Shown here in pieces: positions 1 through 41,965 of a DNA stretch of 41,965 nucleotides. Where the stretch lies: positions 1 through 41,965 of the forward strand of contig JAQUSB010000017.1 in NCBI GenBank assembly GCA_028715345.1. Direction: 5' to 3'. Numbering within the stretch: the first letter of the stretch is position 1; each line of letters starts with the position of its first letter. The notes beneath the pieces were generated by a model that saw nothing but the letters and a program-made list of their open reading frames with translations, did not search any database and had not been told where the DNA came from. Position numbers and translations under genes: made by a program. This DNA comes from Candidatus Omnitrophota bacterium. Lineage in GTDB: Bacteria; Omnitrophota; Gorgyraeia; 2-01-FULL-45-10.

Positions 1-2265
1 ATCCTTGCGACTACCAGCCGCCCTGTGTATATGGGTAGTTTTCCTCATATGCCGTGGATGGTTACAAGTCTCGGGGTTGTTGTTTCGCTGGTCTCTGTTT
101 TGGAGGATAGCCAAGTACTGCAGCAGCATGGAATAAATATGGATAAGGATAAGAGAACGGTAGTAGTACAAGGATTCGGCGATGTCAGCAGCGGTATTGT
201 AAAATTACTGCTTACAACATACAAAGAGCTCGGATTTAGAATAACGGGTGTCTCCGATATCGACGGCGCTATCTATTCGGAAAAAGGCCTTGATCCCGAC
301 GAGCTTATGAGGTTGAGGACAAGGTTCGAATCGGGCGAAAAGTTCAAATTGACCGAAGCATACCAGGCTCGCGGAGGGGAAATAGTAGAGAGATACGCAG
401 GCGATCCGGACGCTATATTATATAAGGAATGTACAGTGCTTATGCTCGGCGCCGGGTCCAATATGTTCACAAATAAAAAAAATAATACGCATCGGATCAA
501 GGCGAAATTGATAGTGGAAGGCGCGAACAACGCCTTCGAGAGCGGCCTTGAGAACAAGCTCCATGAGATGGGTATATTATATATACCCGGGCCTGTTGCT
601 AATGGGGCAGGCATATATACATCTACCGAAGAGGTCATACATTATCATATGTCGAAATTGAACGGGTTAAAAGACCATGTTCTCAACGCTATAACAGACT
701 ATTCCGCTCCGATAACCGCTACAATATTAAAGATGTATAAAGACTCCGGGTATAAGGTTCACCCGTATAAGATGATGCAGGATCTTTCGAAGAATATACG
801 TGAAACGAAGAAAGGATTGCTTAAAGAAGGGATGAAAAATATCCTTGTTGCCAGAAGGGCGGACACGTATATAAAGAGGGGGCTGCCGCAAAAATACGCT
901 CTCATAATCGCCGCTTCCGAGATCGCTCACAGTATGGTCTATTATAAGGAGGCCGACGCGCGAAAAAAGATGCTCGAGATTGCCGGGCTTGCGGGGAATG
1001 AATTGGCGAGAGCTCTATTTATCCTGGGGAGGGTCGTAGTATTCAGGGAAGAGCCTACGAGCGCGTTAAGAAATGAATTAAAGATAAAATTAATAGGTTT
1101 GCTGCGGGAGCATAATCCGGTAATTGTCCGAAGGGCAGCTGCAGAAGCTCTATCATATGTCTGCGAGGGCATGGAGCCGGCACAGACAACTGATGCTGTG
1201 GCGGCTCTTGAGCGAGCGGTTCGCGAAAACGGGGAAGTCGGCACGTGGGCAAGCTGGTCGGTAGAACGTGTTAAAAAAGTTCATGGCGATCAGGAAACAC
1301 AGCCGGCTGCAGAATTAGATATGATTGCTGAAGCGAAACTAATCGATGCGTATACTCTGATACAGGAAGAGCTTATAGATAGGGCTGTCACTCCGAAGGA
1401 GCAGTTTGATATCGTTTTCAACGCAGTTGTTAAGGTCTGCCCGCGCCTGATGCCCGATTTAAATAGATTGAGATATCTTATTTACGCTAAAGAAGCGGAT
1501 GTTATCATTCGGGCCATAAATGGTAATGGTTATTCGCCGGCAGAAAAATTGATCCTGCGCAGCGCGTTTCTGACACCGGGCGAAGGTATGGGGCCGTTTA
1601 TGCCATTTGCGGCGCAACCAGGACAAGAGAGCATAGCCATGATAAGCAATATCGCCGAATCTGCCGGTAGGCAGATATCAGATGAACATGCCTCGCCGTA
1701 CACATTGGCCGTGCCTCTGGAAATGTTCAAAGACAAGGATGAATTCGAAAAGCGTCAGAGTGAGTTTGGCAGCAGGTTCAACCTTATATGTACAAGCGCG
1801 TTGACGGCGGACCCGGAAACATTCGTGCAAAATCTTATGAGCAATATACCGGAAGAACGGAGGAGGGGGGTAATCGCGCTTGTGCCCTCCAGCCTGAAAG
1901 CGGAACATTTAGAAGAACTGAAAAAGGCAGGCATGAGATTTATCCCGGTAAGCGACCAATTGGCAAAGGTAAAAGATTATACGGAAGACGACAGGGAAAT
2001 GTTCCAGGTTAACACGTTCGCCGGCATGCTCGTTCTCCGCCACATAAACGACTATCAAAATATCGATTCAGTGGTATACAGGATCTCGAAATTCTACGCG
2101 TTACGGCATATCACATTAAAAGATGGGATTACTCTGCAGGAGTTTATTAAAGCAGTAGTTGACGGGAATATCGGGATATTGGTCAAAGTTTGTTTTGAGC
2201 CGACTCAGCCAAAAGATGCAAAAAAAGAGCATGATGATATTTCCAGGCCGTTAATATTCGCATAG
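1..2265 (+). CDS. NAD-dependent glutamate dehydrogenase-like C-terminal part fused to HEAT-like and unknown domains (5' partial)
   Basis: The reading frame is open from base 1, so the true start lies outside the window; the ATG at 25 falls inside a conserved stretch (WMVTSLGVVV) and is unlikely to be the start. The first ~300 residues form the nucleotide-binding domain of a Glu/Leu/Phe/Val dehydrogenase: a Rossmann loop VVVQGFGDVSSG, then KLIVEGANN and GILYIPGPVANGAGI, the usual signature where the dehydrogenase closes over NAD. The VTSLGVVV motif resembles the large NAD-specific GDH class more than the compact hexameric enzymes. A helical HEAT-like stretch follows (NPVIVRRAAAEALSYV, around base 1120), then about 300 residues (roughly bases 1310-2262) that I do not recognise. 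Oxidative deamination of glutamate to 2-oxoglutarate is the family role; whether this fusion is active cannot be judged without the missing catalytic N-terminal domain. It ends 45 bp before the next promoter and seems to be a separate transcription unit. Confidence 0.75.
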   Translation: MLATTSRPVYMGSFPHMPWMVTSLGVVVSLVSVLEDSQVLQQHGINMDKDKRTVVVQGFGDVSSGIVKLLLTTYKELGFRITGVSDIDGAIYSEKGLDPDELMRLRTRFESGEKFKLTEAYQARGGEIVERYAGDPDAILYKECTVLMLGAGSNMFTNKKNNTHRIKAKLIVEGANNAFESGLENKLHEMGILYIPGPVANGAGIYTSTEEVIHYHMSKLNGLKDHVLNAITDYSAPITATILKMYKDSGYKVHPYKMMQDLSKNIRETKKGLLKEGMKNILVARRADTYIKRGLPQKYALIIAASEIAHSMVYYKEADARKKMLEIAGLAGNELARALFILGRVVVFREEPTSALRNELKIKLIGLLREHNPVIVRRAAAEALSYVCEGMEPAQTTDAVAALERAVRENGEVGTWASWSVERVKKVHGDQETQPAAELDMIAEAKLIDAYTLIQEELIDRAVTPKEQFDIVFNAVVKVCPRLMPDLNRLRYLIYAKEADVIIRAINGNGYSPAEKLILRSAFLTPGEGMGPFMPFAAQPGQESIAMISNIAESAGRQISDEHASPYTLAVPLEMFKDKDEFEKRQSEFGSRFNLICTSALTADPETFVQNLMSNIPEERRRGVIALVPSSLKAEHLEELKKAGMRFIPVSDQLAKVKDYTEDDREMFQVNTFAGMLVLRHINDYQNIDSVVYRISKFYALRHITLKDGITLQEFIKAVVDGNIGILVKVCFEPTQPKDAKKEHDDISRPLIFA

Positions 2266-2310
2266 CTTACTGACATTCTGTTAGTATTTCAAAAAGTGAG
2301 CTTTCAGCTA

Positions 2311-2339
2311 TTGACGCTCAGTTATCCATATAGTATACT
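2311..2339 (+). promoter_or_regulatory. Sigma-70-like promoter for the two small genes
   Basis: TTGACG at 2311-2316 and TATACT at 2334-2339 are separated by exactly 17 bp. It lies just after the GDH-like gene and ahead of the 2418 gene, with about 75 bp of predicted leader. The box sequences and spacing are seen directly; promoter activity is inferred. Confidence 0.6.
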
Positions 2340-2417
2340 TCTATTGATGCGGAAAAGGTGTATTTTTTTTGATCACCAACTAAAAAGTTTTAAAAAGTAT
2401 TTATATGAGGTAGCGAT

Positions 2418-2789
2418 ATGCGCGAAGTTGTGTTCAAAAACCTCACATCCGTAGCTTCAAGGAAGAAAGACATCTTCCTCCAAGAGGTCTTCGAAAAAGA
2501 AGGAATGAAAGCGAAGACCGAGAGGAGATGTTTTTATTTTATAAAGGATATAAAGCACATGGCGAGCGATGATGAAATCAAGAAATGGCTCGACTCCGAA
2601 GGAGAAACGAAGGGTTTGAACCGCCGCCAGTTCCATATAATGAAAGAGCATAATGACGCCCTTCTCGAGGACAAGATAATCTGCAAGATACTGGGGACGT
2701 TTTACGCCGTCATAAACAAGACGGTTTATACTATAGGGTTCCTGCATTCGTTCAAGGTCCGGTTCGTTAAACCAAGCCTTGCAAAATAG
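2418..2789 (+). CDS. Hypothetical protein, 123 aa
   Basis: I do not recognise this gene. The ATG at 2418 has a GAGG Shine-Dalgarno at 2407-2410 within a GAGGTAGC string shared with three other genes here. The product is soluble-looking and rich in Lys, Glu and Arg, with no signal peptide or clear membrane segment; it has two Cys (RRCFYF and IICKIL) and an aromatic/hydrophobic C-terminal third (GTFYAVINKTVYTIGFLH). It follows a good promoter and is followed 10 bp later by a 52-residue basic protein, so the two probably form a small bicistronic unit. The coding call rests on the ribosome site, the promoter and the intact frame; there is no functional clue. Confidence 0.6.
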   Translation: MREVVFKNLTSVASRKKDIFLQEVFEKEGMKAKTERRCFYFIKDIKHMASDDEIKKWLDSEGETKGLNRRQFHIMKEHNDALLEDKIICKILGTFYAVINKTVYTIGFLHSFKVRFVKPSLAK

Positions 2790-2799
2790 GAGGGGGATC

Positions 2800-2958
2800 A
2801 TGCCTTACACGGTCACGCGCAGGCTGCACAATACCTTCGGCAAGAAGGTGTCGAGGTATTTGAGTTACAAAAAGGCGAAGAAGATGTGCAATGAGATAAG
2901 CAGGGGGATGATGCTTTTGGAGGCGAGGTACCTGCGCTCCAAAATGAGCCACACATAA
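2800..2958 (+). CDS. Small basic hypothetical protein, 52 aa
   Basis: A short frame starts with ATG at 2800 (MPYTVTRRLHN...) directly behind a strong AGGAGGGGG Shine-Dalgarno that begins at the stop codon of the preceding gene; it ends at TAA 2956-2958. The product is 52 residues, strongly basic (many Lys/Arg), with a Tyr-rich first half and a Met-rich C-terminal half, and no signal peptide or membrane segment. The net charge would fit nucleic-acid or ribosome binding, but that is a guess. The ribosome site and tight coupling to the upstream gene are the evidence that it is translated. Confidence 0.55.
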   Translation: MPYTVTRRLHNTFGKKVSRYLSYKKAKKMCNEISRGMMLLEARYLRSKMSHT

Positions 2959-2981
2959 AATTCCCGCAGCACACATTTTTT

Positions 2982-3026
2982 AGGGACAGATACCTATTTT
3001 TTGAAATAAAAATAGTATCTGTCCCT
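2982..3026. repeat. Inverted repeat (REP/REPIN-like palindrome)
   Basis: AGGGACAGATACCTATTTTT (2982-3001) and its near-perfect inverse (3008-3026) flank a 6-base loop; the only irregularity is one extra C in the left arm. There is no T-run after the 3' arm, so it is not a standard intrinsic terminator, though a hairpin here between two transcription units could stop or protect transcripts. GGGACAGA-type palindromes with an AT-rich centre resemble scattered REP-like repeats associated with IS200-type (RAYT) transposases; that link is from family resemblance only. No transposase is present in the window. Confidence 0.6.
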
Positions 3027-3047
3027 ATTTGTTTCCCTCAATATCAT

Positions 3048-3076
3048 TTGACTTAATATTATTTATTATATATACT
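3048..3076 (+). promoter_or_regulatory. Sigma-70-like promoter of the ilvE-mcsAB-clpC-...-metG operon
   Basis: TTGACT at 3048-3053 and TATACT at 3071-3076 are separated by 17 bp, in a very AT-rich stretch (3040-3100) that follows the inverted repeat. The next start codon is ilvE at 3119. No other comparable promoter was found until 20082, so this one may drive about 17 kb. Confidence 0.65.
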
Positions 3077-3118
3077 TATATAACTATATAACCATAAATA
3101 CCGGAGACCGCTTATTTT

Positions 3119-3991
3119 ATGAAGATCTACTTTAACGGGAAACTTATAGACAGGGAAAAGGCTTACGTTTCGGTTTTTGACCACGGCTTATTATACGGGG
3201 ACGGTGTCTTCGAGGGCATAAGGGCTTACGATGGATTGGTCTTCCGCCTGAATGAGCACATCGACAGGCTTTATAGATCGGCGGACGCCATAGAACTCAA
3301 GATACCGCTTACGAAAAAAGAGATGCAGGACGCTATAGTCGATACCCTTAAAGCGAATAAATTGAGGGACGGCTATATAAGGCCTATAGTCACAAGAGGG
3401 GTCGGCGATCTGGGCCTTGACCCGCGTAAATGTCCGAAACCTACGGTCTGTATCATAGCTCATAACATCACTCTGTACCCTAAAGAGATGTATTCGAACG
3501 GGCTTGCGATCATTACGGCGAAGACCAGGCGCAATTATACGCAGGCTCTCGACCCGAGGATAAAATCCCTCAATTATCTCAATAACGTTCTCGCGAAGAT
3601 CGACGCGATCAAAGCCGGGACGGAAGAGGCGATCATGCTCACTCACGACGGATACGTCGCGGAGTGCACGGGGGATAATATTTTTATCGTTAAGAACGGC
3701 GAGTTGGCAACCCCGCCCGTCGATATAGGCGCTCTCGAGGGTATTACCAGGGACGCAGTCATAGGGTTGGCCAAAAATCTCAAGATCCGTTTTTCCGAAA
3801 AACGTATGAAGATGGAAGACGTCTACGGGGCGGACGAAGTTTTCCTTACCGGAACCGCCGCGGAAATAATCCCCGTAGTCGTTGTCGATAAGAAGAAGAT
3901 CGACGGTGGTAAGCCCGGCCCGGTCACGGCAAAACTTACGGCGGCGTTCAGGGAACTCACAAGATCCGACGGAGTGAAGTATGAAGTGTGA
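3119..3991 (+). CDS. ilvE: Branched-chain amino acid aminotransferase
   Basis: A class IV PLP-dependent aminotransferase of 290 residues, the usual length for IlvE. It transfers the amino group between glutamate and the branched-chain 2-oxo acids in the last step of Leu/Ile/Val synthesis. Visible hallmarks: MKIYFNGKLIDREKAYVSVF then DHGLLYGDGVFEGIRAY at the N-terminus, the PLP lysine in RIKSLNYLNN (Lys149), EAIMLTHDGYVAECTGDNIF, EGITRDAVIGLA and DEVFLTGTAAEIIPV. The start ATG at 3119 has a rather distant GGAG (3103-3106). It is the first gene of the long operon and overlaps mcsA by 11 bp. D-amino acid aminotransferase or aminodeoxychorismate lyase are the alternative class IV activities; the residues around GDGVFEGIR and the overall length favour IlvE. 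Confidence 0.9.
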   Translation: MKIYFNGKLIDREKAYVSVFDHGLLYGDGVFEGIRAYDGLVFRLNEHIDRLYRSADAIELKIPLTKKEMQDAIVDTLKANKLRDGYIRPIVTRGVGDLGLDPRKCPKPTVCIIAHNITLYPKEMYSNGLAIITAKTRRNYTQALDPRIKSLNYLNNVLAKIDAIKAGTEEAIMLTHDGYVAECTGDNIFIVKNGELATPPVDIGALEGITRDAVIGLAKNLKIRFSEKRMKMEDVYGADEVFLTGTAAEIIPVVVVDKKKIDGGKPGPVTAKLTAAFRELTRSDGVKYEV

Positions 3992-4484
3992 TATTTGCGG
4001 CAACCGCGAAGCTACGGTCCACCTTACGGAGATAGTCAACGATAAGGTGACGAAGCTTCATCTTTGCGAGGAGTGCGCCAAAGAGAAGGGCGCGGAGATG
4101 GAGGAGCATTTCGGCTTGAGCGATCTTCTGGCGGGATTGGCCGATCTCGGGGCCGGCATCGAACCGGACTTAAGCGATAAAGTGAAGTGCCCCGCGTGCG
4201 GCTTCACATACAGCGATTTCAAAAAAGTCGGCAGGCTCGGCTGCGGTGAATGTTACGAGGCTTTCAAGAAGCAGCTGGCCCCGCTCCTTAAAAGGATACA
4301 CAGCGCGGACAGGCATGTCGGGAAGGTACCGTTGACGGCCGGCAAGACCGTGAAGGATACCAGGACGCTCCAGGAACTGCGCGTAAGGATGGAAAAAGCC
4401 ATTCAGTTCGAAGAGTTCGAAGAGGCTGCGAAGCTGAGGGACCGGATAAAGGAACTCGAAAAGAAAGACGAAAACGGAAAGTAG
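3981..4484 (+). CDS. mcsA: McsA-like activator of protein-arginine kinase, zinc-finger/UVR protein
   Basis: A 167-residue protein with four CxxC pairs (Cys3/6, 29/32, 70/73, 88/91), which in McsA bind metal, and a C-terminal UvrB/UvrC-type helical hairpin (about 130-162, AIQFEEFEEAAKLRDRIKEL). In Firmicutes McsA binds and activates the arginine kinase McsB and helps deliver clients to ClpC. The start overlaps the end of ilvE by 11 bp and mcsB follows after 4 bp, so the three are translationally linked. The order mcsA-mcsB-clpC is the same as in Bacillus, which makes the assignment firm, but no ctsR repressor gene precedes it. Confidence 0.9.
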   Translation: MKCDICGNREATVHLTEIVNDKVTKLHLCEECAKEKGAEMEEHFGLSDLLAGLADLGAGIEPDLSDKVKCPACGFTYSDFKKVGRLGCGECYEAFKKQLAPLLKRIHSADRHVGKVPLTAGKTVKDTRTLQELRVRMEKAIQFEEFEEAAKLRDRIKELEKKDENGK

Positions 4485-4488
4485 CGCG

Positions 4489-5535
4489 ATGACGATAGAC
4501 GATTTTTTGGATCAGGATACGGAATGGCTTAAAGGCACGGGCCCGAGCGCCAATATAGTTATGTCCTCCAGGACGAGGCTCGCCAGGAATATCGACAAGA
4601 TGCCTTTCTCCAACAGGGCCAATAAGCAGCAGCTCGAAGACGTGCTCAATATGGCCGAGGATGCCGTGAGGCGGTCGGGTTTTCTTAAGAACGCCCTGTT
4701 CATAAGGCTGAAAAATTTAAGCGAAGTCGACAGGGTATTCCTTGTCGAGCGCCATCTTATGAGCCCGGAGCATGCGAAGAACGCCGAGTATAAAGCCCTG
4801 ATAGTCGATCCCAAAGAGATAGTCAGTATAATGGTGAACGAAGAAGACCATCTCAGGATACAGGTAATGCAGTCGGGCCTCAACCTCACCGAGTGCTGGC
4901 GCATAATAGATGAAATAGATACGGAGCTCAGCAAGACCCTGCCTTTCGCGTTTTCGGCAAAGTGGGGCTATCTTACCGCGTGCCCGACAAATGCCGGGAC
5001 GGGTTTAAGGGGTTCGACGATGCTGCACCTGCCCGCGCTCGTATTTACGGGACAGATAGGGAAGATCCTGCAGGCCATCGCGAAACTCGGCATGAACATC
5101 AGAGGGCTATACGGCGAAGGCACCGAGGCGATGGGTAATATATTCCAGGTATCGAACCAGATATCCATGGGCATTACCGAAGAAGACGTCATCGACAATA
5201 TCGAGAGGATAACGAACCAGCTCATTTCCCGCGAAGACGCTACGCGTAAGATGCTGCTTACTAAAAACAAAGAAGGCCTGGTCGACAGGGTGTCGAGGGC
5301 GTTCGGGACTTTGAAGAGCGCTCATATAATCAATAGTAATGAAACCGTCACCCTGCTGTCGGCGATACGACTGGGCGTGGATCTCGGGCTTATTAAAAAT
5401 ATGGACCGAAGGACCGTCAACGAATTATTTCTCCTGACACAACCGGCGCACCTGCAAAAGCGGGAAGGTAAGCTTCTTAATGCCAACGACCGGGACGTCA
5501 AGAGGGCGGACATCGTGAAAGAGAGACTGAAATAA
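4489..5535 (+). CDS. mcsB: Protein-arginine kinase
   Basis: A 348-residue member of the ATP:guanido phosphotransferase family. It phosphorylates arginines on proteins and so marks them for ClpC-ClpP degradation. Motifs: SSRTRLARNI (25-34, nucleotide-binding arginines), HLRIQVMQSG (121-130), the active-site TACPTNAGTGLR with Cys165, and RGLYGEGTEAMGNIFQVSNQ near residue 205-225. Small-molecule guanidino kinases are longer and carry an extra N-terminal domain that is absent here, which together with mcsA and clpC as neighbours identifies McsB. No strong Shine-Dalgarno is visible; the start sits 4 bp after mcsA and is probably coupled. Confidence 0.93.
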   Translation: MTIDDFLDQDTEWLKGTGPSANIVMSSRTRLARNIDKMPFSNRANKQQLEDVLNMAEDAVRRSGFLKNALFIRLKNLSEVDRVFLVERHLMSPEHAKNAEYKALIVDPKEIVSIMVNEEDHLRIQVMQSGLNLTECWRIIDEIDTELSKTLPFAFSAKWGYLTACPTNAGTGLRGSTMLHLPALVFTGQIGKILQAIAKLGMNIRGLYGEGTEAMGNIFQVSNQISMGITEEDVIDNIERITNQLISREDATRKMLLTKNKEGLVDRVSRAFGTLKSAHIINSNETVTLLSAIRLGVDLGLIKNMDRRTVNELFLLTQPAHLQKREGKLLNANDRDVKRADIVKERLK

Positions 5536-5559
5536 TATATTTTATGGAGGTAGCAAGCC

Positions 5560-7989
5560 ATGCCAATGTTTAACCGGTTTACCGAACGCGCCAGAAAAGT
5601 GATACTTCTTGCCAAGGAAGAGGCAAAGAGATTTAATCACGACTACATAGGCACGGAGCACATACTTCTCGGACTAGTGCGCGAAGGCGAAGGTGTTGCC
5701 GCTGCGGTCCTTGCCAGTTTCGGGCTGAGCCCGGATAAGATCAGGCTCGAAGTCGAAAAATTGGTCCAGCCGGGACCGGCGACGGTCGTATCCGGCGATC
5801 TTCCTTTTACGCCGAAAGCTAAAAAAGTCATAGAGCTGGCGATGGAAGAAGCGCGTTCGTTAGGGCATAACTATATAGGCACAGAACATCTCCTGTTAGG
5901 GCTTATCCGTGAGGGCGAAGGGGTAGCGTCGCAAGTCCTGGTAAACCTGGGGCTTGAGCTCGAAAAAGTGAGAGAAGAAGTGATGAACCTCCTCGGGTCC
6001 GAAGTTCCGGGCTACGAGATGGGGCAGAAAATTTCTCACGCAAAGACGCCTGCCTTGGACGCCTTCGGAAGGGACCTGACGAAATTGGCCAAGGACGGAA
6101 AGCTCGACCCTGTGATAGGCAGGAAGAATGAGATCGAGCGCGTTATACAGATACTGTCGAGGCGCACTAAAAATAATCCTGTCCTACTGGGCGAGGCGGG
6201 TGTCGGCAAGACAGCGATAGTCGAAGGGCTCGCGCAGAAAATAATTTCCGGGGACGTTCCCGAGATATTGAAAGACAAGCGCCTGATAATCCTCGACCTC
6301 GCGCTGATGGTTGCAGGCACTAAATACAGGGGGCAATTCGAAGAACGTATCAAAGCCGTGATGGACGAGATAAAACGCTCCGAGGACGTCATCGTCTTCA
6401 TAGATGAGCTGCACACTCTTGTAGGAGCCGGCGGGGCCGAAGGCGCCATCGACGCTTCGAACATATTGAAGCCGGCGCTGTCGCGCGGCGAGATACAGTG
6501 CATAGGCGCTACCACCCTGGATGAATTCAGGAAACACATAGAAAAAGACGCGGCCCTGGAGAGGCGATTCCAGACTATAATGGTCGAACCGCCCAGCGTA
6601 AGCGAAACCATAGAGATACTCAAAGGCCTGCGCGACAGGTACGAGGCGCACCACAGGGTGAAATTTACCGATGAAGCCGTAAAAGCCGCCGCGGAACTCT
6701 CTGATAGATATATAAGCGGCAGGTACCTGCCGGATAAAGCGATCGATCTGATCGATGAGGCGGGATCGCGCGCCAGGCTTTCTGTAATGACCGCGCCCCC
6801 GGACGTCAAGCACATCGAGGATAAAACGGCGGTCGTGAAGCAGGAGAAAGAGGCAGCCGTAAAGAACCAGGATTTCGAGAAGGCCGCAAAGTTCCGGGAC
6901 GAAGAGAGAAAATTGAAGGAAGAGCTCAACCGGATAAAAAAAGAATGGAAAGAGGCCAAAGGCAAGGTTGAACCCAAAGTGACCGATGACGACATAGCCG
7001 TTATCGTTTCCAAATGGACCGGCATACCGATATTGAAGCTGGAAGAGAAGGAGCAGGATAAGTTCCTGAAGATGGAGGAGACCCTGCATAAACGTGTTAT
7101 CGGGCAGGACGAATCTATAAGCGCCATAGCGCATGCCGTCAGGCGTTCGCGCGCGGGTATTAAAGATCCGAGGCGGCCCATCGGTTCGTTCGTATTTCTC
7201 GGCCCCACAGGCGTGGGCAAGACGCTTGTCGGCCGCGCGCTCGCGGAATTCATGTTCGGCGATGAGGACGCGATAATACAGATAGACATGTCCGAATATA
7301 TGGAAAAGTTCAACGTCTCCCGGCTGGTCGGAGCGCCTCCCGGTTACGTAGGATACGAAGAGGGCGGGCAATTGACCGAGAAGGTCAGGCGCAAACCTTA
7401 TTCAGTCGTACTTTTGGATGAAATAGAGAAAGCGCATCCGGATGTATTCAATATCCTGCTGCAGATGCTTGAAGAAGGGCGCTTGACCGATTCCTTCGGA
7501 AGGAAAGTCGATTTCAAGAACACGATCATCATAATGACCTCGAATATCGGCGCCGAGATGCTGAAGAAGCAGGGCTCCATAGGATTCAAATCGCAGGCAG
7601 AGGAAGTTACGTACCAGGCAATGAAGGAGCGCCTTCTGGACGAAGTGAAGAAGACGTTCAAGCCGGAATTCATCAACAGGGTCGACGATATAATCGTATT
7701 CAGGTCCCTTACAAAAGAAGACCTGGAAAAAATAGTGGAGTTGGAAGTGCGCGATGTCGAGTCCAGGCTCAAGGAGCAGGGCATAAAGATAGACCTCACT
7801 AAAGAAGCGAAAAATTTCCTTATCGAGAAAGGTTTCGATAAGAATTTCGGGGCGCGGCCTCTCAAGAGGACTATACAGCGGTTCCTCGAGGATCCTCTCG
7901 CGGAAGAGATCATCAGAGGCGCTTATAAAAAAGGCGGCAAAGTGACCGTGACGGCTAAAGCCGATCACCTTGATTTTAAGATAACTTAA
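5560..7989 (+). CDS. clpC: AAA+ unfoldase ClpC
   Basis: An 809-residue Hsp100 protein that unfolds substrates and feeds them to ClpP. Order of parts: two Clp-N repeats (about 1-145, both with the YIGTEH(I/L)LLGL motif), AAA-1 with Walker A GEAGVGKT (211-218) and [11 protein letters not shown], a middle region with a UVR motif (about 430-460, [20 protein letters not shown]) that is diagnostic of ClpC rather than ClpA/ClpB, AAA-2 with GPTGVGKT (548-555) and [14 protein letters not shown], and an IGF tripeptide (674-676) that matches the ClpP-docking loop. The ATG at 5560 has an excellent GGAGGTAGC ribosome site. It lies 24 bp after mcsB. The family role and the context argue for arginine-phosphate-dependent protein quality control; ClpP is not in the window. 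Confidence 0.96.
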
Positions 7990-7996
7990 GGTTTAG

Positions 7997-9469
7997 ATGA
8001 GACATATAAGGGTTAGAAGGCGGTTCGGAGCGGCGCTGATCTTTCTTCTTTGCGTGTGTGTTATCCTGTTCATAGAAGACAGGATAGAGGCGTTCATACC
8101 CGAGATGAAGAATTTTGCCGAATCGAGAATAGAGAGTGCTTTCGGCGGGAATATAAAGCTTTCTATAGGCGAGATAGACGGCGGCTTGCTCCATACCATA
8201 ACTTTAAATAATATCAGCATCGGGAATGCCAAGGGCGTCGCCATAATCCCGGCCATAGAAATAAACAGTATAAAAACGAGCTACAGGGTATGGGATCTGA
8301 TACGGGCGGCCGCCGCGGCCAGGAGCAAGGATCCGCGCGAAGTATCGAAGCTTTTGGCGGGCGTGTCACGGCTGGATATAAATTTTGTTACGCGGAATAA
8401 TGAAATTTCGGGTTTCGTTAGGCTTGCCAACAGGGCCGGAGAGTTGAGCGCGAAAGGGCACGTCAATTTATTTTCGGGCAACAGGATAGATTTTACCGGT
8501 AAAATAAAAGACGGCTTGTACGACATAGAGATGCGGCCGAAGCGCGGCCTGTTCAAGGCGCACGGGATCGTTTCGAAAGACGGTTCCCTGGACGCGGATT
8601 TTAAAGTATACCACATAGATCTCGGGGGCCATGACCTTGTTTGCGACGGTGTATTCAGGAGCGTGATAACGAATTCCGGCATTGAGGTGAGAAGGCCGGT
8701 TATCCATGGGACTATCGATACGAACAACACCGTGCTTAACTATAAACCGTTCCTGAACCTGAAAGCAGCGTACAATATATCGGATGGCTACCTGACGATA
8801 TCCGACTTAAGTTTTTCGGACATACTTAAAGGCACCGGGACTTTTCAGCTGCGGGAACCGTTCAATACGAACGCCGTCCTGACGGCCAATAACTTGAGTT
8901 TGAGCTGGCTTGCCCTTGCGCTGGGCGTGAAAGACGCTTCTTCGATGTTGTCAGGCACGACCAACGCCAGGTTCGAATTCAAAGGGCCCATCGCAAATTT
9001 GCGTTCGACCGCTACCCTCGATATCAGGAAGGGAACGATCGCGACTTTGGAGTTCGAGACTTTAAGCGCGCGTTTCAAAGGTGAGGGCTCGCTCATACGG
9101 ATAGAGGATTCGCGTATAACAAGAGAGAGCGGGTATTTCGTCCTGGCCGGGGACATGGACCTGAAAAAGATCGGTAAACTCAGCCTGTTCGAGAATATCC
9201 GCATCGAGGGCGATGATAAAGCGGTGAATTGGGACGGGTGGCATACGAGTAAAACGCAGAATATAAACGAGACGACCATGAAGAAGCGCATAAACGACGA
9301 GATCAACCTGAATTTTAAAAAATTTACGGACGAGGATAATATCGACGAGACTTTGAAGTACGGGGACGAAGTCCAGCTCGAATATAAGCTGCACCCGAAC
9401 GACAGCCTCACCGTTCACGTTGGACAGGATAAGGACTTTATGGGGATAGAGCATAAGAATAAATTTTAA
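7997..9469 (+). CDS. AsmA/TamB-like membrane-anchored protein
   Basis: 490 residues with a basic N-terminus (MRHIRVRRRF), one membrane segment at about 11-27 (GAALIFLLCVCVILF), then a long region of short beta-type repeats (VSRLDINFVTRNNEISGFVRL, NRIDFTGKIKDGLYDIEM and similar), the pattern of AsmA/YhdP/TamB-type bridge proteins that extend into the periplasm. Family members move or organise phospholipids between inner and outer membranes. Its position 19 bp before mlaE supports a lipid-transport role. The C-terminal ~70 residues are more charged, with NINETTMKKRINDEINLNF and a possible short strand region at the end. The assignment is by fold pattern and context, not a clear motif. Confidence 0.6.
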   Translation: MRHIRVRRRFGAALIFLLCVCVILFIEDRIEAFIPEMKNFAESRIESAFGGNIKLSIGEIDGGLLHTITLNNISIGNAKGVAIIPAIEINSIKTSYRVWDLIRAAAAARSKDPREVSKLLAGVSRLDINFVTRNNEISGFVRLANRAGELSAKGHVNLFSGNRIDFTGKIKDGLYDIEMRPKRGLFKAHGIVSKDGSLDADFKVYHIDLGGHDLVCDGVFRSVITNSGIEVRRPVIHGTIDTNNTVLNYKPFLNLKAAYNISDGYLTISDLSFSDILKGTGTFQLREPFNTNAVLTANNLSLSWLALALGVKDASSMLSGTTNARFEFKGPIANLRSTATLDIRKGTIATLEFETLSARFKGEGSLIRIEDSRITRESGYFVLAGDMDLKKIGKLSLFENIRIEGDDKAVNWDGWHTSKTQNINETTMKKRINDEINLNFKKFTDEDNIDETLKYGDEVQLEYKLHPNDSLTVHVGQDKDFMGIEHKNKF

Positions 9470-9488
9470 TAATAGAACGAGGGCGGTT

Positions 9489-10271
9489 ATGAAACGTTTT
9501 CTTGAAATGATCGGCGGGAAGTTCATAGAATTCATAAGGTATGCCGGCGGCATCTCCATACTTATGGGGCAGACCTTGTTCTGGATACCTATGCCTCCTT
9601 TCCGCCGCCGCCAGATATTTGAACAGATGTCAAAGATCGGCGTGGATTCTCTGCCGATAGTCTTCCTTATAAGCATGTTCACCGGTATGGTGCTGGCGCT
9701 GCAGAGCGCCTACCAGATGCAGCGGTTCTCCGCGGAAATGTATATCGCGTCCCTCGTGGCGTTTTCGATGACAAGAGAGCTCGGCCCGGTCCTGACGGCG
9801 CTCATAGTGGCGGGCAGGGTCGGCGCGTCGATAACGGCGGAGCTGGGGACGATGAAAGTTACCGAGCAGATAGACGCGATGGAGACATTGGCGACGAACC
9901 CGATCAAATACCTGGTCGTCCCGAGATTCCTTGCGCTCATAATAATGCTGCCGGTGCTGACGATATATTCCGACATAGTGGGAGTGTTCGGAGGCTATAT
10001 AGTAGGAGTATATAAACTGGGCATATCGCACGCTATGTATATGAAAAATACATGGCAGCCGCTGAAATACAAAGATATATTCACAGGGCTTATAAAAAGC
10101 TTCTTTTTCGGTATTATAATCTGTATCGTAGCATGCTACGAAGGCATGACAGCCGACGGCGGGGCAGAGGGCGTAGGCCGCTCTACCACAAGGTGCGTTG
10201 TCGTAAGCTTTATTTTGATAATAGCTTCCGACTGTTTCTTCACGGCGCTGTTCTATTTCATTGGCCGGTAA
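9489..10271 (+). CDS. mlaE: MlaE family lipid ABC transporter permease
   Basis: 260 residues with five or so hydrophobic segments and the MlaE/YrbE signatures: IGVDSLPIVFLISMFTGMVL, MTRELGPVLTALIVAGRVGA, SITAELGTMKVTEQIDAMET, and a C-terminal GMTADGGAEGVGRSTTR followed by a membrane helix. In diderms it is the inner-membrane subunit of the Mla transporter that moves phospholipids across the envelope with MlaF and MlaD. GAGG lies just ahead of the ATG. mlaF follows after 30 bp. Confidence 0.93.
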   Translation: MKRFLEMIGGKFIEFIRYAGGISILMGQTLFWIPMPPFRRRQIFEQMSKIGVDSLPIVFLISMFTGMVLALQSAYQMQRFSAEMYIASLVAFSMTRELGPVLTALIVAGRVGASITAELGTMKVTEQIDAMETLATNPIKYLVVPRFLALIIMLPVLTIYSDIVGVFGGYIVGVYKLGISHAMYMKNTWQPLKYKDIFTGLIKSFFFGIIICIVACYEGMTADGGAEGVGRSTTRCVVVSFILIIASDCFFTALFYFIGR

Positions 10272-10301
10272 ACGCATAATTTAAACGGTAAGGTGAATTG
10301 A

Positions 10302-11075
10302 ATGATAGAAATAATAAATTTATGTAAATCTTTCGGCGGCCATAAGGTCCTGGACAATCTGAACCTCTGCATAAATACGGGAGCGACCACCGTGATCATA
10401 GGGCGTTCGGGGTGCGGCAAGAGCGTCCTTTTAAAGCATATAATAGGGCTCATGCGGCCGGACTCCGGGCAGGTCATCATAGACGGTAAAGATGTTACCA
10501 AGATGGACGAGAAAGAGCTGAGTGCTCTGCGGCTGAGGTTCGGCATGCTGTTCCAGGGCGCGGCGCTTTTCGACTCCCTCAATGTTTACGAAAATGTCGG
10601 TTTCAATCTCATAGAGCACACATCCTCGTCCGATGCGGAAATCAGTAAAGCGGTGAAAGAGTCTCTGGCGCTGGTAGGTTTGAAAGGCATAGAAAATAAG
10701 AAGCCTTCCGAGCTTTCCGGCGGTATGAAAAAGAGGGTAGGGCTTGCGCGCGCCATATGCATGAGGCCGCAGATAATGCTCTATGATGAGCCGACGACAG
10801 GCATCGACCCGATAATGGGTGATTCCATAAATGATCTCATAGTCGAGCTGCACAATAAGCTTAAAGTCACCGCCATAGCCGTTACTCACGACATGACGAG
10901 CGCGTACAAGATAGCGGACAGGATAGCCATGATGTACAATGGAAAGATAATCGCTAACGGGACGCCGGAAGAAATAAAAAGCACGAAGGATCCGATAGTC
11001 CACCAGTTCATAACGGGCGCCAGCAAGGGCCCAATAACGGAAGGCATAGATTTCGAACATCTTATAAAACAATAA
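10302..11075 (+). CDS. mlaF: MlaF family lipid ABC transporter ATPase
   Basis: A 257-residue ABC ATPase that powers the MlaE permease. Walker A is GRSGCGKS (34-41), the signature LSGGMKKR (138-145), Walker B IMLYDEPTTGIDP (158-170) and the switch histidine lies in AVTHDMTSAYK. The methionine-lysine-lysine-arginine form of the signature and the TTGIDP run are typical of MlaF/Ttg2A rather than nutrient importers. The gene sits between mlaE and mlaD; the 114-bp gap after it holds a tandem hairpin repeat. Confidence 0.93.
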   Translation: MIEIINLCKSFGGHKVLDNLNLCINTGATTVIIGRSGCGKSVLLKHIIGLMRPDSGQVIIDGKDVTKMDEKELSALRLRFGMLFQGAALFDSLNVYENVGFNLIEHTSSSDAEISKAVKESLALVGLKGIENKKPSELSGGMKKRVGLARAICMRPQIMLYDEPTTGIDPIMGDSINDLIVELHNKLKVTAIAVTHDMTSAYKIADRIAMMYNGKIIANGTPEEIKSTKDPIVHQFITGASKGPITEGIDFEHLIKQ

Positions 11076-11182
11076 CTTGGCCTCGGCCGGAGGCCTCAGC
11101 ACTTAGCATACAGGTGACTGGATAAACTTGGCCGATATCAGAGATATCGGCACTTAGCATACAGGTGACTGGATAAACTTGG
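11076..11182 (+). repeat. Tandem 51-bp repeat with two different hairpins ahead of mlaD
   Basis: Two copies of a 33-bp constant block (11099-11131 and 11150-11182) repeat with a 51-bp period. Each block is preceded by a hairpin of different sequence: GGCCTC/GAGGCC (11079-11084 with 11090-11095, 5-base loop) and a perfect GCCGATATC/GATATCGGC (11131-11139 with 11143-11151, loop AGA). The motif AACTTGG comes before each hairpin and a third AACTTGG merges into the mlaD ribosome site at 11181. The constant block also holds CAG-GTGA-CTG, a possible short stem with a GNRA-type loop. No T-run follows, so these are not typical terminators. Sequence and pairing are seen; any function in mlaD expression or mRNA processing is inference. 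Confidence 0.75.
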
Positions 11183-11189
11183 AGGTAGC

Positions 11190-11798
11190 ATGGATAGCGT
11201 AAAGACTTTTGAGTTGAAGGTGGGCGTATTCATAATGATAGGCGTCGCTATTTTATTTTTGATCGTATTTTCGGTAGGGGATGTGAAGTTCACAAAGACG
11301 GGCTACAAGATAAAGGTCTTATTCAACTTTGCTAACGGCATAGGCGGCACTGCCCCGGTCAGGCTTGCGGGGGTAGGCGTAGGGCAGGTCCAGGGGATAA
11401 AGATAGTCCGTGACGCCGAGACCGATACCACCAAAGCCGAGCTGACGGTTTGGATAAATGACAATACGAAGATCGAGAACGACGCCGTAGTTACGATAAA
11501 TACGCTCGGCCTTCTCGGTGAGAAATATCTCGAGATATTTCCGGGTACTCCCGGCAGCCCTGCGCTGCGGCCTAACGATATGCTGATAGGCAAAGATCCG
11601 GTCCCGATGGAGAAATTTACCGAAGACCTGGCGAAGCTTACAGATTCTATCAAGGTGATACTCGAAAAGATCAAGAATGGCGAAGGCACTATAGGAAAAC
11701 TTCTGATGGATCAGGCTGTCTACGATAACCTCGAGGCTTTCACTGCGGATATCAAAAAACATCCGTGGAAACTTCTTGTAAAACCGAGCGGAGATTAG
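11190..11798 (+). CDS. mlaD: MCE-domain lipid-binding protein MlaD
   Basis: 202 residues with an N-terminal membrane anchor (about 10-29, VGVFIMIGVAILFLIVFSVG) and an MCE domain (about 38-120: YKIKVLFNFANGIGGTAPVRLAGVGVGQV, then INTLGLLGEKYLEIFPG). MlaD forms a ring on the periplasmic face of the MlaEF complex and carries phospholipid. The C-terminal part has a helix and a short tail (KNGEGTIGKLLMDQAVYDNL) common in these proteins. Start ATG at 11190 directly follows GGAGGTAGC, here with an unusually short spacing. No mlaA, mlaB or mlaC is present in the window. Confidence 0.92.
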   Translation: MDSVKTFELKVGVFIMIGVAILFLIVFSVGDVKFTKTGYKIKVLFNFANGIGGTAPVRLAGVGVGQVQGIKIVRDAETDTTKAELTVWINDNTKIENDAVVTINTLGLLGEKYLEIFPGTPGSPALRPNDMLIGKDPVPMEKFTEDLAKLTDSIKVILEKIKNGEGTIGKLLMDQAVYDNLEAFTADIKKHPWKLLVKPSGD

Positions 11799-11817
11799 CT
11801 GCGAAAGGGGCATATAA

Positions 11818-12843
11818 ATGACTATTATAGCTATAAGGATTTTCTTCGTATTCCTGTCGAGCGTGTCAGGGTATTATATAGGGTCTCTTCTCGGCTCGTT
11901 TAGCCCTGTGTGGGGCGCGGGCGGCGCTCTTGCCGGCCTTCTCGGGTCCAGCCTGATCATATTGGTTGAAATGGCCATGAAAAGATTTTCGATAAGAAAT
12001 CTTTCCGCCGCGGTCTTCGGCCTTATATTCGGATTTTTTATGGCGTGGGTCCTCACGAGCGTCATGAAGCTTATACCCATGAGCCTGCAATTATTTTCGT
12101 CCCTGCAGATCGTCCTTATACTTATATTTTGCTATCTCGGGATGGTGATAGCCATGAGAGGTAAAGACGAGTTTAACCTTATAATACCGTATGTGAAATT
12201 CGTGCGTCAGGATAAAAAAGACGACATAGTCCTGCTCGATACGAGCGTTATCATAGACGGGAGGATAGCCGACATATTTCATACGCATTTTATCGAAGGC
12301 AGGATCGTCATACCGAGGTTCGTCTTAAAAGAGCTGCAGCAGGTGGCGGATTCTCAGGACGCGCTGAAGCGCAACCGCGGCCGCCGCGGCCTCGACGTCC
12401 TGAATAAGATACAAAAATCCACCGACCTCGATGTCAGGATACAGGAAGAGGATTTCCCGGAGGTCAAAGAGGTCGATGCCAAACTGGTAAAACTGGCTAA
12501 ACTCCTGGGCGGAAAGATATTCACCAATGATTTCAATCTGAATAAAGTAGCGGAACTCCAGGGCATCACCGTGCTCAATATAAATGAGCTTGCCAACGCC
12601 CTCAGGCCGGTTGTGTTGCCGGGTGAGGTAATGGAGGTCAGGATCTCGAAAGAGGGCAAAGAGTACAACCAGGGCATAGCTTATCTTGACGACGGGACCA
12701 TGGTCGTGGTCGATAATTCCCGGCACATGATAGGGCAGGCGACCAAGGTCATAGTCACGAGCGTTCTCCAGACCTCGGCCGGAAGGATGATATTCGCGAA
12801 ACTCGAGGATGCGCCCAAACCCGGCGGCTGGAAGGGCAGATGA
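11818..12843 (+). CDS. Membrane PIN/TRAM domain protein (YacL family)
   Basis: 341 residues. Four hydrophobic segments fill the first ~115 residues, followed by a PIN nuclease domain starting at IVLLDTSVIIDGRI with acidic residues Asp141, Glu172, Asp220 and Asp238 in the positions expected for metal binding, and a TRAM RNA-binding domain (about 265-330, RPVVLPGEVMEVRISKEG). This is the architecture of Bacillus YacL. The cellular target of the family is not well established; RNA cleavage is expected from the PIN fold. It overlaps ispD by 4 bp, and the yacL-ispD-ispF order matches Firmicutes. Confidence 0.88.
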   Translation: MTIIAIRIFFVFLSSVSGYYIGSLLGSFSPVWGAGGALAGLLGSSLIILVEMAMKRFSIRNLSAAVFGLIFGFFMAWVLTSVMKLIPMSLQLFSSLQIVLILIFCYLGMVIAMRGKDEFNLIIPYVKFVRQDKKDDIVLLDTSVIIDGRIADIFHTHFIEGRIVIPRFVLKELQQVADSQDALKRNRGRRGLDVLNKIQKSTDLDVRIQEEDFPEVKEVDAKLVKLAKLLGGKIFTNDFNLNKVAELQGITVLNINELANALRPVVLPGEVMEVRISKEGKEYNQGIAYLDDGTMVVVDNSRHMIGQATKVIVTSVLQTSAGRMIFAKLEDAPKPGGWKGR

Positions 12844-13511
12844 AGCGTCCGAAAGTAGCGGCGATCGTCCCTTCCGCGGGATACGGCAGGAGGCTTGGGG
12901 CGAAAAGGAAGAAACCCTTCGTCGACCTGGGAGGCAAACCTTTGGTCAGCTACGCGTTAAAGACGCTGGATGGCTGCAAGGCTGTTGACGGTATAATGAT
13001 CGCGGCCGAACGTTCCCGCATAAAGCGGCTGAAAAATATAGTAAAACGGTTTAAAATACGTAAGATCATCGATGTGATAGAGGGCGGGGCGACGCGTTTC
13101 GAATCTGTGCGTAATTGCGTAAAAAAGATCTCTCCGTCGTTCGATATAGTGATAATACACGACGCCGCGCGCCCGTTCATAGACGAGGAGACGGTCGATA
13201 AGTCGATAAAAGCGGCCGCGAAATTCGGCGCGGCCATAGTAGCTGTGCGCGAAAGCGATACGGTCAAGCTTGCCGGCGGAGATCTTTTCGTAAAAGATAC
13301 GCTTGACCGCGGGAAAATATTCCGCGCGCAGACGCCGCAGGCCTTCAGGATCGATATTATAAAGAAAGCTTACTCCGGTTCCGGCGGCAGGGTGACGGAT
13401 GACGCAGGCCTTGTAGAGCGTAAAGGGCGCGTCAAAATAGTAGAAGGTTCGTACCGTAATTTGAAAATAACCACAAAAGAGGACCTGAAGATAGCGGAGG
13501 CGTTATTATGA
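12840..13511 (+). CDS. ispD: 2-C-methyl-D-erythritol 4-phosphate cytidylyltransferase
   Basis: 223 residues, the usual size. It joins CTP to methylerythritol phosphate in the MEP isoprenoid pathway. Seen: the nucleotide-binding loop VAAIVPSAGYGRRLGAKRKK at the N-terminus, EGGATRFESVRN, IVIIHDAARPFI and IFRAQTPQAFRIDII followed by VTDDAGLVE. The start overlaps the PIN/TRAM gene by ATGA and the end overlaps ispF by ATGA, so the three are translationally coupled. Confidence 0.95.
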   Translation: MKRPKVAAIVPSAGYGRRLGAKRKKPFVDLGGKPLVSYALKTLDGCKAVDGIMIAAERSRIKRLKNIVKRFKIRKIIDVIEGGATRFESVRNCVKKISPSFDIVIIHDAARPFIDEETVDKSIKAAAKFGAAIVAVRESDTVKLAGGDLFVKDTLDRGKIFRAQTPQAFRIDIIKKAYSGSGGRVTDDAGLVERKGRVKIVEGSYRNLKITTKEDLKIAEALL

Positions 13512-13993
13512 GGATAGGGGTAGGATACGATATACATCGTCTGGTCGAAGACAGGAAGCTCGTATTGGGCGGGGTCGAGATCCCCTACATCAAAGGGCTT
13601 TTGGGGTATTCCGACGGGGATGTCCTTCTTCATGCCGTATCCGACGCTATCCTGGGGGCGATGTCTTTAGGCGACATCGGGCAGCATTTTCCGGACACGG
13701 ATCCTCAATATAAGGGTATCGCCAGTAAAGAGCTGGTGAAAAAGGTCGTGGGGCTGATGCGCGAAAAAAAATTCATCATCAAAAATATCGATACAGTCAT
13801 ACTTGCGGAAGAGCCGAAGGTATTTCCTTTTAAGGAAAAGATGACGGATGAGCTGGCCGCGATGCTGGGTGTGGGCCGCGGTGATATAAATATAAAAGCT
13901 ACGACCAATGAAGGCGTGGGCTCCATAGGGCGGGGCGACGCGATAGCCGCGTACGCGGTCGTGCTTCTGGAAAAACAGGGTGGTGCGCTGTGA
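13508..13993 (+). CDS. ispF: 2-C-methyl-D-erythritol 2,4-cyclodiphosphate synthase
   Basis: 161 residues. It forms the cyclic diphosphate two steps after IspD in the MEP pathway. The metal site is visible as Asp8, His10 (GYDIHRL) and His42 ([12 protein letters not shown]), with [13 protein letters not shown] and the C-terminal [20 protein letters not shown]. It overlaps both ispD and cysE by 4 bp. Confidence 0.96.
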
Positions 13994-14673
13994 CGACATG
14001 CATATTCGTACTATTGATATTGATCGCCGCATACGTTCTATTCTGGGTCGTGATAGCGGCCCTGTTCCGTAAAGAGATAGCGACGGTTTTTGACAGGGAC
14101 CCGGCAGCGACAAATTATCTCGAAGTGCTTTTGACTTATTCGGGCCTTCACGCGATAGTATTTTACAGGATAGCCCATATCCTCCGTAAGGCAGGCGTGC
14201 CGTTCCTTCCCAGGTGGATATCGCAGATGGGCCGTTTTTTCACCGGCATTGAAATACACCCGGGCGCCGAGATAGGGGAAGATTTTTTTATCGACCACGG
14301 GATGGGCGTAGTGATCGGCGAGACGACCATTATAGGTAACGACGTGCTCATTTACCAGGGCGTGACGCTCGGCGGCACGGGCAAGGAGCGCGGCAAGCGC
14401 CATCCGACCATCGGCGATAATGTCGTCATCGGCGCGGGCGCGAAAGTTTTAGGCAATATAACTATCGGGGATAATGCTTACATCGGTTCCAACGCTGTGG
14501 TGATAAAAGACGTCCCGCAAAATTCGACGGTAGTAGGTGTGCCGGGAAGGATCACGAAACAGGAAGGCAAGAAGTTAGACCTTTCTTTAGACCATATCCA
14601 TGTCCTCGACCCAATCCTGCAGGAAATAGAGGATCTGAAGGCACGCCTCGATAAAGTAGAAAAACAGAAGTAG
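13990..14673 (+). CDS. cysE: Serine O-acetyltransferase with N-terminal membrane helix
   Basis: 227 residues read from a GTG at 13990 that overlaps the ispF stop (GTGA), with GGGTGG just upstream. It makes O-acetylserine for cysteine synthesis. The left-handed beta-helix hexapeptide repeats are clear ([20 protein letters not shown], then [20 protein letters not shown]) with the catalytic HGMG histidine and [18 protein letters not shown]. Residues 4-26 are a hydrophobic helix not usual in CysE. A GTG at 14050 would remove most of it but lacks a visible ribosome site, so the longer form is preferred with some doubt. The C-terminal tail is a charged helix. Confidence 0.9.
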
Positions 14674-14683
14674 CGGACCCCTT

Positions 14684-16120
14684 ATGAAGATATACAATTC
14701 GCTGACGCGCAGAAAAGACGATTTTTTGCCGCTGGAAGGCGGCAAGGTCGGCATGTACGTGTGCGGCCCCACCGTCTATGACGAGCCGCATATAGGCCAT
14801 GCCCGCAGCGCTTACATATTCGACGTGATCCGGCGGTATTTCGAATACAGAGGTTACAAAGTCAGGTTCGTCAGGAACGTTACGGATGTCGACGATAAGA
14901 TCATTGATAAAGCAAAAAAGGCGATGCATGCCAAGACGCATGCGCCGGACCTTATAGAAGCGGCAAAAGAGATCTCGAAAAAATATCTCGATTCTTACCA
15001 TAGCGATATGAAGCTTCTCGGTATCCGGGAGCCGGATGCCGAACCCAGGGCGACAGAATATATAAATAAGATGATAAAGTTCATCGAGCTCCTGATAGAA
15101 AAAGGGGCGGCCTACGCGGCAGGCGGCGACGTTTACTTCGACATAAAGAAGGCGAAATATTACGGCAAGCTCTCGAACCAGAACCTTGAAAAGATGGAGG
15201 TCGGCGCGAGGATAGCGCCGGGTGAGAAGAAGAAGGACCCGCTCGATTTCGCGTTGTGGAAGGCGGCTAAAGAGGGCGAGCCTTCGTGGCCGAGCCCGTG
15301 GGGCGCGGGCAGGCCCGGCTGGCATATCGAGTGCTCCGTTATGAGTTCCGATATCCTGGGCAGCGAGTTCGACATACACGGCGGCGGGATCGACCTGATA
15401 TTCCCGCATCATGAGAATGAGATAGCGCAATCCGAGGGCGCCGGGAATAAATTTGCCCGGCACTGGATACATAACGGCCTTTTGACGATAAACGGCGAGA
15501 AGATGGCCAAATCTCTGGGTAATTTCATATCGATAAAGAAGTTCATGGACGAGTATAAAGACCCCGATTACCTGAAGCTCCTTTTCCTTAATACCCACTA
15601 CAAGCACCCGGTCGATTACACGAAGGAAAAGATAGAGGAGATGAAGAGCCAGAAGGAACGCTTCCTTATATTATTGGGGAAGATAGGCAGGATCAGGAAG
15701 CCGGGCCCGAAGAGCGGCGTTATCGATGCGAAGACGACGGAATTCAAGAAAAGATTCGAAGACGCGATGGACGACGATTTCAATTCTCCGATGGCGCTCG
15801 CGGCGCTATTCGACCTGGTGACTTACGCCAATAAGATAATGCAGGGCAAAGATTCTTTTACGGACAGCGAGATAAATATTCTATCGGGAATAAAAGATAT
15901 TATAACCGGCCTCGGAGAGGTCTTTGGATTAAAATTGGCAAAGAGCGCCCGAGAAAGCGTATTGTCAGAAAACGATATAGCCAAATTTATCGACGAGCGT
16001 AATAAGGCCAGGGCGTCTAAAAATTTCAAAAGGTCGGACGAAATAAGAATGGAGCTTCTCGGTAAAGGCATAATACTCGAAGATACGAAGGACGGGACGG
16101 TATGGCGCAAAAAAATATAA
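14684..16120 (+). CDS. cysS: Cysteine-tRNA ligase
   Basis: A 478-residue class I synthetase. HIGH is at 36-39 (YDEPHIGHARSAY) and the second signature is KMAKS at 273-277, a common variant of KMSKS in CysRS. The zinc site is suggested by Cys27 (MYVCGPT) and Cys in WHIECSVMSSD plus HHENEIAQSE. It charges tRNA-Cys, and follows the serine acetyltransferase gene by 10 bp, coupling cysteine synthesis with its use; the same pair occurs in Bacillus, there preceded by gltX, which is absent here. The 3' end overlaps tmk by 19 bp. Confidence 0.96.
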   Translation: MKIYNSLTRRKDDFLPLEGGKVGMYVCGPTVYDEPHIGHARSAYIFDVIRRYFEYRGYKVRFVRNVTDVDDKIIDKAKKAMHAKTHAPDLIEAAKEISKKYLDSYHSDMKLLGIREPDAEPRATEYINKMIKFIELLIEKGAAYAAGGDVYFDIKKAKYYGKLSNQNLEKMEVGARIAPGEKKKDPLDFALWKAAKEGEPSWPSPWGAGRPGWHIECSVMSSDILGSEFDIHGGGIDLIFPHHENEIAQSEGAGNKFARHWIHNGLLTINGEKMAKSLGNFISIKKFMDEYKDPDYLKLLFLNTHYKHPVDYTKEKIEEMKSQKERFLILLGKIGRIRKPGPKSGVIDAKTTEFKKRFEDAMDDDFNSPMALAALFDLVTYANKIMQGKDSFTDSEINILSGIKDIITGLGEVFGLKLAKSARESVLSENDIAKFIDERNKARASKNFKRSDEIRMELLGKGIILEDTKDGTVWRKKI

Positions 16121-16758
16121 AAAAAGGCGTATTCATCACTTTCGAAGGGCCGGAAGGGTGCGGCAAAACGACGCACGCTCAAGCACTCTGCGATTTTCTT
16201 AAGGGCAAGCAGATCGATTGCGTACTTACGCGCGAGCCGGGCGGCACGAAAGCCGGCGAAGAGATAAGGAGGCTGCTTTTGCATTCGAGCGGCATCGAGA
16301 TGACAAGCCTCACGGAGCTATTCCTGTTCGAAGCGGCGCGTTCCCAGATAGTAGACGAGCTTATAAAACCCGGTTTGAAGGCGGGTAAAGTCGTGATATG
16401 CGACAGGTTTACCGACGCTACCATATGCTACCAGGGATACGCCGGCGGCATCGATATAGGATCTATCGGAAGCCTTAATGAAGTCGCTACCGGCGCTCTC
16501 AAACCCGACCTCACGATCCTCCTCGATGTGGATACGGCCACGGGGCTGTCCAGGGCCATGAGCAAAGGCTTTGACAGGATGGAGAAGAAAGAGATCGGTT
16601 ATCATAAGAAGGTGAGGGACGGCTACCTGAAGCTCGCGAAGAAATATCCCGAAAGGATAAAGGTCATAAAGGTTGACGGCAGCATCGAATATACACAAAC
16701 ACTTGTAAGGCGGGAGGCGGAAAAAATTGTCTTTCGAAAACATAAAAGGACAAAGTAG
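16102..16758 (+). CDS. tmk: Thymidylate kinase
   Basis: 218 residues. It phosphorylates dTMP to dTDP. The P-loop is GPEGCGKT (16-23), followed by LTREPGGTKAGEEIRRLL and VVICDRFTDATICYQGYAGG, the DR motif of the family; LTILLDVDTATGL follows. The gene starts inside the end of cysS (19-bp overlap) and its last 32 bp overlap holB. The start ATG at 16102 gives MAQKNIKKGVFITFEGPEG. Confidence 0.95.
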   Translation: MAQKNIKKGVFITFEGPEGCGKTTHAQALCDFLKGKQIDCVLTREPGGTKAGEEIRRLLLHSSGIEMTSLTELFLFEAARSQIVDELIKPGLKAGKVVICDRFTDATICYQGYAGGIDIGSIGSLNEVATGALKPDLTILLDVDTATGLSRAMSKGFDRMEKKEIGYHKKVRDGYLKLAKKYPERIKVIKVDGSIEYTQTLVRREAEKIVFRKHKRTK

Positions 16759-17695
16759 CGCGGTCGATTTTTTAAAAAGCTCTATCGAGAACGACAGGGT
16801 GTCGCACGCCTATATGTTCATAGGCCCGTCGGGTGTGGGCAAGAAACTTACGGCGGTCAATTTCGCAAAAGCCCTGAATTGCCTGAGTCCTTCGCGCGGC
16901 GGCCCGTGCGATGCGTGCGCCCAGTGCAGAAAAATAGACGCCGCAAACCATCCCGACTTTGCCGTATTCTCTCCGACGAAGGAAGATTCGGGCCTGAGCA
17001 TAGATAAGATAAGGGCTGTTATAAGAGATATAGGCCTGAAGCCTTATGAAGGCCGTAAAAAAGTTTATATAATCGACAGCGCCGATTCGATGAGGCAGGA
17101 AGCGCAGAACGCCCTTCTCAAGACATTGGAAGAACCGCCTTCGGATTCGGTCCTGATATTGATAGCGGAAAATGTCAATGCGATATTTTCTACTATACAA
17201 TCCAGAGTAAAGAGGGTGAGGTTCTTCCCGCTGGCTTCGGACGAAGTAACGCGTATCTTAGTCGACAACTATAAACTGGACGCTAAAAGGGCTCAGGTAT
17301 TATCCGGGATATCGTCCGGTGAGCTTGGCAAAGCGCTGAAATACGAAAAAGAAGGATTTTTCGAAAAACGCAGCCGCATTATCGATTCTCTGGCGGGCGG
17401 GACTTTCGCGGATTCGGACCTTGAAGGTTTTTCCAAATCGGATCTCAGGTTGGCTTTGGATGTGATGCTGACGTGGTATCGCGACATACTGATCGCGAAG
17501 GCAGGCGCGTGCACGCGCGCGGCGCTGGTAAATATAGATAAGGCCGACATAATAGATGCCGAAGCGAAGAAGACAGGATTTAAAGAGCTGAACAATATGA
17601 TAAGCCAGGTGATCTCGACATGTTCGTTCCTCGACCAGAATGTCAATCCGAAGCTTGCAATGGGCGTGCTCGGGTTGAACCTGATGCATCGATAG
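16727..17695 (+). CDS. holB: DNA polymerase III delta-prime subunit (clamp loader), TTG start
   Basis: 322 residues read from TTG at 16727, with GGGAGG (16712-16717) nine bases upstream deciding this start. Features: SHAYMFIGPSGVGKK (27-40), a zinc-type cluster (CLSPSRGGPCDACAQCRKID), then VYIIDSADSMRQEAQNALLKTLEEPPSDSVLILI and IQSRVKRVRF. The P-loop ends in GKK instead of GK(T/S), consistent with a delta-prime subunit that need not hydrolyse ATP. It helps load the sliding clamp in replication. Lies between tmk and ricT as in Bacillus (tmk-yaaQ-yaaR-holB-yaaT). Confidence 0.9.
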   Translation: MSFENIKGQSSAVDFLKSSIENDRVSHAYMFIGPSGVGKKLTAVNFAKALNCLSPSRGGPCDACAQCRKIDAANHPDFAVFSPTKEDSGLSIDKIRAVIRDIGLKPYEGRKKVYIIDSADSMRQEAQNALLKTLEEPPSDSVLILIAENVNAIFSTIQSRVKRVRFFPLASDEVTRILVDNYKLDAKRAQVLSGISSGELGKALKYEKEGFFEKRSRIIDSLAGGTFADSDLEGFSKSDLRLALDVMLTWYRDILIAKAGACTRAALVNIDKADIIDAEAKKTGFKELNNMISQVISTCSFLDQNVNPKLAMGVLGLNLMHR

Positions 17696-17726
17696 GACGG
17701 TAAATAAATTCAGGAGCTAAAAATAT

Positions 17727-18509
17727 ATGTACGAAGTTGTCCAGATAAGACTGAGGGAAGCGGGAAAGATAACCTATTTTTCGCCCGGCGGCACTCGTTT
17801 CAAGATAGGCGAATATGTCATCGTGGAAGCAGATCGCGGCCTTGATTACGGCCAGATATTGTCCGAGACGCAAGCGCTTTTGGATTCCGATATAGACGAG
17901 CCTCTAAAGAGGATAATAAGGAAGGCAAATCCGTGGGACATGCACCAGGTCGAGAAGAATAAGAAGAAGAGCAGGGAAGTGATGGAAGCCTGCTCTAAGA
18001 AGATCCAGGAGCGCAAGCTCCCGATGAAATTGATCGACGCCGAATTTTCTTTCGACCGCTCGAAGATCGTGTTCTATTTCACCGCGGAAGGCCGGGTAGA
18101 TTTCAGGGAACTTGTCAAAGACCTCGCGAATGTTTTCAAGACGCGCATAGAACTGAAGCAGATAGGCGTAAGGGACGAGGCGAAGATACTCGGCGGGCTC
18201 GGGCCGTGCGGCAGGGCGCTCTGCTGCGCGACATACTTAAAAGATTTCGAACCGGTGACGATAAAGATGGCTAAAGAGCAGAACCTCCCGCTCAATCCCA
18301 CGAAGATATCGGGCCTTTGCGGCCGTCTTATGTGCTGTTTAGGCTATGAACATAAGACGTATAAAGAGCTGATGAAGGGCCTGCCGCGCGAAGGCGAGAT
18401 ACTGAAGACGGAAAAGGGCTCCGGCAAGGTAATAAATATAAACGCTTTGAAGCGCTCGGTCACGGTAGAGCTCGAGGACGGCACATGGTTCGAGGTAAAA
18501 TATAAATAA
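17727..18509 (+). CDS. ricT: PSP1-domain protein, RicT/YaaT family
   Basis: 260 residues with the PSP1 C-terminal domain. Conserved cysteines stand in two blocks: GGLGPCGRALCCATYL (Cys161, 166, 167) and SGLCGRLMCCLGYEH (Cys198, 203, 204). In Bacillus, YaaT/RicT binds an iron-sulphur cluster with its partners and modulates RNase Y and phosphorelay; the partners RicA and RicF are not in this window, so that role is not assured. It has a AGGAG ribosome site and lies immediately before metG (1 bp gap). Confidence 0.88.
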   Translation: MYEVVQIRLREAGKITYFSPGGTRFKIGEYVIVEADRGLDYGQILSETQALLDSDIDEPLKRIIRKANPWDMHQVEKNKKKSREVMEACSKKIQERKLPMKLIDAEFSFDRSKIVFYFTAEGRVDFRELVKDLANVFKTRIELKQIGVRDEAKILGGLGPCGRALCCATYLKDFEPVTIKMAKEQNLPLNPTKISGLCGRLMCCLGYEHKTYKELMKGLPREGEILKTEKGSGKVININALKRSVTVELEDGTWFEVKYK

Positions 18510-18510
18510 G

Positions 18511-20064
18511 ATGAAAAAATTTTACATAACGACGCCGCTTTATTACGTAAATTCCAAACCTCATATAGGCCATTCCTATACGACGGTCGCCTGCGATGTC
18601 GTATCGCGTTTTATGCGCCAGGCGGGCCATGACGTATTTTTCATGACAGGTACGGACGAACACGGCGAAAAGATCGAGAAGGCCACCATCGAACGCGGAT
18701 TCAAGCCGGGCGAAGAGCAGAAATTCGTCGATGAAATAGTTCCCGTATTCAAGGATCTCTGGGCTAAACTCAATATAAAATACGATCACTTTATACGCAC
18801 AACGGACGCCTACCATGTCAGAGCTGTCCAGGCGCTTCTCGGCAAATTGTATAAAGACGGCAAGATATATAAAAAAGTGTATAACGGGTGGTTCTGCGTG
18901 CCGTGTGAAACGTTCTGGTCCGACAGCCAGGCCCCCGGCGGCATATGCCCCGACTGCAAAAGGACCGTGGAGAAGCTCGACGAGTCGAACTATTTTTTCA
19001 AGATGTCGGAATACCAGGGATGGCTCGTCGACCATATAAATAAAAATCCCGGTTTCATAAAACCCGATTTCCGCAAGAACGAGGTCCTCGGTTTTCTTAA
19101 GGAGCCGCTCCTCGACCTTTGCATATCGCGGCCGAAGAGCCGCATGAACTGGGGGATAGAAATACCGTTCGATAAAGATTACGTGACATACGTATGGTTC
19201 GATGCCCTTATAAATTATATCTCGGGCATAGGATATCCGGATGACGCGGAACGTTTCAAGGAATATTGGCCCTGCGATTACCACGTAATGGCAAAAGATA
19301 TTCTGCGCCATCACGCCGTTTATTGGCCTATCATGCTCAAGGCCGCGGGGATAGAACCTCCTAAGACCATATTCGCTCACGGCTGGTGGGTCTTCAAAGG
19401 CGAGAAGATGTCGAAGTCGAAGGGCAACGTCGTCGATCCTTTCGATATGATCTCGCGCTACGGCATAGACGCTTACAGGTATTTCCTTTTGCGCGAGATA
19501 TCGTTCGGCATGGACGGGTCTTTCGGCGAAGAGGCTTTTATTTCCAGGTACAACAGCGACCTTGCCAACGATCTCGGCAACCTGCTGAGCCGGACCCTCT
19601 CGATGGTGGAGAAATACTTTGAAGGCAAAGTCCCGGATGCCGGCAAGGGCGCCGCATCTAAAGGGCGGGGCGAGGAATTGAAAAGGGCGGCGCTGGCGCT
19701 CGGCGCGGAGCTGGAAAAGGCCGTGCCGGTTTTCGACTTTATCGGCGCCCTTACAAAGATATGGGAAGCCATCGATATCGCGAATAAGTATATAGAGGAT
19801 TCGAAACCCTGGAGCCTTGCCAAAGAGAAGAAGACGGCTGAATTGTCCGTGATGATGTATGACCTGCTCGAGACCCTCAGGATAATTTCCGTTGTCATAA
19901 AAGCATTCATGCCTGCAACGGCCGATAATATACGCTCTCAGCTTGGACTAGGGGACAGCGCCGCAGCAGGACTTTCGGAAGCGGCCAAATGGGGAATGCT
20001 GAAGGCCGGCTCGAAGATAAATAAGGCAAATCCGCTCTTCCCGCGCATCGAGGCCAAAGCGTAA
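18511..20064 (+). CDS. metG: Methionine-tRNA ligase
   Basis: A 517-residue class I synthetase. HIGH lies at 18-21 (NSKPHIGHSYTT), KMSKS at 299-303 (GEKMSKSKGNVVDP), and a zinc knuckle of the CxxC...CxxC kind sits at about residues 130-155 (CVPCETFWSDSQ, then GGICPDCKRTVEKL). The length fits the form without a C-terminal tRNA-binding extension. It is the last gene of the operon that starts at ilvE; a new promoter begins 18 bp after its stop. Confidence 0.96.
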   Translation: MKKFYITTPLYYVNSKPHIGHSYTTVACDVVSRFMRQAGHDVFFMTGTDEHGEKIEKATIERGFKPGEEQKFVDEIVPVFKDLWAKLNIKYDHFIRTTDAYHVRAVQALLGKLYKDGKIYKKVYNGWFCVPCETFWSDSQAPGGICPDCKRTVEKLDESNYFFKMSEYQGWLVDHINKNPGFIKPDFRKNEVLGFLKEPLLDLCISRPKSRMNWGIEIPFDKDYVTYVWFDALINYISGIGYPDDAERFKEYWPCDYHVMAKDILRHHAVYWPIMLKAAGIEPPKTIFAHGWWVFKGEKMSKSKGNVVDPFDMISRYGIDAYRYFLLREISFGMDGSFGEEAFISRYNSDLANDLGNLLSRTLSMVEKYFEGKVPDAGKGAASKGRGEELKRAALALGAELEKAVPVFDFIGALTKIWEAIDIANKYIEDSKPWSLAKEKKTAELSVMMYDLLETLRIISVVIKAFMPATADNIRSQLGLGDSAAAGLSEAAKWGMLKAGSKINKANPLFPRIEAKA

Positions 20065-20081
20065 CTCTCCTTTAAAATCCA

Positions 20082-20110
20082 TTGACTTGCACATATCTAT
20101 ATTATATAAT
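20082..20110 (+). promoter_or_regulatory. Sigma-70-like promoter of the yggS-...-aroA operon
   Basis: TTGACT at 20082-20087 and a consensus TATAAT at 20105-20110, with 17 bp between, begin 18 bp after metG. The leader to yggS is about 25-30 bases, and AAGG at 20131-20134 is the likely ribosome site. Confidence 0.75.
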
Positions 20111-20142
20111 TCTACCTCAATATTGATATAAAGGCCTTTAGG

Positions 20143-20820
20143 ATGATAGCTGAGAAGATCGAGCTCGTAACACGAAGAATATCAAGTGCTTGCGAAAAAT
20201 CCGGCAGGTCGGCCGAAAGCGTAAAACTGGTCTGCGTGACCAAGACGGCCTCTGTCGAAGAGATAAATGAGGCGATAGGCGCGGGAGCGCGCCTTCTGGG
20301 TGAGAACAGGGTCCAGGACGCCGTTAAAAAGTACGCCTCTATCGGGAATAAAGCAGAGTGGCACCTTATCGGCCATCTCCAGACAAATAAGGCAAGAGAC
20401 GCAGTCAGGATATTTTCGTTAATACATTCGGTAGATAGCGTCCGGCTTGCCAAAGAGATAGATAAAGAAGCGGCCAGGATAAATAAAATCCAGGACATCC
20501 TGGTCCAGGTCAATACTTCGGGTGAGGCCAGTAAATTCGGCATGGAGCCCGGTTCTTTGGAAAATTTTATAAAAGAAACAGTCTTATGTCCTAATATAAA
20601 GATAAAAGGGCTGATGACGATAGCTCCCGAGGCCGGCGATCCCGAAACGGTCCGGCCGTATTTCAGGGCGTTACGCCAGTTGAGGGATAAAGTTAACGGC
20701 TCGAAACCGGCAGTTTGTAATTTACAACTTCTTTCGATGGGCATGTCCGGCGACTTTGAAGTAGCTATCGAAGAAGGTTCGAATATGGTCAGGGTGGGAA
20801 GAGCGATATTCGGAAGATGA
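20143..20820 (+). CDS. yggS: PLP homeostasis protein, YggS/PROSC family
   Basis: 225 residues, an alanine-racemase-fold protein that binds pyridoxal phosphate and buffers it, without known enzyme activity. Lys34 in VCVTKTASVEEI is the PLP lysine. GENRVQDAVKKY, WHLIGHLQTNKA, IHSVDSVRLA and a C-terminal LSMGMSGDFEVAIEEGSNMV complete the family pattern. It is the first gene after a strong promoter and is followed 10 bp later by proC, a pairing found in very many bacteria. Confidence 0.94.
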   Translation: MIAEKIELVTRRISSACEKSGRSAESVKLVCVTKTASVEEINEAIGAGARLLGENRVQDAVKKYASIGNKAEWHLIGHLQTNKARDAVRIFSLIHSVDSVRLAKEIDKEAARINKIQDILVQVNTSGEASKFGMEPGSLENFIKETVLCPNIKIKGLMTIAPEAGDPETVRPYFRALRQLRDKVNGSKPAVCNLQLLSMGMSGDFEVAIEEGSNMVRVGRAIFGR

Positions 20821-20830
20821 GGAGGCTCTC

Positions 20831-21643
20831 ATGACGGACAAAAAGATAGGCATAATAGGCTGCGGGAACATGGGCGAGGCTATCCTTTCGCGCCTGGCCA
20901 ACGTTATAGAAAAGAGCACTTCGATAATGGTCAGCGAATACGATACCGCGCGGCGCGGCTACATCCAGGATAAATACAAGATCATAGTCGAACTCGACAA
21001 TAACGAAGTAATGAAATTCGCGGATATCGTTATTTTAGCCGTTAAGCCGAAAGACTTCGACGGCGTCCTGAAAGAATCGGTCTGCTGCGGCGTGTCTGAA
21101 AAGAAATTGCTGATATCGATAGCCGCGGGCATTACGACCAGATATATAGAGTCTGCGGTCGGAAGCGATATCCCGGTGATACGCGCGATGCCGAATATGT
21201 GCGCTCTCGTAGGGGAGGCGATAACCAGCCTCAGCCGGGGAAAGTCGGCGGGCGATGCGGATATGAAAGCGGCCGGGGATATATTTGCGCTTATCGGCGA
21301 TGTCGTAGAGGTGGACGAGAAGCTCGTCGACGCGGTTACCGCGGTAAGCGGCAGCGGCCCCGCCTATTTTTTCTACATGATCGAGTCTCTTACGGCGTCC
21401 GCGGTCGCGGCAGGCTTAGACAAAAAGACCGCCGCGCGCCTTGTGCTGAAAACGGCGCTCGGCAGCGCTAAGCTGTTGGAGGTGCTCAAAGAAGACCCTG
21501 CCGCTATGCGCAAGAAGGTCGCATCGAAAGGCGGGACGACCGAAGCGGCGCTTGCGGTTTTCGATAAGAAAAAATTCAAGGATATAATAGAAGCTGCCGT
21601 AAAAGCGGCGCAGAAGAGATCAGAAGAACTTTCCAAGGGGTGA
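20831..21643 (+). CDS. proC: Pyrroline-5-carboxylate reductase
   Basis: 270 residues, the last step of proline synthesis using NAD(P)H. The dinucleotide site is IGIIGCGNMGEAIL (6-19); VIRAMPNMCALVGEAITSLS and AVSGSGPAYFFYMIESLTASAV are the substrate-side signatures, with MRKKVASKGGTTEAALAV near the end. GAGG lies upstream. The stop overlaps the region of yggT. Confidence 0.95.
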   Translation: MTDKKIGIIGCGNMGEAILSRLANVIEKSTSIMVSEYDTARRGYIQDKYKIIVELDNNEVMKFADIVILAVKPKDFDGVLKESVCCGVSEKKLLISIAAGITTRYIESAVGSDIPVIRAMPNMCALVGEAITSLSRGKSAGDADMKAAGDIFALIGDVVEVDEKLVDAVTAVSGSGPAYFFYMIESLTASAVAAGLDKKTAARLVLKTALGSAKLLEVLKEDPAAMRKKVASKGGTTEAALAVFDKKKFKDIIEAAVKAAQKRSEELSKG

Positions 21644-21645
21644 AT

Positions 21646-21945
21646 ATGTTCGCATTAGGCAATCTGGTATACGCTCTGGCGACGATATTCGATTATCTGC
21701 TTATCGCGGCCAATTGGCTCGTCATCATAAGGGCGCTCATAAGCTGGGTAAATCCGGATCCTTACAATATGATCGTCCGGTTCCTTTACAGGACGACGGA
21801 ACCGATCCTGGCCCCTTTCAGGCGGCTGGTGCCGATCCATTCGATAGGGCTCGATATATCGCCGATATTCGCGCTGATATTCATATGGTTTCTCAGGCTT
21901 TTTGTGGTCAGGACTTTATTCGGCATAGCGATGAGGTTATCATGA
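21646..21945 (+). CDS. yggT: YggT family small membrane protein
   Basis: About 99 residues with two long hydrophobic segments joined by WVNPDPYNMIVRFLYRTTEP and ILAPFRRLVP, which is the YggT/YlmG signature. The role is not firmly known; in other bacteria it is linked to envelope and division functions. A GTG at 21640 overlaps the proC stop and gives two more residues, but AAGGGG (21635-21640) fits the ATG at 21646 better. Overlaps mtnP by 4 bp. yggS-proC-yggT is a common string. Confidence 0.9.
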   Translation: MFALGNLVYALATIFDYLLIAANWLVIIRALISWVNPDPYNMIVRFLYRTTEPILAPFRRLVPIHSIGLDISPIFALIFIWFLRLFVVRTLFGIAMRLS

Positions 21946-22811
21946 GCGGTAAGATAGGGATAATAGGCGGCAGCGGATTTTATAATATAAGCGGCATTAA
22001 AAATGTCAAAAAAGTAAAAGTCTCTACGCCTTTCGGCAAACCGTCGGACGATTTCATAACAGGGACGCTTGAAGGCAAAGAAGTGGTATTTTTGGCGCGC
22101 CACGGCCAAGGGCATAAGATATTGCCGGGCGAGATAAATTACCGGGCTAACATTTACGGGATGAAGAAATTGGGCGTGGAGAAGATAATCTCCGTTTCCG
22201 CATGCGGGAGCCTTAAGGAAGAGCACAAGCCGCTCGATATAGTGATACCGGACCAGTTCATAGACAGGACCAATATCGGCAGGCTCATGACATTTTTCGG
22301 TAACGGGATAGTTGCCCACATACCTTTTGCCGAACCGGTCTGCCCGCACCTGGCCGGCGCGCTGGCTGATGCCGGGCGTAAAGTAGGCGCGAATATACAA
22401 GAAGGCGGCGTTTACGTAAATATGGAAGGGCCGCAATTCTCGACGAAGGCCGAGTCGAAACTTTACAGGTCGTGGGGAGTGGACATTATAGGTATGACCA
22501 ACCTCGCGGAGGCGAAACTCGCGCGCGAGGCTGAAATATGTTACGCAACATTGGCCTGCATCACCGACTATGACTGCTGGCGGATGGATGAGGCATGCGA
22601 GAGCGTTACGCTCGAAATGGTAATGCAAAATTTGCGTAAGAACGTGGACGTGTCGAAGAATATACTCAAAGCGGTCCTGCCGAGCCTGGGCGTCGAGGGC
22701 GCGTGCGGCTGCTCCTCGGCCCTGAAGGATTCGATAGTCACGAGGCCCGAATCTATCGCCCCCGCCGTCAAAAAGAGATTGAAACTTATAATCGGAAAGT
22801 ACATAAAGTAA
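21942..22811 (+). CDS. mtnP: S-methyl-5'-thioadenosine phosphorylase
   Basis: 289 residues, cleaving methylthioadenosine (left over from spermidine synthesis) to adenine and methylthioribose-1-phosphate. Signatures: [94 protein letters not shown], and TDYDCW, whose Asp is typical for adenine-specific members. The ATG at 21942 overlaps the yggT stop (ATGA); a longer in-frame start from 21714 would run through yggT and is rejected. Inserted between yggT and ileS. Confidence 0.93.
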
Positions 22812-25606
22812 TGATGGAATACAAGACCACATTAAATTTGCCTAAAACGGATTTCCCGATGAAGGCCGACCTGCCTAATCGCGAACCCAATATGCTTAAA
22901 AATTGGGAGGAGTCCAAGCTCTATTCCAAGATACGCAAAAAAGGCAAAGGTAAGCCCAAATATATCCTTCACGACGGCCCGCCGTACGCGAACGGCAGTA
23001 TCCATATGGGCCATGCTCTCAATAAGATATTGAAGGACATCGTCATCCGGTACAAAACGATGAAAGGTTTTGACTCTCCCTATGTGCCGGGCTGGGACTG
23101 CCACGGCCTGCCGGTAGAGCACCAGCTTTTCAAAGAGCTGAAGATGACGAAGTATGACATCGATCAGGTGAAGTTCAGGAAGATGGCATTCGATTACGCC
23201 ATGAAATACGTCGAGATACAGAAAAAAGAATTCAAGCGCCTCGGTATAATGGGCGACTGGGACGATCCGTATGTAACGATCGCGAAAAGCTATGAAGCCG
23301 AGATCGTGCGGTCGTTCGGTAAACTTGTCGAAAAAGGCTACATCTATAAGGACCTGAAGCCGGTCAACTGGTGCTCGACCTGCGAAACGGCGCTTGCCGA
23401 AGCCGAGGTCGAATACGAAAATAAGGTCTCGCCTTCGATCTATGTGAAGTTCGAATCCGTATATAACGATATGCCGGCAAGCTTCATCATCTGGACGACC
23501 ACGCCGTGGACGCTCGTAGCGAACGTCGCGATAGCGGTCCATCCGGATCCCGATTACGTCCTCGTGGAGGTCAAAGGACAGAAAGAAAGATATATATTGG
23601 CCAAAGCGCTCCTCGAACGTGCTATGGAAAAATTCGGGATAAAAGAATACAAGATAATAAAGACTTTCGACGGGAAGAGCCTCGAGGGGATGGAGGCCAG
23701 GCACCCCTTTATAGACAGGAAGGCCAGGGTAGTTCTCGCGGAATACGTTTCGATGGAAGACGGCACAGGGTGCGTTCACACTGCTCCCGGGCACGGGCAG
23801 GAAGACTACCTCACGGGTAAGAGGTGCGGCCTCCCGACCATAATGCCTGTCGATACCAGAGGAAGATTCGATAATACCGCCGGAGAATTCAGCGGCTTGA
23901 AGGTCAATGACGCGAATAAGCCGATCATCGAGCGCCTTAAATTTTTGGGAAAACTGCTTCGCGAAGAAGAAGTGACCCATTCGTATCCGCATTGCTGGCG
24001 CTGTAAGCGCCCGATCATTTTCCGGGCCACCGACCAGTATTTCATGAAGATCGACCACAAGGATCTGCGCAAGACGATGCTCGACGCCATAAATACGAAG
24101 ATAAAATGGATACCAAAGGCCGGCGAGTCGAGGATAGCGGCGATGGTCGAGAACAGGCCCGATTGGTGCCTGTCGCGCCAGAGATACTGGGGCGTTCCCA
24201 TCATCGCGTTCTATTGCAAGTCGTGCAAAGAGGTCCTTCTCGACGCCAAAGCCATAAACCACGTCGCTTCCATGGTCGAGAAAGAGGGGGCGGACGTATG
24301 GTTTGCGAAAAAGGAGGGCGAGCTTTTGCCGGCTGCGGCGAAATGCAAAAAATGCGGCTGCAAAGAATTCATTAAAGAAACGGATATCATAGATGTCTGG
24401 TTCGATTCGGGCGTCAGCCACCAGGCGGTGCTCAAGAAGAATAAAGACCTCGACTACCCGTGCGAACTTTATCTCGAAGGTTCCGACCAGCACCGGGGAT
24501 GGTTCCAATCCGCCCTCATTACGGGAATGGCGATAGACGGGATCACCCCCTATAAGAACGTTCTCACCCACGGTTTCGTAGTGGACGGCGAGGGCAAGAA
24601 GATGTCGAAGTCGCTCGGCAACGTCATAACGCCGGAACAGGTCATGAAGAAATACGGCGCCGACATATTGAGGCTGTGGGTCGCATCGAGCGATTACAGC
24701 GAGGACGTCAGGATGTCCGATGAGATATTGACGCGGCTGGCGGATGCTTACAGGAAGATACGGAATACGTATAAATATCTTCTCAGTAACCTTTTCGATT
24801 TCGATCCGTTCAAGAATGCCATTCCTTACGGCGATATGCTCGAGATCGACAGGTGGATATTATCGCGGCTTGCCCAGCTTATAAAGGAGTCGGAGAAGAA
24901 TTACGACCAGTTCGAATTCCATAAGGTTTACAGGGATGTTTACAATTTCTGCGTTTACGAAGTTTCGTCGGTATATCTTGATATTCTCAAGGACAGGATG
25001 TATACTTTCAAGGCCGATTCGAGAGAGAGGCGCTCGGGGCAGACGGCCATGCATGAGCTATTGACGTGCCTGTTGAAGATAATGGCCCCGATACTCGCCG
25101 TTACGACCGACGAAGCATGGGCGTATATACATAAAAAAGATAAAGGCGGTTCGATACATCTTGAATCATGGCCGCAGGCCGGCCAGGACAGTTTCTTCGA
25201 AAAAGGGCTTAACGAAAAATGGGCGAAGCTCGTGGCGGTGAGAGAAGCGGTCCTGAAGAGGCTGGAAGAGAAGCGCCAGCAGAACGAAATAGGGTCGAGC
25301 CTTGAAGCTAAAGTAGTCCTTGCCACCGAGGATCGCGATTATAAAAAGCTTCTTAAGGAGAATCACGAGATACTGAGATATCTCTTTATAGTTTCGCAGG
25401 CGGAGATAGCAAAAGAAGCCACCGATAAAGATGCGCTTGACCCGGCGATCCCGGTGGCGATATATATCGAGAAGGCGGCCGGGGAAAAGTGTCAGAGGTG
25501 CTGGAATTACAGTGGACAGGTCGGTTCGTTCAAGGACCACCCTACGCTTTGCGAAAGATGCGTCAAGGCGGTAGGGCATAGCGCAAGTTCAAAAAAGGAG
25601 CAATAA
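22811..25606 (+). CDS. ileS: Isoleucine-tRNA ligase
   Basis: A 931-residue class I synthetase of the bacterial type. HMGH is at 65-68 ([14 protein letters not shown]), KMSKS at 597-601 ([10 protein letters not shown]), a CP1 editing domain holds [16 protein letters not shown] and [17 protein letters not shown], and a C-terminal zinc knuckle reads CQRCWNYSG...CERC. The start is chosen at 22811 because the ATG shares its A with the mtnP stop (TAATG); a frame from 22703 would overlap mtnP by over 100 bp. Heavy use of ATA isoleucine codons makes this enzyme particularly important here. dksA-like follows 2 bp later. Confidence 0.96.
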
Positions 25607-25608
25607 AA

Positions 25609-26073
25609 ATGGCAAAAGCTAAGAAGACGAAAAAGATCAAAAAGATCGCGCGCGCTAAAAAAAAGAAACAGGCTGTTGCTAAAAAGCCCAGGATAAAAAG
25701 GATGCCGAAGGCGGTGCTTAAAAAGTACAAGGCGCTGCTGATAAAAGAGAGGGAAAAAGTCGGCGGAGGGCTGTCCCATATAGCGGAAAATACGCTCAAT
25801 AGATCTCAGAGAGACGCTTCCGGGGACCTTTCGGGGTATTCATATCACATGGCCGACATGGCGAGCGACGACTACGAGAGGGAGTTTTCCCTCGGGCGCG
25901 CCACCGATGAGCAGAAACTGCTCTATCAGATCGACGAAGCCATGAAGCGCGTAGAAGACGGGACTTACGGCAGCTGCCTGCAATGCGGCAAGCCGATATC
26001 GAAGAAACGCCTGGCCGCTTTACCTTACTCGGAGCTGTGCATAGAATGCCAGAAGTCTAACGAGGGTAAATGA
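25609..26073 (+). CDS. TraR/DksA-family zinc-finger protein with Lys-rich N-terminus
   Basis: 154 residues. The C-terminus is a C4 zinc finger (Cys123, 126, 144, 147; SCLQCGKPI and LCIECQKS) and the middle carries YHMADMASDDYEREFSLG, the coiled-coil tip pattern of the TraR/DksA family. The first ~35 residues are almost all Lys, Ala and Arg. DksA relatives bind RNA polymerase in its secondary channel; the basic tail could add nucleic-acid contact, which is inference. Bacillus carries a DksA-like gene (ylyA) at the same site between ileS and lspA. The stop overlaps lspA by 4 bp. Confidence 0.88.
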   Translation: MAKAKKTKKIKKIARAKKKKQAVAKKPRIKRMPKAVLKKYKALLIKEREKVGGGLSHIAENTLNRSQRDASGDLSGYSYHMADMASDDYEREFSLGRATDEQKLLYQIDEAMKRVEDGTYGSCLQCGKPISKKRLAALPYSELCIECQKSNEGK

Positions 26074-26501
26074 TATTTGCGCTAGCGTCGCTCGTTTTTG
26101 TCCTCGATAGGATCACGAAGATAATAGCCTTAAGCGCTATGTCTTCCGGCCAGTCGATAGAAGTCCTGCCGAATATTTTTCATATTACGCTCGTTCTCAA
26201 TAACGGTACGGCGTTCGGCCTTATGAAAGGCCAGAATACGGCCCTTGCCGTCATCACGGCAGCCGCCGCTGTATCGATAGTTGCTTACGCTGTGACTCAT
26301 AAAGGCCTGAGCCTTGCCGTTTCTTCCGCGTTAGGTTTGATACTGGGCGGCGCTTTGGGCAACCTGCTTGACAGAATAAAATTCGGCTGCGTAGTAGACT
26401 TTTTCGATTTCCGTATATGGCCGGTATTCAATATCGCGGATTCGGCCATTACGGTAGGAATGATAATTCTGGTGATAATTTTATGCACCCGGTCCTCTTA
26501 A
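26070..26501 (+). CDS. lspA: Lipoprotein signal peptidase II
   Basis: 143 residues with four hydrophobic segments. It cuts the signal peptide of prolipoproteins after lipidation by Lgt. The aspartates Asp110 (KFGCVVDFFDF) and Asp124 (FNIADSAI) are the catalytic pair, and LVLNNGTAFGLM is the substrate-side asparagine motif. It overlaps the dksA-like gene by 4 bp and lgt by 19 bp, placing both lipoprotein maturation steps side by side. Confidence 0.95.
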   Translation: MIFALASLVFVLDRITKIIALSAMSSGQSIEVLPNIFHITLVLNNGTAFGLMKGQNTALAVITAAAAVSIVAYAVTHKGLSLAVSSALGLILGGALGNLLDRIKFGCVVDFFDFRIWPVFNIADSAITVGMIILVIILCTRSS

Positions 26502-27247
26502 AGATAGGCTCTGTTACCATATATTCATACGGCGTAATGGTCGCCGTAGGTTTTGCCCTCGCAACCGTGCTTATTTACAGGCGCGCCCCCAAATTCAACC
26601 TAAACCGCGAAAAATGCGTCGATCTGGCGATCACCATCCTCATATCGGGCATCGTCGGGGCGAGGCTCTTATTTGTCCTGCTCAACCTGCGGTTTTACGC
26701 CGCCAACCCGCTGGAGATCATAATGCTCTCGAAGGGCGGGCTCGTCTGGTATGGGGGCTTCATAGCGGGGCTTGTTGCAATGCTAATTTATGTGCGGATC
26801 AATGCCTTGAGTTTCTGGTCGGTCGTCGACCTTGTGGCTCCTTACGTTGCGCTGGCCCAGGGGTTCGGCAGGATAGGGTGTTTCCTTAACGGATGCTGCT
26901 ACGGGGTAACCGTAGCTCCGGGATTTCCCCTGGGGGTTGTTTTCCCGCCGGAATCCGACCCGCGGCTGCCCACGCAGCTCATATCCGCAGCGCTTCTTTT
27001 TCTCATATTTGCGATACTTGTGATCTGGCAGAATAGGCGGCGTTTTATCGGCGAGATATTCCTGGCTTACTGTATGCTATATTCCGCAAAAAGGTTCGTG
27101 ATAGAATTTTTCAGGGGCGATAATCCCAGATTGTTCTTATCTCTTACCATGTCCCAGATCATAAGCGCGGTCATCTTTATCGCGGCTGTGGCCGTATTCG
27201 CGCTAAAGGCGAGGCGATGGAAAAACGCTACTACCATTTCGAAGTAG
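26483..27247 (+). CDS. lgt: Prolipoprotein diacylglyceryl transferase
   Basis: 254 residues and seven or so membrane helices; it transfers diacylglycerol from phosphatidylglycerol to the lipobox cysteine. Seen: HPVLLKIGSVTIYSYGVMV at the N-terminus, GGLVWYGGFIAG, and GFGRIGCFLNGCCYG with Arg130, the cysteine-rich form of the Lgt signature. The start is set at ATG 26483 because the protein begins as usual with MHPVLLKIG; an in-frame start at 26417 lies deep in lspA. The 3' end overlaps rluD by 31 bp. Confidence 0.93.
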   Translation: MHPVLLKIGSVTIYSYGVMVAVGFALATVLIYRRAPKFNLNREKCVDLAITILISGIVGARLLFVLLNLRFYAANPLEIIMLSKGGLVWYGGFIAGLVAMLIYVRINALSFWSVVDLVAPYVALAQGFGRIGCFLNGCCYGVTVAPGFPLGVVFPPESDPRLPTQLISAALLFLIFAILVIWQNRRRFIGEIFLAYCMLYSAKRFVIEFFRGDNPRLFLSLTMSQIISAVIFIAAVAVFALKARRWKNATTISK

Positions 27248-28134
27248 TCCCCGAAGATAAGGGCAAGAGGCTCGACAAATTCATAGTCGAGAATTTGCCC
27301 AAAGATTTCTCGCGCGTTTTTTTGCAGAAATTGATAGCCGACGGCCATATAGTAGTGAACAACGCTGCCGCAAAATCCAATCACAAGATACTCCCAGGCG
27401 AATTGATAGACGTCGAAATACCTAAAGCCGTAAAGTCGAAGATAGAGCCCGAGAAGATAAAGCTGAATATAGTTTACGAGGATAAGGATCTTCTGGTGGT
27501 CAATAAAGCCTCCGGTATGGTAGTGCACCCGGCGCCCGGGTCCAAGTCTAAGACGCTGGTGAATGCCTTATTGGCGCATTGCAAGAACCTCTCCGGCATC
27601 GGCGGCGTTTTAAAGCCCGGCATAGTCCACAGGATAGATAAGGACGTTTCCGGCCTTCTGGTCGTCGCGAAGACGGACCGCGCGCATCATAAACTGGCGG
27701 ACCAGTTCAAGGACAAGACGGCCTCGAGGGTATATTATGCTGTGGTCAAAGGCGTCGTCCAGCTCGACAACGGCATCATAGATCTGCCGATAGGCCGCTC
27801 CGCCCGCGACAGGAAGAAGATGGCCGTCAGTTTCGAAAGGTCCAAGGATGCGGTTACGAAATATAAAGTGCTCGAGAGATTTAAGGCCGCCAGCCTGCTC
27901 GAGATAAAGCTGGGCACGGGCCGGACCCACCAGATAAGGGTGCATATGGCGTATATCGGACATCCGATATTGGGAGATGTCAAATACGGCACTACGACAA
28001 AAGATATAAAAAGGCCCGCGCTTCACGCGAAGATGCTGGGTTTTACACATCCCGTTACCGGGAAATATATGCAGTTCAAGACAGAGCTTCCCCGCGATAT
28101 CAAAGAATTGGTAGCAAAGCTGAAAAAATCCTGA
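27217..28134 (+). CDS. rluD: RluA/RluD-family 23S rRNA pseudouridine synthase
   Basis: 305 residues. An S4 RNA-binding domain (about 15-80) precedes the synthase domain with the catalytic Asp141 in GIVHRIDKDVSGLLVV, then GRTHQIRVHMAYIGHPILGD. The usual HRLDxxTSG reads HRIDKDVSG here, a conservative variant. GAGG lies before the ATG. It matches Bacillus ylyB in position (ileS-ylyA-lspA-ylyB). RluD is the likeliest member but RluC/RluA specificity cannot be excluded from sequence alone. Confidence 0.92.
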   Translation: MEKRYYHFEVVPEDKGKRLDKFIVENLPKDFSRVFLQKLIADGHIVVNNAAAKSNHKILPGELIDVEIPKAVKSKIEPEKIKLNIVYEDKDLLVVNKASGMVVHPAPGSKSKTLVNALLAHCKNLSGIGGVLKPGIVHRIDKDVSGLLVVAKTDRAHHKLADQFKDKTASRVYYAVVKGVVQLDNGIIDLPIGRSARDRKKMAVSFERSKDAVTKYKVLERFKAASLLEIKLGTGRTHQIRVHMAYIGHPILGDVKYGTTTKDIKRPALHAKMLGFTHPVTGKYMQFKTELPRDIKELVAKLKKS

Positions 28135-28147
28135 TAGAATAAATATT

Positions 28148-29425
28148 ATGAAGCCTCTTACCATAAAAAAAGCCGGAAAACTGACGGGCAGGCTTGTAAT
28201 GCCGGGCGATAAATCCGTTTCCCACAGGGCCGTGATGATAGGCGCGATCGCTAAAGGCAGGACCGTCGCTAAAGATGTGCTTGATTGCGATGATTGCAAC
28301 TATACTATGAACGCTTTCCGCGATATGGGGATATCGATAAAAAAAGACGGTGAGTACACAACTATAGAAGGCAAAGGTTTGCGCGGGCTGAAAGCGCCTG
28401 CCGGGCATCTTTTCGCGGGAAATTCCGGGACGACGATGAGGCTTATGGCCGGGATACTGGCGGGCCAGGATTTTGCCGCCGTTATCGACGGCGCCGGCTC
28501 TCTTTTGAAGCGGCCGATGAAACGCATAATAGAGCCCCTTTCGCTTATGGGCGTGGACATAAAGAGCGCTCCCGGCGGTTATCCGCCTATTACGATAAAA
28601 GGGGGCAGCGTAAAACCGGCCAATTACAAAATGCCGATACCGAGCGCCCAGATAAAATCCGCGGTGCTGTTTGCCGGGTTATACGCGAAAGGAACTACCG
28701 TCGTCGAGGAAGCGTTCAAATCGCGCGACCATACCGAAAGGATGCTCGAATATTTCGGCGCTAAGATAAAGGTCGAAGGCGTTAAAGTTTCCATAGAAGG
28801 CGGCCGTGAACTCGAAGCGCGGCAGGTCGAGGTACCGGGGGATATTTCGAGCGCCAGTTTCTTCATGGCGGGAGCCGTGCTCCTCGAAGGCTCGAAGATA
28901 CGCATAGAGAACGTCGGGATAAACCCCGCGAGGGCGGGGATCCTGGACGTATTGAAAAAGATGGGCGCAAAAATAAACGTTACCGGTAAAAAAGATACTT
29001 TTGAACCGGTGGGTAATATAGAGGTAGAGTCCGGGCCGATCCGCGGGATAACGATAGAAGAGAGCATGGTCCCCGCGATAATTGACGAGCTTCCGGTGAT
29101 ATTTGTCCTCGCGGCTTTTGCCGAAGGCAAGACAGTGATAAGAGGCGCCGATGAACTCAAAGTGAAAGAGACAGACAGGATACGGTCGATGCAAGAGAAC
29201 CTTGGAGCCATGGGCGCCAAGGTTCTGGTTTCGGAAGGTGAGATAATTATAGAGGGCTCAAAGTCTCTTCGCGGCGCCGACCTGAAGAGCTATGACGACC
29301 ACAGGACTTGCATGGCTATGACGATAGCCGCGCTTGCCGCCGGAGGCGAAAGCCGGATAGACGATGTGGAATGCGTGAGCAAATCATTTCCCGGATTTTT
29401 CGAAACTTTGGAGGGGCTAAAATGA
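28148..29425 (+). CDS. aroA: 3-phosphoshikimate 1-carboxyvinyltransferase (EPSP synthase)
   Basis: 425 residues. It condenses shikimate-3-phosphate with phosphoenolpyruvate in aromatic amino acid synthesis. Seen: MPGDKSVSHRAVMIGAIAKG (19-38), LFAGNSGTTMRLMAG, AQIKSAVLFAGLYAKG, DELPVIFVLAAFAEG and the late ELKVKETDRIRSM. No other shikimate gene is near; it sits at the end of the operon before a small secreted protein whose ATG overlaps its stop. Confidence 0.95.
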   Translation: MKPLTIKKAGKLTGRLVMPGDKSVSHRAVMIGAIAKGRTVAKDVLDCDDCNYTMNAFRDMGISIKKDGEYTTIEGKGLRGLKAPAGHLFAGNSGTTMRLMAGILAGQDFAAVIDGAGSLLKRPMKRIIEPLSLMGVDIKSAPGGYPPITIKGGSVKPANYKMPIPSAQIKSAVLFAGLYAKGTTVVEEAFKSRDHTERMLEYFGAKIKVEGVKVSIEGGRELEARQVEVPGDISSASFFMAGAVLLEGSKIRIENVGINPARAGILDVLKKMGAKINVTGKKDTFEPVGNIEVESGPIRGITIEESMVPAIIDELPVIFVLAAFAEGKTVIRGADELKVKETDRIRSMQENLGAMGAKVLVSEGEIIIEGSKSLRGADLKSYDDHRTCMAMTIAALAAGGESRIDDVECVSKSFPGFFETLEGLK

Positions 29426-29961
29426 GATATCTTTTCGTAGCGCTTGCGGTATTTTGTTGTGCGCCCTTCTGCCATGCCGACGAAATGAGTGTTTATAAAT
29501 TCGACGACCTGAAGTTCCAGATAGAGTGCCCGCAGGATTATGAGACGAAGAAGATGTCCGGCGCTTATTCGAATACCGTAGCGGTCGTATTGGGCGGCAG
29601 GACAGGCAAAAATGATTTCAAGCCCAACATCACGATAAGCTCGGTGCCGAACAGCACTCCGCCCATAGACCTTAAAAGGTTCTTCAACCTGTACCTGCAA
29701 AATTTCCTGAAAGACGAGAATTTCGAGGTCATCCTCGCGGAAAAAACTAAACTCGGGAACAAGGAAGTTTATCAACTGCGTTATAAGCACAGGGTTATGC
29801 CGACCACAGGCAAAAAAGTGCCCGTCTCCATAGAAGTGCTGCAGGTGTATGTGATAGAGCCCAGGCGGTTATATGTGATGAATTATACCGCGACCGAGGC
29901 CGATTTCGGCGTTTATCTGGAAACCGTTAACGAGATCTTCAAGAGTTTTAAGACGATATAG
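29422..29961 (+). CDS. Secreted hypothetical protein, 179 aa
   Basis: The ATG at 29422 overlaps the aroA stop (ATGA) with GGAGGGG upstream; a longer in-frame start at 29308 lies in aroA and is rejected. Residues 1-20 (MRYLFVALAVFCCAPFCHA, cut before DE) make a good signal peptide. The mature protein has alternating beta and helix segments (PNITISSVPNSTPPIDLKRF, GNKEVYQLRYKHRV, RRLYVMNYTATEADF) that recall the DcrB/PsbP-like fold, a weak resemblance only. The two Cys before residue 20 are inside the signal, so a lipoprotein is not clear. Function unknown; probably periplasmic. Confidence 0.75.
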   Translation: MRYLFVALAVFCCAPFCHADEMSVYKFDDLKFQIECPQDYETKKMSGAYSNTVAVVLGGRTGKNDFKPNITISSVPNSTPPIDLKRFFNLYLQNFLKDENFEVILAEKTKLGNKEVYQLRYKHRVMPTTGKKVPVSIEVLQVYVIEPRRLYVMNYTATEADFGVYLETVNEIFKSFKTI

Positions 29962-29981
29962 CGTGTTAGGAAAATTTCAGG

Positions 29982-30010
29982 TTGACATTAACTGTGTTTT
30001 TTGTTAATAT
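29982..30010 (+). promoter_or_regulatory. Sigma-70-like promoter of the mre cell-shape operon
   Basis: A consensus TTGACA at 29982-29987 and TAATAT at 30005-30010 with 17 bp between lie 22 bp before the mreB start. The GGAGA ribosome site at 30022-30026 fits the ATG at 30032. Confidence 0.7.
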
Positions 30011-30031
30011 CACACAATCAGCGGAGAACAT

Positions 30032-31105
30032 ATGAGCATTAAGGGTATATGGAAAACCGGCGCAAAGTTATATAATGAAATATTGGGGTTATTCTCCAAT
30101 GATATGGGGATAGATCTCGGGACCGCCACAACCCTCGTCTACCTGAAAAATCAGGGGATAGTTCTCTGCGAGCCTTCCGTAGTCGCGGTACAGGCCGGGA
30201 CGTCCAGCGTCCTGGCGGTGGGCGAAGAAGCCAAGCGCATGTTGGGACGAACGCCCGGTAATATAGTCGCGATCAGGCCTATGAAGCACGGAGTAATAAC
30301 GGACTTCGAAATATCCGAAGCCATGCTTCGCTACTTTATCAAAAAAGTCAATTCAGCCAAACCTCTCGTCCGGCCCAGGATAGTGATAGCGATCCCCTCG
30401 GGCATAACCGAAGTCGAAAAACGCGCGGTAAAAGATTCCGCGCTCCACGCGGGGGCCAGGGAAGTATTCATGATAGAGGAACCTATGGCGGCTGCTATAG
30501 GCGTAGGCCTTCCGATACAGGAGCCGTCCGGCAACATGATCATAGATATAGGCGGCGGCACGACCGAGATGGCCGTCATATCTTTAGCCGGGGTTGTCTT
30601 CTCGAAGTCCGTAAGGGTCGGCGGCGACGAATTGGACGAAGCGATAATAAATTACCTGAAGAAAAATTACAACCTTATGATAGGCGAGAGGACCGCCGAA
30701 GAGATAAAAATAAAGATCGGTTCGGTCTATCCGCTGGAAGAAGAATTAAAGATGGAAGTCAAAGGGCGCGACCTTGTCGCCGGCCTGCCGAAGATGGTCA
30801 CGGTAACGAGCGAAGAGATAAGGGAAGCGATGTCCGAGCCCATAGCCCAGATACTCGAGGCCGTAAGGATAACCCTGGAGAGGACGCCGCCGGAACTTTC
30901 ATCAGACCTCATAGAGAAAGGCATAGTCCTTGCCGGCGGAGGATCGCTTCTCAGGGGTATAGATAAGCTGATCTCGGAAGAGACGGGCCTGCCGGCCCAT
31001 CTTTCGGAAGACCCTATGACGGCGGTTGCACTGGGCACCGGCAAAGTGTTGACCGAAATAAAATACCTTAAGAAAGTTACCGTATCGCCGCGTCTTGAGA
31101 GATAA
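30032..31105 (+). CDS. mreB: Rod shape-determining protein MreB (bacterial actin)
   Basis: 357 residues, slightly longer than most MreB. The nucleotide-binding phosphate loops are [16 protein letters not shown] (25-40) and [15 protein letters not shown], with [14 protein letters not shown] and the late [15 protein letters not shown]. MreB filaments under the inner membrane steer lateral wall synthesis. About 12 extra N-terminal residues compared with E. coli ([20 protein letters not shown]) look amphipathic and could bind the membrane. First gene of the mreBCD-mrdA-rodA operon. Confidence 0.97.
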
Positions 31106-31123
31106 TATCTCAAAAGTTCTAAT

Positions 31124-31906
31124 GTGCGCACAGTCAAAAGAAACAAAATACTCAAGATCCTCGCAGTAATAATATTTTCGGTTATCCTTATATCAACTTC
31201 CAAAACCATAATCAGCCCTCAAAGAGCAGGTATAATAGATCTTTTATCCGTTCCGCTTAAAGCCATCCATTCCTTTTTCGGATCGGCCCGCAATATCATG
31301 CCTTTCGCATCGCTTCGCGAAGAGAACCGCCTTTTGCGCGAAAGGATAAATCTCCTGGCCAGGAAGATCGACGAACTTAAGATGGTCGCTGCCGAAAACG
31401 ACCGGTTAAAGGACCTTATTAATTTCAGGAAGACCATCCCATTCGCCACCATCCCGGCGCAAGTCATCGGCAGGGATCCTTCCAACTGGTCGAATTCGAT
31501 CATAATAGATAAAGGCCTTACCGGCGGCGTGAAACAGGGCAGGGCGGTCCTTTCCACGAAAGGCCTTGTAGGCAGAGTCCTTGAAGTCGGCAGGTATTCG
31601 AGCAAGATACTTCTTATAACCGACCCGAATTCGAAGGTAGGCGTAATGATACAGAGGAACAGGCACGGCGGTATATTGGCCGGCAGGCCGGACGGAAAAT
31701 GCAGGATGGTATATATAGCGCTCGATTCCGATGTCGCCGTAGGGGATAAAGTCATTACCGCAGGCTTCGGCGCGATATTCCCGAAAGATATTTTAGTCGG
31801 GGAAGTGGTCAGGGTCGATAAAGAGCCGGGGCGCCTTTATAAAAGCGCGGTGATCAAAACTGCGGAAGACCTTTCAAGGCTCGAAGAGGTATTGTGTATA
31901 AAATAG
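31124..31906 (+). CDS. mreC: Rod shape-determining protein MreC
   Basis: 260 residues from a GTG at 31124, since the nearby ATG at 31122 is in another frame; no strong ribosome site is visible. One N-terminal membrane helix (about 10-26) is followed by a coiled coil (EENRLLRERINLLARKIDEL region) and the beta-barrel domain (VIGRDPSNWSNSIIIDKGLT, LSTKGLVGRVLEVGRYSSKI). MreC joins MreB filaments to the periplasmic wall machinery. Overlaps mreD by 13 bp. Confidence 0.94.
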   Translation: MRTVKRNKILKILAVIIFSVILISTSKTIISPQRAGIIDLLSVPLKAIHSFFGSARNIMPFASLREENRLLRERINLLARKIDELKMVAAENDRLKDLINFRKTIPFATIPAQVIGRDPSNWSNSIIIDKGLTGGVKQGRAVLSTKGLVGRVLEVGRYSSKILLITDPNSKVGVMIQRNRHGGILAGRPDGKCRMVYIALDSDVAVGDKVITAGFGAIFPKDILVGEVVRVDKEPGRLYKSAVIKTAEDLSRLEEVLCIK

Positions 31907-32406
31907 CGAGGATACAGATATACCTTATATTGGCCACAGCGCTATTTCTGCAGGGCGGAGCGGTAAATTATGTAGCTATCTCCGGGGCAAAACCCGACCT
32001 TCCGCTGATGGCGGTCATATTTTTCGGGCTCTTCCTTGGCCCCGCCGCGGGGCTTGAGTCGGGATTGGCTGCGGGGCTTTTGAAAGACATATTTGCCCTG
32101 GATTTTTTCTGGATAAACACTATCACACTCGGCCTGACGGGATTCGTGATAGGCGCTATAAATACGCAATTCTTTAAAGAATCGAAAAGGGCGGATTTTA
32201 TTTTTGTGCTGATCTTTACCGCTTTTGCGATGTCGCTGCATTATTCGATCGCGGTGGTCCTGTCGGATTCGATCGCGCTCGGGTTTTTGGAATTTTTTAA
32301 GTCATCGATAATACCTACGGCAATATATACCGGCCTCGTTTCCATTCCTGTTTACTCGAAGCTTCTCGATGTATATAAACTGAAAGAGACGGAAGAATAC
32401 CTGTGA
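31894..32406 (+). CDS. mreD: Rod shape-determining protein MreD
   Basis: 170 residues with five or so membrane segments, start GTG at 31894 with GAGG a few bases upstream. The hydrophobic pattern and the ARPDLPL-like motif (GAKPDLPLMAVIFFGLFLGP) plus GLESGLAAGLLKDIF match MreD. It partners MreC in the elongasome. Overlaps mreC by 13 bp and mrdA by 4 bp, which supports the call despite poor conservation of this family. Confidence 0.9.
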   Translation: MYKIARIQIYLILATALFLQGGAVNYVAISGAKPDLPLMAVIFFGLFLGPAAGLESGLAAGLLKDIFALDFFWINTITLGLTGFVIGAINTQFFKESKRADFIFVLIFTAFAMSLHYSIAVVLSDSIALGFLEFFKSSIIPTAIYTGLVSIPVYSKLLDVYKLKETEEYL

Positions 32407-34124
32407 GAGACAGAATCGTCATCCTGACAGTCACCGCACTTTTTATACTGCTTTTCGCGGGATTATTTTACAACCAGGTCGTGAGGTTCGGTTACTATTC
32501 GCGCATGTCAAAAAACAATTCGATACGCGTGATACCGATAGACGGCCCACGCGGCAATATTTACGATAGGAACGGTGTGAAGCTGGTATCTAACAGGCTG
32601 TCGTTCGACGCCGCGGTCGTATATCAGGAGCTTAAGAACAAACAGAAATTCGTGCACATACTGAGCGAGTCTCTGAATATGTCCGGACGGGATATAATGC
32701 GGGCTCTGGAAAAAGCCAGGGCCAGGCCGTACGCGCCGGTCACCGTGCTTGAAGATATAGATAAGACGAAAGCGATAATGCTTGAGGAGGCAAGCTTCGA
32801 TGTCGAAGGCCTTGCCATAGAGACCAGATCAAAACGAAATTATATTTACGGCAATACGGGGAGCCATATATTCGGTTATATGAGCGAGATAACCGATAAG
32901 GAGCTCGATGATTTGAGAGATTACGGATACAGGATGGGTGACCTGGTGGGCAGGGCGGGGCTCGAAAAGCAGTATGAAACATATCTCAGGGGCGTGGACG
33001 GGGGTACGCAGATAGAGGTAGACAGCCGCGGCAGAGAGACCCGGGTGATCGGCGTTAAAGAACCGATGAACGGCAGGGACCTGTACCTTACCATCGATAT
33101 AGCCCTTCAATCGGCCTGCGATAAGTTGCTAGGGGAGCGGAAAGGCGCTATCTGTGTGATGAACCCAAACACAGGCGAAGTCCTTGCGCTCGCCAGCCAT
33201 CCGTCGTTCGACCCCAACGTCTTCGTAGTCCCGAAATCTTCCGAAGACAGGACCGCGCTTATTAAAGACAGAGTAGGGAGGCCGCTTTCCAACAGAGCTA
33301 TATCAGGCCTATACCCTCCGGGATCCGTGTTCAAAGTCGTCACCGCTTCTGCTGCGCTGGAGGAAAAGAAAATAACTCCGAATACGCGTTTTTTCTGCAG
33401 CGGTACCTACAGGCTCGGTAAAGCTGAATTCGACTGCTGGAAATCCGAAGGCCACGGCTCTCAAAATATGACGGAGGGCTTCATGAACTCCTGCGACGTA
33501 TATTTTTACAGCATCGGCCGCGCCGCGGGCGTGGACGCTGTCGAGCGTTACGCGAAACTGTACGGTTTCGGCCGCGCCACGAGCATAGACATCCCGGATG
33601 AGGTGAACGGGCTCGCGCCGGGCAGAGAGTGGAAGAAGCATGCCAGGCACAGCAGCTGGTTCGAAGGCGATACCGTGAATTATTCGATAGGCCAGGGATA
33701 CCTTCTGGTCACTCCCATCCAGGTTGCCGTCATGATGAGCGTAATAGCAAATGACGGGAACCTCGTAAAACCGTATCTCGTAAGGCGGATAGGCGATGTG
33801 TCTATCCATGTGAATAGGCCGAAGCACATAGGCCTCGACCAGAGAACTGTAAGCGTTATCGGTGAAGGCATGTATGAAGTAGTGAACAATGTGAACGGAA
33901 CAGGCAAGAAAGCTAAACCTGAAGGCGTGGTCGTGTCCGGTAAGACGGGAACCGCGGAAAATCCTCACGGCCGCACACATGCGTGGTTCTCGGGGTTCGC
34001 CCCGTATCGTAATCCTAAAATATGCCTCGTAGTTTTCCTGGAGCATGGCGGCAAAGGCGGGGTAGCGCCGTCCGAGATAGCGCGCGGGATATTCGAAGAA
34101 GCGCGGAAGAAGGGGTATCTTTGA
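32403..34124 (+). CDS. mrdA: Penicillin-binding protein 2 (elongasome transpeptidase)
   Basis: 573 residues from GTG at 32403. One N-terminal membrane helix (7-23), the PBP dimerisation domain with DGPRGNIYDRNGVKL, then the transpeptidase domain: SVFK with Ser308 and Lys311 (GLYPPGSVFKVVTA), SCD in NSCDVYFYSIGRA (the SxN/SxD box), and KTGTAENPHGRTHAWFSGFA. It cross-links peptidoglycan in side-wall growth together with RodA. Somewhat shorter than E. coli PBP2. Follows mreD by overlap and precedes rodA by 22 bp. Confidence 0.96.
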   Translation: MRDRIVILTVTALFILLFAGLFYNQVVRFGYYSRMSKNNSIRVIPIDGPRGNIYDRNGVKLVSNRLSFDAAVVYQELKNKQKFVHILSESLNMSGRDIMRALEKARARPYAPVTVLEDIDKTKAIMLEEASFDVEGLAIETRSKRNYIYGNTGSHIFGYMSEITDKELDDLRDYGYRMGDLVGRAGLEKQYETYLRGVDGGTQIEVDSRGRETRVIGVKEPMNGRDLYLTIDIALQSACDKLLGERKGAICVMNPNTGEVLALASHPSFDPNVFVVPKSSEDRTALIKDRVGRPLSNRAISGLYPPGSVFKVVTASAALEEKKITPNTRFFCSGTYRLGKAEFDCWKSEGHGSQNMTEGFMNSCDVYFYSIGRAAGVDAVERYAKLYGFGRATSIDIPDEVNGLAPGREWKKHARHSSWFEGDTVNYSIGQGYLLVTPIQVAVMMSVIANDGNLVKPYLVRRIGDVSIHVNRPKHIGLDQRTVSVIGEGMYEVVNNVNGTGKKAKPEGVVVSGKTGTAENPHGRTHAWFSGFAPYRNPKICLVVFLEHGGKGGVAPSEIARGIFEEARKKGYL

Positions 34125-34146
34125 TACATGACAAATAGAAAAATAT

Positions 34147-35235
34147 ATGAAAAAACGTAAAGATTTCGATTATCTGCTGCTGATAGTGATGTTCATAATA
34201 TTCGCGATCGGGGCTGCTACGATCTACAGCGCGACAAAATCGCGGAACCTGCCGCTGGAAGAAAGTTTTTTTGTCAAACAGCTGAATTGGATGGGTATAG
34301 GCATCGCGTTGCTCGTGGTCACGATATCCATTTCTTACCAGCGTTTTATAGACGTGGCTTATATTTTGTACGGAATAAATGTTTTGCTTCTTGTCGCAGT
34401 ACTCATCGTAGGCCACGCAAGGCTTGGAGCCCAGAGATGGTTCTCTATAGGAGGATTCGCGTTCCAGCCGTCCGAATTCATAAAACTGAGCCTTGTACTG
34501 GCGCTGGCAAATTATGTAGCCTCCAAAAAGGATTCCATGAAAGAAATGAAAAGCCTTATCGTCCCTGTGATGCTACTGGCTATACCATTTGTCCTTGTTA
34601 TCCTCCAGCCCGATCTGGGAACGGCGCTTCTTCTTGTGCCTATATTTTTCGCGATAATGGTCGTCTCCGGCGCCAGGCTTAAATACCTGGGTATCATGAT
34701 ACTCACGGGGCTTGCAGGCCTTCCGGTCTTCTGGCATTTTCTGCGCGATTACCAGAAGCAGAGGCTGATGGTCTTCGTTAACCCGAATATCGATCCTTTA
34801 GGCGCAGGTTATACCATAATACAATCAAAGATAGCCGTAGGTTCAGGCGGGCTGTTCGGCAAAGGGTGGCTTAACGGCACTCAGAACCAGCTCAATTTTT
34901 TACCGGAGCGGCACACCGACTTCATATTCTCTATAGTGGGTGAAGAATGGGGCTTTCTCGGCGCGGCCGCGCTCGTGCTTATGTATTTCTTCATCGCCAA
35001 GCGGGCGTTTAATATAGCAGCGCTGACGAGCGACCTCTACGGTAAGGCGATCGCCTCGGGTATAGGCGTCATGATAAGCCTTCAGTCGGTGATAAACATA
35101 TCGATGACGATCGGGCTGATGCCGGTGGTGGGCATACCTCTGCCGCTGGTCAGCTACGGCGGGTCGAGTCTCATCGCGACCGTGATCGCGATCGGGCTCC
35201 TGATCAATGTGGGGATCCGCCGCTCAACGTTCTAA
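34147..35235 (+). CDS. rodA: Rod shape-determining protein RodA (SEDS glycosyltransferase)
   Basis: 362 residues with about ten membrane helices. SEDS signatures: AARRWFSIGGF-type GAQRWFSIGGFAFQPSEFIK, LQPDLGTALLLVPIFFAIM, GAGYTIIQSKIAVGSGGLFG, FLPERHTDFIFSIVGEEWGF and the C-terminal GIPLPLVSYGGSSLIATV. RodA polymerises glycan strands with PBP2. FtsW is the alternative, but the mreBCD-mrdA context selects RodA. Confidence 0.96.
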   Translation: MKKRKDFDYLLLIVMFIIFAIGAATIYSATKSRNLPLEESFFVKQLNWMGIGIALLVVTISISYQRFIDVAYILYGINVLLLVAVLIVGHARLGAQRWFSIGGFAFQPSEFIKLSLVLALANYVASKKDSMKEMKSLIVPVMLLAIPFVLVILQPDLGTALLLVPIFFAIMVVSGARLKYLGIMILTGLAGLPVFWHFLRDYQKQRLMVFVNPNIDPLGAGYTIIQSKIAVGSGGLFGKGWLNGTQNQLNFLPERHTDFIFSIVGEEWGFLGAAALVLMYFFIAKRAFNIAALTSDLYGKAIASGIGVMISLQSVINISMTIGLMPVVGIPLPLVSYGGSSLIATVIAIGLLINVGIRRSTF

Positions 35236-35239
35236 AGGA

Positions 35240-35414
35240 AAATTTTTCGCTGCGTCTCAAAAGGAATTCCCTTTCGGGATTGTGCCTCGCGGGACGCGAA
35301 ATTTTGACCATGCAAAATTTCGCTGCGGGAAAATTTCTCGCATCTGCTCGAAATTTTACGCCCCGCTCGGCACGAATCCCTGCGGGAATTCCTTATTGCG
35401 GGAGCGAAAAATTT
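35240..35414. repeat. 175-bp imperfect palindrome between rodA and the radical SAM gene
   Basis: Left and right halves are inverse copies around a centre near 35327. Matching pairs: AAATTTTTCGC (35240-35250) with GCGAAAAATTT (35404-35414); AAGGAATTCCC (35261-35271) with GGGAATTCCTT (35384-35394); GGGATTGTGCC (35276-35286) with GGCACGAATCCC (35369-35380). A further perfect local hairpin, GCGAAATTTT with AAAATTTCGC (35296-35305, 35314-35323), lies in the left half. Stems of this length without a T-tail suggest a mobile palindromic element of the MITE or REP type, or a folded RNA leader. No transposase is seen. The gene behind it should start after it. Confidence 0.8.
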
Positions 35415-35435
35415 ATTTGGTCAACGGGTAAAATT

Positions 35436-37151
35436 ATGGATACACAAAAACTCGAAGAATTATTACTGACGGTGCGCAAGCCTGCGAGGTATACAGGCGG
35501 CGAGTGGAACGCCGTCAAAAAAGAGTGGACGCCGGATAAGGTAAAGATCCTGCTCGCGTTCCCCGACGTATACGAGATAGGGATGAGCAACCTCGGCATG
35601 AAGATACTCTACGGCATACTCAACAGGCGGGACGACTGTATCTGCGAAAGAGTATTCTCGCCCTGGAGCGATTTCGAAACGGTGCTCAGGGACAATAAGA
35701 TAGAGCTCTTCTCGCTCGAGTCGCGGAAGGCCGTGAAGGATTTTGACATCGTCGGTTTCAGTCTCGCGTATGAGCTGAGCTACACGAACGTAATAAATAT
35801 TCTCGACCTGGGCGGTGTTACAAAAAGATCCGCAGAAAGGTCCGATGACGAACCATTGGTGATCGCCGGAGGCCCCGCGTCGTTCAACCCGGAGCCTATG
35901 GCGGATTTCATCGACGCGTTCGTTATAGGGGACGGAGAAGAAGCGGCCGTAGAAATAGCGGAAGCGGTCAAAGACCTCAAGGCCAAGGGACAAAGAACGC
36001 GGAAAGAATTGCTGCGGCGCCTTTCGCTTATAAAAGGCGTTTATGTCCCTTCGTTATATAAAGTCGAATATAATGAGGACGGGACGATACAAAAGTTCTG
36101 CCCGGCCGAAGAAGGCGTGCCCGAAAAAATAGAGAAACGGACGGTGGAGGACCTGGATGAAGTATTTTACCCGGCGGACCAGATCGTCCCTAATATAGAG
36201 GTTGTCCACGACAGGCTCGCTATCGAAATAATGCGCGGATGCAAGCATTCCTGCGCGTTTTGCCAGGCCCAGGCCATTTACCGGCCCTGCCGGGAAAGAT
36301 CGAATGGGCGCATCATGGATATCGCCAGGGAAGCTTACGCAAAGACCGGCTACGACGAGATATCGCTGCTTTCATTGTCGAGTGTCGATCATTCGGGCCT
36401 CAAAGGACTGATAGGAGAGATGAATTGCGGATTTGCCGGCAAAGCGGTGTCGATAGCGGTGCCTTCCCTTAGAATAGAAGACAAGTTGGAAGACCTGCCG
36501 TTCCTGATATCCAAAGTGAAAAAATCGGGCCTGACATTCGCTCCGGAATCCGGCAGCGAAAGCCTGAGAAAATCCATCAATAAGAACATCGCCATCGACA
36601 AGCTGTTCAAGGCGCTCGAAGAATCTTTCAGGGCCGGCTGGCGCCATGTGAAATTATATTTCATGATAGGCCTGCCGGGCGAGACGGAAGAGGATGTCCT
36701 AAAGATAGACGAGCTTATATATAAAGTGTCCGAGGCCAGGAGGCCCATAGACGGTAAGACCGCCAATGTCACGGCGAGCATAAACGCTTTAATCCCGAAA
36801 CCGCATACGCGCCTTGAACGATCCGCGATGGACAGCATAGAAACTCTCGAGAAGAAACGGGCTCTTTTAAAAGGATCGATGCGCTCGAAATTCGTAGAGC
36901 TCGATTTCCATTCATTCTATATGAGCTACATCGAAGCGGCGCTCGCCAGGGGGGACAGGCGGCTCGGGCCGGTCATATCGGAAGCATGGAAAAGGGGAGC
37001 CAGGTTCGACGGATGGGGCGATCTCTTTAATTTCGGCATCTGGTCGGGTTCCTTTGGGTCTTTGGGCATAGACCCGGGGTTTTACGCGTCCAGGGAAAGG
37101 GGCCAAAAAGAGATTTTACCGTGGGATTTCATCCTCCTGCGCTCACGCTGA
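35436..37151 (+). CDS. Radical SAM protein, TIGR03960-like (uncharacterised)
   Basis: 571 residues. The cluster motif CKHSCAFC (Cys269, 273, 276) binds the 4Fe-4S that cleaves S-adenosylmethionine. N-terminal to it is a B12-binding-like Rossmann region (KVKILLAFPDVYEIGMSNLG, DIVGFSLAYELSYTNVINIL, EPLVIAGGPASFNPEPMADF, FVIGDGEEAAVEIAEAV). It resembles the N-terminal half of the TIGR03960 proteins that in Firmicutes are often joined to a DUF2344 domain and lie by rodA and ribonuclease G; that extra domain is absent. Substrate unknown. The start is set at ATG 35436 (MDTQKLEELL); an upstream ATG at 35280 would translate half of the palindrome. Confidence 0.85.
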   Translation: MDTQKLEELLLTVRKPARYTGGEWNAVKKEWTPDKVKILLAFPDVYEIGMSNLGMKILYGILNRRDDCICERVFSPWSDFETVLRDNKIELFSLESRKAVKDFDIVGFSLAYELSYTNVINILDLGGVTKRSAERSDDEPLVIAGGPASFNPEPMADFIDAFVIGDGEEAAVEIAEAVKDLKAKGQRTRKELLRRLSLIKGVYVPSLYKVEYNEDGTIQKFCPAEEGVPEKIEKRTVEDLDEVFYPADQIVPNIEVVHDRLAIEIMRGCKHSCAFCQAQAIYRPCRERSNGRIMDIAREAYAKTGYDEISLLSLSSVDHSGLKGLIGEMNCGFAGKAVSIAVPSLRIEDKLEDLPFLISKVKKSGLTFAPESGSESLRKSINKNIAIDKLFKALEESFRAGWRHVKLYFMIGLPGETEEDVLKIDELIYKVSEARRPIDGKTANVTASINALIPKPHTRLERSAMDSIETLEKKRALLKGSMRSKFVELDFHSFYMSYIEAALARGDRRLGPVISEAWKRGARFDGWGDLFNFGIWSGSFGSLGIDPGFYASRERGQKEILPWDFILLRSR

Positions 37152-37152
37152 T

Positions 37153-37181
37153 TTGACAAATGTTAATCTGTCTAGTATAAT
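37153..37181 (+). promoter_or_regulatory. Consensus sigma-70 promoter of the pilus block
   Basis: TTGACA at 37153-37158 and TATAAT at 37176-37181 are perfect matches to the consensus with 17 bp between. It begins one base after the radical SAM stop codon. Expected to be very strong unless a regulator acts; the -10 is inside an inverted repeat. Confidence 0.85.
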
Positions 37182-37199
37182 TAAGATACTATTAACATT
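37159..37199 (+). promoter_or_regulatory. Inverted repeat centred on the -10 box, possible operator
   Basis: AATGTTAAT at 37159-37167 and ATTAACATT at 37191-37199 form perfect 9-bp arms with 23 bp between; their centre (37179) coincides with the TATAAT box. A second nested pair, TAGTAT (37173-37178) and ATACTA (37186-37191), lies inside. A repressor bound here would block the promoter. The binding protein is unknown. Confidence 0.45.
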
Positions 37200-37240
37200 A
37201 AATATACCAACTGATATATAATAGCAAATCGGAGGTAGCG

Positions 37241-38656
37241 ATGGGCATATTCAAGAAAGCGTCATCAGCGAACAAAGGCCTCAGGTACAAATTGCTTCTT
37301 GCGTTCAGTTTAATGTCGATCATACCGTTACTCGCCTGCACTTATATCATCTCTCAATATGTATTTCCGCAGATAGATTCGCTCGCATGGGTCAGCACGA
37401 TAGTGCTTGGCGCTATCGCGATAGCGCTTCTCGGCCTTTCGTTCGCCCGGAACCTCGTCAATCCCGTGATAGGCATGGCGATAGAAGCCAATATGATAGC
37501 AAATGGCCAGTATGACAGGAGCCTGAACGTACCCACCGACGACGAAGTGGGCGAGCTCGCCGCGTCCATAAATACTATGACGCAGAAGATAAAGACGAAC
37601 CTGGACGAGCTGAAAACTTACGGCCAGAAGATGAAAGAGATCAATACCGATGTGCACAAAAAAGTCCTGGCCCTGTCGAGCCTTCTCCAGATAGGCGATG
37701 TCATATCCTCCGGCTCCATAAAACTGGATCCCGTATTGGAGATGGCGGTTGAAAAAGCCGCCATGGTATTCGATTCGAGTTTCGGTGTATTCTATCTTGC
37801 CAAAGATGACGAATCCGATTTTATAGCCAAGGTCGATTACGGACAGGACGCCGATAAGCTTAGGGGTATTACGATAAAAAGAAGAGGGCAGGGGCTGCTT
37901 GAAAAAGCTATCGAGAACCGGACGGTGGTTATCATAGACAGCGCTACGAAACTCTCTCGGGAGGCGGAAGGGTTCAGGGAAGCGTATGATGCCAAAAATA
38001 TCCTGGCCATACCTATCTACTCCGGCAGAAAAAATTTCGGTATTTTACTTATAGGAAGTTCGGCGGAAGATTATAAATATAAGAGCGAAGACGTGGAGTT
38101 GGTCAAAGTATTCGCCAAACAGATCACTATCGCCATAGAAAGCGATATCCTTAATAAAAAGACGGAAGAGCTTGCGATAAAAGACGATCTTACGGACCTC
38201 TACAATAAAAGCTTTATACTGAACAGGCTCGGCGAAGAGATAAAGCGCGCCATATTTTACCAGAGGCCGTGTTCTTTCGTGATATTCGGGATAGACGATT
38301 TCGCGTCTTTCAGGGCCAAGAACGGGGAATTGGCCGCGGAGGAAGCCTTGAAGAAGATGGCGAAGATCATAAGGGACAATATGGTCCCGGTCGGCAAGGC
38401 CGCGAGGATAGCGGGCGATGAATTCGCGATACTTTTGCCGGAAAAAAATAAGAACGAAGCTTTTGCGATCGCTGACGAGATCAGGAAGAAAATAGAGGGT
38501 GCGAATTTCCTGAAGACAGGCAGCGCGTCGCTGACCGTCAGCGGAGGTTTGAGTGAAAATCCCCTGGACGGCGCTACGAGCGAAGAGCTGTTCAAGAAGG
38601 CCACGGACCTATTGAGAGAAGCCCGCGCTTCGGGCAAGAACAGGGTTATAACATAA
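37241..38656 (+). CDS. Membrane sensor with HAMP, GAF and degenerate GGDEF-like domain
   Basis: 471 residues with GGAGGTAGC ahead of the ATG. Two membrane helices (about 18-38 and 50-70) enclose a very short outer loop; a HAMP-like linker (about 70-125, DEVGELAASINTMTQKIKTN), a GAF domain (about 145-300) and a GGDEF-type domain (about 310-471, DDLTDLYNKSFILNRL) follow. In the cyclase domain the signature reads AGDEF (391-395) and aligned key positions differ from PleD: the first metal Asp is Gly350, the substrate Asn-Asp pair is Arg358-Ala359, and GH is GE (362-363). No RxxD inhibitory site is present. Synthesis of c-di-GMP therefore looks unlikely; it may bind a nucleotide as a sensor. Heads a type IV pilus operon. 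Confidence 0.85.
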   Translation: MGIFKKASSANKGLRYKLLLAFSLMSIIPLLACTYIISQYVFPQIDSLAWVSTIVLGAIAIALLGLSFARNLVNPVIGMAIEANMIANGQYDRSLNVPTDDEVGELAASINTMTQKIKTNLDELKTYGQKMKEINTDVHKKVLALSSLLQIGDVISSGSIKLDPVLEMAVEKAAMVFDSSFGVFYLAKDDESDFIAKVDYGQDADKLRGITIKRRGQGLLEKAIENRTVVIIDSATKLSREAEGFREAYDAKNILAIPIYSGRKNFGILLIGSSAEDYKYKSEDVELVKVFAKQITIAIESDILNKKTEELAIKDDLTDLYNKSFILNRLGEEIKRAIFYQRPCSFVIFGIDDFASFRAKNGELAAEEALKKMAKIIRDNMVPVGKAARIAGDEFAILLPEKNKNEAFAIADEIRKKIEGANFLKTGSASLTVSGGLSENPLDGATSEELFKKATDLLREARASGKNRVIT

Positions 38657-38674
38657 AGATCGAGAGGATATTTT

Positions 38675-39742
38675 ATGACGGCTCGCAGTATAGATAAATA
38701 TATCAAAGCAATGGTCCAAAAGGACGCTTCCGACATCCATATAACAGCCGGGTCCCCCGTACATATAAGGGTGGACGAGATACTCCTGCCTGTTGACGAC
38801 GATGTCCTGTCGGCGGAGGGAGCGAAAGACCTTGTATACAGCCTGCTCAATGATGAGCAGAAAGAGAGGTTCGAGAAAGACCTTGAGCTCGATATATCGT
38901 TCGGGGTAAAGGATATGGGGCGTTTCAGGGTCAACGTATTCAAACAGAGAGGGACGATAGCGTCCTCGATAAGGCTCATACCTCACGATGTGTGGTCATT
39001 CGAGAAATGCGGGCTGCCGGCCGCGACTGTCCTCGATTTCTGCAAACGGCCCAAAGGGCTTGTACTTGTGACAGGCGCTACGGGAAGCGGGAAATCGACG
39101 AGCCTTGCGGCGATGATAGATTGGATAAATACCAACAAGGAATGTCATATAGTTACGGTGGAGGATCCGATAGAATTTGTATATACGAACAAGAAAGCCG
39201 TCATCAACCAGCGCGAAGTTCACCAGGATACGCATTCTTTCCCCGCGGCGCTTAAACACGTCCTGCGCCAGGACCCCGATGTCATTTTGATCGGCGAAAT
39301 GCGCGACCTTGAGACGATAGAGTCGGCCCTGACGATAGCGGAGACCGGACACCTCGTGTTCGCCACACTCCATACTTCCGATTGCGTCCAGACGGTGAAC
39401 AGGATAATAGACGTTTTCCCCGCGCACCAGCAGCAGCAGATACGGACACAGCTGTCGTTCGTGCTTCTCGGCGTGCTGTCGCAGCAGCTGATACCGAAGG
39501 CCGCTGGCAAAGGGCGCGCTCTGGCTTCCGAAGTCCTTATAGTGACCTCGGCGGTGAAGAGCCTTATAAGGGAATCTAAAGCCCATCAGATATATTCGGT
39601 AATGCAGACATCCCAGAAAGACGGGATGAAGACGATGAACCAGGCGCTGTATGAACTGTACCAGAAGAAGGCCGTGACATACGAAGAGATCTTCGAGCGC
39701 ACGACCGACCCGGATGATCTCAAGAGAATATTTAAAAGGTAG
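38675..39742 (+). CDS. pilT: Type IV pilus retraction ATPase PilT
   Basis: 355 residues, the typical PilT size. Walker A GATGSGKS (134-141), the Asp box VTVEDPIEFVY, Walker B PDVILIGEMRD, the His box FATLHTSDCVQTVNRI, and PAHQQQQIRTQLSFVL. The C-terminal segment GMKTMNQALYELYQKKAVTYE is typical of PilT. It depolymerises pili and powers twitching. It lies 19 bp after the sensor gene and 9 bp before the MshEN gene. PilU is the main alternative; a single copy and length favour PilT. Confidence 0.93.
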   Translation: MTARSIDKYIKAMVQKDASDIHITAGSPVHIRVDEILLPVDDDVLSAEGAKDLVYSLLNDEQKERFEKDLELDISFGVKDMGRFRVNVFKQRGTIASSIRLIPHDVWSFEKCGLPAATVLDFCKRPKGLVLVTGATGSGKSTSLAAMIDWINTNKECHIVTVEDPIEFVYTNKKAVINQREVHQDTHSFPAALKHVLRQDPDVILIGEMRDLETIESALTIAETGHLVFATLHTSDCVQTVNRIIDVFPAHQQQQIRTQLSFVLLGVLSQQLIPKAAGKGRALASEVLIVTSAVKSLIRESKAHQIYSVMQTSQKDGMKTMNQALYELYQKKAVTYEEIFERTTDPDDLKRIFKR

Positions 39743-39751
39743 GGGCTTTTT

Positions 39752-40201
39752 ATGCCGTCGATAAAACGCATAGTATCCAAACAATTGGGCGAACTGCTCC
39801 TCGAACGGGGCGTGATAAACCAGGCCCAGCTCGAAAAGGCGCTTAAGCTCCAGAAGGAGAAAGGCGGCCTCATCGGGCAGATACTCGTCGCGCTCGGCTT
39901 CGCGAAAGAAGAGGAGATAGCCCAATCCCTGACGGTCCAGTACGGTTTCCCGTATCTTCCCCTGGAATGCTATGATATAAACGCGGACGCTATCAAGCTG
40001 ATACCCGAGAACGTCGCGGTGCAATATAACCTTGTGGCGATAGATAAGATAGGGGACCTTCTCACCATAGCCATGTCGAACCCGCTCAATTATCAGGCTG
40101 TGGAAGATATCGAAATGCTTACAAAATGCAAAGTCCAGGTCTTCGTCAGCACTATGACGGATATAACGAACGCCATACTGAAACACTATCCTAAAAAATG
40201 A
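39752..40201 (+). CDS. Stand-alone MshEN (GspE/PilB N-terminal) domain protein
   Basis: 149 residues, only the N-terminal domain of GspE/PilB-type ATPases with no ATPase core. Two tandem motif units are visible: QLGELLLERGVINQAQLEKA (11-30) with LKLQ, and IGQILVALGFAKEEEIAQSL (41-60) with TVQ, close to the c-di-GMP-binding MshEN pattern (RLGxxL..G.I....L..AL..Q), though the first position is Gln not Arg. The second half (about 70-149) matches the ND2-like part. It may bind c-di-GMP or partner PilB; both are inference. Its stop overlaps the pilB start by 4 bp. Confidence 0.85.
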   Translation: MPSIKRIVSKQLGELLLERGVINQAQLEKALKLQKEKGGLIGQILVALGFAKEEEIAQSLTVQYGFPYLPLECYDINADAIKLIPENVAVQYNLVAIDKIGDLLTIAMSNPLNYQAVEDIEMLTKCKVQVFVSTMTDITNAILKHYPKK

Positions 40202-41925
40202 TACTCGAATTCAAAGATAAACTGACGAAAATACTTATCGACCGGGGGCTCCTGAAACCCGAAGACCTCGATAAAGCTATCGCTATACACAGGGAGAAGG
40301 GCGGCTCCTTAAGCGATGTGATAATCGAGCTCGGGTTCGTTACAAGAAGCGACCTGATGATAGCTCTCAGCCACGGCCTCGGTATACCCCCGATAAACCT
40401 TTCGCGTTACAAGATCGACCCGACCGTCATAAAGCTCATATCCAGGAAGATCGCGAAGAATTACAAGATACTGCCGATATCGAAAATAGGCGATACGCTT
40501 ATGCTTGCAGTGGCGGACCCTCTAAATATAATCTTGCTTGACGATATAAAAGCCCTTACCGGACTTAAGGTAAGCCCGGTCATCGCTACCGAAAAGGATA
40601 TATCGGAAGCGCAGGGACAGTATTATGACGAGAGCGCTTCTACCACGATAGAAAAGATAGTGGGTGACCTCGAAGAGGCCAGTGAGATAAAACTGCTTGA
40701 GGAAGATTCGGGCGCGCTCGGGCAAACCTCATCGGAATTACTCAGGATCACCCAGGACGCGCCTGTAGTGAAGATAACGAACCTGCTCCTGGCCGAGGCC
40801 GTGAGCCTTCGTTCCAGCGACATACTCATTGAGCCGCTCGAGAAGGAAATGCGCGTCCGTTACAGGGTCGACGGAGTATTGCGGGAAGGACGCCGGTCCC
40901 CGGTGGCCCTGCACAATGCCGTGGTATCCAGGCTCAAGGTCATGTCAAATCTCGATATAGCCGAAAGGCGCCTTCCGCAGGACGGAAGATTTAAGGTGAA
41001 ATTGCAGGGCAGAGAGGTGGACTTCAGGATATCCGTAGTGCCTTCGAGCATGGGCGAGAAGGTTGCCCTCAGGATATTGGACAAATCGCAGGCCATGCTC
41101 GATATAGAAAAGCTTGGTTTCGACGAGCGGTCTCTGGCCGAGATAAAAAAAGCCGCGTTGAAGCCTCACGGCATGATACTTATCTGCGGCCCGACAGGAT
41201 GCGGTAAGACCACGACCCTCTATTCCGTAATGCAGCATGTCAATTCTCCCGAAAAGAACATAGTAACGGTCGAGGATCCGGTCGAATACCAGATCGAAGG
41301 CATTAACCAGGTCACGGCGCGTCCCGAGATCGGCTTGACGTTCGCCGCGGCTCTCAGGTCTATATTAAGACAGGATCCCAATATCATTATGATAGGCGAG
41401 ATACGCGATTTCGAGACCGTCGATATCGCGATAAAAGCCGCGCTTACGGGCCATCTGGTCTTGAGCACGATCCATACGACTACGGCCACCGGCTCGATCA
41501 TAAGGCTTGTGAATATGGGCGTCGAGCCGTTCCTCATAACCTCATCGGTGATACTCGTCGGGGCCCAAAGGCTCGTCAGGCGCGTCTGCCAGGCCTGCAA
41601 AGAGCCGTATGAGCTTTCCGCCGATGTAGCCGCGAGACTGAATTTAAAGGGTAAGTTGACTTTTTACAAAGCCAAAGGCTGCAGTAAGTGTTTCAACAGC
41701 GGATATAAAGGAAGGGTCGCCATCCTGGAAGTGATGCCGCTCAGCCCGAAAATAAAATCACTCATACTCGAGAACGCGCAGGAATACAGGATAAGGGAAG
41801 AGGCCCGGCGCGAAGGCATGGCGACGCTCAGGGAGAACGGGATAAAAAATGCCCTGGACGGGAACACTACCCTCGAGGAAGTCCTGCGCGTAACGGCAGG
41901 CGATCAGGATGTAGATACCGTATAA
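40198..41925 (+). CDS. pilB: Type IV pilus assembly ATPase PilB (GspE family)
   Basis: 575 residues. An N-terminal MshEN-like domain (about 1-150) is followed by the secretion ATPase: Walker A GPTGCGKT (331-338), NIVTVEDPVEYQIEGINQV, Walker B PNIIMIGEIRDFETVD, His box LSTIHTTTATGSIIRL and the zinc knuckle CQACKEPYE...CSKCFNSGYKGR. It extends pili, opposing PilT. The MshEN motif here is degenerate compared with the preceding protein (LTKILIDRG, ...HREK). A GspE role in type II secretion is possible; pilT next door favours PilB. Start ATG overlaps the previous stop. Confidence 0.92.
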   Translation: MILEFKDKLTKILIDRGLLKPEDLDKAIAIHREKGGSLSDVIIELGFVTRSDLMIALSHGLGIPPINLSRYKIDPTVIKLISRKIAKNYKILPISKIGDTLMLAVADPLNIILLDDIKALTGLKVSPVIATEKDISEAQGQYYDESASTTIEKIVGDLEEASEIKLLEEDSGALGQTSSELLRITQDAPVVKITNLLLAEAVSLRSSDILIEPLEKEMRVRYRVDGVLREGRRSPVALHNAVVSRLKVMSNLDIAERRLPQDGRFKVKLQGREVDFRISVVPSSMGEKVALRILDKSQAMLDIEKLGFDERSLAEIKKAALKPHGMILICGPTGCGKTTTLYSVMQHVNSPEKNIVTVEDPVEYQIEGINQVTARPEIGLTFAAALRSILRQDPNIIMIGEIRDFETVDIAIKAALTGHLVLSTIHTTTATGSIIRLVNMGVEPFLITSSVILVGAQRLVRRVCQACKEPYELSADVAARLNLKGKLTFYKAKGCSKCFNSGYKGRVAILEVMPLSPKIKSLILENAQEYRIREEARREGMATLRENGIKNALDGNTTLEEVLRVTAGDQDVDTV

Positions 41926-41955
41926 AGGCAAAGCATCGTTAAACGGGGTATCCAA

Positions 41956-41965
41956 ATGGTTGAGG
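41956..41965 (+). CDS. Possible start of the next gene (3' truncated by the window)
   Basis: ATG at 41956-41958 follows GGGG (41945-41948) by 7 bases, 30 bp after pilB. Only three codons are visible (Met-Val-Glu). In many pilus clusters pilC follows pilB, so a pilus gene is plausible, but the sequence present cannot identify it. Confidence 0.3.

Follow-up and report, generated by a model that had tools for sequence, protein, structure and literature searches.

The tandem repeat between mlaF and mlaD in the window, the 41,965-nucleotide stretch of Candidatus Omnitrophota DNA analysed here, very probably consists of two tandem copies of a mobile DNA element that is gene-less, non-autonomous and about 52 nt long. 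The element inserts in one orientation between the AAG and the GAG of a Shine-Dalgarno (SD) sequence and, less often, after CTTG in -35 boxes. A fuller reading, to which we give slightly better than an even chance, is that this is a minimal mobile DNA targeting the SD itself, whose target and tail have co-evolved so that insertions rebuild the ribosome-binding site (the same CTTG tail also rebuilding a -35 box) and are tolerated before essential genes in very compact genomes, with stems being swapped within tandem arrays whose units are otherwise identical.

The gap between mlaF and mlaD is occupied by two 51-bp units at a period of 51, and the 33-bp GCACTTAGCATACAGGTGACTGGATAAACTTGG, which starts at 11099 and again at 11150, is the longest sequence that the window repeats exactly. 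The tandem repeat is absent from the output of Tandem Repeats Finder at the applied threshold. The features of the region are as follows.

10302-11075, plus strand: mlaF, the ABC transporter ATPase upstream of the insertion (open reading frame; Pfam ABC_tran, E 2.4e-36; TAA stop at 11073-11075)
11076-11079, plus strand: CTTG, the left half of the interrupted site, or 5' target flank (the empty G001 site is TAAACCGGAGGTAGGG-ATG)
11080-11130, plus strand: element unit 1, 51 nt (covariance model match 11078-11131, E 7e-13)
11080-11100, plus strand: hairpin 1 of unit 1, GCCTCGGCCGGAGGCCTCAGC (TC.TC internal-loop type, slight decay)
11101-11130, plus strand: block of unit 1, made up of ACTTA, a weakened hairpin 2 and the tail TGGATAAACTTG
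11131-11181, plus strand: element unit 2, 51 nt (covariance model match 11129-11182, E 1e-15)
11131-11151, plus strand: hairpin 1 of unit 2, GCCGATATCAGAGATATCGGC (perfect 9-bp stem type, common to many other loci)
11152-11181, plus strand: block of unit 2, the same sequence as in unit 1
11181-11185, plus strand: SD of mlaD, GGAGG, formed by the element's last G and the host GAGG
11190-11798, plus strand: mlaD, downstream (open reading frame; Pfam MlaD, E 7.9e-17)

In total, the insertion adds 102 nt between the two genes. The identical 33-bp blocks and the unlike stem sequences of the two hairpins had been recognised correctly in a preliminary description of this DNA. Its statement that both stems pair fully holds for stem 2, GCCGATATC-AGA-GATATCGGC, which forms a perfect 9 bp, and for the inner part of stem 1, GCCTCGGCC-GGA-GGCCTCAGC, but not for the outer part of the latter, where mismatches lie at the stem base. 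Similarly, AACTTGG, which was thought to precede each hairpin and to abut the mlaD ribosome site, does stand before unit 2 and against GGAGG, but the sequence upstream of unit 1 is TAACTTGG, which overlaps the mlaF stop codon. Hairpin 2 is decayed in both units, where changes of GCC to GCA and of GGC to GAC weaken the stem. The repeat region folds as RNA with a z of -2.9 relative to shuffled sequences, none of 200 shuffles being equally stable, and in the predicted fold the mlaD SD pairs partly with early coding sequence and not with the hairpins.

A search of the window's own genome with a 141-bp region around the repeat returned dispersed relatives, and 20 copies were aligned. In this alignment the unit of about 52 nt is composed of hairpin 1 (a 9-bp stem starting with GCC, in the form GCC-stem-GGC, with a loop of 3-4), the motif ACTTA, hairpin 2 (AGCC...GGCT) and the tail TGAATAAACTTG, with the variants CTTG, CTAG or CAAG; it carries no gene. 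Most units (93) are 52 nt long, with 11 of 53 and 6 of 51. Hairpin 1 recurs with perfect stems (GATATC, GATGTC, GAGATC, GAGGTC, GAAATC, and GGCGTC) and with stems bearing a TC.TC internal loop (GCCTCGGTC...GACCTCGGC and GCCGCTCGTAGAACTCGCGGC). Relics without hairpin 1 or without the tail are also present (e.g., G000:C3:22047). A diverged subfamily, with the block ACCTGGTAGATAGACTYATTTAATTAACTTG and a hairpin 2 that is either weak or lost, is found mostly at -35 sites (L118-L123, L127, and L056).

A covariance model gives 24 strong matches in the own genome, at E values from 1e-19 to 7e-13, so the window repeat is not a product of chance. Copies were also found in ten relatives of the same family (4, 4, 1, 1, 21, 23, 34, 3, 1, and 1 copies), most other genomes of the family having none. 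Thus the repeat is not unique to the assembly, and a merely local tandem duplication of one hairpin, or an assembly artefact, which the identity of the two blocks over 33 bp might have suggested, is refuted for practical purposes by the dispersed copies and by the same family of repeats in genomes from independent projects. Four genomes, namely the own genome and three others of the same Omnitrophota family, are rich in the element (21-34 copies), and the rest hold 0-4. The copy number ranges from 1 to 34 within a single genus; in genus g16, it is high in G021 and G017 and low in G023 and G025, all compared genomes being MAGs or draft assemblies. Among 384 genomes sampled across the phylum, matches at E 1e-4 were confined to the window's family; no genome outside that family gave a convincing match, the named matches all being Candidatus Omnitrophota, and the viral contigs searched gave none.

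The position of the element was tabulated from junctions at 88 loci, a few of which (e.g., L101, L129, and L116) were imperfectly parsed, so that the counts are approximate by a few loci. At no fewer than 64 of these, the tail leads directly into the SD, with GAG, GGA, or GGG as the next letters. On the 5' side, 42 loci have AAG, and most have AAG, TTG, or TAG. A smaller class lies at -35 boxes, where the insertion point (marked here by a slash) falls in CTTG/CAA or TTG/ACA and a -10-like sequence follows about 17 nt downstream (L043, L041, L114, L127, and L054); altogether, about a quarter of the loci are -35 boxes or other sites not directly in an SD. Wherever a gene follows, the element is oriented in its sense. 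These genes are unrelated to one another and include gyrA, gyrB, rpsP, rpmE, rpmF, yajC, ribH, nadD, panB, fabZ, htpX, atpE, mlaD, and a PIN-TRAM gene. Insertions made at random and then filtered by selection should favour spacers away from the SD; since this is not so, target choice, and not selection alone, would explain the position. The strand bias cannot serve as a test of a lagging-strand mechanism because the element follows the gene strand, and about 90% of the genes in the examined G021 contigs lie on one strand of each replichore.

Orthologous sites without the element show that it is an insertion. An empty site reads AAG/GAG and an occupied one AAG(GCC...AACTTG)GAG, which fixes the insertion point to within an ambiguity of 1-2 nt. 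Before rpsP, G021 has GAGAAATAG-(52 nt)-GAGG, in the form AAATAG(GCC...AACTAG)GAGG, whereas G017 and G023 are empty with GAGAAATAG/GAGG (AAATAGGAGG). Before rpmF, G021 has AATAAAAAG-(52 nt)-GAGCAAATAAA, and the empty site of G023 is AATAAAAAG/GAGCAAATAAA (AATAAAAAGGAGCAAATAAA). Similar results were obtained for grx, patatin, yajC, gyrB, PIN-TRAM, htpX, lemA, and panB; at the -35 locus L043, the same gene order in G001 is without the element and reads TTCTTG/CAAATTT...TATAAT. None of the 15 relatives compared has the element between mlaF and mlaD; in the congeneric G001, TAAACCGGAGGTAGGG stands before the ATG. In the mla operon of G021 the element lies one gene farther downstream, in front of PIN-TRAM, a site that is empty in the window; such different positions in one operon read as a signature of independent insertion. 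Mobility is deduced here from comparing MAGs, in which copy number and sites differ between close relatives, and the suggestion of a small mobile element, already made in the preliminary description, is borne out by the empty sites. Two of the 16 loci compared are occupied in both G021 and G017. At gyrA, different stems stand at the same SD in two species. Concerted evolution of the stems there was considered and set aside, since two shared sites among 16 are compatible with independent insertions into the same target and no special process is needed.

The signals into which the element is inserted are restored by its own end. The tail joined to the host GAGG gives CTTGGAGG or CTAGGAGG, in which GGAG is restored, and in the -35 class the tail restores the TTG motif. 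The predicted pairing with the anti-SD is similar to that of the empty site in most of nine comparisons, as for mlaD (-10.7 kcal/mol against -10.9 kcal/mol in the empty G001 site), with about 3 lost on insertion in the case of hup. The element can therefore precede essential genes, apparently without silencing them, because its tail rebuilds the ribosome-binding sequence. It would be mainly selfish, being tolerated because the landing signal is rebuilt while the leader between genes is lengthened, and it may have gained a role at some loci. About 95% of the contigs examined consists of open reading frames, and if the proposal is confirmed, this would be selfish DNA that uses the only spare space of compact genomes, the genes hit apparently not being killed. 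Pairs of sites with and without the element offer a natural test of how leader hairpins affect translation.

A cis-regulatory RNA, whether riboswitch-like or a protein-binding leader, that controls the translation of a regulon could also be expected to lie always in the sense of the gene, to abut the SD directly, and to have a covarying structure. We regard it as very improbable because the genes concerned, from gyrA, gyrB, rpsP, rpmE, and rpmF to nadD, panB, fabZ, htpX, and mlaD, are unrelated, orthologues in the same genus are without the element, only the two loci mentioned above are occupied in both G021 and G017, and about a quarter of the loci are outside the SD altogether. Rfam, searched at gathering and at relaxed thresholds (to E 5), has no match to the element. 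The earlier proposal of a regulatory RNA, a processing site, or an insulator peculiar to mlaF-mlaD is likewise unsupported: the unit precedes dozens of unrelated genes, the mla locus of all 15 relatives compared is empty, and copy number varies widely within one genus.

Covariation in the stems has to be read with care. Among the 20 own-genome copies, five of the nine pairs of hairpin 1 are changed on both sides; over all pairs the figure is 7 of 16, and no shuffle reaches the covariation score. With 96 distinct copies, 11 of 16 pairs are changed on both sides, and the score is reached by none of 500 shuffles. The covariation across copies that had been suggested as a check is thus present, and the earlier view that structure rather than sequence matters stands insofar as stems stay paired while they change; it does not extend to ACTTA, the hairpin-2 stem, and the tail, which are conserved in sequence. 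Nor is covariation a proof of selection on RNA, because near-perfect palindromes can be re-perfected by templated repair. The covariation of hairpin 1 supports the formation of a hairpin in DNA or RNA and would fit either selection for structure or palindrome-templated repair, and strong stem covariation near start codons is by itself no sign of a regulatory RNA. The same argument bears on the idea that units spread by transposition and were then retained for mRNA stability, processing, or translational insulation, for instance to separate the expression of mlaF and mlaD. The maintained stems, the position between co-transcribed genes, and the strong local structure (the z of -2.9) are in its favour, but hairpin 2 is decayed in both window units, templated repair can account for the covariation, and copy number differs strongly within a genus, so that we hold this retention to be unlikely.

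Two or three units are present at 25 of the 88 loci (24 double and one triple), all in direct orientation. Of the five pairs in the own genome, three have the same block after hairpin 1 in both units; blocks are never identical between loci, and hairpin 1 differs in all five pairs. Block identity is also seen in G017 and G006, and not in G021. The two window blocks carry the same private substitutions that weaken hairpin 2, from which it follows that the block was copied locally after its decay, and the two window stems are of different types that each recur elsewhere. Tandem copies probably arise locally. Two routes would fit: either the block was copied locally and the stem replaced, or a second unit was inserted and the block then converted. 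The "swappable stem" of the preliminary description agrees well with tandem pairs of identical blocks and unlike stems, but the exchange itself is explained only in part.

The element would be moved in trans; the most likely form is a folded single strand of DNA, cut by an HUH/Y1-type transposase. Such a single-strand mechanism is the best guess from the anatomy: the ends are not inverted, target duplication is at most 1-2 nt, the hairpins are strand-specific, and the target is short and fixed. No enzyme that mobilises it was found. Y1 (HUH) transposase genes, mostly of the RAYT type, occur in all four element-rich genomes and also in many element-free relatives. The covariance model revealed no adjoining element in the surroundings (about 2 kb) of 20 Y1 genes, the nearest being about 2.5-3 kb away in G006. 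The Y1/RAYT genes were consequently rejected as a linked transposase, since none is flanked by the element and they are present in rich and poor genomes alike. Tyrosine recombinases were discarded as mobilisers, being uninformative because they are found in every genome. A search for IS91-type Y2 transposases (PF04986, 26 genomes) gave no match, with control genomes equally silent, and no reverse transcriptase was found in G000 (94% complete) and G006 (88%), two of the four element-rich genomes. A tail search of 11 genomes, allowing one mismatch, yielded complete short units, relics, and chance matches, and no longer autonomous copy with the same ends. On inspection by eye for IS608-like guide pairing, nothing at the feet of the hairpins convincingly complements AAG or CTTG.

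Some observations concern the RAYT genes themselves. Several (L194, L196, L205, and L208) are flanked by another short repeat, GGGACGTTTTCAAA or CTGTCCC-type, and these repeats are probably the genes' own cognate REP-like ends. An ECF-sigma-like promoter motif, TTTGCAACAATTT...TTTT..CGTCTTATATAG, lies upstream of many Y1/RAYT genes of the family (L194, L195, L196, L205, L207, L208, and L210) and also downstream of three element copies in G006 (L118, L122, and L123).

Membership in the REP/REPIN-RAYT group, in which palindromic repeats are moved by a REP-associated tyrosine transposase, was also considered. Like REP/REPIN sequences (PMC3116915, PMC3733652, and PMC8266576), the element is short, hairpin-bearing, and extragenic, shows compensatory stem changes, varies strongly in family size between close strains, and often forms dimers of unlike stems; its TC.TC internal loops resemble the bulge needed by E. 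coli TnpAREP (PMC8266576), and RAYT-like genes are found in every element-rich genome. In REP/RAYT systems the foot of the hairpin is marked by the tetranucleotide GTAG (or CGTC) (PMC3733652). The element has neither tag, its flank being AAG or CTTG, with AAG, TTG, or TAG at most loci; its doublets are direct and not inverted head-to-head; and it is not adjacent to a Y1 gene, RAYTs being equally present where it is absent. It also differs in location, being found in SD and -35 sites and not chiefly downstream of genes. Because three defining features of REP/RAYT fail, the element is placed apart from that group, among very small non-autonomous mobile elements, and we consider membership unlikely.

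Other small elements share some of its properties. Non-autonomous (PATE-like) derivatives of IS200/IS605 also have subterminal hairpins without terminal inverted repeats, produce essentially no target duplication, and insert 3' of a short fixed sequence, here AAG or CTTG; on the other hand, no relative bearing tnpA/tnpB with the same ends was found, and no guide-to-target pairing like that of IS608 was recognised. The MITEs of DDE insertion sequences are likewise short, gene-less, and dispersed, but the ends of the element, GCC... and ...ACTTG, are not inverted repeats, and there is no target-site duplication of several bases, the two flanks at class-i loci being unlike (AAG against TTG or TAG). 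The SDR5 elements of cyanobacteria are tens of nucleotides long and hairpin-forming, and no mobilising enzyme is known for them. SDR5 is described as inserting between nucleotides 3 and 4 of the HIP1 palindrome (Elhai et al. 2008, via PMC4390886). Going by that description, both are gene-less, insert into a short target at one exact position, and are absent from orthologous sites; the present element differs from SDR5 as there described in its length of about 52 nt with two hairpins, its restriction to Omnitrophota, its target, which is a working SD or -35 box rebuilt by the tail, and its direct tandem arrays.

The element may be a clean system for studying how gene-less elements of about 50 nt move. 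No mobile element described so far is known to us to insert exactly within SD sequences and rebuild them, and none appeared in the open-licence literature searched. A few further observations were made at individual loci. At L115 (G006:C187), an element copy ends right at the 5' end of an apparent tRNA-Gly gene. Upstream of ribH in G025 (L140), a different tandem repeat, TCATTGCGAGCGAATGGAATCGGCCTCGTCCG, is present in several copies. Giant proteins are known in Omnitrophota, and about 60 kb of G021 (L292-L295; G021:C12, approximately 100-165 kb) contains very few, giant open reading frames.
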